From Alphaproteobacteria bacterium (GTDB lineage: Bacteria; Pseudomonadota; Alphaproteobacteria; GCA-2731375), in assembly GCA_016869175.1 (NCBI GenBank), contig VGEV01000005.1, positions 1-58,391 on the forward strand: a stretch of 58,391 nt of DNA, written 5' to 3'. A program made the position numbers and the translations under genes. Shown here piece after piece: positions 1 through 58,391 of this stretch. The first letter of the stretch is position 1. Every line of letters begins with the position of its first letter. Below the pieces are notes generated by a model. It had not been told where the DNA came from, searched no databases, and saw nothing but the letters and a program-made list of their open reading frames with translations.

Positions 1-1
1 G

Positions 2-58
2 CGCCGCCAGCGCGCCAAACGAGCCACCGACCGACCCGACAGTCCATCCGAGGAATAA
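2..58 (+). CDS. Possible C-terminal end of an upstream gene (RRQRAKRATDRPDSPSEE*), partial
   Basis: Open frame from the window edge to TAA at 56-58, followed by a strong hairpin at 68-97; product unknown. Confidence 0.3.
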   Translation, partial: RRQRAKRATDRPDSPSEE

Positions 59-67
59 ACCAGGGCG

Positions 68-97
68 CAGGAAGGCCCCCCGCAGGGGGCCTTCCTG
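68..97. terminator. Perfect 13-bp stem, 4-nt loop hairpin (CAGGAAGGCCCCC-cgca-GGGGGCCTTCCTG)
   Basis: Inverted repeat read directly; no strong T tract, so terminator function is inferred. Confidence 0.6.
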
Positions 98-150
98 CCG
101 TCAGCCGTGATGCATTTTTACTCCGGCGTTGACATGGCGTTGTTGTTAAC

Positions 151-310
151 CGGTGACAGCTTTCCTTTTCGGCATTCCACACGAGCCGCCGGGACGCTCG
201 CCGGCATGCCGCCGGCGGAGCGAGAAGCCGTACCGCCACCAGATGTCCGCCGCCTTGAAATCATAAACTGTCATCGGTTTTTGTCACCGGTTTTGTCAGC
301 GGTTTCTCGC
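151..310. repeat. Dispersed convergent-repeat element, copy 1 (CGGTGACAGC ... ATAAACTGTCATCGGTTTTTGTCACCGGTTTTGTCAGCGG)
   Basis: Forward unit at 151-160, reverse-oriented 12-13 bp tandem units at 268-305; shares GAAATCATAAACTGTCATCGGT exactly (257-278) with 46296-46317. Confidence 0.7.
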
Positions 311-369
311 CGGTCTGTTCGGGTGCCGGAGGGCAGGCGCACGACCCGGCCGTCACGCTTATTTCACTT

Positions 370-1728
370 TTGTCTGCGGTCATTCGAGACGCGACCGTTG
401 TCGAGGGAACCCAGCCGTTGCGACGAATTCCGCGGGTGCGCTTCGAGGCCCTGGCCGGCCATGCCCGGCTGTTGCCGGCCGCCGCCCCGGGCGAAGAGGT
501 CGGCTGGTACGAGCATGCCGACGGACTGGCGACGGCTGCGTTGCTTCGCGCCCCGGAGCCCGGGGCCTATTCGGGCCTGGTATTCGCGCGCGACCGTCGG
601 CAGCGGTTTTGCGCCGTCGGCGAGACGCCTGCGAAGCCGACCCGTCCGGCCGCCGAGGCTGCCTTGCGGCGCGCCATGCAGCGTGCGCTCAAAGCCTCGC
701 CGCAGCCGCCGAGCGAGTTGGCCGGGCCGGGCGGCCCGCTCGATTTCTTTGCCATCGGCTGCCCGCGACCGCAACGCCACCCCGACTTCCTCCGCCTGGC
801 GGAGCTCGAGGCTTACTCGCCGGCCCGCGGGATGATCGAGGCGATGCTGCGCCAGCGCGAGCACGCCGACGATGCCATCGTCGCGGAGTTCCAGACCAAG
901 GGCTTCGAGCGGAGGCTCTGGGAGCTTCAGCTCGACGCGGCGCTGACGGAATTGGGGTACCGGCTCAGGCGCGGCAGGGACCTTTTCAACTTCCTGTGCT
1001 CGGGCCCGCTTGGTGCGTTTGCGCTGAAGACGCTGATCGTGGGGTCGGCGCCGACGGCCGGCGCGGCGGTTGCGCCGCCCCGCTGCGACACACCCGAGGC
1101 CCTGCTCGCCTTTCTTCGCCACTACATGCCGATACGGTTCGCCAACACGCTGCTCGCCCGGTTGCAGCGGGCGGGCCGGCGTCGCGCGAAACCCGCGGCC
1201 GGCCCCCTCGTCTATGCGCTGGCCGATTGCACCGCGTCGGTGACGCTGACGGGCACCCGCGCGGCGCTCGACCTCTACCTCTATGGCCGCGACCAGGATT
1301 GGCGGCAGGACGAACAGGGCCGGCCGCAGGTCAGCTTGCGCAAGGCCGAGACCCATTGTTGGGAGAACAAGGTCCTGCGTTCGGGCTTCTTCGAGTTGCC
1401 CGGCGCCGATAGTATCAGCGCGGTGCTGTTCAGCAACGGCGGAGCGCTCGACAAGTGCAACCGAATGGGCGTGCTCGCCGGTTTCGGCTCCGGCCGCGTG
1501 TTGCTGACGCGCGAGGGCCTGCAGGTCGACCACGAGCCCGGCGCGGCCGGCCCGAAGCCTTTCCGGCGGATCGTCAATGAGCCCGACTACACGGAGGCCT
1601 GGAACGAGGGGCTCGACGTCTTCCACAACCCGCGCGCGCTCGTCCCGCTGCCCGAACATTGCCTGCCGGGCTGCGCGCATCACTGGCTCGTCGACGGTGT
1701 CCGGCGCGTCAGCCGCACACCGGCCTAG
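370..1728 (+). CDS. Conserved hypothetical protein, about 452 aa (TTG start)
   Basis: Long ORF; the overlapping opposite-strand ORF has low-complexity R/A/G/Q composition typical of spurious GC-rich ORFs. Confidence 0.6.
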   Translation: MSAVIRDATVVEGTQPLRRIPRVRFEALAGHARLLPAAAPGEEVGWYEHADGLATAALLRAPEPGAYSGLVFARDRRQRFCAVGETPAKPTRPAAEAALRRAMQRALKASPQPPSELAGPGGPLDFFAIGCPRPQRHPDFLRLAELEAYSPARGMIEAMLRQREHADDAIVAEFQTKGFERRLWELQLDAALTELGYRLRRGRDLFNFLCSGPLGAFALKTLIVGSAPTAGAAVAPPRCDTPEALLAFLRHYMPIRFANTLLARLQRAGRRRAKPAAGPLVYALADCTASVTLTGTRAALDLYLYGRDQDWRQDEQGRPQVSLRKAETHCWENKVLRSGFFELPGADSISAVLFSNGGALDKCNRMGVLAGFGSGRVLLTREGLQVDHEPGAAGPKPFRRIVNEPDYTEAWNEGLDVFHNPRALVPLPEHCLPGCAHHWLVDGVRRVSRTPA

Positions 1729-1882
1729 CATCCGCTCGGCTCGCGGACGCGCTTCTTCGCTCCGGTCGATGTCAAGGCTGCGCTGCGCAAGCGGCCGCGG
1801 CAGAAGAAGAGCGCCGTCGGTTAAATCCGTTCACCTCGGGTCGACGGGCAGCGGCAGCCCTGCCGCCCGCCGCCTCGCCGGC

Positions 1883-2335
1883 TCACACCGTGGCGGCCGA
1901 ACAGAGTTTCCACTCGCGGCCTTGCAGGGCGAACAGCAGCAACAGCTTCTGCTTGGCCGAGGAGTCGATCGCCACACGGAAGCGCTCGCCGACGCAAGCC
2001 CCGCCGACCGCCTTGACCGGCACGCCGATATTCTTGGCCTTCAAGCAAGGCTCGACACTGGCGGGCAGGGCGCCCTTGTGCTCGGCCGGCTTCTTGCCAT
2101 TCAGCAGCATGTGGTAGTCGGCGGCCTGCCCGCCCTTGACCACGCCCATGATCTCGATGCGGGCGAAGCGCGACTTGTACATGCCCGCCTCGTGCACGCC
2201 GTCGGCCAGGCCGGCCGCCAACGGGCGGAAAGAAATCGCGGCGCAGGCGGGCGGCTCCTTGTCTTGCTTGGTCGCGGCCGCCGCCTCGAGGGCGGCTGCA
2301 CACAGCAAGACGGCGAGAATGGCGGCAAAACGCAT
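1883..2335 (-). CDS. Small secreted hypothetical protein
   Basis: MRFAAILAVLLCAAALEAAAA signal-peptide-like N-terminus. Confidence 0.6.
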   Translation of the reverse strand: MRFAAILAVLLCAAALEAAAATKQDKEPPACAAISFRPLAAGLADGVHEAGMYKSRFARIEIMGVVKGGQAADYHMLLNGKKPAEHKGALPASVEPCLKAKNIGVPVKAVGGACVGERFRVAIDSSAKQKLLLLFALQGREWKLCSAATV

Positions 2336-2411
2336 GCGTGTCTCTCCTTGGCGGGCGGCGAATCGCGCCCGAAGGGAATTCTCCGCCCGGCCCACCCAAC
2401 CGACAAGCCGC

Positions 2412-3398
2412 TCAATGCGCGCGGGCGACGCAGAAATCGATCACCTCGTCCAGCGCCGACTTGCAGGCATGTTCCGGGAAAATCGCCAGCGCATCGCGCG
2501 CCATGGCGCCGTAATAGCGGGCGCGTTCCAGGGTGTCGGCGATGGCATGGTGACGCGCCAAGAGGCGAGTGGCCTGATTCAGGTCGTCCGGCTCCTGCCG
2601 CATCCTTTGCAGGCAACGCCGCCAAAACGCCCGCTCGTCGGCGTCGCCGCGACGGTAGGCGAGCAGCACCGGCAAGGTGATCTTGCCCTCGCGGAAGTCG
2701 TCGCCCACGGTCTTGCCAAGTTCAGCCTGCCGCGCGGAATAGTCGAGCGCGTCGTCCACCAACTGGAAGGCGATGCCCAGATTGCGGCCGTAGCTGTCGA
2801 GCGCGGTTTCCTCGGCTTTCGGCCGGCTGGCCACCACGGCGCCGACGCGGCAGGCCGCGGCGAACAGGGCCGCGGTCTTGGCCGAGATCACTTCGAGATA
2901 GGCATCCTCGGTGGTGGCGGTGTCGTTGGCGGTCTGCAACTGCAGCACCTCGCCCTCGGTGATCACCGCCGAGGCATTGGCCAGAATATGCAGCACGCCC
3001 AGGCTGCCGTCCTCCACCATCAGCTGGAAGGCGCGGGTGAACAGGAAATCGCCGACCAGCACGCTCGCCTTGTTGCCCCAGAGCACGTTGGCGGTGGCGT
3101 TGCCGCGGCGCAAGCTGCTCTCGTCAACCACGTCGTCATGCAGCAGGGTCGCGGTATGGATGAACTCGACGGCGGCGGCGAGCTGAATATGGCGCTCGCC
3201 GCGATAGCCGCACATGCGGGCCGAGGCCAGCGTCAGCAGCGGCCTGATGCGTTTGCCGCCGGCGGCGATCAGGTGGCCGGCGAGCTGCGGGATCAGCACG
3301 ACGCGGCTCTGCATGCGTTCCAGGATGGAGCGGTTGACCTTGCTGAGATCGGCCGCCACCAGCGCCATCAGGTTGTCGAGCGAGGGCCGCGCCGGCAT
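2412..3398 (-). CDS. ispB: Polyprenyl diphosphate synthase (octaprenyl-type)
   Basis: GGKRIRPLL, LLHDDVVDES (first Asp-rich motif) and FQLVDDALDY (second); start could be further upstream (ORF to 3521). Confidence 0.88.
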   Translation of the reverse strand: MPARPSLDNLMALVAADLSKVNRSILERMQSRVVLIPQLAGHLIAAGGKRIRPLLTLASARMCGYRGERHIQLAAAVEFIHTATLLHDDVVDESSLRRGNATANVLWGNKASVLVGDFLFTRAFQLMVEDGSLGVLHILANASAVITEGEVLQLQTANDTATTEDAYLEVISAKTAALFAAACRVGAVVASRPKAEETALDSYGRNLGIAFQLVDDALDYSARQAELGKTVGDDFREGKITLPVLLAYRRGDADERAFWRRCLQRMRQEPDDLNQATRLLARHHAIADTLERARYYGAMARDALAIFPEHACKSALDEVIDFCVARAH

Positions 3399-3511
3399 TC
3401 GCCCGTGTCCGAACTGCACCACCTCCGCCACGCTGTCCCCGCCTGTTTGACCCGCCCGCCGCCGGCCACCAAACATATCGGCGATGGCGGCACTGACAAA
3501 CGGTTGGTGGC

Positions 3512-3727
3512 CTGCGCGCAATCTATCTCGGCAATGATCTCGTACTGTTAAGCTTTCTTGCGGCGATGCTCAAGGACGCGGGCATCGCCTCGGCGGTGCT
3601 GGATGCCCATATGAGCGTGCTGGAAGGCTCGATCGGCGCGTTGCCCCGGCGGCTCGCTGTGGCCGACGAGGATCTGGCGGCGGCCCGACGAGTGCTCCGG
3701 CAAAGCGGCTTCGAGCCTAGCGAATGA
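3512..3727 (+). CDS. DUF2007-like putative signal transducing protein, non-ATG start
   Basis: Translation LRAIYLGNDLVLLSFLAAMLKDAGIASAVLDAHMSVLEGSIGALPRRLAVADEDLAAARRVLRQSGFEPSE*; absent from the ATG-based ORF track; ATGA overlap with the next gene. Confidence 0.65.
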   Translation: MRAIYLGNDLVLLSFLAAMLKDAGIASAVLDAHMSVLEGSIGALPRRLAVADEDLAAARRVLRQSGFEPSE

Positions 3728-4482
3728 ACCGCCGACCGGCGCAATTGACCCAGGACGGCCTGATGGGCCGCCGGCTCACGCTCTGGCAGCCGGGGCAAGG
3801 CTATCGGGCGGGGGCCGACGCGGTCATGCTGGCCGCCTTCGTGCCGGCCAGGGTGGGAGAGACAGCGCTCGATGTCGGCGCCGGGGTGGGCGCCGCCGGC
3901 CTTTGCCTAGCGCGGCGGGTGCCTAGCCTACACGTCAGCTTGCTGGAGAGCGAGCCTGCGCTGGCCGACCTTGCCGGGCGCAACGCGCGCGAGAACGGCT
4001 TGGCCGATCGGGTCGTGGCGGTGCACGGCGATCTGACCGCCAGCGAAACCTTGGCGGGCGCCCGCTTCGACCAGGTGCTGACCAATCCGCCCTTCCATCC
4101 CGCCGGCAGCGCCACGCTTTCGCCCCATGCCAACCGGCAGGCTGCCTGTGTCGAGGCCGCCGATCTGCCGCTCGGCCGCTGGCTGGACCGCTGTCTTGGC
4201 TGGCTGAAACCGGGTGGCAGCCTGACCCTGATCCACCTGGCGGCACGGCTGCCGGACCTGCTGGCCGCGCTCGATGGCAAGGTCGGCGCGATTGTCGTGT
4301 TGCCACTCTGGCCGAAGGCGGGACGTCCGGCGGAGCGTGTGCTGCTGCGGGCCATCAGCGGCGGCGCGGCCGGCTGCACGTTGCTGCCGGGCCTGGTGCT
4401 GCACGAGGCCGACGGGCGCTACAGCAGTGCCGCCGAAGCCGTGCTGCGCCTAGGGCTGGCGCTGGGTGATGCCGCTGCCTGA
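3724..4482 (+). CDS. SAM-dependent methyltransferase, TrmN6 (tRNA1Val m6A37)-like
   Basis: DVGAGVGAAGL and VLTNPPFHP motifs. Confidence 0.8.
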   Translation: MNRRPAQLTQDGLMGRRLTLWQPGQGYRAGADAVMLAAFVPARVGETALDVGAGVGAAGLCLARRVPSLHVSLLESEPALADLAGRNARENGLADRVVAVHGDLTASETLAGARFDQVLTNPPFHPAGSATLSPHANRQAACVEAADLPLGRWLDRCLGWLKPGGSLTLIHLAARLPDLLAALDGKVGAIVVLPLWPKAGRPAERVLLRAISGGAAGCTLLPGLVLHEADGRYSSAAEAVLRLGLALGDAAA

Positions 4483-4677
4483 CAGGTGACGGCGCCGGCC
4501 GAATGCCTGCCCGCGCGCGGCTTCGCGCCCCATCCAGTGCTCGATATGGGTCGCGGCAAGCGCCAGGTTGACCAGGGCCAAGACCGGCAGAACAAAGGCC
4601 AGGAGCGCGCCCCACGCCGGCTGGGCCGCGAACAGGTCGAACCAGATGCCTACGGCTGTCTCGCAAACGGTCCACAT
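4450..4677 (-). CDS. Small membrane protein, 75 aa
   Basis: MWTVCETAVGIWFDLFAAQPAWGALLAFVLPVLALVNLALAATHIEHWMG...; hydrophobic segment; convergent 33-bp overlap with the preceding gene. Confidence 0.5.
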   Translation of the reverse strand: MWTVCETAVGIWFDLFAAQPAWGALLAFVLPVLALVNLALAATHIEHWMGREAARGQAFGRRRHLSGSGITQRQP

Positions 4678-4931
4678 TGCACAACCGCCTCTCGCTGCCC
4701 TGTTTACGCGCTGGCGGTTACCAGCCCTATGACAGCCATCACAAACGGCGTGGCCAATCAGCGTTAACACACAAAAATGTGAAGTCCTATCCCCAGAAAA
4801 CCTGGGATCGCGCCAAGACGGGCAGCCAGGCCGCTCGGCGATCGGGCGGCCCGCCCAAGCCGGCGTTGCCAATCGGGCCCGGATGCCTGCGGCCCAAACG
4901 AACCAACGAGCGGCGCGGCCAACGCGCCGGG

Positions 4932-5351
4932 CTAGGCGGTGGCCGGTTGTCCGCGCTCGACCAAGCGGATTATGCGCTGGTAGATAGTCAGCGCCGAGAT
5001 CGGCTTGGCCAGGAAATCGTTCACCCCCGCCGTCCGCGCCGCCTCCACGTTGTCCTGTTCGGTATGCCCCGTCATCATGATGATCGGAACGCCGCGATTG
5101 GGACTGTCCTTGGCGGTTCGCAGAAGCGGCACGAAGGTCAAGCCGTCGACCGGCTCCATGCGCCAATCGACAACCACGAAGTCGGCGGAAAAAGTGCGCA
5201 GGTGTTGGAGGGCATCCGCGCCGTCGGATGCCTCTCGCACGTTGATGATGCCAAGTCCGCGCAGGATCGCTTTCAGCAGCTTCCGCATGTAGGCGCTGTC
5301 GTCGACGATCAGAACTTGCAGGTTGCGTAGATCGTATGAGATTTGCTGCAT
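4932..5351 (-). CDS. CheY-like single-domain response regulator
   Basis: VLIVDDSAYMRKLL, VVVDWRMEP, PIIMMTG, FLAKPIS receiver motifs. Confidence 0.88.
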   Translation of the reverse strand: MQQISYDLRNLQVLIVDDSAYMRKLLKAILRGLGIINVREASDGADALQHLRTFSADFVVVDWRMEPVDGLTFVPLLRTAKDSPNRGVPIIMMTGHTEQDNVEAARTAGVNDFLAKPISALTIYQRIIRLVERGQPATA

Positions 5352-5424
5352 ACGGCTAGTCCGAACATATGATACACGTATTAGTCGCACTGTGTGATTA
5401 TAAATCAAATAATGCACGAAATCG

Positions 5425-7866
5425 TCAGCCGCGCAATCGCTCGCCAGTGGGATCGTAAGGTGGCCTGGAATGCGCGCGGGCCTGGAACCGCTGACCGGCA
5501 ATCTCGATCGAATAATCCGCCGCCACCAGCCCGCTCAAGGTCTCGCCGGGCCCGAGCGATACGTAACCCAGGGCGACGCTTACCCCCAAGCTGTGCCCGA
5601 AGGCGGCCGAGGTGACCTGGCCGACCGCCTGGCCGGCACGCAGGATGGGCTCGTCATGCACCGGCATCGCCGCGGAATCGGCGAACGTAAACGCCAGCAG
5701 GCGGCGGGCAACGCCCTTGTCGCGCTGGCGCAACAGTGCCTCGCGGCCGAGGAAGTCGATGCCGTTGTCCAGCTTGACCGCGAAGCCGAGGCCGGCTTCC
5801 AGCGGGGTGAAATCCGGCGACAGGTCGTGGCCGAAAGCGCGGTAGGCCTTCTCTGCGCGCAGGGATTCCAGCGCGAAATAGCCTGCGTCCCTGAGGCCCA
5901 GGTCACCGCCGAGCCGGAAGAGCGCATCGTACAGCGAAGCCGCCATCTCCACCGGGACATAGAGTTCGAAGCCAAGTTCGCCGACATAAGAAACCCGCTG
6001 CGCGCGCAGCACCGTCGCGCCAAGCTCCAGCTCCCGCGCCGTCAGATAGGGGAAGGCGGCCGGGTCCAGCGGCTCCGGCGAGAGGCGCTGCAGCAGGGCG
6101 CGGGCGTTCGGCCCTTGCAGCGACAGCACCGAGAAGGCGCCCGTGACATCCGTCAGGCTGACGCGGTGGTCCAGGCGGTGGCGGTCCAGCCAGTCGAGAT
6201 CCCTGAGCGCCTGCGCCGTGCCGGTGACCAGCAGGTAGGTGTCCCCCGCCAGTCGCGTGACCGTCAGGTCGCTCTCAATGCCGCCATGCCGGTTCAGCAG
6301 CTGCGTGTAGACCACGCGGCCGGGCGGCACCGCCACGTCGTTGGCGCAGAGACGCTGCAGGAAGACTTCGGCATCCGGCCCCACCACCCGGATCTTGCCG
6401 AACGAGCTCTGGTCGAACAGCGCCACCTGTTCGCGGGCGGCGCGGTGCTCCCGCGCGCTATGGGGGAACCAGTGCTGCCGGCCCCAGGCATAGCGCGGCG
6501 CCTGGTCGACATCCACGGGCGCGAACCAATTGGGCCGTTCCCAGCCGAATCGCGAGCCGAACACCGCGCCCTTGTCGGCCAACCGGTCGTATAGCGGCGA
6601 ACGGCGCAGACCGCGCCCGGTTTCCGGCTCGAAATACGGCCAGTGGATGGCATAGTGCATGCCCAGGCTTTCCACCACGCGCTCCCGCAGGAATTCGAGC
6701 GTACCTTCGACGGCCGCGAACCGGCGCGGATCCACATCCCACAGGTCCATCGGCGCTTCGTCGCCGACGATCCATTCCGCCAGCGCCTTGCCGGCACCGC
6801 CGGCAGAAGCGATCCCGGCCGAGTTGAAACCGGCGCAGACGTAATAGCGCCTGAGCCCAAACGCCTCGCCCAGGACGAACTGCCCATCGGGCGTGAAGCT
6901 CTCCGGCCCCACCAGGAGCTGCCGCACCTCGGCGGTTTCCAGCAAGGGGCAGCGGCGGAGCGCGCCCTGCATCAGCGGCTCGAACTGTTGCCAGTCCTCG
7001 GGCAGGAGTTGAAACTCAAACGGCTCTGGAATGCCGGAGATGCCCCAAGGCTTGGCTCGCGCCTCGAACCCGCCCATGACCAGCCCGCCGACTTCCTCCT
7101 TGAAGTAGACTCGGTTGTCGTAGTCGCGCATGACCGGCAGGTCGCGCGGCAGGCCCAAGGGCCGGGTGACGATATACATGTGCTCTGCCGCCATCAGCGG
7201 TACGTTGACGCCAGCCAATCGCCCGAATTCGCGGGCCCAAAGGCCGGCGCAGTTGACCACCACTTCGCAGGCCAGCTCACCCGCCGACGTGATCAAGCCC
7301 GCGACCCGGTCGGCGGCGAGGCGGATGCCGGTCGCCTTGACCCCCTCCACGATCGTGGCGCCGCCGGCCCGCGCGGCCTTGGACAGCGCCAGGGTCAGGT
7401 CGGCCGGGTTGACCTTGCCGTCGCCCGGCAGCCAGGCGGCTCCGGCCAGATCGGCACTGCGCATGGCCGGCCACATCCGGCCCGCCTCGGCCGGATTGAG
7501 TAGGTGCGCTTCCACGCCGAAGGCGTTGGCCATGGCGACGTTGCGCTTGAGCTCGATCAGCCGCTCGGGCGTGCTCGCCACATTGACCGCGCCGCACGCC
7601 TTCCAGCCCGTCGCCTGGCCAGTCTCGGCCTCAAGCTCGGCATAAAGGCGGGCGCTGTGCCGGATCAGCATGGTCAAGTTCGCGGTCGGTCGCAATTGGC
7701 CGACCAGCCCGGCGGCGTGCCAGGTCGTGCCGCCCGACAGTCGGCCCTGTTCGAGCAGCACGACCTCGCGCCAGCCCAGCCTGGTCAGGTGATAGGCGAG
7801 CGAGCAACCAATCACGCCGCCGCCGACAATCGCGACGCGGGCTTGGCGCGGCAACGGGCTGGACAT
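5425..7866 (-). CDS. FAD-dependent oxidoreductase with GcvT-like C-terminus (dimethylglycine/sarcosine dehydrogenase family)
   Basis: N-terminal GGGVIGCSLAYHL; HAAGLVGQLRPTANL; C-terminal aminomethyltransferase-like region. Confidence 0.88.
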   Translation of the reverse strand: MSSPLPRQARVAIVGGGVIGCSLAYHLTRLGWREVVLLEQGRLSGGTTWHAAGLVGQLRPTANLTMLIRHSARLYAELEAETGQATGWKACGAVNVASTPERLIELKRNVAMANAFGVEAHLLNPAEAGRMWPAMRSADLAGAAWLPGDGKVNPADLTLALSKAARAGGATIVEGVKATGIRLAADRVAGLITSAGELACEVVVNCAGLWAREFGRLAGVNVPLMAAEHMYIVTRPLGLPRDLPVMRDYDNRVYFKEEVGGLVMGGFEARAKPWGISGIPEPFEFQLLPEDWQQFEPLMQGALRRCPLLETAEVRQLLVGPESFTPDGQFVLGEAFGLRRYYVCAGFNSAGIASAGGAGKALAEWIVGDEAPMDLWDVDPRRFAAVEGTLEFLRERVVESLGMHYAIHWPYFEPETGRGLRRSPLYDRLADKGAVFGSRFGWERPNWFAPVDVDQAPRYAWGRQHWFPHSAREHRAAREQVALFDQSSFGKIRVVGPDAEVFLQRLCANDVAVPPGRVVYTQLLNRHGGIESDLTVTRLAGDTYLLVTGTAQALRDLDWLDRHRLDHRVSLTDVTGAFSVLSLQGPNARALLQRLSPEPLDPAAFPYLTARELELGATVLRAQRVSYVGELGFELYVPVEMAASLYDALFRLGGDLGLRDAGYFALESLRAEKAYRAFGHDLSPDFTPLEAGLGFAVKLDNGIDFLGREALLRQRDKGVARRLLAFTFADSAAMPVHDEPILRAGQAVGQVTSAAFGHSLGVSVALGYVSLGPGETLSGLVAADYSIEIAGQRFQARAHSRPPYDPTGERLRG

Positions 7867-7981
7867 GGCGGAATTCCGTCACAAGGGCGTTGGCGGTCCG
7901 ACTATAGGCCGGCCCGCGACCGGCGGCACTTGCCGGCCGCAGGGGGCGACCGCACTATGCCGTGCACGCAGAGAGAGCGAC

Positions 7982-8395
7982 ATGGCAATGGTGACGGCGG
8001 CCTTGCGGGACTTGGCGGCGGAGCGCGATTTCGGCGCCACGCCCGAGGAGGTGGAGCGCGCCATCGCCGATCTGGGCAACGCGGATTTCGGCTCCGCGGC
8101 GGTGGAGACGCCGCTGCAGGCCAAGTTGTGGCTGGCGTTCGTCAGCGCCAAGCACTGGCAGCCGCTGCGGGTCTCGCTCAACGCGCGACAGCGGAGCCGC
8201 GGCTTCCCCGAGAAGCCGGCCGACCTGCTGCGCATGCGCGATTGGTGCCACAAGACCTGCAAACGCGGGTGGGCGGTCGAACAGGTGACGTTGCCCGACT
8301 ATTCGCCCGGCGAGGAAGGCGCAACGTTCTGGTTCGAGAATGGTGCCGAGGCCGCCGCCTTCGCCCTCAAGTGGCTACCGATGAAATGCGTTTGA
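7982..8395 (+). CDS. Conserved hypothetical protein
   Basis: 137-aa ORF with ATG start at 7982, between flanking genes. Confidence 0.55.
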   Translation: MAMVTAALRDLAAERDFGATPEEVERAIADLGNADFGSAAVETPLQAKLWLAFVSAKHWQPLRVSLNARQRSRGFPEKPADLLRMRDWCHKTCKRGWAVEQVTLPDYSPGEEGATFWFENGAEAAAFALKWLPMKCV

Positions 8396-8428
8396 CCGGC
8401 TCCCTCGGCTCGACCGCGCGGCCGGCGC

Positions 8429-9043
8429 TCAGCCGCCGGGGCGCGCCGGCGACGGCGGGCGGGGGTCGCTGGCCAGCATGGCGAACAGCACATGGTCGCG
8501 CCAGGCCCCGTCAATGCGCAGGTACTGCCGGGCGAAACCTTCCTCGCGGAAGCCCACCCGCAGCAGCAACCGACGGCTGCGCTCGTTGCTGGGCAGACAG
8601 GCCGCTTCCATCCGGTGCAGTTGCAGTTCCTCGAAGGCGAAGGGCAACAGCAAGGCGACCGCCTCCGTCATGTAGCCTTGCCCGGCATAGGTCTGGCCCA
8701 TCCAATAGCCCAGCTGGCCTGATTGCGTGACGCCTCGCCGCAAGTTCGACAGCGTGGCGCCACCCAGCAGTTGCTCGCCCGGCTCGGCGAACAGGAAGAA
8801 AGCGTAGCCGACGGCTTCGCGCGCGTCGCGAGCATAGCGCCTGAGGCGCCGGCGATAGGCCTCGCGCGATAGCTCGTCGGCTGTCCAGGCTGGCTCCCAG
8901 GGGGTCAGGAACTCGCGGCTCGAGGCGCGCAGTTCCGCCCACTGCGACCAGTCGGCCGGCGCCGGGGCGCGCAGCACCAGCCGGCGGCCGTGCAGCACGG
9001 GCGTCGGGCCAAGCCAGGGCGGCGTGCGCAGGAAAGCGGTCAT
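8429..9043 (-). CDS. GNAT N-acetyltransferase (RimJ-like)
   Basis: RLVLRAPAPADW, LGYWMGQTYAGQGYMTEAV, RMEAACLPSNERSRRLL. Confidence 0.85.
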   Translation of the reverse strand: MTAFLRTPPWLGPTPVLHGRRLVLRAPAPADWSQWAELRASSREFLTPWEPAWTADELSREAYRRRLRRYARDAREAVGYAFFLFAEPGEQLLGGATLSNLRRGVTQSGQLGYWMGQTYAGQGYMTEAVALLLPFAFEELQLHRMEAACLPSNERSRRLLLRVGFREEGFARQYLRIDGAWRDHVLFAMLASDPRPPSPARPGG

Positions 9044-9088
9044 CGCGTCCGGTCCTTGCCCCAGCGAGCCATCGCGGGGGTGCTTGCC

Positions 9089-10348
9089 TCAAGCAAATCT
9101 TGCCGCGATGGCCTCGTAGCTGGCAAGCCGGGCGAGCGGACCGACCGCGGCCACCGCCGGCCGACCGGCGCCCGTGATCCGGGCTGCGACACGGCGAACC
9201 GCCGCGGCGTCCACCTGGTCGATCTTGGCCACCAGTTCGTCGGGGGGGATCGGCCGGCCGAAAATCAGCAATTGGCGGGCCAGTTGCTCGGAACGCGCCG
9301 AGGGGCTTTCGAGCGACATCAGCAATCCGGCACTGATCTGCGCCCGCGCCCGCGCCACTTCCGCCTCTTCGGCGTCCACGGCGAGGCGTTGGGTCTCATC
9401 CAGCACCACCGGCACCAGCTCGCCCACCTCCTGCTCTCCGGTACCGGCATAGATGCCCAGCATGCCGGCGTCGACATACGAGGTAGCGAAGGCGAATACC
9501 GAGTAGCAGAGCCCCCGTTTCTCCCTGACCTCCTGAAACAGCCGCGATGACATGCCGCCGCCCAGCGTCGTCGCCAGCACTTGGCTCGCATAGAAATCGT
9601 CGTCGTGATAGCGCACGCCCGGCCATGCGATGGCGAAGTGCACCTGTTCCAGTTCGCGCTCCTCGCAGGTCGCGCCGCCGGTGAACCGGGCCGCCTCCAT
9701 CGGCCGCTCGGCGCCACGGCCTAGCGCGCCGAAATGCCGTTCCGCCAGGGCCATCAGCGCGGCATGTTCGATCGCGCCGGAGCCGACCAGCGTCATGCTT
9801 TGGGCGCCGTAATGGCGCGCCATGAAGCCGGTCAGACGGCCCCGGTCCATGGCGGTTACGAGTTCGCTCGTGCCCAGGATCGAGCGACCGAGCGACTGCC
9901 CCGGATAGGCTGCCTCCTGCAACCGGTCGAAAATGAGATCGTCCGGCGTGTCCTCCGTCTGACCGATCTCCTGCAGCACCACGCCGCGCTCCCGCTCGAG
10001 TTCGCTCTCTTCGAAGGCCGAGTGCTGCAGGATATCGGCCAGGAGATCGACCGCGAGCGGCACGTCGCGCTTCAGCACGCGAGCGAAATAGGCGGTGTGC
10101 TCACGGCTGGTGTAGGCGTTGAGATGGCCGCCCACCGCCTCGATCTCTTCGGCAATGGCGCGTGCGGTACGCCGTTCGGTGCCCTTGAACGCCATGTGCT
10201 CCAGCATGTGGGCAACGCCGTTCTCTTCGGCGCTCTCGGCACGCGCTCCGGCATTCACCCAGACGCCGATGGCGACGCTTTCCAGACCTATCATCGGGTC
10301 GCTCACCACTCGCAGACCGTTCGCCAAGGTGCTGACCGTGACATCCAT
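9089..10348 (-). CDS. M16 family zinc peptidase
   Basis: HMLEHMAFKGT (HXXEH); in-frame MDVTVSTLANGLRV start. Confidence 0.9.
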   Translation of the reverse strand: MDVTVSTLANGLRVVSDPMIGLESVAIGVWVNAGARAESAEENGVAHMLEHMAFKGTERRTARAIAEEIEAVGGHLNAYTSREHTAYFARVLKRDVPLAVDLLADILQHSAFEESELERERGVVLQEIGQTEDTPDDLIFDRLQEAAYPGQSLGRSILGTSELVTAMDRGRLTGFMARHYGAQSMTLVGSGAIEHAALMALAERHFGALGRGAERPMEAARFTGGATCEERELEQVHFAIAWPGVRYHDDDFYASQVLATTLGGGMSSRLFQEVREKRGLCYSVFAFATSYVDAGMLGIYAGTGEQEVGELVPVVLDETQRLAVDAEEAEVARARAQISAGLLMSLESPSARSEQLARQLLIFGRPIPPDELVAKIDQVDAAAVRRVAARITGAGRPAVAAVGPLARLASYEAIAARFA

Positions 10349-10353
10349 GGCGG

Positions 10354-11787
10354 CTACTCCCGGTTGGCCCGTTGCCGGGCGATGAAGGCCTGCACCTGGC
10401 CAAGGTCGTTGGCCAGGCGATGCAACCGTTCCGGTCGCTGCCCGAGGTCCGCCAGCCGTGGCGGCAGGGGGGGACGGATGCCGGTTGCGCGTTCGACGGC
10501 GTCGGGAAACTTGGCCGGGTCGGCGGTCGCCAGCAATACCGTCGGCGTGCCATCGGTCGGCAGCCGCCGCAGCGCCGCATAGCCGACCGCGGTATGTGGG
10601 TCCAGCAGGATGCCACAATCGCGCCAGCAGGCGGCGATGGCCGCGAGGGTGCCGGCCTCGTCGGTGCGCGCGGCGGCAAACAGGTGGCGGGCTTCCTGCA
10701 GCGCCGGCGGCGGTACCGCGAGAGCGCCCGACTGCTGGAAACCCTGCATGGCCCGCCGCACGGCGGCGCCATCGCGGCCCAGCAACTCGAACAGCAGCCG
10801 CTCGAAATTGCTCGCCACCTGGATGTCCATGCTGGGACTCGTGCTGGCGCTGACCTGGCCGGCCCGATAGTCGCCCCGCTCCAGGAAGCGGGCCAGGATG
10901 TCGTTGACGTTGGTGGCGATCAGCAGGCGTTCGATCGGCAGGCCCAGCCGGCTGGCCACGTAGCCGGCATAGACGTTGCCGAAATTGCCGGTCGGCACCA
11001 CGAAACGCAACGGCCGGTCCGGCGCGCCCAGCGCCAAACCGGCGGCGGCATAGTAGGAAACCTGCGCGGCAATGCGGGCCCAGTTGATCGAATTGACGGC
11101 CGAGAGCTGGTGGTGCGCGCGGAAGGCCGCGTCGGCGAACAGTGCCTTCACCAGCGCCTGGCAATCGTCGAACGTGCCATCGATGGCGATCGCGTGCACG
11201 TTGGCATCGGGCACCGTGGTCATCTGCCGCCGCTGCACGTCGCTTACCCGGCCATGCGGATAGAGAATGAACACCTCGATGCCGTCCCGCCCGCGCAAGG
11301 CCTCGATTGCCGCGGAGCCGGTATCGCCCGAGGTAGCGCCGACCACGGTGGCATGCGCGCCGCGCCGTGTCAGGACATCGGCCAGCAGCCGGCCCAGCAA
11401 TTGCAGCGCCACGTCCTTGAAGGCCAGCGTAGGCCCGTGGAACAACTCCATCAGCCACAGGCTCGGCCCCAACTGGCGCAACGGCGCGACGTGCCGGTGG
11501 GCGAAGCCGGCGAAGCTGTCGGCGACCAAGCGGTCCAGCCGTTCCGACGGAAAGCCAATGGCGAACGGCGTCAAGACCGCGCGCATGACCGCCGCGAAGC
11601 GCTTGCCGACGAGCGCCCGCCACGCAACCGGCGGCAGGGCGGGCCAGCGTTCCGGCAGATAGAGGCCGCCATCGGCGGCCAGCCCAGCCAGCAGCACGTC
11701 CTCGAACTGCAACGCCGGCGCCTGGCCGCGGGTGCTCACATACCGCAAGGAATGTATCTCCAATTCCCTGGCGGCAATTGCCGACAA
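10354..11787 (-). CDS. thrC: Threonine synthase
   Basis: LRYVSTRGQAP, FHGPTLAFKDVALQLLG, GDTGSAAIEAL. Confidence 0.92.
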   Translation of the reverse strand: MSAIAARELEIHSLRYVSTRGQAPALQFEDVLLAGLAADGGLYLPERWPALPPVAWRALVGKRFAAVMRAVLTPFAIGFPSERLDRLVADSFAGFAHRHVAPLRQLGPSLWLMELFHGPTLAFKDVALQLLGRLLADVLTRRGAHATVVGATSGDTGSAAIEALRGRDGIEVFILYPHGRVSDVQRRQMTTVPDANVHAIAIDGTFDDCQALVKALFADAAFRAHHQLSAVNSINWARIAAQVSYYAAAGLALGAPDRPLRFVVPTGNFGNVYAGYVASRLGLPIERLLIATNVNDILARFLERGDYRAGQVSASTSPSMDIQVASNFERLLFELLGRDGAAVRRAMQGFQQSGALAVPPPALQEARHLFAAARTDEAGTLAAIAACWRDCGILLDPHTAVGYAALRRLPTDGTPTVLLATADPAKFPDAVERATGIRPPLPPRLADLGQRPERLHRLANDLGQVQAFIARQRANRE

Positions 11788-11800
11788 AGCCGCCAGCAGG

Positions 11801-13294
11801 TCAAGCGAGATAGCGCTCTACGAGATGGCCGCGAAAGGCTGCGACGTCGAGCGGGCGGCCGGTCACCGCCACCAGCAGCGCATCGGCGCTCTCGTGCAAG
11901 CTGCCCTGAACATGCACGTTCTGGGCGAGCCAGCCGACCAGCGGCCGGAAATCGCCCCGTGCCAACGCCGCCGCCAATCCTGGCACCGCCGCCTGCGCCG
12001 CGGCGAACAACTGCGCCGCCGCGATGGCCCCCAACGTGTAGGTCGGGAAATAGCCGAGATCGCCGCCCATCCAGTGAATGTCCTGCAGGCAGCCGTCGCG
12101 GTCGTCCGGCGGCACGACGCCGACCAGCTCGCGCATGAGATCGGCCCAGGCGCCCGGCAACTCGGCCACCGTCAGGCTGCCGTCGATCAGCCGACGCTCC
12201 AGGCGATAGCGCAGCACGATATGCAAGGGGTAGCTGACCTCGTCGGCATCGACCCGGATCGGGCTGCGGGCGACCCGCCGATAGTGCCGTGCCAGATTGG
12301 CGGGCGCCCAGGCTTGGGCAGCACCGCCGAAGCTTTCGGCCAGCAGCGGTGCGAGGAAGCCGATGAAGGCATCCGAGCGGCAGGCCTGCATTTCCACGAT
12401 CAGCGACTGGCTCTCGTGCATCGCCATGCCCATGGCCTCGCCGACCGGCTGGTGTCGCCAGCGAACCGGCAGGCCGCGCTCGTAAAGAGCATGGCCGGTC
12501 TCGTGCAAGGTGCCCATCAGCGCGCCGGCGAAATCGGCCTCGGCATAGCGGGTCGTCAGCCGCACATCGTCCGGCACGCCGCCAGTGAACGGATGGTGGC
12601 TGACGTCGAGCCGACCATATTCGAAGTCGAAGCCAAGCGCCGCCATCAGCCGCTCGGCCAGCTTGCGCTGGATCGCCAGCGGAAACGGGCCGGGCAACGG
12701 CAGGGGCGCCGGCAGCGACCGTTGGCGCGCGATGGCCTGCCCCAGCAGGTCGGGCAGGAAGGCCATGAGCTCACCAAACACCGCATCGACCGCCGTCTGG
12801 CGGAGACCGGGTTCGTACTGATCGAGCAGGGCGTCATAGGCCGACAGGTCCAGCGCCGCCGCCTTGGCCGCCGCACGCTCTCGCGCCAGGCGCACCACCT
12901 CCGCCAGCCGGGGCGCAAGTCCGGCGAAATCATTGGCCGGGCGTGCCTCGCGCCAGGCCATCTCGCAAGCGGACGCGGCCTTGGAGCTGGCCTCCACCAG
13001 GTCGGCCGGCAACGCCGTGGCATGCCGCCAGCGCCGGCGCATCTCGCGCAAATTGGCGCGCTGCCAAGGATCGAGCGCCGCCCTTTCCGCCTCGGCCGCG
13101 CTCAGGAGATCGGCAAGCGCCGGGTGATTCAGCAGTTCATGCCGCAGGCCCTTCAGGCCCGCTATCTGCTCGGCCCGGACCTGGGCGCCACCCTTGGGCA
13201 TCATGGTCGCCGCATCCCAGTGCAGCACCGCCTCCGCACCTTCCAGCACCGCGATGCGACGAAAGCGGCTTTCCAGTTCACGATAGTTCGGCAT
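11801..13294 (-). CDS. M32 family carboxypeptidase (Taq type)
   Basis: HETGHALYE zinc motif; WDAATMMPKGG; HESQSL. Confidence 0.9.
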   Translation of the reverse strand: MPNYRELESRFRRIAVLEGAEAVLHWDAATMMPKGGAQVRAEQIAGLKGLRHELLNHPALADLLSAAEAERAALDPWQRANLREMRRRWRHATALPADLVEASSKAASACEMAWREARPANDFAGLAPRLAEVVRLARERAAAKAAALDLSAYDALLDQYEPGLRQTAVDAVFGELMAFLPDLLGQAIARQRSLPAPLPLPGPFPLAIQRKLAERLMAALGFDFEYGRLDVSHHPFTGGVPDDVRLTTRYAEADFAGALMGTLHETGHALYERGLPVRWRHQPVGEAMGMAMHESQSLIVEMQACRSDAFIGFLAPLLAESFGGAAQAWAPANLARHYRRVARSPIRVDADEVSYPLHIVLRYRLERRLIDGSLTVAELPGAWADLMRELVGVVPPDDRDGCLQDIHWMGGDLGYFPTYTLGAIAAAQLFAAAQAAVPGLAAALARGDFRPLVGWLAQNVHVQGSLHESADALLVAVTGRPLDVAAFRGHLVERYLA

Positions 13295-13386
13295 GCGGAC
13301 GGCTCCATTGGCTTGGCGCGATGCACGACCGAATGGCACCCGCTCGCGGACCGCACCCTGGCCAGCCGGATGGAGCGGGCATTGCC

Positions 13387-14097
13387 TCAGTCGGCGCGTC
13401 GCCAGTGATAGGCCAGGTAGACGGCCGCCAACGTCGCGGCCAGACCATACCAGGTGATCGCATAGCCCAGATGGTTGTCCGGCAGCGTCACGCTCGCCTG
13501 TCCCGCCAGCGGCCAGCCACCGGGATTGGCCGTCGCGCCGGCTTCCAGATAGAGCGGCGCCAGCTCCAGCTCTAGCGCGCGCGACAAGACAGCCAGCTCC
13601 GGCCAATACCATTGCGACCGCTCGGGCCGGTTCGCCGGGGTGAAGGGACCGCTGCGCGGCTGCGGCCGCAGCACGCCTTCGACCGCGACCTCGTCGGTCA
13701 ATTGACCGGCAGGGCGGCGCTCGGCAGCGCGCAGCGCGTTCGGCACGAAGCCGCGCTCGACCAGAATGACGCCACCACCGGACAAGGCCAGCGGCGTCAG
13801 CACATGGACGCCGCCTTGGCTGCGCCAGGCCTTGCCCAGCAGATGCACCTCGCGCTCGTGCAGAAAGCGGCCGTGCAAGCGAGCCCGCCGGAACGCCAGC
13901 GTGCCATCCAAGGCGTCGGCCCGGGCGATGGGCACGATGGGCGCTGAAAGCGCGGCCAACCGCTCGGCATTCAGCGCCTGTTTCCATTGCCGACGGTCGA
14001 GCTGCCAAGTGCCCAGGGCCAGCAGCGCGGCAAGACCCGCCAGCGCGCAAGCCGTCGCCCAGCGATCCAACCGAACACGGCGCGCGCCCAGCCGCAC
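13387..14097 (-). CDS. SURF1 family protein (cytochrome oxidase biogenesis)
   Basis: GTWQLDRRQWK, GGVILVERGFVP, NNHLGYAITWYG-like C-terminus, within cox cluster. Confidence 0.87.
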   Translation of the reverse strand: MRLGARRVRLDRWATACALAGLAALLALGTWQLDRRQWKQALNAERLAALSAPIVPIARADALDGTLAFRRARLHGRFLHEREVHLLGKAWRSQGGVHVLTPLALSGGGVILVERGFVPNALRAAERRPAGQLTDEVAVEGVLRPQPRSGPFTPANRPERSQWYWPELAVLSRALELELAPLYLEAGATANPGGWPLAGQASVTLPDNHLGYAITWYGLAATLAAVYLAYHWRRAD

Positions 14098-14101
14098 CCG
14101 G

Positions 14102-14464
14102 CTACTCGAAGCCGGCGGTGCGATGTCGGTACTGCAGCGCGATCAGCAGCGCCTTGAAGGGCCGCAGCAGAAGCACGGACAAGCCCAGGATCACCGGCAC
14201 CTGATAGACCAGATGCACCCAGACGGCGGGCGCGAAGGCCAGTTCGACAACGATCGCCAATAGCACCGCCACGGCGCCGACCAGCAGAATCACGAACACC
14301 GCCGGCCCGTCGCCCGAATCCTGCGCGCTCAAGTCCAGCCCGCAGACCGCGCACACCGCCGCCACACTCAGCAATCCCCGATAGAGCCGGCCCTGCCCGC
14401 AACGCGGGCAACGGCACCACAGGCCGGCGAAACCGGGCGAGACATGGCCCCACTCGCCGGGCAT
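14102..14464 (-). CDS. DUF983 family protein
   Basis: CPRCGQGRLYRGLLSVAAVCAVCGLDLS plus two hydrophobic segments; cox cluster position. Confidence 0.8.
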   Translation of the reverse strand: MPGEWGHVSPGFAGLWCRCPRCGQGRLYRGLLSVAAVCAVCGLDLSAQDSGDGPAVFVILLVGAVAVLLAIVVELAFAPAVWVHLVYQVPVILGLSVLLLRPFKALLIALQYRHRTAGFE

Positions 14465-14481
14465 GCCCGGCGCCAGCCGGA

Positions 14482-15291
14482 CTAGTGCTGCGCGATGGGC
14501 CCCAAGCCCCACACGTAGATGCAGGAAAACAGGAAAACCCACACCACGTCGACAAAGTGCCAATACCAAGCCGCCGCCTCCAGCCCGAAATGATGGTCCG
14601 GCTTGAAATGGCCGGCCATCGTCCGGAACAGGCAGACGATCAGGAACGCCGTGCCGATCATCACATGGAAACCGTGAAAGCCGGTCGCCATGAAGAACCT
14701 GGAGCCGTAGAGCGTAGCGAATTCGAACGGCGCGATCGAGTATTCGATCGCCTGTATGGCGGTGAAGAACAGGCCCAGCAGCACGGTGACCACCAGCCCC
14801 TGCACCGCGCTCTGCCGATCGCCGGCGATCACCGCGTGATGCGCCCAGGTGACGGTGGTGGACGACAGCAGAAGAATGAGCGTGTTCATCAGCGGCAGAT
14901 GCCAGGGGTCGAACGTGTAGACGCCCTTCGGCGGCCACTGGCTGCCCATGAACTCGGTGGGAAACAGGGCAGCGTTGAAATACGCCCAGAACCAGGCGAC
15001 GAAGAACATCACTTCCGAGGCGATGAACAGCACCATGCCGTAGCGCAGGCCAAGCTGCACCACCGGCGTATGGTGGCCTTCGTGCACGGCTTCGCGGATC
15101 ACATCGCGCCACCACACGAACATCGTGTAGGCGACGATGGCCAACCCGATCAGAATGATCCAAGGCGGGCCCTCGTGCATATACCAGACGCCGCCGACGG
15201 CGGTGATGAACGCGCCGGTGGCGCCCAGGGCAGGCCACGGGCTGGGATCGACCAGATGATAGTCGTGGCCGCGCGCGTGCGTCTCAGCCAT
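14482..15291 (-). CDS. ctaE: Cytochrome c oxidase subunit III
   Basis: YHLVDPSPWP, GLRYGMVLFIASEVMFFVAWFWAYF, HVDVVWVFLF-type C-terminus. Confidence 0.95.
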   Translation of the reverse strand: MAETHARGHDYHLVDPSPWPALGATGAFITAVGGVWYMHEGPPWIILIGLAIVAYTMFVWWRDVIREAVHEGHHTPVVQLGLRYGMVLFIASEVMFFVAWFWAYFNAALFPTEFMGSQWPPKGVYTFDPWHLPLMNTLILLLSSTTVTWAHHAVIAGDRQSAVQGLVVTVLLGLFFTAIQAIEYSIAPFEFATLYGSRFFMATGFHGFHVMIGTAFLIVCLFRTMAGHFKPDHHFGLEAAAWYWHFVDVVWVFLFSCIYVWGLGPIAQH

Positions 15292-15364
15292 GGTGGGCAA
15301 TCTCCTCGGTTCCAAGCGGCATGCGGGGGGCTAGGTCGTCGGCGGTCATGTCGGCGGGCGCACC

Positions 15365-15943
15365 CTAGTTGAGCTTGCTGGCGGGCGCGGCGGCGGCCGT
15401 GCGCGGCTTCGCCGGTTGCAGCTCGAAGAAGGTATAGGACAGCGTAATGGTGCGCACGTCGCGCGCGTTGCGGTCCTGCTCGATCGAGGGATCGACGAAG
15501 AACAGGACCGGCATCTCGACCGTCTCGCCCGGCGCCAGCGTCTGCTGCTCGAAACAAAAGCAGTTCACCTTGGCGAAATAGGCCCCGGCCTTGTCGGGCG
15601 TCACGTTGAAGGTCGCGCTGCCGGTGATGCTGCGTTCGGTTGGATTGTGCGCGATGTAGGCGATCTCGGCCGGTTCGCCGACCCGCACCGTCACTTGGCG
15701 TTGCTTCGGCCGGAACTGCCACGGCATGCCCTGGCCGACATCGGCGTTGAAGCGCACGACGATCTCGCGTTGACCAAGCACGTCTGGCGGCCGCTTCGCC
15801 ACCTGCGTCGTGCCGCCATAGCCGGTCACCTGGCAGAACAGTCGATAGAGCGGTACCGAGGCGTAGGCCAGGCCGAACATCAGGCAGACGCCGGCCAGCG
15901 CCGCCACGGCGGTCCGCCCCTTGCGCCTGCTGTCGGTGCTCAC
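15365..15943 (-). CDS. ctaG: Cytochrome c oxidase assembly protein CtaG/Cox11
   Basis: YASVPLYRLFCQVTGYGGT, KVNCFCFEQQTL. Confidence 0.95.
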   Translation of the reverse strand: MSTDSRRKGRTAVAALAGVCLMFGLAYASVPLYRLFCQVTGYGGTTQVAKRPPDVLGQREIVVRFNADVGQGMPWQFRPKQRQVTVRVGEPAEIAYIAHNPTERSITGSATFNVTPDKAGAYFAKVNCFCFEQQTLAPGETVEMPVLFFVDPSIEQDRNARDVRTITLSYTFFELQPAKPRTAAAAPASKLN

Positions 15944-16065
15944 GTCGACAAGCCCTTCAGCTTGACCAAGGTGACGATGAAGAACAGCACCACCAAGAAC
16001 AGCAGCACGCCCGCCAAGGCGAAATTGCGCCCGCGCTTGCGTCTATGTTCCTTGCTGAGTGGCAT
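15940..16065 (-). CDS. 41-aa single-TM protein of the cox cluster (CoxF-like)
   Basis: MPLSKEHRRKRGRNFALAGVLLFLVVLFFIVTLVKLKGLST; 4-bp overlap with ctaG. Confidence 0.75.
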   Translation of the reverse strand: MPLSKEHRRKRGRNFALAGVLLFLVVLFFIVTLVKLKGLST

Positions 16066-16075
16066 TCCCCGTCCA

Positions 16076-17005
16076 TCACGCCAAGCCGAAGCCGAGTAGC
16101 CGGTCCGCCAACAGGCCGGCGAACAGCAGAAAGAGATACAGAATCGAATAGCCGAACAGCCGCCTTGGCGCCGTGCGGTCGCCGTCCGCGGCGCCGCGCA
16201 GCCGATGCGCCAAGACAAGGAAACCGCCGCCCAGGCCGAGCGCCACGGCCAGATAGAGGGGCGAGGCAAGACCGACCGCGGCCGGCAGCAGCGTCGCCGT
16301 CACCATCAGCCAGGAATAGCGCACAATCTGCCGCCGGGTTTCCGTCCGGCCGGATACCACCGGCAGCATGGGCACGCCGACCCTGGCATAGTCCGCCGCG
16401 CAGTTCAGCGCCAGCGCCCAGAAATGCGGCGGCGTCCACAGGAAGATGATGGCGAACAGCACGACCGCGCCGAGGCCAATATCGCCCGTGGCGGCAGCCC
16501 AGCCGACCATCGGCGGCAAGGCGCCGGCCGCACCGCCGATGACAATGTTCTGCGGCGTGCGGCGCTTCAGCCAGACGGTGTAGACCAAGACATAAAAGCC
16601 AATCGACAGCGCCAGCAGCGAAGCGGCCGCGAGATTGACCAACAGGCCCATCAGCACCACCGCGCCGACCGCCAGCGTGACACCAAAGCCCAAAGCGTCG
16701 CGAGCAGCCAAGCGGCCGGCCGGGATCGGCCGGCCGGCGGTGCGGCTCATGCGGGCATCAATGTCGGCGTCGTACCACATGTTGATGGCGCCAGCTGCCC
16801 CCGCCCCGACCGCGATGCACAGCAGCGCGACGAAGCCGATCACCGGATGCACCGGCATCGGCGCCAGCATCAGGCCGACGAAGGCGGTGAACAACACCAG
16901 GATCATGACGCGCGGCTTCAACAGCGCGATGTAATCGCCGACCGCCGGCTCGGCCGGCCGGCCGACGACGCCGCCCAAGGCCAGACTGACGCTTGCGTCG
17001 CTCAC
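16076..17005 (-). CDS. ctaB: Protoheme IX farnesyltransferase
   Basis: [41 protein letters not shown]. Confidence 0.94.
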
Positions 17006-17044
17006 GCCACCCGCGCTCCTTCCCGGCTGCGAACCGTCCGCCCG

Positions 17045-18679
<1,635 letters not shown>

Positions 18680-18701
18680 TTACTGCAATAGCGGATGACG
18701 A

Positions 18702-19538
18702 CTACGGCTTGCGAGCGGCCTCCGCCAGCCGCGTCGCGGCCGGCGGCGCGCTGTCCGCCCGCTTGCTCTTCTTCACCCAGTCCTCGAACTCCGCCCTGGA
18801 AACCACCTTCAGCATGATCGGCATGTAGCCGTGGTCCTTGCCACACAGTTCGGAGCATTGGCCGTAATACATGCCTTCCTTGGTCGCCTTGAACCAAGTC
18901 TCGTTCAGCCGGCCCGGCACCGCGTCCTTCTTCACGCCGAGCGAGGGCATCGCCCAGGCGTGGATCACGTCGTTGGACGTGGTCTGCACCCGCACGGTGG
19001 TATTGACGGGGACGACCACGGCGTTATCGGTCTCCAGCAGGCGCGGCTTGCCGGCCGGCTTGCCGTCCTTGTCGCGCACCATGTTGGCGGTGAAGGCGAT
19101 TCCGTGGTCGGGATACTCGTAATCCCAGAACCAGGCGTTGCCGATCGCCTTAATGGTCATCTCGGATTGCGGCACCTCGTCGACCAGGTACAGCAGTTTG
19201 AACGAGGGCACCGCGATCACCACCAGAATGACGACCGGAATAGCCGTCCACAACACTTCGACCAGCGTGTTGTGCGTGGTCTTGGACGGCCGCGGATTGC
19301 TCTTCTCGTTGAATTTCAGCATGCAGTAGACGAGCAGCCCCAGCACGAACAGCGTGATCAAGGTGATCAGCACCAGCAGCAGATCGTGGAAGCTGTCGAT
19401 CCGCTCCATGCCGGGCGACGCGGCGCCCTGAAAACCCATCTGCCAGGGCGTCGGCTGGCCGATCGCCGCCGCTTGGGTACCGCCCGCCGCCCCGCAACCG
19501 CCGACCAGCACCGTCGCAATTCCCTGCCATCTCCGCAT
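18702..19538 (-). CDS. ctaC: Cytochrome c oxidase subunit II
   Basis: DVIHAWAMPSLGVKKDAVPGR, GQCSELCGKDHGYMPI (CuA). Confidence 0.95.
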   Translation of the reverse strand: MRRWQGIATVLVGGCGAAGGTQAAAIGQPTPWQMGFQGAASPGMERIDSFHDLLLVLITLITLFVLGLLVYCMLKFNEKSNPRPSKTTHNTLVEVLWTAIPVVILVVIAVPSFKLLYLVDEVPQSEMTIKAIGNAWFWDYEYPDHGIAFTANMVRDKDGKPAGKPRLLETDNAVVVPVNTTVRVQTTSNDVIHAWAMPSLGVKKDAVPGRLNETWFKATKEGMYYGQCSELCGKDHGYMPIMLKVVSRAEFEDWVKKSKRADSAPPAATRLAEAARKP

Positions 19539-19834
19539 TCCCGCGCCCTCGCGAAGTCCCATTGGCTGGCCGCATGCTACACCGGCAGGACAGCGCGGCG
19601 GCGAAGTTCGCGGCCCGCGAGCAGGCCCGTGGCGATCCCGCCACACGCGCGATTTCCCTAACCAGGGCAACGCCTTGGCTCATTTCCCGTATAGCGGCTT
19701 CGGGGCCTCGGTTCTTGCGACGGATTGTCGCATAAATCGACGCCGCGCCGGGTGCATCCGCACCCCCTACCGGCGCCAGCAATTCATCGCCATGTTAGGC
19801 GCCGACGAACACCGCGAGCCCGGGAGAGACGCAC

Positions 19835-21268
19835 ATGTCGGCGAACGAGGTCATTGCCGAGTACCTGTTCCGCCGAAACGAGTTGCCGGACGAGTTGGCG
19901 GTGGCCCAAACGGCAGAGGCGTTGCGCGGCTGCGACGATGGCGAACTGTTCCTCGAATACCGGCAGGGCGAAAGCTTCGTGTTCGACGACGGCCGGCTGA
20001 AGAGCGCCAGCTATGACACGAACCAGGGCTTCGGCCTGCGCGCGGTGGCCGGCGAAAAGACCGGCTATGCGCATGCCGCGGATCTGTCGCCGGCGGCGCT
20101 GAAGCGGGCGAGTGCCGCCGTGCAGGCGGTGAAGGCCGGCTATCAGGGCATCGCCGCAGAGCCGCCGCCGGCCACCAACCGCCATCTCTATCCGGAGGCC
20201 AATCCGCTCGGCGAGCTGCCGTTCGAGGCAAAGACCGGACTGCTGAGCGAGATCGATGCGTATGCGCGCGGCCGCGACGCGCGGGTGCGGCAGGTTTCGG
20301 CCTCGCTGTTGGGCGAATGGCAAGCGGTCGAGATCATCCGCGCCGACGGCAGCCGGTTGCGCGACCTGCGCCCCTTGGTGCGGCTCAACGTGCAGGTGGT
20401 GGTCGGCGACGGCGAACGCCAGGAAAGCGGCAGCCACGGCGTCGGCGGCCGGCTTGGCTATGCCGAGCACATCCGGCCGGAAGCCTGGCGGGCGCAGGTG
20501 GACGAGGCGCTGCGGCAAGCGCTGGTGAACCTGGAATCGGTGCCGGCTCCGGCGGGCGAGACCGATGTGGTGCTGGGGCCCGGCTGGCCCGGGGTGATGC
20601 TGCACGAAGCGGTCGGTCACGGCTTGGAAGGCGATTTCAACCGCAAGAAGACGAGCGCCTTCGCCGGGCTTCTGGGCCAGCGCGTGGCGGCGCCGGGCGT
20701 GACTGTGGTGGATGACGGCACGCTGGCCGGGCGGCGCGGCTCACTCAGCATCGACGACGAGGGCACGCCCAGTCAGCGCACCATGCTGATCGAAGACGGC
20801 ATTCTCCGGGGTTACATGCAGGATCGGCTGAACGCCCGGCTGATGGGCATGCAGCCGACCGGCAACGGCCGGCGGCAGTCCTTCGCCCATATGCCCATGC
20901 CGCGCATGACCAACACTTACATGTTGGCCGGCACGGCCGATCCCCAGGCGATCATCGCTGGCGTCAAGCGCGGGGTCTATGCGGTCAACTTCGGCGGTGG
21001 ACAGGTGGACATCACCAGCGGCAAGTTCGTCTTCAGCTGCACCGAGGCCTATCGCATCGAGGATGGGCGGGTCGGCCGGCCGATCAAGGGGGCGACCCTG
21101 ATCGGCAACGGACCGGATGCCTTGACCCGGGTGCGCGCCATCGGCAACGACCTCAAGCTCGATACCGGGGTCGGCACGTGTGGCAAGAACGGCCAGGGGG
21201 TGCCGGTCGGCGTGGGCCAGCCGACCCTGCTGATCGAACGCTTGACGGTGGGCGGTACCGGCGGCTGA
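19835..21268 (+). CDS. tldD: Metalloprotease TldD
   Basis: HEAVGHGLEGDFNRKKTSAFAG; QSFAHMPMPRMTNTYM. Confidence 0.94.
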   Translation: MSANEVIAEYLFRRNELPDELAVAQTAEALRGCDDGELFLEYRQGESFVFDDGRLKSASYDTNQGFGLRAVAGEKTGYAHAADLSPAALKRASAAVQAVKAGYQGIAAEPPPATNRHLYPEANPLGELPFEAKTGLLSEIDAYARGRDARVRQVSASLLGEWQAVEIIRADGSRLRDLRPLVRLNVQVVVGDGERQESGSHGVGGRLGYAEHIRPEAWRAQVDEALRQALVNLESVPAPAGETDVVLGPGWPGVMLHEAVGHGLEGDFNRKKTSAFAGLLGQRVAAPGVTVVDDGTLAGRRGSLSIDDEGTPSQRTMLIEDGILRGYMQDRLNARLMGMQPTGNGRRQSFAHMPMPRMTNTYMLAGTADPQAIIAGVKRGVYAVNFGGGQVDITSGKFVFSCTEAYRIEDGRVGRPIKGATLIGNGPDALTRVRAIGNDLKLDTGVGTCGKNGQGVPVGVGQPTLLIERLTVGGTGG

Positions 21269-21279
21269 GGCCGGCGGCC

Positions 21280-21726
21280 TCACGGATCCGCTTCGAGGCC
21301 GCGCGCCGCTCGGAAGCGTTCAGCCCGCTGCTGCATGCGCAAGGCGCTGTTGTAGTAGCCGCGGTCCATGCGCGCCTGCTGCCCTGCCAGGGCGCGGCTT
21401 GGTTTGGCCGCGGGCCGCTCCGCCGCCGCGGGCGGCGCGAAGATCACCGTCGATGGAGGCGGTGCCGCTCCGGGCGGCAACGAGGTCCGCGGATAGATGA
21501 CGCGCGGTGTCGCGGCCAGCGCCGGGACATCCAGCTGCGGGATGCGCATTTCCCGCTGCCGGCGGCGGAACATCTCGGCGGCGGTCTCTGGCGACAGGGG
21601 CCGCGTCTGACTGAATGGGTTGCGCTCGGACGGCGTGGCCTGCGCTGGCGCGTCGGTAGCGGCCAAGCACAAGGTGAGCGCGCACAGGAGGAACCTGGAT
21701 GCCGGGCGGAGCAAGAGGTGCTGCAT
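21280..21726 (-). CDS. Secreted hypothetical protein
   Basis: MQHLLLRPASRFLLCALTLCLAATDAPAQA signal-like N-terminus. Confidence 0.55.
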   Translation of the reverse strand: MQHLLLRPASRFLLCALTLCLAATDAPAQATPSERNPFSQTRPLSPETAAEMFRRRQREMRIPQLDVPALAATPRVIYPRTSLPPGAAPPPSTVIFAPPAAAERPAAKPSRALAGQQARMDRGYYNSALRMQQRAERFRAARGLEADP

Positions 21727-21786
21727 GCCGGCAAACTATCCGGGAATGGTTACGATAGACAAACCGGTCGCCGCCGCAGTTGCCGG

Positions 21787-22416
21787 TCAGCCGCGAACCC
21801 CGATCGTCACCGTAGAACCCGCCAGGCTTGCCTGCTTGGCCAGCACCGCGCCGGTCACGCCGGTGGCCAGCATGCGCAGCGCCGCCTTGCCCGTCAGTTG
21901 GCTCTGTTTGCCGCCATAGACGAAGCCGTCGAGCGCCACGCCGGAGCCCGGGCCGACCTCCAGCACAGAGTTGTCGTTCAGCAGCACGCGGGCGCGCGCG
22001 CCGGCGGCGGTTTCCAGGATGTCGCCCTTGCTGAGTTGGCCGCCGGCGCGAATCGAGCGCCGGCCGCCCTCGTTGTCGATCACCCGAACCTCGCCCTCGA
22101 CCTGCAGCACGACGCCGACCAGGGAGGCATCGTCGACAACCACGCCTTCGGGCAGACTGGCATGGAGCGCCGCGTGGCCGACAACGGCCAGTCCGGCCGC
22201 GCCGCCCACCAGAACCGACGCTGCCATCAGCAACGCCCGGCTCTGTTCGCCCAACGCCCGGCGCAACTCGCTCGGCTGCACATAGCCGAGGCGAACCAGG
22301 ATCTCGCCGATCCGTCCGCCTTGCCGATCCTGCACCGACAACGCATAGGCCAGCTGCTCCGGCGTAATCGCACGCCGACGCACCAGGATTTCGCCTATTC
22401 GGGGAGCGGTTTTCAG
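21787..22416 (-). CDS. MshEN-like repeat / single TM / FecR-like domain protein
   Basis: RIGEILVRRRAITPEQLAYAL and RIGEILVRLGYVQPSELRRAL tandem; TM; VVLQVEGEVRVIDNEGGRRSIRAGGQLSKGDILETAAGARARVLLNDNSVLEVGPGS. Start uncertain: GTG 22383 or CTG 22416. Confidence 0.65.
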   Translation of the reverse strand: MKTAPRIGEILVRRRAITPEQLAYALSVQDRQGGRIGEILVRLGYVQPSELRRALGEQSRALLMAASVLVGGAAGLAVVGHAALHASLPEGVVVDDASLVGVVLQVEGEVRVIDNEGGRRSIRAGGQLSKGDILETAAGARARVLLNDNSVLEVGPGSGVALDGFVYGGKQSQLTGKAALRMLATGVTGAVLAKQASLAGSTVTIGVRG

Positions 22417-22524
22417 GCTTTCGCCCTCGCGTCGTGATGGCGCGGCCGAACCGGGCTTCGCGCCCTGCTGCCGCCTGTGATGGCTGCAACATAGGGCTGA
22501 GGTCTTACCGAGGTGCTAACGTGC

Positions 22525-23424
22525 CTAGGCAGCCTGCCCGAAAACATGGGTTAGCACGGCCTTAGCCGTGCCGTCGGGGTCTTCTTGCGCCATCAGGTGT
22601 CCGCGACCCGGCAGAAAACAGTGGCGTGCATTGGGCATGCGGGCCGCCAGGTCCGGGCTATGCCGGGCCTGCCAGGTGGCAGCTTCCGGTCCGCCGGGGT
22701 CCGGGCCATAGAGGTGGACCGGGGCGGCGACCTGGAGCGCCGCCTCGGCTGCCTTGGAAGGCGGGCAGGCGACATAGATCGAGGCCTCGACCGCCGGCGG
22801 ACAGGCAAGCGTGAAGCCCGCCGCCGCAGGCCGCAGCACGCCGGCGACATAAGCCTCCAGCATCTCGGGATGAAATCGGCCGAAGGCCTGCGGGCGCGCC
22901 ATGGCGGCATGAAACACCTCGCGGCTCGGCCAGTCCACCCGTCGCTTGGCGGTTCGGCCGAAGAGCGGCGCAAGCGAGGCCAGTGCCGCGGCCCGCAACG
23001 GATGACCTTCGGGTGGGTAGACCGGCGGGTCGAACAGCGTCAGTGTGCGGAAGGGGCCCAGGCGATGGCGGCCCAGATGCAGCAGCGCCATGATGGCGCC
23101 CAGCGAATGGCCGCAATAGTGCAGCGGCCTGGCCGGCCCCAGCCGCGCGCGCACCGCGGCGATCAGCGGGCCCAGGTCGTCGGCCAGATCGATGAAGCGG
23201 TAGTTCTCGGCCGGTTCGCTCGGCGGCACGCTGGATACACCATGCCCGCGGGCATCGAAGGCGAACAGCCGGAACCGGTGCTGCAGGCGGCGCAGGATCG
23301 GTGCATAGCAGCCGGCGCTGAAGCCATTGGCGTGGCCGACCAACAGGCCCGGCGCATCGGGCGGGGCCGCACGCCATTCGTAGAGCGCCAGCGCGATCCC
23401 GCGTGCGGTCGGCACCAGACGCAT
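22525..23424 (-). CDS. Alpha/beta hydrolase
   Basis: FAFDARGHGVS, YCGHSLGAIMAL nucleophile elbow. Confidence 0.85.
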   Translation of the reverse strand: MRLVPTARGIALALYEWRAAPPDAPGLLVGHANGFSAGCYAPILRRLQHRFRLFAFDARGHGVSSVPPSEPAENYRFIDLADDLGPLIAAVRARLGPARPLHYCGHSLGAIMALLHLGRHRLGPFRTLTLFDPPVYPPEGHPLRAAALASLAPLFGRTAKRRVDWPSREVFHAAMARPQAFGRFHPEMLEAYVAGVLRPAAAGFTLACPPAVEASIYVACPPSKAAEAALQVAAPVHLYGPDPGGPEAATWQARHSPDLAARMPNARHCFLPGRGHLMAQEDPDGTAKAVLTHVFGQAA

Positions 23425-23489
23425 ATCGGCTTCCCCCGCGTCCAGGCTTTGCCATGGTCCGACGATCGGCGGCGACAGGCTCGTGGCCC

Positions 23490-24854
23490 TCAGTAGACGG
23501 CCTCGTGAAACGCCCGGTCGATGTTCTCGCCCCAAGGCCCATGAAAACGATCGCGGATGTCTTCCGCGGCCGTCCGGCCGGTCGCGACCACGGCATCCAG
23601 CGTGTCGAGGTGAACGCTCTCGTCGAGCCCGGCCTCGTTCAACCGGCGGCGCGCCTTGAGACCGGCCCGCGCGATTGCCAGCACGTCGCGCGCAATCTCC
23701 TGCGCGGTTCGGTTGCGCAGGCGGGCGCGCAAGGCCAGGCGCGGCACGTCGCGGCGCAACTGCTCGCGCTCCTCCGGCTTCCAGTCCTTGACCAGCGCCC
23801 AGGCCGCGGCCTGCGCCGCGTCGTCGTATAGCAGCCCGACCCACAAGGCCGGCAGCGCCGCCAGCCTCGGCAGCGAACCCGCATCGGCGCCGCGCATCTC
23901 CAGGAAATGCTTGAGCCGCGCTTCCGGAAACAGCGTCGTCAGGTGGTCGGCCCAATCCTTCAAGGTCGGCAATTCGCCCGGAAAGGCCGGCAGCCGGCCG
24001 GCTATGAAATCGCGGAAGGACTGGCCAGCGGCATCGATATAGCGGCCGTCGCGGTAGACGAAATACATCGGCACATCGAGCGCGTAATCGACATAGCGTT
24101 CGAAGCCCATGCCCCCCTCGAACACAAACGGAATGAGGCCGCAGCGATCGGGATCGGTATCCGTCCAGGCGAATGCGCGATTGCTGAGCAGGCCGGTATC
24201 GCGACCCTCAACGAAGGGCGAGTTGGCGAACAGCGCGGTGGCGATCGGCTGCAAGGCCAGCGCCACGCGGAATTTGTTCACCATGTCGGCTTCGGAGGCG
24301 AAATCCAGGTTCACTTGCACCGTGCACGTGCGAAACATCATGTCCAGGCCGTGCGCGCCTTTCTTCGGCATGTAGCGCCGCATGATGCCGTAGCGGCCCT
24401 TCGGCATTACCGGCGTCTCGTCACGCGACCATTTCGGATTGAAGCCAAGGCCCAGGAAGCCGGCGTTCAACTCCGCCCCCACCTCGCCGACCTCGGCGAA
24501 ATGCTGGTCCAGTTCGGCGCGGGTCTGGTGCAGGGTTTCCAGTGGCGCGCCGGACAGCTCGAACTGCCCGCCAGGTTCCAGACTGATGGCCGCTCCGTCG
24601 CGGGTCAGCGCGATCGGGTTCGGCCCTTCCATCAACGGTACCCAGCCGAACTGAGTCAGCCCATCCAGCAGGGCGTGCACGCCAGCCGGGCCGTCATAGG
24701 GCAACGGGCGCAGACTGTCGCGGTTGAAACCGAACTTCTCATGCTCGGTGCCGATCCGCCAGCGTTCGCGCGGCTTCGGTCCCCGTTCAAGATACTCGAC
24801 GAGTTGACGCTTGCTCTCAACAGGCGTAGCAGGCGCGTTGGCCGGTACCGACAT
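23490..24854 (-). CDS. gshA: Glutamate--cysteine ligase
   Basis: WRIGTEHEKFGF; TCTVQVNLDFASEADMV; MRGADAG. Confidence 0.92.
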   Translation of the reverse strand: MSVPANAPATPVESKRQLVEYLERGPKPRERWRIGTEHEKFGFNRDSLRPLPYDGPAGVHALLDGLTQFGWVPLMEGPNPIALTRDGAAISLEPGGQFELSGAPLETLHQTRAELDQHFAEVGEVGAELNAGFLGLGFNPKWSRDETPVMPKGRYGIMRRYMPKKGAHGLDMMFRTCTVQVNLDFASEADMVNKFRVALALQPIATALFANSPFVEGRDTGLLSNRAFAWTDTDPDRCGLIPFVFEGGMGFERYVDYALDVPMYFVYRDGRYIDAAGQSFRDFIAGRLPAFPGELPTLKDWADHLTTLFPEARLKHFLEMRGADAGSLPRLAALPALWVGLLYDDAAQAAAWALVKDWKPEEREQLRRDVPRLALRARLRNRTAQEIARDVLAIARAGLKARRRLNEAGLDESVHLDTLDAVVATGRTAAEDIRDRFHGPWGENIDRAFHEAVY

Positions 24855-24951
24855 GCTTTCCGTTCCCCCAGAATGACCTGCCGCCGCCTGCCGCCAAGCG
24901 GCGCACGTTACCGGCTGGCCCGCGAACCTGGCAAGCGACGGAACCGGCACA

Positions 24952-25683
24952 TTAGCTATTCTCAGGTGGGCAGGCGGCGAGCAGGGCGAGGCCGGCCAAC
25001 GCCGCGGTCTCGGCGCGCAGCACCAGCCCGCCCAGGCGGAACGGCCGGACAACGGACTGCTGGGCCAGCACACTCCGCTCGCTTGCCGAGAAGCCCCCCT
25101 CCGGACCGATCAGCAGCGCCCGCGGCCCCCGGCATTCGGCCAGCGCCGCGCCGGCTGGGGGCGCCGCGGGCGCCGGATCGCCCAGCAACAGCAGCCGACC
25201 GGCCGGCCAGGTTTGCAGCAGCCGCGGCAGTTCGACCGCTTCATCCAGCGCCGGCAGGGTCAGCCTTTCCGATTGCTCCGCCGCCTCGCGGACGATGGCT
25301 TCGAGCCGCGCCCGATTGATCCGCCCCGGCACGGTGCGCTCGGTCAACACCGGCAGCAGCCGTTCGACCCCCAGTTCGGTCGCCTTCTCCACCAGCCAAT
25401 CGAGCCGCGCCCGCTTCAACGGCGCAAAAGCAAGCCACGCGCCCGGTTCCGCCGCCTGCGGCCGCAACCGTTCCGCCGCAACCAGCTGGCAGCGGCCCTT
25501 GCCGGCCATGACAAGCGTTGCCCGCCATTCGCCGTCGCGGCCGTTGAACAGGCGCACGGCGTCGCCCGCCCTGGCCCGCAGCACGTGCAACAGGTAGTGC
25601 GCCTGATCCGCCGCCGGCGTGAGGGCCGCGCCCGCCGCCAGATCGTCAGGAACGTGGAGTCGGTGCCGTGCCTGTTCCGCCAT
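24952..25683 (-). CDS. rsmE: 16S rRNA (uracil1498-N3)-methyltransferase
   Basis: HYLLHVLRARAGDAV; KATELGVERLLPVLTERTV; LIGPEGGFSASE. Confidence 0.9.
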   Translation of the reverse strand: MAEQARHRLHVPDDLAAGAALTPAADQAHYLLHVLRARAGDAVRLFNGRDGEWRATLVMAGKGRCQLVAAERLRPQAAEPGAWLAFAPLKRARLDWLVEKATELGVERLLPVLTERTVPGRINRARLEAIVREAAEQSERLTLPALDEAVELPRLLQTWPAGRLLLLGDPAPAAPPAGAALAECRGPRALLIGPEGGFSASERSVLAQQSVVRPFRLGGLVLRAETAALAGLALLAACPPENS

Positions 25684-26635
25684 GCTTGAGCCCTTGCCCG
25701 AAACTCACTATCACGGGCCGGCCATGGCCGCCGAGCACCAGCAGGGCCGCGTCGATATCCCGGCGAGCGGCTGGGTAGCGGCGGCGCCCGGTTGGCTGCG
25801 CCCCTATCTGCGGCTCGCCCGCCTCGACCGGTCGATCGGCATCTGGCTGTTGCTCTGGCCGTGCTGGTGGTCGCTGGCGCTGGCGGCCGATGGCTGGCCC
25901 GATCCCGTGCTGCTGCTGCTGTTCGCCGTCGGCGCGCTGGCGATGCGCGGCGCCGGCTGCTGCTGGAACGACATCGCGGACCGCGACCTCGACGGCCGCG
26001 TGGCGCGCACCCGCACGCGGCCCATTCCGGCCGGCGAGATCAGCGTGATCGGCGCCGGCGTATGCATGGTGGCACTGGCGCTGGCGGGCTTGGCGGTGCT
26101 GTTGACGCTCAACCGGTTTGCCCAAGCCGTCGGCCTGATCTCGCTCGCGCCAGTGGCGATCTATCCTTTTATGAAGCGGGTTACCTGGTGGCCGCAATTC
26201 TTCCTGGGGCTGGCGTTCAACTGGGGCGCCCTGCTGGGCTACGCCGCGGTCCGCGGCGAACTCGGCTGGCCGGCATTGGCGCTCTATCTCGGCGGCATCG
26301 CCTGGACGCTCGGCTACGACACCGTGTACGCGCACCAGGACCGGGACGACGACGCGCTGATCGGCGTCAAGTCGTCCGCACTCCGCCTCGGCCGGCACAG
26401 CCGGCCAGCGCTGGCGCTGTTCTATTCGCTGGCGACGGCGGGTTTCGCCCTCGCCGGGCAGGGCCTCGGCTGGCCGTTCTGGCTGGGCCTGGCCGGCCTG
26501 GCACTGCATTTTGCCTGGCAGACGGCAGTGATCGACCTCGACGATCCGGCCGATTGCCTGGCCAAATTCCGCGCCAATCACGGCGCCGCGGCCATCCTGT
26601 TCGTCGGCATCGTGGCCGGCCGCCTCGCGGCCTGA
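25682..26635 (+). CDS. ubiA: 4-hydroxybenzoate polyprenyltransferase
   Basis: [48 protein letters not shown]; alternative ATG at 25724. Confidence 0.92.
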
Positions 26636-26697
26636 ACTGCATGCTGGTAGTCTTCCCGGCGGTGCGCATCGCGCGCCGCAGCCGGGGAGGTTCGACC

Positions 26698-27084
26698 ATG
26701 TCCGCCGACTTCACCTTGTTGGTCTGGTCCGTTGCGTTGACGGTGTTGCAAGCCGTCGTCGCGGTCGCGGGCGCGACCTTGCAAGTGGGCCTGCCAGCGC
26801 TGGCCGGCAGCCGCGAGGGCCTGCCCGAGATTGTCGGCTGGGCGGGCCGCGCCGCCCGAGCCCACCGCAACATGCTGGAGAGCATCGCGCTGTTCGCCGC
26901 GCTGGTGCTGGTGGCGCAGGCAGCCGGCAAGGCCAACGCCATGACGGCCTTGGGCGCGCAGCTCTTCTTCTGGGCACGGCTCGCCTATGCCGTGATCTAC
27001 ATCGCCGGCATACCCTGGCTGCGCACGGCAGTCTGGGCGCTGTCCGTCGTGGGCCTGCTGCTGATCTTCTTGCAGCTCGTCTGA
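26698..27084 (+). CDS. MAPEG family membrane protein
   Basis: [24 protein letters not shown]; four hydrophobic segments. Confidence 0.85.
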
Positions 27085-27092
27085 GCCTGACG

Positions 27093-27476
27093 CTACATCT
27101 TGAACGTCATCAGCGACACCGTCGCTCCCGACGGATCGCTGATGACGCAGAACCGGCCGACGCCCGGAATGTCGGTCGGCGGCAGGCAGACCTTGCCGAC
27201 CAGTTCCGGCACCTTGCCGGCGGGGGCATCCACGTCGTCGACCGCGATATAGGCCATCCAGTGCGCCGGCACGCCTTTCCATTGCTCGCCCGCCATCGCC
27301 ATCATGCCGGCGACCGGTTTGCCCGCGCTATGCATCAACGTGTAGGTGCCCTGGCCGCCCGGCATCGGCATGTCGCTGGTGGTCCAGCCGATCAACTTGG
27401 TGAAGAACGCCTTGCTCTTGGCGACGTCCGTGGTCATCAACTCGTTCCAGCCGAAAGTTCCTTGCTGCATCGTCAT
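27093..27476 (-). CDS. VOC (glyoxalase) family protein
   Basis: FGWNELMTTDVAKSKAFFTKLIGW; DPSGATVSLM. Confidence 0.85.
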   Translation of the reverse strand: MTMQQGTFGWNELMTTDVAKSKAFFTKLIGWTTSDMPMPGGQGTYTLMHSAGKPVAGMMAMAGEQWKGVPAHWMAYIAVDDVDAPAGKVPELVGKVCLPPTDIPGVGRFCVISDPSGATVSLMTFKM

Positions 27477-27809
27477 CTAAGCCCCCGCTTTCACCGACTG
27501 CTCAGCTTGGCGCGTGAAAGTGTAGTGCGGCGCCACACGATATGGGATCACTTCGATGTGTTGCCAGACATGGCCGGTGACGTAGGGGTCGGTGCGCAGC
27601 CAGTCGTCGAGCTCGGCCCGGCTGTCGAACTCGGCCACGGCGGCCGAGCCGATCATCTGGCCGTCATCGTCAAGCAGCGCGCCGCCGATCAGCAGATGCC
27701 CCGCATGCTGCAGCCGCTCGGCGTTGGCCAGGTGCTGCGCGCGCACCTTGAGGCGCCGCTCCAAGGCCCGGGCGTCGCGCCCATCGCGGGCGATGATCAG
27801 GAACTGCAT
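27477..27809 (-). CDS. YciI-like family protein
   Basis: MQFLIIARDGRDA...R..HL; G.AL.DDDG..IGS; DPYV. Confidence 0.82.
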   Translation of the reverse strand: MQFLIIARDGRDARALERRLKVRAQHLANAERLQHAGHLLIGGALLDDDGQMIGSAAVAEFDSRAELDDWLRTDPYVTGHVWQHIEVIPYRVAPHYTFTRQAEQSVKAGA

Positions 27810-27819
27810 GGGGCGCCTC

Positions 27820-28905
27820 CTATCCCTTCAACGCGTATTCCCGGATGAACTCGGGCTTGATGCGCAGGCCATGGCCCGGCCGTTCGGGCGGCGACAGCAG
27901 GCCGTCCCGCGGAACCACCGGCTCGACCCACAGGTCATCCAGGAAGTCCATGTATTCCAGCCACGAGCCGTTAGGAATCGAGGCCATGAGATGCACCATC
28001 AGTTCGTGGAACAGATGCGGCGCGATGGTCATGCCCCAGGTATCGGCCACCGCCGCGATCTTGCGCAATTCGGTCAGGCCACCGCGCATGGGATCGGGCT
28101 GCAGCATCGGGATCTTGGGGTGGCGGAAGAAGGGGCGCAGATCGAAGCGCGTGAAGTGGCTCTCGCCGCCGACCACGCGCGTGGTCAGCGCCTCGGCGAT
28201 GCGGAAATAGCCCTCGAAATCCTCGCAAGGCACCGGTTCCTCGAGCCAATAGAGATCGTAATCCTGCATCCGCCTGCCGGCCTCGATGGCCCGGTCGGCG
28301 GTCCAGCCCATGTTGACGTCGATCATGATGTCGATCCGCTCGCCCAGCGCCTCGCGCATCAGTCGGACGTGACGCACGTCGTCGCGCCAGTCGTAGAGAT
28401 GGCCGGCCTGCATCTTGATCGCCTTGAAGCCCTCAGCGACGAAACGCTTGGCCTTGTCGATCATCCCCTCGGGGCCGAGGCCCCGCCAGCAGCCGCTGCC
28501 ATAGACCGGGATTCGGTTTCGGCAAGCCCCCCACAGCCGGTAGAGCGGCAGGCCGGCGCGCTTGCCCAGAATGTCCCACAGCGCGATGTCGATGGCCGAT
28601 TGCGCGAACAGCGTGATGCCCATGCGCCCCGTCCAATAGGTTGCCTGGTAGAGATCCTTCCAGATGCCCTCGATGTCGCTGGCATCGCGGCCGATCAGCA
28701 GCGGCTTGAGCATTTCCTCCAGGCAGGCGCGGATGGTCAACATGCCGCCGGCGAGCGGCATGAGATAACCCATGCCGGTGAGGCCGGAGGCGGTCTCGAC
28801 CTCCACGACCACCAGTTCCCGCGGCCGGTTGAAGGTCAGGCTGAAGCGCGGCGGCTCGCGCCAGGGCGCGCGCAGCAGCGTCGTGCGAACATCCTTGATC
28901 AGCAT
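27820..28905 (-). CDS. Enolase superfamily (mandelate racemase/muconate lactonizing) enzyme
   Basis: IDIMIDVNMGWTADRAI, YWLEEPVPCEDFEGYFRIAEAL, GGESHFTRFDLRPF. Confidence 0.88.
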   Translation of the reverse strand: MLIKDVRTTLLRAPWREPPRFSLTFNRPRELVVVEVETASGLTGMGYLMPLAGGMLTIRACLEEMLKPLLIGRDASDIEGIWKDLYQATYWTGRMGITLFAQSAIDIALWDILGKRAGLPLYRLWGACRNRIPVYGSGCWRGLGPEGMIDKAKRFVAEGFKAIKMQAGHLYDWRDDVRHVRLMREALGERIDIMIDVNMGWTADRAIEAGRRMQDYDLYWLEEPVPCEDFEGYFRIAEALTTRVVGGESHFTRFDLRPFFRHPKIPMLQPDPMRGGLTELRKIAAVADTWGMTIAPHLFHELMVHLMASIPNGSWLEYMDFLDDLWVEPVVPRDGLLSPPERPGHGLRIKPEFIREYALKG

Positions 28906-28966
28906 TCCATCCCCCCTCGCCACAGGGCATCTTAGCCGCTGCGCGACAAGCGCGGATGGGGTTTGC

Positions 28967-29737
28967 ATGACGATCGTGCTGGGCGAAATCTGTCAGTCGT
29001 TCTATGCGTTGGGCACCGCCGTGGTGGCCGAGATCCTGGCCGGTTTCGGCCTGCCGACGCGCCGGGTCGTCGATGGCCACGAGCGGATCTTCGCGATGCT
29101 CGCCCGGGGCGAAGTAGACATCGTGGCAGCGGCCTGGTTGCCGCATTCGCATGGCCACTACGTCGCCGCCTGCGGCGCCGCGGCGTTGCCGCTGGCCAAG
29201 CTCTGCGTCGGTGGCCGGCTGCTCTGGGGCGTGCCCACTTACGTCGATGGCGCCGTCGCCGGCATCGCCGACCTGGCACGACCGGAGGTCGCCCGCCGGA
29301 TAGACAAGACCATCCGCGGCATCAACCCCGACAGCGGCATCATGCGCGCCTCGGCCCGGGCGCTGGAGGCCTATGGGCTGGCGGCGGCCGGCTATCGCGT
29401 GGTGACCGGGGACACCGCGGACTGGATGGCCAATGTCGCGACGGCGCATGCGGAGAATCGCTGGCTGGTGATCCCGCTCTGGGCGCCGCATTACTTGGTG
29501 TCGCGCTACCGGCCGCGGGCGCTTGCCGACCCGCTGGGCGTGCTGGGTGGCACGCAGGATGGCGTGCTGATGGTCCATCGCGGCCTGCCGGATCGCCTGC
29601 CCGCGCCGGCATTGGCGGCCTTGCGCGCGCTCGATATCGGCAACGACGGTTTCGCGCGGATGGAAGGCTGGCTGAACGAGCCAGGCGCCAGCGCCGAGGC
29701 CGCCGCCCGCCGCTGGCTGGCCGAACAGGGACGCTAG
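28967..29737 (+). CDS. OpuAC-type glycine betaine substrate-binding domain protein without an obvious signal peptide
   Basis: MTIVLGEICQSFYALGTAVVAEILAGFG...DIVAAAWLPHSHGHYV...GINPDSGIM...WLVIPLWAPHYL. Confidence 0.72.
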   Translation: MTIVLGEICQSFYALGTAVVAEILAGFGLPTRRVVDGHERIFAMLARGEVDIVAAAWLPHSHGHYVAACGAAALPLAKLCVGGRLLWGVPTYVDGAVAGIADLARPEVARRIDKTIRGINPDSGIMRASARALEAYGLAAAGYRVVTGDTADWMANVATAHAENRWLVIPLWAPHYLVSRYRPRALADPLGVLGGTQDGVLMVHRGLPDRLPAPALAALRALDIGNDGFARMEGWLNEPGASAEAAARRWLAEQGR

Positions 29738-29739
29738 GG

Positions 29740-30861
29740 ATGGCCGAGAGAAGCAGCCCGATCGGCATTCTGCCCTATCAGAGCCTGCGCGAACTGGTGC
29801 GCCAGCAAGAGATCGCCGCCGACAGCGCGATCCGGGACGAGCAATTGCAGCCCGCCAGCCTGGACTTGCGGCTGGGTCCGGTCGCCTATCGGGTGCGCGC
29901 AAGCTTCCTGCCCGGCCGCATGGCAAGCGTGGCCGAACGCCTCAAGCACTATTCCATGCACGAATTCGACTTGGCGGCCGGCGCGGTGCTGGAACGCGGC
30001 TGCGTCTATGTGGTCCCGCTGCTGGAGCGCCTGCGGCTGCCGCCCCGGGTCGAGGGCTTCGCCAATCCGAAAAGCTCGACCGGCCGGCTGGACGTGTTCA
30101 CGCGCCTGATCGCCGACCGATCCGACGTCTTCGATCGGGTGCCCGCCGGCTATGCCGGGCCGCTCTATGCCGAGATCGCGCCCCGCACCTTTTCGATCGT
30201 GGTGCGCGCCGGATCGCGGCTGAACCAGCTGCGCCTGCGGCGGGGCGGCGGGCCGCTTGGCGACCGGGCGCTGCACCTCCTGCACCAGCAGACGCCGCTC
30301 GTCCGGCGGGCCGATGGTGACAGCGGCATCGCCGGCGGCATCGCCGTCAGCATCGACCTGACGGGCGAGACCAGCAACCGACTGATCGGCTACAAGGCGC
30401 GCAAACATACCGACCTGATCGACATCGACCGGGCGCAGCATTACGACATCCTCGACTTCTGGGAGCCGATCCAGAGCCGGCGCGAGCCGCGCCTTATCCT
30501 CGATCCCGACGACTTTTACATCGTCGCCAGCCGCGAATGGGTCAGCGTGCCGCCCGACCATGCGGCGGAGATGATCGCCTACAACCCACTGGTCGGCGAA
30601 TTCCGCGCGCATTACGCGGGTTTCTTCGATCCCGGCTTCGGCTGGGAGGCGGCGGGGGGGCGCGGCAGCCGCGCCGTGCTGGAGATCCGCAGCCACGAAG
30701 TGCCCTTCGCCATGGAACACGGCCAGGTGGTGGCCCGGCTCGCCTATGAGCCGCTGACCGACCGGCCCGACCGCCTTTACGGCGCCGGCATCGGCTCGTC
30801 CTACCAGCGCCAGGGCCTGGCGCTCGGCAAGCACTTCAAGCAGGAAGGTGCAGCGAGCTGA
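29740..30861 (+). CDS. dcd: 2'-deoxycytidine 5'-triphosphate deaminase
   Basis: IRDEQLQPASLDLRLGPVAYRVRASF; NPKSSTGRLDVFTRLI. Confidence 0.88.
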   Translation: MAERSSPIGILPYQSLRELVRQQEIAADSAIRDEQLQPASLDLRLGPVAYRVRASFLPGRMASVAERLKHYSMHEFDLAAGAVLERGCVYVVPLLERLRLPPRVEGFANPKSSTGRLDVFTRLIADRSDVFDRVPAGYAGPLYAEIAPRTFSIVVRAGSRLNQLRLRRGGGPLGDRALHLLHQQTPLVRRADGDSGIAGGIAVSIDLTGETSNRLIGYKARKHTDLIDIDRAQHYDILDFWEPIQSRREPRLILDPDDFYIVASREWVSVPPDHAAEMIAYNPLVGEFRAHYAGFFDPGFGWEAAGGRGSRAVLEIRSHEVPFAMEHGQVVARLAYEPLTDRPDRLYGAGIGSSYQRQGLALGKHFKQEGAAS

Positions 30862-31650
30862 CTATTCGCCGCTGAAGCGGGGCTTGCGGCGCTCGCTGAA
30901 GGCGGCGAGGCCCTCCTGTGCGTCCGGCCGGGGCGCCAGTTCGGCGATGGCGCGCGCTTCCTGTTCCATCTGGCCTTCGAGGCTCTGCTGGAAACTGTCG
31001 GCCAACAGGCGCTTGACGGCGGCGTAGGCGCCGTTGGGGCCGGCGGCGAAGGCCGCCGCCTGTTGTTCGGCCGCGGCCATCAATTCCGCGTCCGGCAGCA
31101 CCCGGTCGGCGATGCCGACCTCATAGGCCTCGCGCGCGCTCAGCACGCGGTTGGTCAGCATCAGTTCGCGCGCCCGGCGCATGCCGACCAGCCGCGGCAG
31201 GAACCAGGTGGAACTGCCGTCCGGCACGAGGCCGGCCGCGGTATAGGCCATGGTGAAGCGCGCGCTCTCGGCCGCGAATACCAGGTCGTTGCAGATCGCG
31301 AGCGACAAGCCGCCGCCCGCCGCCGTGCCGTTGACCGCGCAGACCGTGGGCGCGCGCAGCCGGGCCAGCAGCGAGACCGCGGCATGGAAATGCGCGGTCA
31401 TCTGCAGGATCGCATCCGCAACCTTGGCACCTTGCGCGCGAAAGAACTTCAGATCGCCGCCCGAGCAGAACATCTTGCCAGCGCCGGTCATCAGCACCGC
31501 CCGCACGCCCCGGTCGTTGTGGCAGGCGATCGCGCAACGGTGCAGTTCCTGCATCGCTTCCAGGTGCAGCGCGTTGGCCTCGTTCGGCCGGTTGATGGTG
31601 ATGCGCGCGATGCCGCCCGCGACGTCAAACAGCAGGTGCTTCAGGTGCAT
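30862..31650 (-). CDS. Enoyl-CoA hydratase/isomerase family protein
   Basis: MTGAGKMFCSGGDLKFF; AVNGTAAGGGLSLAICNDLVFAAESARF. Confidence 0.9.
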   Translation of the reverse strand: MHLKHLLFDVAGGIARITINRPNEANALHLEAMQELHRCAIACHNDRGVRAVLMTGAGKMFCSGGDLKFFRAQGAKVADAILQMTAHFHAAVSLLARLRAPTVCAVNGTAAGGGLSLAICNDLVFAAESARFTMAYTAAGLVPDGSSTWFLPRLVGMRRARELMLTNRVLSAREAYEVGIADRVLPDAELMAAAEQQAAAFAAGPNGAYAAVKRLLADSFQQSLEGQMEQEARAIAELAPRPDAQEGLAAFSERRKPRFSGE

Positions 31651-31673
31651 CGGGGGGCTCGCCTTCGCTCGGT

Positions 31674-32165
31674 CTAGTTCGTCACCGCCTGCGCATCGCT
31701 CAGGCGATAGAGCAGGCCCGAGGGGTCGTCCTGCAACAGGCTGAACCGGCCCTTCAGCGTGAGCGCCTCGTAGCTGAACTTCACCGGCTGCTTCATCTCC
31801 ACCTCGACGATCTCGGCCGGTCCGCCCGGCAGGCAGAAGGGGCAGGCGGGCGGGAACGCGGAAAACAGGAACCGGCTGTGCTTCTCGGCCCCGTCGAGCG
31901 GCTGCATATAGCCGGCGAGCCGCACTTCCTTGCCGTCCAGCGCCTTCAGTTCGTCGGGAAAGCGGATGCTGACCTCGGTCTGTCCCGGCCCCTTGGAGGA
32001 GAAGCCCAGATCGAGCTCGGCCAGAACCTCCCAGGACAGCGTGCCCTTGCCCTCCGCCTTCATGGCCTGATGGTCGCGGAACACCGTCGTCTCGCGCTGC
32101 TGGAAGGCGGCGGCGGGCAGCGCGACGGCAACGAGCAGCGCAGCGGCGAGCAGCTTCTGAGGCAT
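31674..32165 (-). CDS. DUF3299-like secreted protein
   Basis: Signal peptide MPQKLLAAALLVAVALPAAAF; LDGKEVRLAGYMQPLD; FPPACPFCLPGGPAEIVEV. Confidence 0.75.
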   Translation of the reverse strand: MPQKLLAAALLVAVALPAAAFQQRETTVFRDHQAMKAEGKGTLSWEVLAELDLGFSSKGPGQTEVSIRFPDELKALDGKEVRLAGYMQPLDGAEKHSRFLFSAFPPACPFCLPGGPAEIVEVEMKQPVKFSYEALTLKGRFSLLQDDPSGLLYRLSDAQAVTN

Positions 32166-32205
32166 GACGGGCGTCCCCTTTCGTCCAGACTTATTCAGCG
32201 CCGGA

Positions 32206-32239
32206 CAAAAAACAAGGCGGGCGGGTTGCCCCGCCCGCC
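32206..32239 (-). terminator. Intrinsic terminator of the cyclase gene
   Basis: GGCGGGCGGG-ttgc-CCCGCCCGCC stem (32216-32239); on the minus strand followed by TTGTTTTTTG. Confidence 0.75.
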
Positions 32240-32259
32240 CGACCGGCCGGCAAAGCCGT

Positions 32260-33324
32260 TCAGTCGATGGCGATCGGACCGCCGGCCGAGCCGGTGGCAC
32301 CGGCGATCGGAGTCGGGCTGAACATGTAGGTGAAGACATAAACCTTGTCCTTCGACAGCCCGTCGAGGTCCAGGTTCTCGTGATTGGGAATGCCGTGCCG
32401 GGTGATCAGGTGATTGTGCACGCAGAAGGCGCAAGCCGGATCCTTGTTCGGCACCACTTCGCTCGGCCAGGTGTCGGCGCCCCAGATGCCCGCCTGCACC
32501 TCGTCCGACAGCCACTTCGCCACTTCCATGCCGATGCCGGGCGCGCCGGCGTTGTTGGCCTTGGGATCCTTCCAGTGCTTGGACGCCCAGCCGGTGCGGA
32601 ACAGCACCGCGTCGCCCGGCATGAACTTGAAATTCTCCATGCCCTGCTTCTTCAGCGCATCCTTGACATCGGCGGCGGTGATCTCGTCGCCGGCATTCAT
32701 CGCATCGACGCCCTTGGCGGCGGCCGCGTCGATCAGGATGCCGCGCGCCACGATCGGGTGCAGCTTTTCGATGCCGATCTTCTTCAGACCATTGGTGTCA
32801 CCGATTTCGGACTCGGTGAAGCCGTTGTAGTAGCGATACTCGTTCTTGTCGCCGATCTTGCCGGTAATGACGCCGATATGCCCCAGGCCGTCGAACTGCG
32901 TGCCCACCTGGCCGATCTCGGTGGCAACGAACTCGTCGTTGTAGATCAGCATGTTGGCGCCGAACGGGCCGCCGGTCGGACCGCCCGGAATGCGGATCAC
33001 GAACTTGCGCGTGCCGAAGGTCGGCATGTCCGCCGTGTAGGGCCGGCCGACGCGGTAGACCTTGCCCTTGTCGGCTTCCTTGAGCGCGCGCTGCACCACT
33101 TCCGGCTTGGCGTACCAGTTGGTGGCGCCCGCTTCGTCGCCCGCGCCCCACAGCTTGTTCGGCCACCATTTCTCGCCGATCGGGGTTTCCGCCTTGCCGA
33201 TCACCCAGGGCTTGCCCTCGCAGGCCTTCCAGTCCTTGTCGCTGCACGCCGCGGCACCGCCCGCGGCAAGCGTGGCGGCCGCCGCGACCGCGACGACGCC
33301 GGCATAACCCAACAATCCCTTCAT
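32260..33324 (-). CDS. Cyclase family protein (kynurenine formamidase-like), secreted
   Basis: Signal-like N-terminus; GTQFDGLGHIG; PGDAVLFRTGW; HNHLITRHGIPNHENLDLD. Confidence 0.82.
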   Translation of the reverse strand: MKGLLGYAGVVAVAAAATLAAGGAAACSDKDWKACEGKPWVIGKAETPIGEKWWPNKLWGAGDEAGATNWYAKPEVVQRALKEADKGKVYRVGRPYTADMPTFGTRKFVIRIPGGPTGGPFGANMLIYNDEFVATEIGQVGTQFDGLGHIGVITGKIGDKNEYRYYNGFTESEIGDTNGLKKIGIEKLHPIVARGILIDAAAAKGVDAMNAGDEITAADVKDALKKQGMENFKFMPGDAVLFRTGWASKHWKDPKANNAGAPGIGMEVAKWLSDEVQAGIWGADTWPSEVVPNKDPACAFCVHNHLITRHGIPNHENLDLDGLSKDKVYVFTYMFSPTPIAGATGSAGGPIAID

Positions 33325-33536
33325 GACGCTCCTCCCCACGGACTCTATGGTTAACGCGCCGGCGATTAAGCTCTCGAGCGCCGTTTACTGTCAATCGGGG
33401 GATGCGGTGCCGAATTCATCTATGTAATACTATATCATTCTAGAAACCATCGCCCCGCGCTAGCGCTGGTGGCGCGCGGTCGCAACGAACCTATATTAAG
33501 GGCCAGGCGAACAGCGGTTCGGACGGGGAGTGACGC

Positions 33537-34883
33537 GTGGCGGAACACGGCGAGCAGGCGATCGAGTTGTTGGCGGACTTGGTCGGACGGGCCAAGGCGG
33601 CGGGCGCGGACGCGGCCGACGCACTGCTCTATCGCTCATTGGCGCTGTCGGTGACGCACCGTCTGGGCAAGCCGGAGGATCTGCAGCGCGCCGAGAGCCA
33701 GGATCTGGGCTTGCGTGTGTTCATCGGCCAGCGGCAGGCCTTTGTCGCCAGCAACGATTTCTCCCGCGCGGCCCAGGCCGAGTTGGTGGAACGGGCGGTA
33801 GCGATGGCCCGGGCGACGCCGGAGGATCGCTATTGCGGTTTGGCGGAGGCTGCCCTGCTGGCCAAGGACTGGCCGGAACTCGACCTCGACGACGCGCGCG
33901 AACCGGCGCCCGACCAGCTTTACGAGCAGGCGGCGGCCTGCGAGGCGGCGGCACTGGCGGTACCGGGGGTCAGCAATTCCGAGGAGGCGGGCGCCAGTTT
34001 CAGCCGGGCGCGCGTTTCGCTGGTGACGAGCCACGGCTTCGCCGGCGGGTACGGGGCGTCCAGTCACGGCTTCTATGCCGCAGTCCTGGCCGGCCAGGGC
34101 ACGGCGATGGAACGCGACTACGAGCAAAGCCATTGCCGGCACGCCGCCGACCTGGAGGCCCCGGAAGCGGTCGGTCGCCGTGCCGGGGAGCGCGCCGTTG
34201 CCCGCCTCGATTCCCGCAAGGCGGAGAGCAGGCAAGTCCCGGTGGTGTTCGATCCCCGGGTCTCGCGCAGCCTGCTGGGGCACCTGATCGGAGCCATTTC
34301 CGGGCCGGCGGTGGCGCGCGGCACCAGCTTTCTCAAGGACCGCCTTGGCACGCAAGTCTTCGCGCCCGGCATCCGCATTGTCGACGATCCCCACCGTCGT
34401 CGCGGCTTGGCCTCCCGGCCGTTCGACGGCGAGGGCGTCAGGAACGGCCGCATGGTGCTGGTCGAGGACGGCGTGCTGCGGACCTGGATCCTGGATTCGA
34501 GTTCGGCGCGGCAACTGGGCCTCAGGACGACCGGCCATGCCAGCCGCGGCACCGGCGGTCCGCCCGGCCCGGCGCCGAGCAACCTCTACCTGGAGCCGGG
34601 TCCGCTTTCGCCCGAGGCGCTGCTGGCGGAGATCGACGAGGGCTTCTATGTCACCGAACTGATCGGCTTCGGCGTCAACCCGGTGACCGGCGATTATTCG
34701 CGGGGCGCGGTGGGCTTCTGGATCGAGAACGGGCGAAAGACATACGCGGTCAGCGAAAGCACGATCGCCGGCAATTTGCAGGACATCTTCCGCCGCGTGA
34801 CGCCCGCCAACGATCTGGTCTTCCGTTACGCCAGCAACGCGCCGACCTGCCGGATCGACGGCCTGACGGTGGCCGGCCGATGA
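33537..34883 (+). CDS. pmbA: PmbA/TldE-like metallopeptidase partner of TldD
   Basis: SNSEEAGASFSRARVSLVTSHGFAGGY; LYLEPG; GDYSRGAVGFWIENG. Confidence 0.92.
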   Translation: MAEHGEQAIELLADLVGRAKAAGADAADALLYRSLALSVTHRLGKPEDLQRAESQDLGLRVFIGQRQAFVASNDFSRAAQAELVERAVAMARATPEDRYCGLAEAALLAKDWPELDLDDAREPAPDQLYEQAAACEAAALAVPGVSNSEEAGASFSRARVSLVTSHGFAGGYGASSHGFYAAVLAGQGTAMERDYEQSHCRHAADLEAPEAVGRRAGERAVARLDSRKAESRQVPVVFDPRVSRSLLGHLIGAISGPAVARGTSFLKDRLGTQVFAPGIRIVDDPHRRRGLASRPFDGEGVRNGRMVLVEDGVLRTWILDSSSARQLGLRTTGHASRGTGGPPGPAPSNLYLEPGPLSPEALLAEIDEGFYVTELIGFGVNPVTGDYSRGAVGFWIENGRKTYAVSESTIAGNLQDIFRRVTPANDLVFRYASNAPTCRIDGLTVAGR

Positions 34884-35698
34884 GCCATCCGGCACAGGAC
34901 CGGCACGACGACCTGGAGCTGCTGCTGACGGCCGTGCGCGAGGCCGGCGCCATCGCGCTCGGCTATTTTCGTGGTCCCGTGGACAGCTGGGACAAGAGCC
35001 CCGGCGACCCAGTGTCCGAGGCCGACCACGCGGTCGACGACTTCCTGCGCGAACGACTGACGACGGCGCGGCCCGATTACGGCTGGCTGTCGGAGGAAAC
35101 GCGTGACGACCGCAAGCGCCTCGACAGCCGGCGGGTGTTCGTGGTCGATCCGATCGACGGCACGCGCGCCTTCCTGCGGCGCGAGCCGGAGTTCACCATC
35201 GCCGCGGCCCTGGTGGAGGATGGCCGGCCGGTCGCCGCCGCGGTCTATAATCCGGCGACCGAGGAGATGTTCGAAGCGACGCTGGGCGGCGGCGCGCGCC
35301 GCAACGACGAGCCGATCGCGGTCAGCGCGCAAGGCAGCTTCTCGGGCGCGCGGCTACTCTCCGGCAAACGCATGTTCGAGCGGGCCGGCTGGAAGGAGCC
35401 ACCGGCCGACGCCGAGTTCCGCTCGATCAATTCCATCGCCTACCGCATGGCATTGGTCGCCAGCGGACGCTACGACGCCTGCGTGAGCCTGGCGGAGAAA
35501 AGCGACTGGGACATCGCCGCCGCCGACCTGATCGTCGGGGAGGCGGGTGGCCGCGTGACAACCGCCAGGGGCAAGGCGCTGTGCTACAATGCCCGCCAGC
35601 CGCGCCACCCATCGGTACTGGTGGCGGGGCCGGCGCTGCATGGCGTGCTGATCGACTTCCTGAAAACCGTGCAGCGTCCCCCGGGCGCCGGCTGGTAG
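34880..35698 (+). CDS. Inositol monophosphatase / 3'(2'),5'-bisphosphate nucleotidase (CysQ-like)
   Basis: DPVSEADHAVDDFL, WLSEETRDD, VVDPIDGTRAFLR; ATGA overlap with pmbA. Confidence 0.9.
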   Translation: MSHPAQDRHDDLELLLTAVREAGAIALGYFRGPVDSWDKSPGDPVSEADHAVDDFLRERLTTARPDYGWLSEETRDDRKRLDSRRVFVVDPIDGTRAFLRREPEFTIAAALVEDGRPVAAAVYNPATEEMFEATLGGGARRNDEPIAVSAQGSFSGARLLSGKRMFERAGWKEPPADAEFRSINSIAYRMALVASGRYDACVSLAEKSDWDIAAADLIVGEAGGRVTTARGKALCYNARQPRHPSVLVAGPALHGVLIDFLKTVQRPPGAGW

Positions 35699-35708
35699 AG
35701 GCCCCGGC

Positions 35709-37856
35709 TCAATTCAGCGGCCGCACCCAAACCCGGTTGTCGTGAAAGGCGGCCCCGCCGACCGGCGCCACCGCGTCCGCGCCGGTCAGGAAATTGATGC
35801 CGCGGCCCTCCTCGAAGGCATCGTTCGGCCAGATCGATTCGACCACGATCACGCCCCGCCGCAGGCCCGCGAAATGCTCCGCGTGCAGCACCATGCTGCC
35901 GCGACCGTTGCCAAGACGAATGCGCTGGCCGTCGGCGATGCCCAGCCTGGCGGCGTCTTCGGGGTGGATCTTGGCCTGCGGCCGGCCTTCGCGCTTGCGC
36001 GAACTGGGCGTTTCGGTGAAGGAGGAGTTGAGATAGCTCCGCGCCGGCGCGGTGACCAGGCGAAACGGCATTTCCTCGGTCGCTTCCTCGATCACCGGCC
36101 AATGGTCGGGCAGTTGCGGAATGTCCCGCACCAGCGCCGTTTCCACGAAGCCATGCGGCCGGAAGCGCGACCAATCGGGGCGGAAATGGAACTTGCCGTC
36201 CTTGTTGGCGAAGCCCTTCAGGTAATGCGCGGTCTCGAAGTCCGGCTGGCAGTCGAGCCAGCGCTTGTCCGCCAGCTCTTGCAGCGTGCCCCAGCCGGAG
36301 TTGCGCAAGGTCCAATCGATCAGCTCGCGCGCGCTCATGGCGAAGCCCGGATGGTCGGCGCCCAGCTCCTTGGCCAGCGCACAGATCACCTCGTGGTTCG
36401 AGCGACATTCGCCCGGCGGCTCGATGATCTTCGGTCCCAGCAGGATGTGTTGATGGCCGCCGCCTTGATAGAGGTCGTCGTGCTCCAGAAACATTGTGGC
36501 CGGCAGCACGATGTCGGCCATGCGCGCGGTCTCGGTCAGGAACTGCTCGTGCACGCAGACGAACAGGTCGTCACGGGCAAACCCGCGGTGCACCTTGCTG
36601 AGATCGGGCGCCACCATCATCGGATTGGTGTTCTGGATGAACAGCCCGTGCACTGGCGGGCCGCCCATCAATGCATCCGCCTCGCCACACAGCACCGGGC
36701 CAATGCGGCTCTGATCGAGCACGCGCACCGTCGGGTCGAGCACGTCGAGCCCCTCGATCATGCTCTTGTTCCAATGATAGATCGCCCCGTTGTTGTGGAA
36801 CGCACCGCCACCACGGTACTGCCAGGCACCGGTCACCGCGGCGATGCAACTGGCGGCATGCATGTTGACCGCACCATTGCGGCTGCGGCTGAAGCCGTAG
36901 CCCAGCCTGAGAAAGGTCTTCCTGTGCTGGCCGACGAGCTGCGCGAAGGCCTCGATCTCGGCGACCGGAAGACCGGTGATGGCCGAGGCCCAGGCCGGCG
37001 TCCGGCTGGCGACATGGGCTTCCAGATCGGCCGGGCAATCGGTGTATTTCGCCAGGTAGTCGCGGTCGGCATGGCCATCGCGGAACAGCACGTGCATGAC
37101 GGCGCAAGCCAGCGCGCCGTCGGTGCCGGGCCTGACGCACAAGAACATGTCCGCCTGCTCGGCCGTGCCGTTGCGATAGGTGTCAACCACCACCAGCTTG
37201 CCGCCGCGCTTCTTGGCGCGGGTCGCATGCGTCATGACGTTGATCTGCGTGCTGACCGGATTGGTGCCCCAGATCACCAACACGTCGGCTTCCGCCATTT
37301 CCCGCGGATCGGCGCCTGCCAGGCGGCCGGTGCCGGCGATGAAGCCGTTCCAGGCCAGCGTCACGCAGATCGTCGAATGCTGGCCGGAATAGCGCTTGGC
37401 ATGCCGCAGGCGGTGGATGCCGTCGCGCATCACCAGCCCCATGGTGCCGGCATAGTAATAGGGCCAGACCGCCTGCGAGCCGGCCCGCGCCTCGGCCGCG
37501 TTGAAGCCGTCGGCCATGCGCTTCAGCGCCTCGTCCCAAGGGATTTCCTTGAACTGCGTCGAACCCTTGGGGCCGACACGGCGCAGCGGCTTCAGCAAGC
37601 GGTCGGGATGATGCACCCGTTCGGCATAGCGGCCGACCTTGGCGCAGATCACGCCGGCGGTATAGCTGTTGTCCTCGGCGCCGCGGACCCGGCCGATGGT
37701 CTGCCCGTCGAGCTTGTCAACGGCGAGCGCGCAGGTCGAGGGGCAGTCATGCGGACAGGCGCTGTAATGGACCTCGGCCTTGCCGTTGCCTGGCGCGAGC
37801 GAGCGGGGCGCATTCATGATCGGTACCGGACGGACAGCGTTGCGATTGCGCGGCAT
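35709..37856 (-). CDS. Molybdopterin-dependent oxidoreductase with N-terminal Fe-S motif
   Basis: YSACPHDCPSTCAL...VICAKVGRY; VIWGTNPVSTQ; NTNPMMV. Confidence 0.9.
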   Translation of the reverse strand: MPRNRNAVRPVPIMNAPRSLAPGNGKAEVHYSACPHDCPSTCALAVDKLDGQTIGRVRGAEDNSYTAGVICAKVGRYAERVHHPDRLLKPLRRVGPKGSTQFKEIPWDEALKRMADGFNAAEARAGSQAVWPYYYAGTMGLVMRDGIHRLRHAKRYSGQHSTICVTLAWNGFIAGTGRLAGADPREMAEADVLVIWGTNPVSTQINVMTHATRAKKRGGKLVVVDTYRNGTAEQADMFLCVRPGTDGALACAVMHVLFRDGHADRDYLAKYTDCPADLEAHVASRTPAWASAITGLPVAEIEAFAQLVGQHRKTFLRLGYGFSRSRNGAVNMHAASCIAAVTGAWQYRGGGAFHNNGAIYHWNKSMIEGLDVLDPTVRVLDQSRIGPVLCGEADALMGGPPVHGLFIQNTNPMMVAPDLSKVHRGFARDDLFVCVHEQFLTETARMADIVLPATMFLEHDDLYQGGGHQHILLGPKIIEPPGECRSNHEVICALAKELGADHPGFAMSARELIDWTLRNSGWGTLQELADKRWLDCQPDFETAHYLKGFANKDGKFHFRPDWSRFRPHGFVETALVRDIPQLPDHWPVIEEATEEMPFRLVTAPARSYLNSSFTETPSSRKREGRPQAKIHPEDAARLGIADGQRIRLGNGRGSMVLHAEHFAGLRRGVIVVESIWPNDAFEEGRGINFLTGADAVAPVGGAAFHDNRVWVRPLN

Positions 37857-37903
37857 TAAGCCACGGCCGCCTCAGCCCGGCAAATCAAGGCGGAGCGAGG
37901 GCC

Positions 37904-39367
37904 TCAGCAGCTCGTCGGAACTCGGACGGCACAAACGGCCGTGCCGGCATCGCCCTGGGCGACCAATTGGCTACGGGCGCCTGCCGCCATGCGGTATTCC
38001 AACAGGCCCCGCTGCCCTCTGAACTGCGCCAATTCGGCGCTTTCCAGCTTGCGGCCGGTCGGGAACTTGACGCTGATCGGGTTGACTTGGCGGCTATCGC
38101 GGATCACTTCGTAGTGCAGATGCGGGCCGGTCGAGCGGCCGGTCGAGCCGACATAGCCGATCACCTCGCCCTGCTGCACCCGGCGACCTTCCCGAATGCC
38201 GCGCGCCAGGTTGGCAAGATGCGCATAGGCAGTCTTGTGCCGCGCATCGTGCTTGATTCGCACATAGAGACCGTAGGCGCCATTCCAGCCGGCTTCCTCG
38301 ATGCTGCCGTCGCCGGCGGCATAGACGGGCGTGCCGGGCGGCGCGCCGAAATCCATGCCCTTGTGCAGCATCGAGAAGCCCAATATGGGATGCAGGCGCA
38401 TGCCGAAGTTGGAGGTGATGCGCGCCCCGTCGAGCGGCGTCCTCAGCAACGCCTTGCGCACGCTCTCGCCGTGCCGGTTGTAATAGTCGACGTTGCCCTG
38501 ACGGTCGCGAAACCGATACAACGTCAATTCCTCATCGCCAACGCGCAGGCGCGCATAGAGCAGTTCGCCGAATTTCTGCGCCGTCCCGCTGGCATCCTCG
38601 TAGGCTTCGAACAGCAGTTCGAACCGGTCGCCCGGCTGGATCTGGCGCTGGAAGTCGACATCGTAGGCATACAGCTTGATGAACGCCTCGAGAATCACAG
38701 GCGGCACGCCAAGCGGCAGTGCCGCGCGATACAGGCTGTCCTCGATCACGCCGGCAATGGCGACGTCGCGGCGAAACAACTCGATCTCATGCCGGCGCGG
38801 TTCGAAACTTCCGTCCGGCAAGCGCAGCGCGCTGATCTCCTTCTCCGGTCCGGTGCCCAATCGCACTTCCAAAAGCTGCGCCCGATCCGCACCGAAGGTC
38901 AACGACACCTCCTGGCCGCGCTTCAGCTTGCGCAGGTCGTGCACCGCCGCCAACGCGTCCACGGCCGCTTGCGCCTCGCTCCGATCGATGCCGGCCTGCA
39001 GCAGCGCCTGGCTCAGCGTGCTGCGCTTGGCGATCGCCACCCTGCGCTTGACCGTCGCCTCGCTCTCGCTCCCGGCCGCATTGTCGAAGGCAGCGTCCAG
39101 TTCCGCGGCGGGATCGGGTTCCGTTGCGCCGACGTCCGGGCCGACCGCCGGCACCGGCCTGCCCACCGCCAGCGGCGGCGGCTCGGGTTCCAGCCAACCG
39201 AGCGCCAAACCGGGCAACGACCAGTTGGCGGCATGCATGGCGGCGGGCGTGGTGGGGCCAAGCGACGAGATGCCGTTGCGCTGGACGGGAACGGCCAGCG
39301 CGCCCGCCAGCACGATGACCAGCAGGGTGGTATAGAGCTTTTGCCGAAGCGCGATCAGGCGTCGCAC
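37904..39367 (-). CDS. M23 family metallopeptidase (peptidoglycan hydrolase), membrane-anchored
   Basis: HKGMDFGAPPGTPVYAAGDG; TAYAHL; GSTGRSTGPHLHYEV; N-terminal hydrophobic anchor. Confidence 0.93.
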   Translation of the reverse strand: MRRLIALRQKLYTTLLVIVLAGALAVPVQRNGISSLGPTTPAAMHAANWSLPGLALGWLEPEPPPLAVGRPVPAVGPDVGATEPDPAAELDAAFDNAAGSESEATVKRRVAIAKRSTLSQALLQAGIDRSEAQAAVDALAAVHDLRKLKRGQEVSLTFGADRAQLLEVRLGTGPEKEISALRLPDGSFEPRRHEIELFRRDVAIAGVIEDSLYRAALPLGVPPVILEAFIKLYAYDVDFQRQIQPGDRFELLFEAYEDASGTAQKFGELLYARLRVGDEELTLYRFRDRQGNVDYYNRHGESVRKALLRTPLDGARITSNFGMRLHPILGFSMLHKGMDFGAPPGTPVYAAGDGSIEEAGWNGAYGLYVRIKHDARHKTAYAHLANLARGIREGRRVQQGEVIGYVGSTGRSTGPHLHYEVIRDSRQVNPISVKFPTGRKLESAELAQFRGQRGLLEYRMAAGARSQLVAQGDAGTAVCAVRVPTSC

Positions 39368-39452
39368 GCGTTGTGCGGCGCAGGGTGACTTGCCCCCATG
39401 CCCCCTCGATCTCCCTACGGCCTAGTGAGGTAGCGAAGCGACGCCGGCCTGT

Positions 39453-39476
39453 CAACAAATTGTTGCCAATTGTTGC
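39453..39476. promoter_or_regulatory. Candidate operator between divergent genes: CAACAAATTGTTG plus repeated AATTGTTGC at 10-bp spacing
   Basis: AATTGTTG at 39458-39465 and 39468-39475; intergenic, locally AT-rich. Confidence 0.3.
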
Positions 39477-39533
39477 ACACCGATCGTTAACGCAATCTCG
39501 CCAGCAATCCTCGCGTGAGTGGGTCGACGCCGC

Positions 39534-40763
39534 ATGTCCCCGAGCCCCCCCGCCCGTTCCGCCGCGCCGCCGGCGCCGTATCGCTGGTGGATGCTGGCAG
39601 GAGTTTGGCTGGTGTATTTTTCGTTCGGGCTGACCATCGCGGCGATGGCGCCCTTGGTGCCGCGTATCGAGGCCGATCTCGGCCTGAGCCATGCCGCCAT
39701 GGGCAGCATCATGGGCGCCTGGCCGCTCGTCTACATCGCCGCCGCCGTGCCGTGTGGCCAGTTGATGGACCGCCTGGGACCGGGCCGTGCGCTGCTGATC
39801 GCCGCTGGCATCATCCTGGCGTCGTCCGTCGCCCGCGCCTTCGCCAGCGACCATCTGACGCTGTTCCTCGCCGTCGCCTTGTTCGGCGTCGGCGGCCCGC
39901 TCATTTCGGTCGGCGCGCCGAAAACCATCGCCACCTGGTTCGAGGGCCAGGAGCGCGGTCTCGCCATGGGCCTCTACATCACCGGCCCCTCGCTCGGCAG
40001 CATCGTCGCGCTTTCGGCCACCAACGCGTTCGTCATGCCGGCCTTGGAGCAGGACTGGCGGGCCACGATCCTCGTCTACTCGCTGGTCTCGCTCGCCGCC
40101 GGGTTTGCCTGGTTCGTGATCTCCTCAAGGCCGCAAGCGCGACATGGCGACGGCGTGCTCGCGGCAACCGACGCCACCCATTCGATGACGCTTCTGGCCT
40201 TGGCGCGAGATCCGACCGTGCGTCTCATCCTGTTGATGAGCGTCGGCATTTTCTTCTTCAATCACGGCCTCAATAACTGGCTGCCGGAACTCTTGCGCCT
40301 GGGCGGCATGGACAGCGCGACGGCGGGCCTTTGGGCCTCGCTGCCGGTGGCCGCCAGCGTGGTCTCGGCGGTCCTGGTGCCCCGGCTGGCCACCCCGCCA
40401 CGCCGGTTGCCGATGCTGGTCGGCCTGTTCCTGGCGGCGGCCGTCGCCACCTTGAGCCTGCATCAGACGCAGCCGGCGGTGCTGGCGCTCGGCTTCCTGC
40501 TGCAGGGCCTGGCGCGCGGCGCCATGTTGACCATCGCCATGCTGCTGCTGGTGGAGCTCAAGGCGGTCGGCGCGCGCAAGACCGGCACGGCGGGCGGACT
40601 GTTTTTTTCCGCGGCCGAGGTGGGCGGCGTGCTGGGGCCGCTGACGCTCGGCTACCTCTACGACCTGACGCATGGCTTCGACGCGGCACTGCACCTGCTC
40701 ACCGCGATTTGCGGCCTGCTGATCGGGCTGGCCCTGCTGGTGCGCCGCACCTTGCCGCGCTAG
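39534..40763 (+). CDS. MFS transporter
   Basis: 12-TM-like hydrophobic pattern; GQLMDRLGPGRALLIAAG signature. Confidence 0.88.
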   Translation: MSPSPPARSAAPPAPYRWWMLAGVWLVYFSFGLTIAAMAPLVPRIEADLGLSHAAMGSIMGAWPLVYIAAAVPCGQLMDRLGPGRALLIAAGIILASSVARAFASDHLTLFLAVALFGVGGPLISVGAPKTIATWFEGQERGLAMGLYITGPSLGSIVALSATNAFVMPALEQDWRATILVYSLVSLAAGFAWFVISSRPQARHGDGVLAATDATHSMTLLALARDPTVRLILLMSVGIFFFNHGLNNWLPELLRLGGMDSATAGLWASLPVAASVVSAVLVPRLATPPRRLPMLVGLFLAAAVATLSLHQTQPAVLALGFLLQGLARGAMLTIAMLLLVELKAVGARKTGTAGGLFFSAAEVGGVLGPLTLGYLYDLTHGFDAALHLLTAICGLLIGLALLVRRTLPR

Positions 40764-40878
40764 TGGTTCGATGCCGACGCTTGGTTCCCAAGCGTTGGTT
40801 GAATCGAACCACTAACCCATTGATGCAGTGGATCGACCGCCCAAACGGATGGGTCGCATCCGTTGAGCCGATCCACTA
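40761..40878. repeat. Twin nested interrupted palindromes between convergent genes
   Basis: Unit 1: TAGTGGTTCGAT(40761-72)/ATCGAACCACTA(40803-14) with inner ACGCTTGG/CCAAGCGT. Unit 2: AGTGGATCG(40827-35)/CGATCCACT(40869-77) with inner AACGGATG/CATCCGTT. Confidence 0.85.
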
Positions 40879-41754
40879 GAGCCTGGCTGCGGGCAGCACG
40901 ATTTGTTCCGCCATCAGGTCGAGGCGGGAGAGGAAGCGGTCGAGGGTGCGGCCGGTCAGGCCGAGGATGATCTGCGAACAGCCGCCGTCGCGGAACGCCT
41001 TCACCTCGTCCAGCGTCGCCTTGCCGCTGGGCGGACCGATCACCACGTCGATCTCCGACGCCTTGCGCCCGACCGCCGCGAGGTGCCGGTCGAGTTCCTT
41101 GCGGCGGGCAGCGAACTGCGCCGCCGTCATGCCGACGCCGAACCAGCCTTGCGCGTGCTTGGCGACGCGCTTCAGCGCCTGCTCGCTCTCGCCGCCGATA
41201 TAGAGCGGGGGATGCGGCTTCTGTACCGGCTTTGGGCTCTGGTAGCAGAGCGGCAGATCGTAGAACCGACCCTTGAAGCTCGGCACCTCTTGCGTCCACA
41301 AGGCTTTCATCACGCCGATATAGTCGTTGGCGCGGCTGCCGCGATGTTGCCAGGGCACGTCGACCGCGCGGAACTCCTCCTCCAGCCAGCCGACGCCGAT
41401 GCCGAAATCCAGCCGGCCCCGGGACAGCACGTCCACGTCCGCCGCCTGCTTGGCGGTGTAGACCGGGTTGCGCTGCGGCAGGATGGAAATGCCGGTGCCG
41501 AGGCGGATGGTCTTGGTGTGCGCCGCCAGGAAGGCCAGCGCGGTGAACGGCTCCATCGGCAGTTCGCGCGTGTCGAAGGGAAATGCGCCATCGACCGTGT
41601 AGGGATATTTGGAGGCGAAGGAGGGGAACAGCACCACGTGTTCCGGCACCCAGAGCGAGTGGAAGCCGCGCGCCTCGGCCGCCGCGGCCGCCCGGGCCTG
41701 GAACTCCGGCTCGGCGCCGGCGCCGCCCAGATAGATCTGTATGCCAATCTTCAT
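40876..41754 (-). CDS. LLM class F420-dependent-type oxidoreductase
   Basis: RGFHSLWVPEHVV; LSRGRLDFGIGVGWLEEEF; PLYIGGESEQALKRVA. Confidence 0.88.
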   Translation of the reverse strand: MKIGIQIYLGGAGAEPEFQARAAAAAEARGFHSLWVPEHVVLFPSFASKYPYTVDGAFPFDTRELPMEPFTALAFLAAHTKTIRLGTGISILPQRNPVYTAKQAADVDVLSRGRLDFGIGVGWLEEEFRAVDVPWQHRGSRANDYIGVMKALWTQEVPSFKGRFYDLPLCYQSPKPVQKPHPPLYIGGESEQALKRVAKHAQGWFGVGMTAAQFAARRKELDRHLAAVGRKASEIDVVIGPPSGKATLDEVKAFRDGGCSQIILGLTGRTLDRFLSRLDLMAEQIVLPAARL

Positions 41755-41764
41755 CCGCCCTCTC

Positions 41765-42748
41765 CTAGCCGCGCCATTGCATCACTTGCTCGACCGCTGC
41801 TTTCAATTTGCCCGCGTCCGGCACCGCCGTCTGCTCGATGCCGCGGCTGTAGGGTATGGGGATGTCGCTGCGGGTCAGGCGCTTGATGGGCGCCTTCAAT
41901 CGCCCGAAGCAGCGCTCCGCCAGCAGCGCCGACAATTCGCCCGCGAAGCCGCAAGTGCGGTTGCCGTCGTCCACGATGATGGCGCGCCCGGTCCTGCCGA
42001 CGGATGCCAGCAGCCCTTCGCGGTCGAGCGGCAACAGGCTCAACGGTTCCCATACTTCCAGCTCGATGCCGGTCTTCGCCAGTTCCGCCGCCGCCGCTAG
42101 CACCCAGTGCACGTGGTGGCCGACGGCGATGACACTGACATCGCGGCCCGGCCGGCGCACGGCGCCCCGGCCGAGCGGCAGGGCATAGGCGTCCTCCGGC
42201 ACCGGCCCCTGGCGGCCCGCCGCCAGCGCCGGCACGAACACGGCGACCGGATCGTCCTCGCGGATGGCGGCGATGGTCAGGCCCTTGGCATCGTGCGGCG
42301 TCGTCGGCATGACGCACTTGATGCCGGCATGCAGCAGGTGCGCGTGCGGCGCGTCCGAATGCTGGCCGGCGCGGCCGTCGCGCGCGCCCGACCCCAGGAC
42401 GATGTAGGTGACCGGCAGATGCGTCTGGCCGCCCAGCATGTGCGGCAGCTTGGCCGCCTGATTGACCAGTTGGTCGAAGGCCGGGAACAGCAGCGAGGTG
42501 ACCTGGAAGGCGACGATCGGCCGGGCGCCCGCCATGGCGGCGCCGGTGGCGACACCCGCCATCGCCGCCTCGCTGATCGGCATGTCGATGACGCGGGCCG
42601 GGCCGAAGGCGTCGATCAAGCCGGCGGATTCGCCCCGCGCCGGTGCCCGTACGTCCTCGCCGACATAGACGATCTCGGGATCGCGGGCCATTTCCTGGCG
42701 GAAGGCCTCGTTCATCGCCTGCAGCAGGGTGAGCGTGCGCGCTGCCAT
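41765..42748 (-). CDS. 2-oxoacid dehydrogenase E1 component, beta subunit
   Basis: MARDPEIVYVGEDV; MPISEAAMAGVATGAAMAG; QAAKLPHMLGG. Confidence 0.9.
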   Translation of the reverse strand: MAARTLTLLQAMNEAFRQEMARDPEIVYVGEDVRAPARGESAGLIDAFGPARVIDMPISEAAMAGVATGAAMAGARPIVAFQVTSLLFPAFDQLVNQAAKLPHMLGGQTHLPVTYIVLGSGARDGRAGQHSDAPHAHLLHAGIKCVMPTTPHDAKGLTIAAIREDDPVAVFVPALAAGRQGPVPEDAYALPLGRGAVRRPGRDVSVIAVGHHVHWVLAAAAELAKTGIELEVWEPLSLLPLDREGLLASVGRTGRAIIVDDGNRTCGFAGELSALLAERCFGRLKAPIKRLTRSDIPIPYSRGIEQTAVPDAGKLKAAVEQVMQWRG

Positions 42749-42752
42749 GGCC

Positions 42753-43763
42753 CTACTCCCAGCCTCGGGCCGGCGTTTCGGGATAGCTGCGCGCATACAT
42801 GAAGTCATGCGCGCTGTCGGCCGGCGGATAGGCACTGGCGCGGGCAAAGGCCAGCGCCCGTTCGATCTCGGCCTCGACCTCGGCATCGGCCGTCGCCCGT
42901 TCGGCCGCCGTCCAGGCGCCTTCGCCCTGCAACGCGTCACCCAGGGCCACGATCGGGCAGCGCCGGCGCCAAGCGGCCACTTCGTCGGCCGGGCGGTAGC
43001 CGAAGTCCTTGCCGCGCTCGGCGGTGAAGTGGCCCTCGAAGCGGTAGGTGGCGCATTCGAGGAAGCTGGCGCCGCCGCCCGCCCGCGCGCGGGCAACCGC
43101 GCGTTCCGCGGCATTGTGCACCGCCCGCGCGTCCATGCCGTCGACCGCTTCCGCGGCCAGGCCGAAGCTGGCGGCACGGCCGACGATCGGCGCCGCCAGC
43201 ACATCGCGGATGGCGGTCGTCACGGCATACTGGTTGTTCTCGCAGACGAACACGACCGGCACCCGCCACACCGCCGCCAGGTTCAGGCTTTCCAGCAGCA
43301 CGCCCTGGTTGATCGCGCCATCGCCGAAGAAGGCGACGGCGACGCGCGGCTCGCCCCGGCGCTGGAAAGTGGCCGCCGCGCCCACCGCCATCGGCGCGCC
43401 GGCGCCGACGATGCCGTTGGCGCCGTAGATACCCAGCGACAGGTCCGCCAGATGCATGCTGCCGCCGCGACCCTTGTTGTAGCCGGTCTCCTTGCCCATC
43501 AGTTCGGCGAACGAGCGGCCCGCATCCGCCCCCTTGGCCAGCACATGGCCGTGCCCGCGATGGGTCGAGGTGACCACGTCGTCGGCGTTCAGCGCCTGGC
43601 AGACGCCGACCGCGACCGCCTCCTGGCCGATATACTGGTGGGTGTGACCGATGATCTCGCCGGCATCGATCAGCGCGGGCTGCCATTCCTCGAAGCGGCG
43701 GATCAGCCGCATCCGCCGGTACATGGCGATGTCGCGGTCGATCGCGGCGCGGTTGTCGGCCAT
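42753..43763 (-). CDS. 2-oxoacid dehydrogenase E1 component, alpha subunit
   Basis: GHTHQYIGQEAVAVG; TSTHRGHGHVLAKG; FFGDGAINQGVLLESLNLAAVWRVPVVFVCENN (ThDP motif). Confidence 0.93.
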   Translation of the reverse strand: MADNRAAIDRDIAMYRRMRLIRRFEEWQPALIDAGEIIGHTHQYIGQEAVAVGVCQALNADDVVTSTHRGHGHVLAKGADAGRSFAELMGKETGYNKGRGGSMHLADLSLGIYGANGIVGAGAPMAVGAAATFQRRGEPRVAVAFFGDGAINQGVLLESLNLAAVWRVPVVFVCENNQYAVTTAIRDVLAAPIVGRAASFGLAAEAVDGMDARAVHNAAERAVARARAGGGASFLECATYRFEGHFTAERGKDFGYRPADEVAAWRRRCPIVALGDALQGEGAWTAAERATADAEVEAEIERALAFARASAYPPADSAHDFMYARSYPETPARGWE

Positions 43764-44034
43764 CGGTGCCCCCTTGGCGGCGAACTTAGAGCATCCCGTT
43801 CGCGCAAGCCATTTGCCGGCTCCGGGCGCGGCCAACCATGCAGCAGGCGGCCTGGGCACGGCCGGGCGCTGCGACCGCCCGTGTTCAACCTGCCCCGGCA
43901 TCGCCAACAAATCGTATCATGTCACCGGAGATTCGGCTTGCCCTTCAAGAGTTCGGTGGTGCGAGAGCTGCGCAACTTCAAGCAGCAGGTCGAAGCGATT
44001 GACCAGGTCATCAAGTGATCTTCAGGAGGTTTGC

Positions 44035-44334
44035 ATGAATAAGCGGCTCATTTCCGACCCACAAGCGCTCGAGCGCCTGTTGGCAACGCTCTCGAAATAC
44101 GCATGCGTGCGCAGATTTGACGAGCCTGACGAGCCGGAAGCCGCGAGGCTGACGCACGCCTTTGCCGACATAGAAGACTCTCTGGTGCGTCTGCAACACG
44201 TACATCTGCCAAATATATTGGCGGGCGCCCTGACCGAACAGGAAATGGCGGATTTGCTGACCGAGATCGGCGAGGAGTTCCGCCACATTCTGTATCACGT
44301 ACGGGACACCAGGTATTTCAGGGATTTGGCGTAG
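44035..44334 (+). CDS. Small orphan protein, 99 aa
   Basis: Preceded by CAGGAGG; visibly lower GC than neighbours. Confidence 0.5.
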   Translation: MNKRLISDPQALERLLATLSKYACVRRFDEPDEPEAARLTHAFADIEDSLVRLQHVHLPNILAGALTEQEMADLLTEIGEEFRHILYHVRDTRYFRDLA

Positions 44335-44668
44335 GAAATTGGGCAAGGGAAGGCTGCGATCAGGGTCAGGACAGCGGTGACGATACCCCGTTCGTCATTG
44401 CCCAACCGGGCTGGGATCATGACGCGAGGATCGGTTGAGCGGCCCGTGTCTTGCGGATGGCGTCAAGGGGCGAGAGGGCTTGGCGGCGGCCGGTGGCGCG
44501 GACCGAGCGCACGGCGGCGAAGAGTTCGGCGCCCCATTGCGAAATCGGTGACAGCGATTATCGTGACGGACGCGCGCCGCGGCGGCTCTGGCGTCGTGGG
44601 CCAACGGCCGGCAGTTGCGCCAAGCGGCGACGGCGACGGAGAATGCCGGACTGCGACAGGGGGCGGGC

Positions 44669-46012
44669 ATGGCAGTGGTGGGCGAAAGCGAGGCGGCGAC
44701 GGCGGCGTGCCTGGCGGCGATCGAACGGCAAAACGGCAAGCTGAACGCCATGATCACAGTCGACGCCGCGGGCGCGCTGGCGCAGGCGCGCGCCGCCGAC
44801 CGGGCGGCCGCCGAGGGCCGCTGGCTCGGCCTGCTGCATGGCCTTCCCGTTGCGGTCAAGGACAACATCGACACCGCCGGAATGCGCACCACTTCGGGCT
44901 CGCTGTTCTTCAAGGATCGCGTGCCCAACGCCGATGCGCCCGTGGTGGCGCGCCTGAAACGCGCCGGCGCCGTCATCCTGGGCAAGGCCACCTTGCACGA
45001 ATTGGCCTTCGGCATCCGTTCGACCAATTCCGTGGTCGGGCCCTGCCGCAATCCCTGGAACCCGGCCCGGGTGCCGGGCGGCTCCAGCGGCGGCTCGGCC
45101 GTGGCGGCGGCCACCGGCATGTGCCAGTTGGCGCTCGGCTCCGATACCGGCGGCTCGATCCGGCTGCCGGCGGCGATGTGCGGCATCGCCGGCTTGCGGC
45201 CGACGCTCGGCCGCGTGCCCAATACCGGGGCGACGCAAGTCAGCGCCACGCACGACACCATCGGGCCGATGGCGGTCGGCGTCGCCGATCTGGCGCGCTG
45301 CTTCGCCGTGCTGGCCGGTGCCGACGCGGCCGATCCGGTCAGCGTCGCGCAGCCCCTGCCCAACTTCCTGCCGCGCCTGGATGACGGCATCGCCGGCCGC
45401 CGGATCGGCATTCCCCGCAACCACTATTTCACCAGCTGCGATGCGGGCGTGGCACGGCTGGTCATGGATGCCGCGCGCGTGCTGGAGCGGCTGGGCGCCA
45501 GGCTGGTCGAATGCGAGGTGCCGGGCGCCGAGGACATCCAGCGGCAGATGACCGTCGTCGTCTATGTCGATGCCTGCGCCTTCCACGCCTCGCGCCTCGA
45601 CCAGGGCCGCCACATGTTCGACGGCCAGACCTATGACCGCATGATCACCGGGCGCGACTATTCGGCCGTCGATTATGCCAACGCCATGGCCGCCAAACGC
45701 GCCTGGAAGGCAACGCTGGCCCGGCTCTTCCAGGAGGTCGACATGCTGCTGACCCCGGCGGTACCAACGGCGATTCCCCCGGTCGAGGACGACCGCAGCC
45801 TGCTGGAGGCCACGCGCGACGCCACCAAGACCAGCTATGGCGGCGCCTTCGGCGAGCTGCCGGGTCTGGCGTTGCCCTGCGGCTTCACGGCCGATGGCCT
45901 GCCGACGGGGCTGCAACTGGAAGCCGCCTGGTGGCAGGAACCGCTGCTGCTGCAGGCGGGCCAAGCCTACCAGGGCGCCACCGACTGGCACCGCCGCCGC
46001 CCGCCTGCCTGA
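44669..46012 (+). CDS. Amidase signature family protein
   Basis: AVKDNIDTAGMRTTSGS; PGGSSGGSAVAAATGMCQLALGSDTGGSIRLPAAMCG. Confidence 0.92.
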   Translation: MAVVGESEAATAACLAAIERQNGKLNAMITVDAAGALAQARAADRAAAEGRWLGLLHGLPVAVKDNIDTAGMRTTSGSLFFKDRVPNADAPVVARLKRAGAVILGKATLHELAFGIRSTNSVVGPCRNPWNPARVPGGSSGGSAVAAATGMCQLALGSDTGGSIRLPAAMCGIAGLRPTLGRVPNTGATQVSATHDTIGPMAVGVADLARCFAVLAGADAADPVSVAQPLPNFLPRLDDGIAGRRIGIPRNHYFTSCDAGVARLVMDAARVLERLGARLVECEVPGAEDIQRQMTVVVYVDACAFHASRLDQGRHMFDGQTYDRMITGRDYSAVDYANAMAAKRAWKATLARLFQEVDMLLTPAVPTAIPPVEDDRSLLEATRDATKTSYGGAFGELPGLALPCGFTADGLPTGLQLEAAWWQEPLLLQAGQAYQGATDWHRRRPPA

Positions 46013-46076
46013 TCGCCGGCGCCGGGCGCGCCGCCCGCGGCTGGCGGTGCCGCGGGAATCGCGGCCACCAAAGCCG

Positions 46077-46410
46077 AATACCGGTGACAGCTTACAAATA
46101 CCGTGACAGAATACCGTGACAGAATACCCAGAATACCCCCAGAATACCGGCGACAGCTTATTTTTTCGAACGCTAAACTCCAGTGAAAATCCCGTGAAAA
46201 TCCGGTGACGGTTTACTTTTTTCACCGGTCGACGAGCCACCGCTCTTAGCTGGCCGGTGCCGCCGGAGGGTCGTCGGTCGGCCGCCAGCGTGGTCGAAAT
46301 CATAAACTGTCATCGGTATTTCTGTCACTGGTATTGCCACCGGTATTCATAAACTGTCGCCGGTATTGCGACCGGTATTGCGGACCATTTCCGGTGACAG
46401 TATATGTTTT
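46077..46410. repeat. Dispersed convergent-array repeat element, copy 2
   Basis: Six head-to-tail AATACC..(GACAG/CAG) units (46077-46156), CGGTGACGGTTTACTTTTTTCACCGG, GC-rich core, five inverted units ending in GGTATT (46307-46379), and a last forward CCGGTGACAGTATA (46391-46404). Confidence 0.85.
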
Positions 46411-46429
46411 CGAGGAGCTGACGGGCCGC

Positions 46430-47812
46430 TCACCCGGCAGCCGGCCAGGCGGCAGCATGGCAGCCATGGGGCATCGCCGGCAGCGCCCAGCGGGCAGGCG
46501 TCAGCGACAGCCGCGCCGCATGGCGCACCGCCTCGAGCCGGCCATAGCCCGAGGCCGAGGCTTCCCGTTCAGGCACCGGCGGCGGCAGGCCGCCAACCAG
46601 GGCCCGGCGGCCGAGCCCGCGCAGCCACAGCCCGCTGCGCGCCAGCGAAACCCGCACCCGCCAGCCGCCGCCCATGTCTCGTTGGCGACCGAGCGCCGCA
46701 AGGGTGCCGAGCGCGAGCAGGTAGCCCGAGGCGTGGTCGAGCGCCTGGCAGGGCAGCGGCCGCAGCCCCGCCTCGCCGGCCGCCTCGGCCTCGGCGAGGT
46801 TGAAGCCGCTTGCCGTCTGCACCAGGCTGTCGAAGCCACGCTTGCCGCCCCACGGGCCTTCCTCGCCATAGGCCGAAAGCGAGGCATGCACGATGCCTGG
46901 ATTGAGCCGGGCGACGTCTTCGGCGCCGAAGCCCAGCGCGGCCAGCGCGCCCGGCCGGTAGCTTTGCAGCAGCACGTCGGCCCGGCGGATGAGCTCGCGC
47001 AGCCGTTCGCGCCCGTCGGCCTGCTTGAGATCGAGGTGAGCGGAGTACTTGCCGCGGCCGCTGTCGACGTCGAGCGCCGGCATGGTCGGCAGGCCGGGGG
47101 CGATCAGCCGCAGCACGACCGCGCCGTGCGCCGCCAGCGCCCGTCCGCAGACCGGCCCGGCGATGATCCGGGTCAGGTCCAGCACGCGCAGGCCGCTGAG
47201 CGGTCGCGGCCCGCCCGGCCCGCGGCGCCGCGGCGCATCCGCCAGCGGCGTGACCGCGACAAGCGGCTCGGCGGCAAGAATGGCGGCCTGCGGCAGCCGA
47301 TCCCAGCCCGCGAAGTCGCGCGCCATGGCCAGCACCAGACCGCGCGCCGTGCCTTCCTCCTCCAGCCGTTCGGCCGGCCAGGAGGCGATCGCCTCGGCCA
47401 CCGCCGGCCGCCGCGGCGCGGCCCGCAACAGCCGCAGAAGCCCGGCCCGGTGATGGGGCAGATTGGTGTGCAGCCGGATCGAGCCGCCATCCTTGGTGCG
47501 ATAGGCGCCGGCCAGGTCGTCCCAAAGGTCGGGCGCGGGCTTGCCATCCAAACGGTAGAGCCGTTCGCTCAGGAACTCGGCCGCGGCGGCGGCCAGGTCG
47601 ACGCCGATCGCTTGCGCCGGGTTTCCCTGCAAGCGCCAATAATGCGCGGCGGCGGCGGCCACGGCGGCAATCGTCACTTGCGCCGCGACGTCCACCCGGA
47701 ACGAGGAGACGAGCGCCGGCTCCGCGCCGGTGAACGCAACCCGCGCCAGGTCTTGATCGGGCAGGCCCAGCGGTTGCCAAAGCCCGCGCAGGATCTCGGC
47801 TGCTTGCGGCAT
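46430..47812 (-). CDS. CaiB/BaiF CoA-transferase family protein with a degenerate N-terminal half
   Basis: LSGLRVLDLTRIIAGPVCGRALAAHGA begins at about residue 207; RADVLLQSYRPGALAALGFG; GFDSLVQTASG. Confidence 0.85.
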   Translation of the reverse strand: MPQAAEILRGLWQPLGLPDQDLARVAFTGAEPALVSSFRVDVAAQVTIAAVAAAAAHYWRLQGNPAQAIGVDLAAAAAEFLSERLYRLDGKPAPDLWDDLAGAYRTKDGGSIRLHTNLPHHRAGLLRLLRAAPRRPAVAEAIASWPAERLEEEGTARGLVLAMARDFAGWDRLPQAAILAAEPLVAVTPLADAPRRRGPGGPRPLSGLRVLDLTRIIAGPVCGRALAAHGAVVLRLIAPGLPTMPALDVDSGRGKYSAHLDLKQADGRERLRELIRRADVLLQSYRPGALAALGFGAEDVARLNPGIVHASLSAYGEEGPWGGKRGFDSLVQTASGFNLAEAEAAGEAGLRPLPCQALDHASGYLLALGTLAALGRQRDMGGGWRVRVSLARSGLWLRGLGRRALVGGLPPPVPEREASASGYGRLEAVRHAARLSLTPARWALPAMPHGCHAAAWPAAG

Positions 47813-47907
47813 CGTCACCTTGGGTTTGCCCAGCCTGTTCGCTTGGCCCTTGCCTGCCGGCGGCGACGCCCCGAAGATGCCCGCCACCGGCAGAGGAGAG
47901 TGTCGCC

Positions 47908-49074
47908 GTGCGGCCCATCGCCATCAAGCCTGCGCGTTTTCCCTGGTTCGACTATGCGCGCTATTCGTTCTCGCTCGGGCTCAAGGCCGGGTCGGGCGTT
48001 TATCTCTCCGGGCACACCGCCTCCGAACATGATCCGGCGACCAGGCGCATGGTGGTGAAGGGTGGCATGGCGGAGCAGGCGCGCACCGCCTACGCCAAGA
48101 TCGGCGCCATCCTGGAGGCTGCCGGCCACGGCTTCGGCGATGTCGTGCGGGTCGTGGAATATGTCAAGCCCGAGGGCATCGAACGCTATGCCGAAGCGGC
48201 GGCGGTGCGGGCGGAAGTGTTCGGAGGGCACCAGCCCGCCGTCAACACTGTGCCGGTCAAGGCGCTGCTCAGGCCCGAGGCGTTCATCGAGATCGAGGTG
48301 ACGGCGGGCGAGCCCGGCCCGACCGCGTCCTTCGGCCCGGCCATGCCGGTGGCGCGCGAGAGCGCCGGCGTCGTCTTCCTGCCGTCGGTGCAGCCGGTCG
48401 ACAGCCGGGGCAATGTGATCGGCAAGGGCGATGTGGTGGCGCAGACCGAGACGGTGTTCGCCAGGGCGCGCGACATGCTGGCGGCGCTGGGGCTGGGGTT
48501 CGACGCGGTCGTGAAGACGCTCGACTATCTCACTCCGGCGGCATTGGCGAACTACAAGCTCACGGGCCGCGTGCGCAAGGCCCATCTGGGCCCGGTGTTT
48601 CCAGGAGCCGCCGGTATCCTGATGCCGCGCCTGCTGCACAACGACGCGCTTATCCAATACGACTTCATCGCCACGCGCGACAAGCCGGCCGCGGTCAATC
48701 CCGGCTGGAGCCGCTATCAGAAGCTGACCTACAGCCCGGGCGTGCGGGCCGGCAAGCTGCTGTTCCTCTCTGGCCAGGGCGCGCTCGATCCCGCCAGCGA
48801 GCGCATGCTGTTCGACGGCGACGTGGTGGCGCAGGCGGAATACACATACGGCAACGTGCTCAAGGTGGTGGAGGCGGCCGGCGGCAACGCCGGCAATCTG
48901 GTGAAGACCATCGAGTATGTCACGCCGGCGGCGCTGCCGCGCTACCGCGAGGTGGCGGGCGTGCGTGCCAAGCTGCTTCGCGAGCCGTTCCCGGCCTCGA
49001 CCGGCCTGGTCTGCGAGGCGCTGCTGCGACCCGAAATGCTGATCGAGATCGACCCCTTCGCGATCCTGGACTAG
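47908..49074 (+). CDS. Triple RidA-domain (YjgF/YER057c/UK114) protein
   Basis: Three consecutive RidA-like segments: VYLSGHTA...IEIEV; VVFLPSVQ...IQYDF; LLFLSGQG...IEIDP. GTG start. Confidence 0.88.
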   Translation: MRPIAIKPARFPWFDYARYSFSLGLKAGSGVYLSGHTASEHDPATRRMVVKGGMAEQARTAYAKIGAILEAAGHGFGDVVRVVEYVKPEGIERYAEAAAVRAEVFGGHQPAVNTVPVKALLRPEAFIEIEVTAGEPGPTASFGPAMPVARESAGVVFLPSVQPVDSRGNVIGKGDVVAQTETVFARARDMLAALGLGFDAVVKTLDYLTPAALANYKLTGRVRKAHLGPVFPGAAGILMPRLLHNDALIQYDFIATRDKPAAVNPGWSRYQKLTYSPGVRAGKLLFLSGQGALDPASERMLFDGDVVAQAEYTYGNVLKVVEAAGGNAGNLVKTIEYVTPAALPRYREVAGVRAKLLREPFPASTGLVCEALLRPEMLIEIDPFAILD

Positions 49075-49077
49075 GCG

Positions 49078-49578
49078 ATGGCATTGCTGACGGATGAACT
49101 CAAGCGCTGGATCGGGCGAGAGGCGCATTACCCGGCGCACGAGGAACTGGGCCGCGCCTCGATCCGCTATTTCGCGCTGGCGCTGGACGACGCCAACCCG
49201 CTCTATGTCGACGATGCCTATGCAAGGCAGGCCGGCTATCCCTCGCTGATCGCGCCGCCGACGCTGGTGGTCGAGACCTGCCAATACGCCCATCGCCGGC
49301 CCGACGAGACCGGCTATATCGGCCACGAATGGCACCTGCCGGTGCAAGGCTGCCGGCTGATCCGTGCCGGTAACGATTACGAGTTCTTCCGCCCGGTGCT
49401 GCCGGACGACCGCATCTCCGTCACCTGGACACTGGAGGACATCGCCGAGCGGCCGTCCTCGCGCGGCGGAACTCAGCTCTTCGTCCGTTCGGTCGCGCGC
49501 TACCGCGATGACAAGGGCGATTTGGTGGCGATCAACCGCGAGACCATCGTGCTGCAACCACTGGAACCGAACGCATGA
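49078..49578 (+). CDS. MaoC N-terminal / FAS1-like hot-dog dehydratase
   Basis: ASIRYFALALDDANPLYVDDAYARQAGYPSLIAPPTL. Confidence 0.85.
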   Translation: MALLTDELKRWIGREAHYPAHEELGRASIRYFALALDDANPLYVDDAYARQAGYPSLIAPPTLVVETCQYAHRRPDETGYIGHEWHLPVQGCRLIRAGNDYEFFRPVLPDDRISVTWTLEDIAERPSSRGGTQLFVRSVARYRDDKGDLVAINRETIVLQPLEPNA

Positions 49579-50000
49579 TCGCGTCAACCCGCAACGCTGA
49601 AACGCTGCAGGTGGGCAGCACGCTGCCGGTCATGACGCAGAGTTTCACCATCGCCGATCTCGTCGCCTACGGCGCTGCCACCTGGGACTGGCACCGCATG
49701 CACTACGACCAGGAATTCGCGCGGGCGCGGAAGTTTCCCAACGTCATGGTGGACGGCCAATGCTATGGCGCGGTGATGGCCAAGCACGCGCTCGCCTGGG
49801 CCGGGCCGCGCGCCTTCGTGCGGCGGCTGAAGTTCCGCATGCTGGCGATGACCTTTGCCGGCGACAGCCTTCAGGCAGAGGCGGAGGTAGCCGAAGTGCG
49901 GGACGAACCGGCGCACGCCGTGGTGGTGCTGGCCAGCCGCCTGAAGAACGGCGCCAAGCTCACGGCGGAAGGCACGATCGAGTTGCGCATGCCGAAATAG
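49575..50000 (+). CDS. MaoC-like hot-dog dehydratase
   Basis: AATWDWHRMHYDQEFARARKFPNVMVDGQCYGAVMAKHALAWAG; ATGA overlap with upstream gene. Confidence 0.83.
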   Translation: MIASTRNAETLQVGSTLPVMTQSFTIADLVAYGAATWDWHRMHYDQEFARARKFPNVMVDGQCYGAVMAKHALAWAGPRAFVRRLKFRMLAMTFAGDSLQAEAEVAEVRDEPAHAVVVLASRLKNGAKLTAEGTIELRMPK

Positions 50001-50003
50001 TGG

Positions 50004-50026
50004 GCCGGACGGAAGGTCCGTCCGGC
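50004..50026. terminator. Hairpin between convergent genes (GCCGGACGGA-agg-TCCGTCCGGC)
   Basis: Perfect 10-bp inverted repeat; no T tract. Confidence 0.55.
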
Positions 50027-50056
50027 GCCTCAGGGCGATGTGCCGGCCCGACCGGT

Positions 50057-50536
50057 TCAGCCGGCCTTGACGGCGATCTTCTTCACCGTCTGGGCTTCTT
50101 TCTCCTTCGGCACACTGATCGCCAGCACCCCTTTCTCGAAGCGCGCCTCGATCCGGTCGGCCGCCGCGTCGGCAGGCAGGCGAAGCTGGCGACGGAAACT
50201 GCCGAAGCTGCGCTCGGTGATGTGCAGGGTGCCTTCCTGCTTCTCGGCTTCCAGCTTCTTCTCGCCCTTCACCGTCAGCACGTCGTCGCTGACGCTCACC
50301 TCGACATCCTTGTCGTCGATGCCGGGCAATTCCATGGCGATGCGATAGGCCTCGGCGGTCTCGCTCACATCCATGCGTGGCGCGAAGGCCGGCTGCGCGC
50401 CGGCGGGCGATGCGGCCGGCTCGAAGCCGCGCCACATGTCGTCGAACAGGCGGTTGACCTCGTGCTGCAGGGTGCCGAACGGCTCGAACAGGCCGCGGCG
50501 CGGGAAGCCCCAGGGGATCAGTCGATTGTCGCTCAT
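50057..50536 (-). CDS. Hsp20/alpha-crystallin small heat shock protein
   Basis: MDVSETAEAYRIAMELPGIDDKDVEVSVSDDVLTVKGEKK; GVLAISVPK. Confidence 0.93.
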   Translation of the reverse strand: MSDNRLIPWGFPRRGLFEPFGTLQHEVNRLFDDMWRGFEPAASPAGAQPAFAPRMDVSETAEAYRIAMELPGIDDKDVEVSVSDDVLTVKGEKKLEAEKQEGTLHITERSFGSFRRQLRLPADAAADRIEARFEKGVLAISVPKEKEAQTVKKIAVKAG

Positions 50537-50629
50537 GCATGGCTCTCCGGTCGATAGGGATTGGTTGGGCAAGGCTCCGCCGTCCGGGGGCGGCACGGCC
50601 GCCCCCCGCAGCAGCGCCTCTTACTGGAA

Positions 50630-51067
50630 CTAGGCGGCCGCCTGCTGGCTGGCGATCTCGATGCGACGCGGCCGCTTGTGCTCGGGGATCTCGCGCAGCA
50701 GGTCGACATGCAACAGGCCGTTCAGCAGCTGCGCGCCGGCCACCCGCACGCTGTCGGCCAGTTCGAACTTGCGCTCGAAGGCACGCGCGGCGATGCCGCG
50801 ATGCAGGTAGCGGATCCCTTCTGGCTCGGGCTGGCCCTTGCCGCGGATGGTCAGCACGTTCTCCACCACGTTGATGTCGAGATCGGCCTCTCTGAAGCCG
50901 GCGACCGCCATGGTGATGCGATAGCCGGCCTCGCCGGTCTTCTCGATGTTGTAAGGCGGGTAGCCGTTGCCGGCGGCATCGGGCGCGGCGAGGCTGTCAA
51001 GCAACCTGCCAACCCGGTCGAAACCGATGCTGGACCGCCACAGCGGGGAAAGATCGAACGAATTCAT
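50630..51067 (-). CDS. Hsp20 family small heat shock protein (IbpA-like)
   Basis: MNSFDLSPLWRSSIGFDRVGRLLDS; NVVENVLTIRGKG; GIAARAFERKFELAD. Confidence 0.93.
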   Translation of the reverse strand: MNSFDLSPLWRSSIGFDRVGRLLDSLAAPDAAGNGYPPYNIEKTGEAGYRITMAVAGFREADLDINVVENVLTIRGKGQPEPEGIRYLHRGIAARAFERKFELADSVRVAGAQLLNGLLHVDLLREIPEHKRPRRIEIASQQAAA

Positions 51068-51165
51068 GCGCCATCCTCCTTGAGCAATCGCGCTTGCGTG
51101 CCCGCCGAACCGGCCGGGCACCCGGTTGTCCCCCAACCCCGTCTGGGCGTCGGGCGACGCTCTAG

Positions 51166-51193
51166 ACGTAGGATGCCGTTGCAACCGGTCAAG
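51166..51193 (-). promoter_or_regulatory. Candidate RpoH-type promoter for the Hsp20 pair (CTTGAC-N16-CTACGT)
   Basis: Reverse-strand CTTGAC (51188-51193) and CTACGT (51166-51171), about 100 nt upstream of the ATG. Confidence 0.45.
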
Positions 51194-51280
51194 GCCCGAC
51201 CGGTCCGCCGGCGGTGGCGAAATGTTAAGCTTGCCCCTGCCAGCATGCGGGCTGACGGGGGCAGGCGGTCGGAACGGGCA

Positions 51281-51706
51281 ATGGCGGAGGATCGGCCGCG
51301 CACAGGCTTTGGCTCGACCGCCTTCTATGATCGCCTGTTCGCGGAGGCGTTGAGCCTCTGCCGGGAGACCCGCGACTACATGAACGGCGCGGGCGGCCAG
51401 CCGGTGCCGGGCGCGGCCTTCGATCATCAACTCGCCTTCTGCCTCGAAGGCATGCGATTGACCGCGCGCCTCACTCAGGTGATGGCCTGGCTGTTGGTGC
51501 AGCGTGCCGCCGCCGAGGGGGAGATCGAGCCCGACGAACTGGCCCAAGCGCGCTGGCGGCTGTCCGGCCAGGCGGTGTGCCTGGCCGAGCCCACAATGCC
51601 GCTGGCGCGCATGCCGGTACGGATGTAGAGCCTGGTCGAACGGGGCGAACGGCTCTATCGTCGCGTCGCCCGGCTGGACGAGATGGTGGCGCGCGGCGGC
51701 GCCTGA
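51281..51706 (+). pseudogene. DUF1465-like protein interrupted by in-frame TAG at 51626-51628
   Basis: ...MPLARMPVRM*SLVERGERLYRRVARLDEMVARGGA*; same frame continues to TGA 51704-51706. Confidence 0.6.
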
Positions 51707-51722
51707 GCCGGCGGGAGCCTGC

Positions 51723-52631
51723 ATGTCCGATTCCATCGCGGTGTTCGACCGTGGCCTGGTGCGCCGGCACCGGCAACGCGCGTCCGGACGTTTCGCGCGC
51801 CACGACTTTCTCAAGCGCGAGGTCTCGCTGCGCCTGCTCGAACGGCTGGACGACACCACGCGGCGGTTCGCCACGGTGCTCGACCTGGGCTGTCATGACG
51901 GCACGCTGGGGCGCATGCTGGCCGGCCGTGACGGCCTCGACCGACTGGTCTCGGTGGACCTGGCGCACGGTTTCGCGCGCCAGGCCTCCGGCCTGCGGGT
52001 GGTCGGCGACGAGGAAACGCTGCCCTTCGCCGACGGCAGCTTCGATCTGGTATTGAGCGCCCTGTCGCTCCACTGGGTCAACGATCTGCCGGGCGCGCTC
52101 ATCCAGATCAACCGCGCGCTGAAGCCGGACGGGTTGTTCTTGGCGGCAATGCTGGGCGGCGGCAGCTTGGAGGAACTGCGCCAGGCGCTCCTGACGGCTG
52201 AGCTGCAGGTGGAAGGCGGCGGCAGCCCGCGGGTCTCGCCGTTCGCCGATGTTCCCGACGCAGGCCGCCTGCTGCAACGCGCCGGCTTCGCCTTGCCGGT
52301 GGTCGATGTCGACCGTATCGACGTCAGCTATCCCGACGCGATCGCGCTGATGCGCGAGCTGCGCGGCATGGGCGAGGCCAATGCCGTCGCCGCACGCCGC
52401 CGGCAGCCGTTGAAGCGCGCCATGCTGGCCGCGACGTTGCGCCATTATGCCGAGCGCCATGCCGGCATCGACGGCCGGCTGCCGGCAACCTTCCAGGTGC
52501 TCTACCTGACCGCTTGGGCGCCTCATGCCGACCAGCCGAAGCCGCTGCGACCTGGCAGTGGCCGCCAACGCTTGGCAACGGCCCTGGGCGCGGTCGAGCG
52601 CCCGGCGGGCGAAAAAGCCGGTCGCCCTTGA
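51723..52631 (+). CDS. Class I SAM-dependent methyltransferase (BioC/NDUFAF5-like)
   Basis: VLDLGCHDGTLGRML; SFDLVLSALSLHWVNDLPGALIQINRALKPDGLFLAAMLGG. Confidence 0.87.
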   Translation: MSDSIAVFDRGLVRRHRQRASGRFARHDFLKREVSLRLLERLDDTTRRFATVLDLGCHDGTLGRMLAGRDGLDRLVSVDLAHGFARQASGLRVVGDEETLPFADGSFDLVLSALSLHWVNDLPGALIQINRALKPDGLFLAAMLGGGSLEELRQALLTAELQVEGGGSPRVSPFADVPDAGRLLQRAGFALPVVDVDRIDVSYPDAIALMRELRGMGEANAVAARRRQPLKRAMLAATLRHYAERHAGIDGRLPATFQVLYLTAWAPHADQPKPLRPGSGRQRLATALGAVERPAGEKAGRP

Positions 52632-52675
52632 TCCGACGCAAGGTGGTGGCCGTCCGGCGGGGCCAGCCTGAGGCC

Positions 52676-52984
52676 ATGCGGTGGTTCGTGGTGGCGTTGC
52701 TGGCCCTGGCGGGTCAGGCCGGAGCGCAAGGCATGGAGCAGCGGGTGGCGCAAGGCCGTACCGCGGCCGAACGCTGGTGCCAGGAATGCCACTTGGTGGG
52801 CGGCGGCGTCGCCAGCGATGCCGCGCCCGCATTTGCCGCGCTGGCAGCGAACCCGGACAAGTCCGAAGGCGTGCTGCGCGCCTTCCTGGCCGAACCGCAT
52901 GCCCCGATGCCGCCGCTCTCGCTGACGCGCCAGGACATCGACAACCTGGTGGCTTACATCCGCTCGCTCGCTCCCAACCGCTAG
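52676..52984 (+). CDS. Small c-type cytochrome
   Basis: Signal peptide; RWCQECH (CXXCH); PMPPLSLTRQDIDNLVAYI. Confidence 0.88.
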   Translation: MRWFVVALLALAGQAGAQGMEQRVAQGRTAAERWCQECHLVGGGVASDAAPAFAALAANPDKSEGVLRAFLAEPHAPMPPLSLTRQDIDNLVAYIRSLAPNR

Positions 52985-53056
52985 CGCGGTCATGGTTCTG
53001 GGGCGACGGCTTGCGGCGAAAGCGAACAGGCCGGTTCGATTTGAGCGGAAATTGCC

Positions 53057-53461
53057 CTAGAGAAAGTCGCGCAGCATCGCCACCAAGGGTTTGTCCGCCG
53101 GCGGCAAGGCGTAGTCCGCCAGCCGTTTCGGCGCCACCCAGGCAAGGCGCTGGCCCTCGCGCGGGTTGAGCTTGCCCTGCCAGCGCCGACAGAGATAGAG
53201 CGGCATCAGCAGGTGAAAATCCTCATAGGCATGGCTGGCGAAGGTGAAGGGGGCCAGACAGGCCGCGGTCACGTCGATGTCAAGTTCCTCCTTGAGTTCG
53301 CGGATCAGGCTGGCCTCGGGCGTTTCGCCCGGCTCGACCTTGCCGCCGGGAAACTCCCAAAGGCCGGCCATGCGTTTGCCGGCCGGCCGTTCCGCCAGCA
53401 GCACCCGGCCGTCCATATCGACCAGCGCCACCGCGGCCACCAGCACGATGGGCTTCGCCAT
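53057..53461 (-). CDS. MutT-like NUDIX pyrophosphohydrolase
   Basis: GGKVEPGETPEASLIRELKEELDI Nudix box. Confidence 0.92.
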   Translation of the reverse strand: MAKPIVLVAAVALVDMDGRVLLAERPAGKRMAGLWEFPGGKVEPGETPEASLIRELKEELDIDVTAACLAPFTFASHAYEDFHLLMPLYLCRRWQGKLNPREGQRLAWVAPKRLADYALPPADKPLVAMLRDFL

Positions 53462-53472
53462 CCGCGCCGGCC

Positions 53473-54711
53473 TCAAGAGCGGTAGTCGCCGTTGATGCTG
53501 ATGTAGCCGTGGGTCAGGTCGCAGGTCCACACCGTGGCGCTACCCGTGCCGATGCCGACGTCCACCTCGATCAGGATCTCGCGCCCGCGCATGTGCGGGC
53601 GCACCTGCTCCTCGCGGTAGTCGGGATGCGGATAGCCGCGCTCCGCAATGGTGACGCCGCCCATGCGGATCGACAGACGGTCGCGGTCGGCCTTCTCGCC
53701 CGACTTGCCGACAGCCATGACCACGCGGCCCCAGTTGGCGTCGGCGCCGGCGATCGCGGTCTTGACCAGCGGCGAATTGGCGACCGCCAGGCCGATGCGC
53801 CGGGCGGCGGCCTTGCTGGCGGCGCCGCCGACCCGGATCTCGACGAATTTCTGCGCGCCTTCGCCGTCGCGCACGATCTGCTGCGCCAGCTCCTGGCAGA
53901 CTTCCAGCAGCTTGGCCCGGAAATCGCGCAACAATGGGTCGCCGGCGCGGGCAATGGCGCGCGGCAGCGGCACTTGGCCGGTGGCGAACAGCAGCACGGT
54001 GTCGCTGGTCGATGTGTCGCTGTCGACCGTGATGGCATTGAAGCTGTCGTCGACCGCCGGTCGCAGCAGGCCGCGCAACACATCCGCCGGCAGCCTGGCA
54101 TCGGTGAACACGAAGGCCAGCATGGTCGCCATGTCCGGCTGGATCATGCCGCTGCCCTTGGCGACGCCGGCAATCGCCACCTCGCGCTGGCCGATCCGAG
54201 CGATGCGGCCCGCCCCCTTGGCAAAGGTGTCGGTCGTGCGGATCGCATTGGCGACACGCTGCCAATCGGCGGGCGCCTGCGCTCGGGCCAAGTCGCCCAG
54301 CACCGCCAGGATACGCTCGGCCGGCAGCGGCTCGCCGATCACACCGGTCGAGGCGACGAAGACCTCGGCCGGCCGGCAGCCGAGTAATTTCGCCGCCGCC
54401 TCGGCGGTGTCCCTGACTGCCTTGGCGCCGGCCTTGCCGGTGAAGACGTTGGCGTTGCCGGTATTGACCACCAGCGCGCGTGCCTTGCCTTGCGCCACGT
54501 GCCGGCGACTCCAATCGACCGGCGCGCCCGGCATGGTGTTGCGCGTGAAGGTGCCGGCAACCGTGCTGCCGCGCGGCAGCGTCGTCAGCAACACGTCCTC
54601 GCGGCCCTTGTAGCGCACCCCGGCGGCCGCGGTGGCGGCGGCAACGCCGGCCACCGCCGGCAGGGCGGGAAAACGCGCGGGCGCGAACGGCGAGACAGGT
54701 ATTTCGGCCAT
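53473..54711 (-). CDS. argJ: Bifunctional glutamate N-acetyltransferase/amino-acid acetyltransferase
   Basis: KGSGMIQPDMATMLAFVFTDA; VDSDTSTSDTVLLFATG. Confidence 0.94.
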   Translation of the reverse strand: MAEIPVSPFAPARFPALPAVAGVAAATAAAGVRYKGREDVLLTTLPRGSTVAGTFTRNTMPGAPVDWSRRHVAQGKARALVVNTGNANVFTGKAGAKAVRDTAEAAAKLLGCRPAEVFVASTGVIGEPLPAERILAVLGDLARAQAPADWQRVANAIRTTDTFAKGAGRIARIGQREVAIAGVAKGSGMIQPDMATMLAFVFTDARLPADVLRGLLRPAVDDSFNAITVDSDTSTSDTVLLFATGQVPLPRAIARAGDPLLRDFRAKLLEVCQELAQQIVRDGEGAQKFVEIRVGGAASKAAARRIGLAVANSPLVKTAIAGADANWGRVVMAVGKSGEKADRDRLSIRMGGVTIAERGYPHPDYREEQVRPHMRGREILIEVDVGIGTGSATVWTCDLTHGYISINGDYRS

Positions 54712-54781
54712 GGCAATCGATCCGCGTGGATGGAGCGGGCGAGCCTACACGGCAGCCCGCCGGGCCGGCAACGAAGCCCGG

Positions 54782-55672
54782 CTAGCGCAGCGACCGGATG
54801 CCCGGCGGCCCGATCTGGGGCGTCCCGTCGGCGTTGAAGGTGCGCACCTCGGCCTTGGCCCGCAGCTCCTGCGCGGTCTTGCCAAGCGCTTCGCGGGCCA
54901 GGTCCGCGCGCAGCTCGTCGGCCGCCTCCTCGAAGCTCGGCGGGCGCGAGGCGCGCCGCTCCTCGACCTTGATCAGGTGCCAGCCGAACTGCGTCTTCAC
55001 CGGGTTGGAGACCTGTCCGGGGCGCAGGCTGAAGGCCTGTTCGGAGAATGCCGGCACCATCTGATCGGCGCGGAAGAACCCCAAGTCGCCACCCTGCTTG
55101 GCCGAGCCGTCGCCCGAACGCTTGCGCGCCAGCTCGGCGAAATCGGCGCCCTTGCTGAGCTCGTTGGCGATGTCCTTGGCCTCCGTCTCGCTTGCCACCA
55201 GGATGTGCCGGGCGCGCACCTCCTCGGGCCCGGCCTTGCCTTTGACCTCGCGCTCATAGCGTTCGCGCAGCCGGTCGGGCGTCGCCTCGGCCTCCACGAT
55301 CTTGCTCTTCAGCGCCTGCTCCAACACCCGTTCCTCCAGATCGGCCAGCATGCGCTTGACCTCCGGATCGTCGATCAGTTTCCGTGCCCGCGCGGCCTGG
55401 GCATAGAGGCGGCGTTCCACCAGCTGGTCCAGCAACGGCTGGAAGATCATCGGCAACGGGACCTCGCGCACCTGCGGCGGCAAGGTCGCCTGCGCCGCCA
55501 GCATGTCCGACAGGCGAATGGGGCTGCCATTGACCTGGGCGACGATGGGATCCTCGGCCGGCTGGGTCTGCACCGCCGCAGCCGGCGATTGCGATGGCTG
55601 GGTCTGCGCGGCGGCGAACTGGCCAACGGCCAGCACGCTCAATGCGGCCAGCGCGAACGGAATGGAGCGCAT
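54782..55672 (-). CDS. Periplasmic parvulin-type peptidyl-prolyl isomerase
   Basis: RARHILVASETEAKDIANEL; GDLGFFRADQMVPAF; FGWHLIKVEERR. Confidence 0.92.
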   Translation of the reverse strand: MRSIPFALAALSVLAVGQFAAAQTQPSQSPAAAVQTQPAEDPIVAQVNGSPIRLSDMLAAQATLPPQVREVPLPMIFQPLLDQLVERRLYAQAARARKLIDDPEVKRMLADLEERVLEQALKSKIVEAEATPDRLRERYEREVKGKAGPEEVRARHILVASETEAKDIANELSKGADFAELARKRSGDGSAKQGGDLGFFRADQMVPAFSEQAFSLRPGQVSNPVKTQFGWHLIKVEERRASRPPSFEEAADELRADLAREALGKTAQELRAKAEVRTFNADGTPQIGPPGIRSLR

Positions 55673-55738
55673 GGGCGAGGGTGCCTTTCCAGGGAAGCAG
55701 TCTCTACATAGCATCGCGGCCGGCGCGGCAACAAACCG

Positions 55739-56755
55739 ATGGCGACGAACGGCGGGAACGCCTATGCCTCGCGCATGCACACAGATCCGGCCGCCGCGGT
55801 CGTTTGGGCGATCAGCGAGGGCCATGCCGGCATGGAGAACCAGTGTCTGGGCCTGGCCGAGCGCCTGGCCCTGCCGACCGCCGTGCTGCGCCTCAGGCCG
55901 CGCGCGCCGTGGACCTGGCTGCCGGCCGGCTATTGGCCCTGGCCGCTGGCCGCGCTCGGCCCGGGCAGCGACCGGCCGGCGCCACCCTGGCCAAGGCTGG
56001 TGCTGAGCTGTGGCCGGCGCGCGGTGCCCTATGCCCTGACGATCGGCCGGGTCAGCCACCGCAGGACCGCGCTGGTGCATATCCAGAACCCGCAGGCCCG
56101 TCTTTCTGCCTTCGATTGGGTGGTGGCCCCGGAGCATGACCGCCTGGCCGGCGACAACGTCATCGCCACCCTTGGGGCTTTGCACCGGGTCAACGCCGTC
56201 CGTCTGGCTACGGCGGCGGCGCGTTTCGCCGAGGGATTGGCGCACCTGCCGCGACCGCTGGTCACGGTGCTGCTGGGCGGCAGCAGCCGGCACCATCGCC
56301 TGACGGCGGCGGCGGCCTCGCGCCTGGCCGAGCAATTGGCGGCGTTGGCGCGACAGGGCTTCGGCTTGGCCATCACGCCGTCGCGGCGCACGGGCGAGGC
56401 CAACCTGGCGATCCTGCGCGAGCGGCTGGCGGGCAGTGGTGCCTATTTGTGGGATTTCCGGGGCGACAATCCCTATTTCGCCCTGCTGGCCTTGGCCGAC
56501 ATCATCCTGGTGACGGAGGACAGCGTGACCATGGCCTCGGAAGCCGCTTTCACCGGCAAGCCACTGTTCGTGATCGGCCTAGAGGGCGGCGGTCGGCGGC
56601 TCGCCGCGTTCCATTCGGGCCTGCGCCAGGCAGGCCATGCGCGGCCCTTCGCCGGCCGCTTGGAGGCGTTCCGCCCGCCTCGGCCGCTCGACGAACCCGG
56701 CCGCGTCGCGGCACTGCTGGCGAGCCGTTTGGCAAGACGTTTCGTTGCGGCATGA
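55739..56755 (+). CDS. ELM1-like (mitochondrial fission ELM1 family) protein
   Basis: VVWAISEGHAGMENQCLGLAERL; LGGSSRHHRL; DNPYFALLALADIILVTEDSVTMASEAAFTGKPLFV. Confidence 0.85.
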   Translation: MATNGGNAYASRMHTDPAAAVVWAISEGHAGMENQCLGLAERLALPTAVLRLRPRAPWTWLPAGYWPWPLAALGPGSDRPAPPWPRLVLSCGRRAVPYALTIGRVSHRRTALVHIQNPQARLSAFDWVVAPEHDRLAGDNVIATLGALHRVNAVRLATAAARFAEGLAHLPRPLVTVLLGGSSRHHRLTAAAASRLAEQLAALARQGFGLAITPSRRTGEANLAILRERLAGSGAYLWDFRGDNPYFALLALADIILVTEDSVTMASEAAFTGKPLFVIGLEGGGRRLAAFHSGLRQAGHARPFAGRLEAFRPPRPLDEPGRVAALLASRLARRFVAA

Positions 56756-56780
56756 TCGGCCGGGGCGGAGTGAGGCGCGC

Positions 56781-58187
56781 ATGACTTGGCAAGCGGAAAT
56801 CGACGAACTGCACCAGCACGAGCGGCTGGCCAAGGAGATGGGCGGGCTGGACAAGGTCAAGCGACATCGCGAGGCCGGCAAGCTGACCGTGCGCGAACGG
56901 CTCGCGGCGCTGCTCGATCCGGGCTCGTTCCACGAGGTGGGGGCGCTGAGCGGCGTTGCGCGCTATGACGACGGCGGTCGCCTGCAAGCGGTCCAGCCGA
57001 CCAATTTCCTGTTCGGTCGTGGCCTGCTGGACGGCCGGCGGGTGGTGGTGGAAGGCGACGACTTCACCGTGCGCGGCGGCTGTCAGCGAGGCGTTCGGCT
57101 GGGAACAGGTGATCGCCAACCTGGCCACCGTGCCGGTGGTGGGCTTGGGCCTTGGCTCGGTCGCCGGGCTCGGCTCGGCCCGCGTGGTGACCAGCCATTA
57201 TTCGCTGCTGGTGCGCAAGACCGCGCAGATGTTCGTCGCTGGCCCGCCCGTGGTGGCGTGCGTTGGCCAGGCCACCGACAAGGAGACGCTGGGCGGGGCC
57301 GACCTGCATGCGGCGTGCGGTGCGGTCGACGATGCCGTGGACAGCGAGTTGGAAGCCTTTGCGCGAACCAAGCGGTTCCTGTCCTACCTGCCCCCATCCG
57401 TCCATGAGTTGCCGCCGCGCGGTCCGCGGGCCGACGACCCCAACCGGCGCGAGAGCTTCCTGATCGACGCCATTCCACGCAATCGTCGGCAGGTCTACAA
57501 GATGCGCTCCATCATCGAAGCGGTGGTCGACCGGGGTTCGTTCCTGGAAATCGGTCGACAGCACGGCAAGTCGGTCATCACCGGCTTGGCCCGGCTCGAC
57601 GGTTGGCCGGTCGGCCTGCTGGCCAGCGATCCCTACCATTATGCGGGGGCTTGGACCGCGGAGGCCTCGCTCAAGGTCGTGCGCTTCGTCGACCTGACGC
57701 AGGCCTTTCACTTGCCGATGGTGCATCTGGTCGACATCCCGGGCTTCCTGATCGGCGAACAGGCGGAGCGGGCCGGCACCATCCGGCATGGCGCGCGGGC
57801 GTTGGCGGCGGTGTTCCAGGCGCAGGGGCCGTGGTGCGCGGTCCTGGTGCGCAAGTGTTTCGGCGTGGCCGGAGCGGCGCACATGAACACCGGCCGCGCC
57901 AAGTACCGCTATGCCTGGCCGTCGGGCGACTGGGGCTCGCTGCCGGTCGAAGGCGGCATCGAGGCGGCCTACAAGGCAGAGTCGAGGCGGCGCCCGACCG
58001 CCAGGCCCGCCTCAAGGAGATCGAGGCGCGCCTCGAACGGGTGCGCAGCCCGTTCCGCACAGCCGAGAGTTTCTGGGTCGAGGAGGTGATCGACCCGCGC
58101 GATACCCGCCCTCTGCTCTGCGAGTTCGCCAACATCGCCGCGCCCCTGCGCCGGCCAGGACCGCTCGCCCTCACCTACCGGCCCTAA
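56781..58187 (+). pseudogene. Acyl-CoA carboxylase carboxyltransferase (PccB-like), disrupted
   Basis: Frame 1 to about 57081 (...VVVEGDDFTVRGG), frame 2 to about 57981 (VIANLATVPVVGLGLGSVAGLGSARVVTSHYS...), frame 1 again to 58187 (EAAPDRQARLKEIEARLERVRSPFRTAESFWVEEVIDPRDTRPLLCEFANIA*). Confidence 0.85.
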
Positions 58188-58319
58188 CCCCCGTCGCGAT
58201 CATTGAACCGCTGGGGCGGTTTGTTCCCGCATTCGCCGGATGACACCGTATTGTGATGCAATTTCTTAGAGATTCAGATATAAGAATCAATAAGTTAATC
58301 TGGATTGAACGAGGCTATT

Positions 58320-58391
58320 TTGCAGAACCCAACGGGTGAATCAGGTGATGGTCCGCTCCGGCTCAATTTCGACCGCCGCGTGAAGCTGGAG
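58320..58391 (+). mobile_element. 5' end of an IS1380-like transposase gene, truncated by the window edge
   Basis: TTG start; translation (L/M)QNPTGESGDGPLRLNFDRRVKLE; abrupt AT-rich upstream sequence. Confidence 0.65.

Follow-up and report, generated by a model that had tools for sequence, protein, structure and literature searches.

Facing repeat arrays in an alphaproteobacterial contig are very probably dispersed, locally amplified ends of a TIRtron

Introduction

What are the short repeats that face each other across a GC-rich core between the 3′ ends of an amidase gene and a CoA-transferase gene? The locus lies in a 58,391-nucleotide stretch of alphaproteobacterial DNA (contig VGEV01000005.1), which was analysed as a whole and is referred to here as the window. 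A sequence-only reading had described two convergent tandem arrays and proposed a REP/MITE-like element that expands by unit duplication, with a structured RNA or a protein-binding array as other options. Our analysis suggests that the arrays are very probably the dispersed and locally amplified ends (TIRs) of a TIRtron, that is, an HUH tyrosine transposase gene (TIRYT) with its inverted ends.

Results

Two facing arms of short units

Inspection of the sequence placed AATACC at 46077, 46097, 46110, 46123, 46132, and 46143 on the + strand and at 46315, 46330, 46342, 46362, and 46374 on the − strand. These 11 AATACC-type units form two facing arms (46077-46379; Table 1), confirming all units and both convergent arms listed in the sequence-only reading. 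AATACC occurs 25 times in the window versus 5.0 times expected, a count reached by 0 shuffles, and 11 of these 25 fall inside the 303 bases of the arms. The density is not reproduced in random sequence: dinucleotide resampling of 46077-46410 gave 0.24 AATACC-type units on average and 3 at most. The Pfam matches of the neighbouring genes confirmed that the element lies between two convergent 3′ ends.

Table 1. Features of the repeat locus, its neighbours, and a second family copy in the window.
Feature	Position	Strand	Description	Basis
Left arm	46077-46156	+	Six tandem units, AATACC + GGTGACAG or shortened GGTGACAG	Sequence; AATACC count versus shuffles
Inner sub-array, left arm	about 46178-46226	+	AACTCCAGTG-AAAATCCCGTG-AAAATCCGGTGACGGTTTAC / AAAATCCGGTGACGGTTTACTTTTTTCACCG, tail AAATCC	Sequence
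GC-rich core	46227-46302		Not common to other family loci	Masked all-against-all BLASTN
Right arm	46303-46379	−	Five units reading inward	Sequence, pattern matches, AATACC count
Extra forward unit outside right arm	46389-46410	+	TTCCGGTGACAGTATATGTTTT	Exact pattern match CCGGTGACAGTATA, 46391-46404
Amidase, PF01425	44615-46012	+	3′ end faces array	
Family III CoA-transferase, PF02515	46430-47887	−	3′ end faces array	
Second, smaller family copy	150-290		Forward CCGGTGACAGCTTT at 150; reverse CCGATGACAGTTTA at 264-277; further reverse unit at ~281	

Complete units continue inward with YWTAY and then a T-rich stretch (a conserved extension); after a shortened unit the next one begins at once, without the YWTA extension. 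In the left arm, the extension CTTA is found after the first (46077-46090) and last (46143-46156) units; in the right arm, two units are complete (46303-46320 and 46350-46367) and the remaining ones are shortened. The end of the inner sub-array is CCGGTGACGGTTTAC (46202-46216), and the 14-base pattern used below matches it with one mismatch at 46202-46215. The sub-array (46178 onwards), the YWTAY-(T-rich) extension, and the second copy at ~150-290 were absent from the sequence-only reading. This second copy is located ~150 bases from the contig end, and a copy on another contig (C224, L051) has similar adjoining sequence.

That the locus is not a CRISPR array had been noticed before, and we agree: the units are 9-14 bases long and stand head to tail in both orientations, versus repeats of 24-48 bp with unique spacers.

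Folded as DNA, the two focal arms are predicted to form one long hairpin (−75 kcal/mol, z = −7.1). This strong predicted pairing, together with the convergent-gene location, would suit a structured RNA or a bidirectional terminator between the two genes. However, an Rfam scan of the window returned no match, the fold exists because the arms are inverted ends, and the same units also occur in one-sided arms without such pairing. We therefore regard this explanation, raised earlier for the RNA, as extremely improbable. It is possible that the array serves as a terminator as a by-product.

The units are dispersed, and their cores are unrelated

A search with CCGGTGACAGYWTA (14-base pattern, at most one mismatch) gave 83 matches in the 3.97 Mb genome, 38 forward and 45 reverse, versus 5 for the reversed control, so that the locus does have other copies. 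The genome regions extracted around the matches contain ~25 clusters, mostly intergenic, one of which is the small copy in the window; across the genome, the end sequence occurs singly, as dimers, and in clusters. From 77 complete ends we derived the consensus (A/T-rich)-C-CGGTGACAG-YWTA-Y-(T-rich). Further copies may be concealed by assembly breaks, since several clusters are close to the ends of contigs.

Genes around the clusters were predicted with a codon-usage model trained on confirmed genes, which is approximate and recovers the amidase and CoA-transferase genes. By this prediction, 24 of the 25 clusters overlap no gene and the remaining one falls in the leader of the transposase gene; the 17 clusters with both neighbours scored are convergent in 8 cases, codirectional in 7, and divergent in 2. 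Empty sites were sought through the amidase and CoA-transferase gene pair in relatives from outside the genus, but in those examined the two best matches were located on different contigs and no adjacency was seen.

A frequent cluster layout is a forward arm, an unrelated core, and a reverse arm, with inner gaps of ~43-215 bp at several loci, and many clusters are one-sided. The two-armed layout is what a classical MITE would show, namely one small non-autonomous two-ended element with a common interior, moved by TIRYT, and short palindromic end-to-end forms in two other genomes (G041 and G021) also fit such an element. However, masked all-against-all BLASTN revealed no convincing homology between the cores of different loci. 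The sole strong match was an in-place duplication at L044 (C165, 845-1375), where ~105 bp of core plus ends are repeated at 88% identity; whole two-armed elements can thus duplicate in place. Moreover, tails from opposite arms resemble each other no more than tails from different loci do. Because the cores are unrelated between loci, the clusters are not a MITE family, and we consider the MITE explanation improbable. As many clusters are one-sided and the two-armed ones lack a common interior, movement as one element is unproven.

The two palindromes are near-perfect with a small loop (L158, G041:C58, ~840-900; L159, G021:C304, ~825-890) and each joins a pair of inverted CGGTGACAGTATAC ends together with the tails, reminiscent of REPINs. 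In G021, no transposase match above threshold was found.

The units flank the only Y1 transposase gene of the genome

The genome contains a single Y1_Tnp match, a 240-aa protein encoded at C92:6736-7455 (L032). It scored 43 bits against PF01797 (Y1_Tnp), the only family found in the Pfam search, and 71 bits against the NCBIfam model REP_Tyr_transpos (REP-associated tyrosine transposase), below the cut-off of 80; a profile match to the solved TnpA-REP structure 4er8 was obtained at 2e-7. The catalytic HVH (H60, H62), Y119, and N123-P124 are invariant among 12 relatives. Its length and motifs agree with membership in TnpAY1 subclass 2.1 (Quentin et al., 2018, PMC6006769), which equals group 1 of Bertels and is, according to Quentin et al., probably equivalent to the TIRYT described by Di Nocera et al. 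(PMC3733652).

Units flank this gene on both sides: three of the upstream units are reverse and one is forward, and at least three reverse units follow downstream of the gene. Since the upstream units are mostly reverse, the gene-bearing unit itself appears to be rearranged or nested. The two-armed clusters elsewhere have the convergent orientation of typical TIRs around such genes. The suspected link to a Y1/RAYT-type transposase was thus borne out by the sole Y1 gene of the genome, and it recurs in other genomes, as described below.

A canonical GTAG-type REP/BIME family would likewise be dispersed, intergenic, clustered in both orientations, and linked to a Y1 transposase. However, single units typically form no stable hairpin (none in the focal unit types, and a weak one of −2 kcal/mol in one variant), the consensus has no GTAG/GTGG foot, and the transposase is of the longer subclass 2.1 form and unlike those of the REP-associated subclasses. 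Such a family is hardly credible here. What survives of the REP/MITE-like label is an analogy with REPs, from which the unit differs in having no hairpin; the MITE-like part is not supported, given the unrelated cores.

The same end accompanies related transposases in other bacteria

The end found near the genes of related transposases is CGGTGACAG-YWTAC or nearly so at L069, L072, L088, L124, and L161, and a variant, GGGGACAC/GGGGACAG followed by TATA-like bases, was observed at L070, L081, L090, L131, and L136. Either the family's own end or a GGGGACAS end stands beside relatives in Alphaproteobacteria, in Halochromatium, and in the same family. Seven or more copies of the exact motif were counted in only four of 385 genomes of the class (G000, 43; G005, 8; G057, 8; G349, 7), and each of the four encodes a TIRYT (56-100% identity) whose borders carry the motif. 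A TIRYT at ≥50% identity was present in 4/4 high-copy genomes versus 0/11 zero-copy controls, which were our own pick from the zero-count genomes (Fisher p = 7e-4).

Short non-palindromic intergenic repeats with a consensus of 15-20 bp might alternatively be an array of sites bound by a transcriptional regulator or a nucleoid protein, independent of transposition. This protein-binding alternative is very improbable: the patchy distribution follows the transposase gene, the motif keeps its place on either side of that gene in distantly related bacteria, and a location more often convergent (8/17) than divergent (2/17) is a poor place for transcription-start control.

Two further observations were made beside transposase genes. 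At L151 (G057:C44, 62-562 onward), an array of seven units in forward orientation, in part with a period of 32 bases, precedes TIRYT gene fragments that match residues 1-37 and 105-141 only and thus stands beside a decaying transposase gene. At L130, L120, and L138 (same family or class), a different type of Y1 transposase has ends like GGGGTCAGGTCTT and comparable reiteration of flank plus end, for example the repeated TGACCCCTCAAATG at L130.

Each arm grows locally by repeating flank and end

The own seed of an end (six tail bases + CGG) recurs in the outer 60 bases of 30/77 ends versus 3.7 with seeds from other loci, a statistic that treats neighbouring units as independent and whose p-value is hence optimistic. 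On the inner side, the own seed recurs at 16 of the ends versus 2.4 with other-locus seeds. These results support expansion by unit duplication, as the sequence-only reading had supposed.

Within a locus, units on the same strand have similar tails; the bases beyond the motif vary from locus to locus. As these bases nevertheless repeat with the motif inside an arm, growth is local. Between opposite arms of one locus, no likeness of tails beyond the between-locus level was detected (p = 0.66), so that tails common to both arms, as from a duplicated target or copying across a hairpin, are unsupported; the focal locus happens to have the AATACC tail in both arms. Since same-strand tails are alike and opposite-arm tails are not, each arm extends independently by repetition of flank plus end.

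Direct repeats of at least 10 bases within 70 bases were present in 20/72 flanks of related transposase genes versus 35/455 stretches elsewhere on the same contigs (p = 5e-6), part of these repeats being without the end motif. Examples are two copies of GAGTAAATGAGGGACAG at L073 and a set of three 27-base units at L161. It is conceivable, at somewhat less than even chances, that TIRYT transposases create and enlarge tandem arrays of their own ends together with adjoining host bases. We hold equally tentatively that one end seeds each site and a private unit then evolves there, unlike REP/REPIN copying.

Discussion

The arrays are associated with one transposase, ordered in orientation, dispersed, and locally duplicated; from this pattern in the sequence we infer their transposition. 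The proposed steps borrow from the biochemistry of IS200/IS605 and TnpA-REP, in which a tyrosine, single-stranded DNA, and a free 3′ end provide the model for cutting and joining (PMC8266576). The transposase would act on single-stranded DNA carrying two paired inverted ends, and its tyrosine would cut adjoining the GACAG end, at a position predicted by analogy. Rejoining of the strand elsewhere would seed new ends, and cut-and-rejoin, or slippage primed at the nick, would then duplicate flank plus end in place. Decayed units (CAG, CCCAG, GGTGGC) may have been imperfect when formed or may have decayed afterwards.

Subclass 2.1, which ranks among the largest bacterial Y1 groups, has been reported to be without associated REP-like repeats. 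One gene and ~80 copies of its end offer a direct substrate (an end such as AATACCGGTGACAGCTTAC) and a predicted cut site, and the arrays would record repeated processing at about one point.

REPINs and BIMEs with RAYT (Nunvar 2010, PMC2817692; Bertels and Rainey 2011, PMC3116915) are, like the present family, short non-coding inverted pairs between genes with a low-copy HUH transposase, and their pairs can fold as long hairpins. Here, in contrast, the unit is non-palindromic and without a GTAG foot, the interiors are unrelated, and copies number tens rather than hundreds. The arrays resemble solo ends, in the way that REPs are solo hairpins.

Members of TnpAY1 subclass 2.1 (PMC6006769) share with our transposase the length (median 238 aa versus 240 aa), NHVH, Y-x-x-LNP, a C-terminal extension, low copy number, and the lack of REP hairpins. 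A further mark of the subclass is a helix-turn-helix-like domain at the C-terminus; in our protein, Pfam returned Y1_Tnp alone. The subclass 2.1 survey found no REP-like sequences near the genes (PMC6006769), whereas here linear, non-hairpin ends are amplified genome-wide.

TIRtrons (Di Nocera et al., 2013, PMC3733652) likewise combine a Y1 HUH gene with inverted ends that lack the REP hairpin. Their end octamer GGGGWSAS, which marks some TIRs and not all (PMC3733652), is close to GGTGACAG here, with a single difference (T for G at position 3), and to GGGGACAC/G in relatives. In TIR families of TIRtrons, the end sequence is dispersed as singles and 'in dimers or clusters' (PMC3733652). Variable tandem arrays with locus-specific flank bases are a feature of the present family that we did not find described for TIRtrons (PMC3733652), and the open-licence literature searched yielded no account of flank plus end reiteration; local tandem arrays that include neighbouring bases thus look undescribed. 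The kind of element is already known, a TIR repeat family of a TIRYT of the TnpAY1 subclass 2.1 type; this family and its association with the transposase are new.
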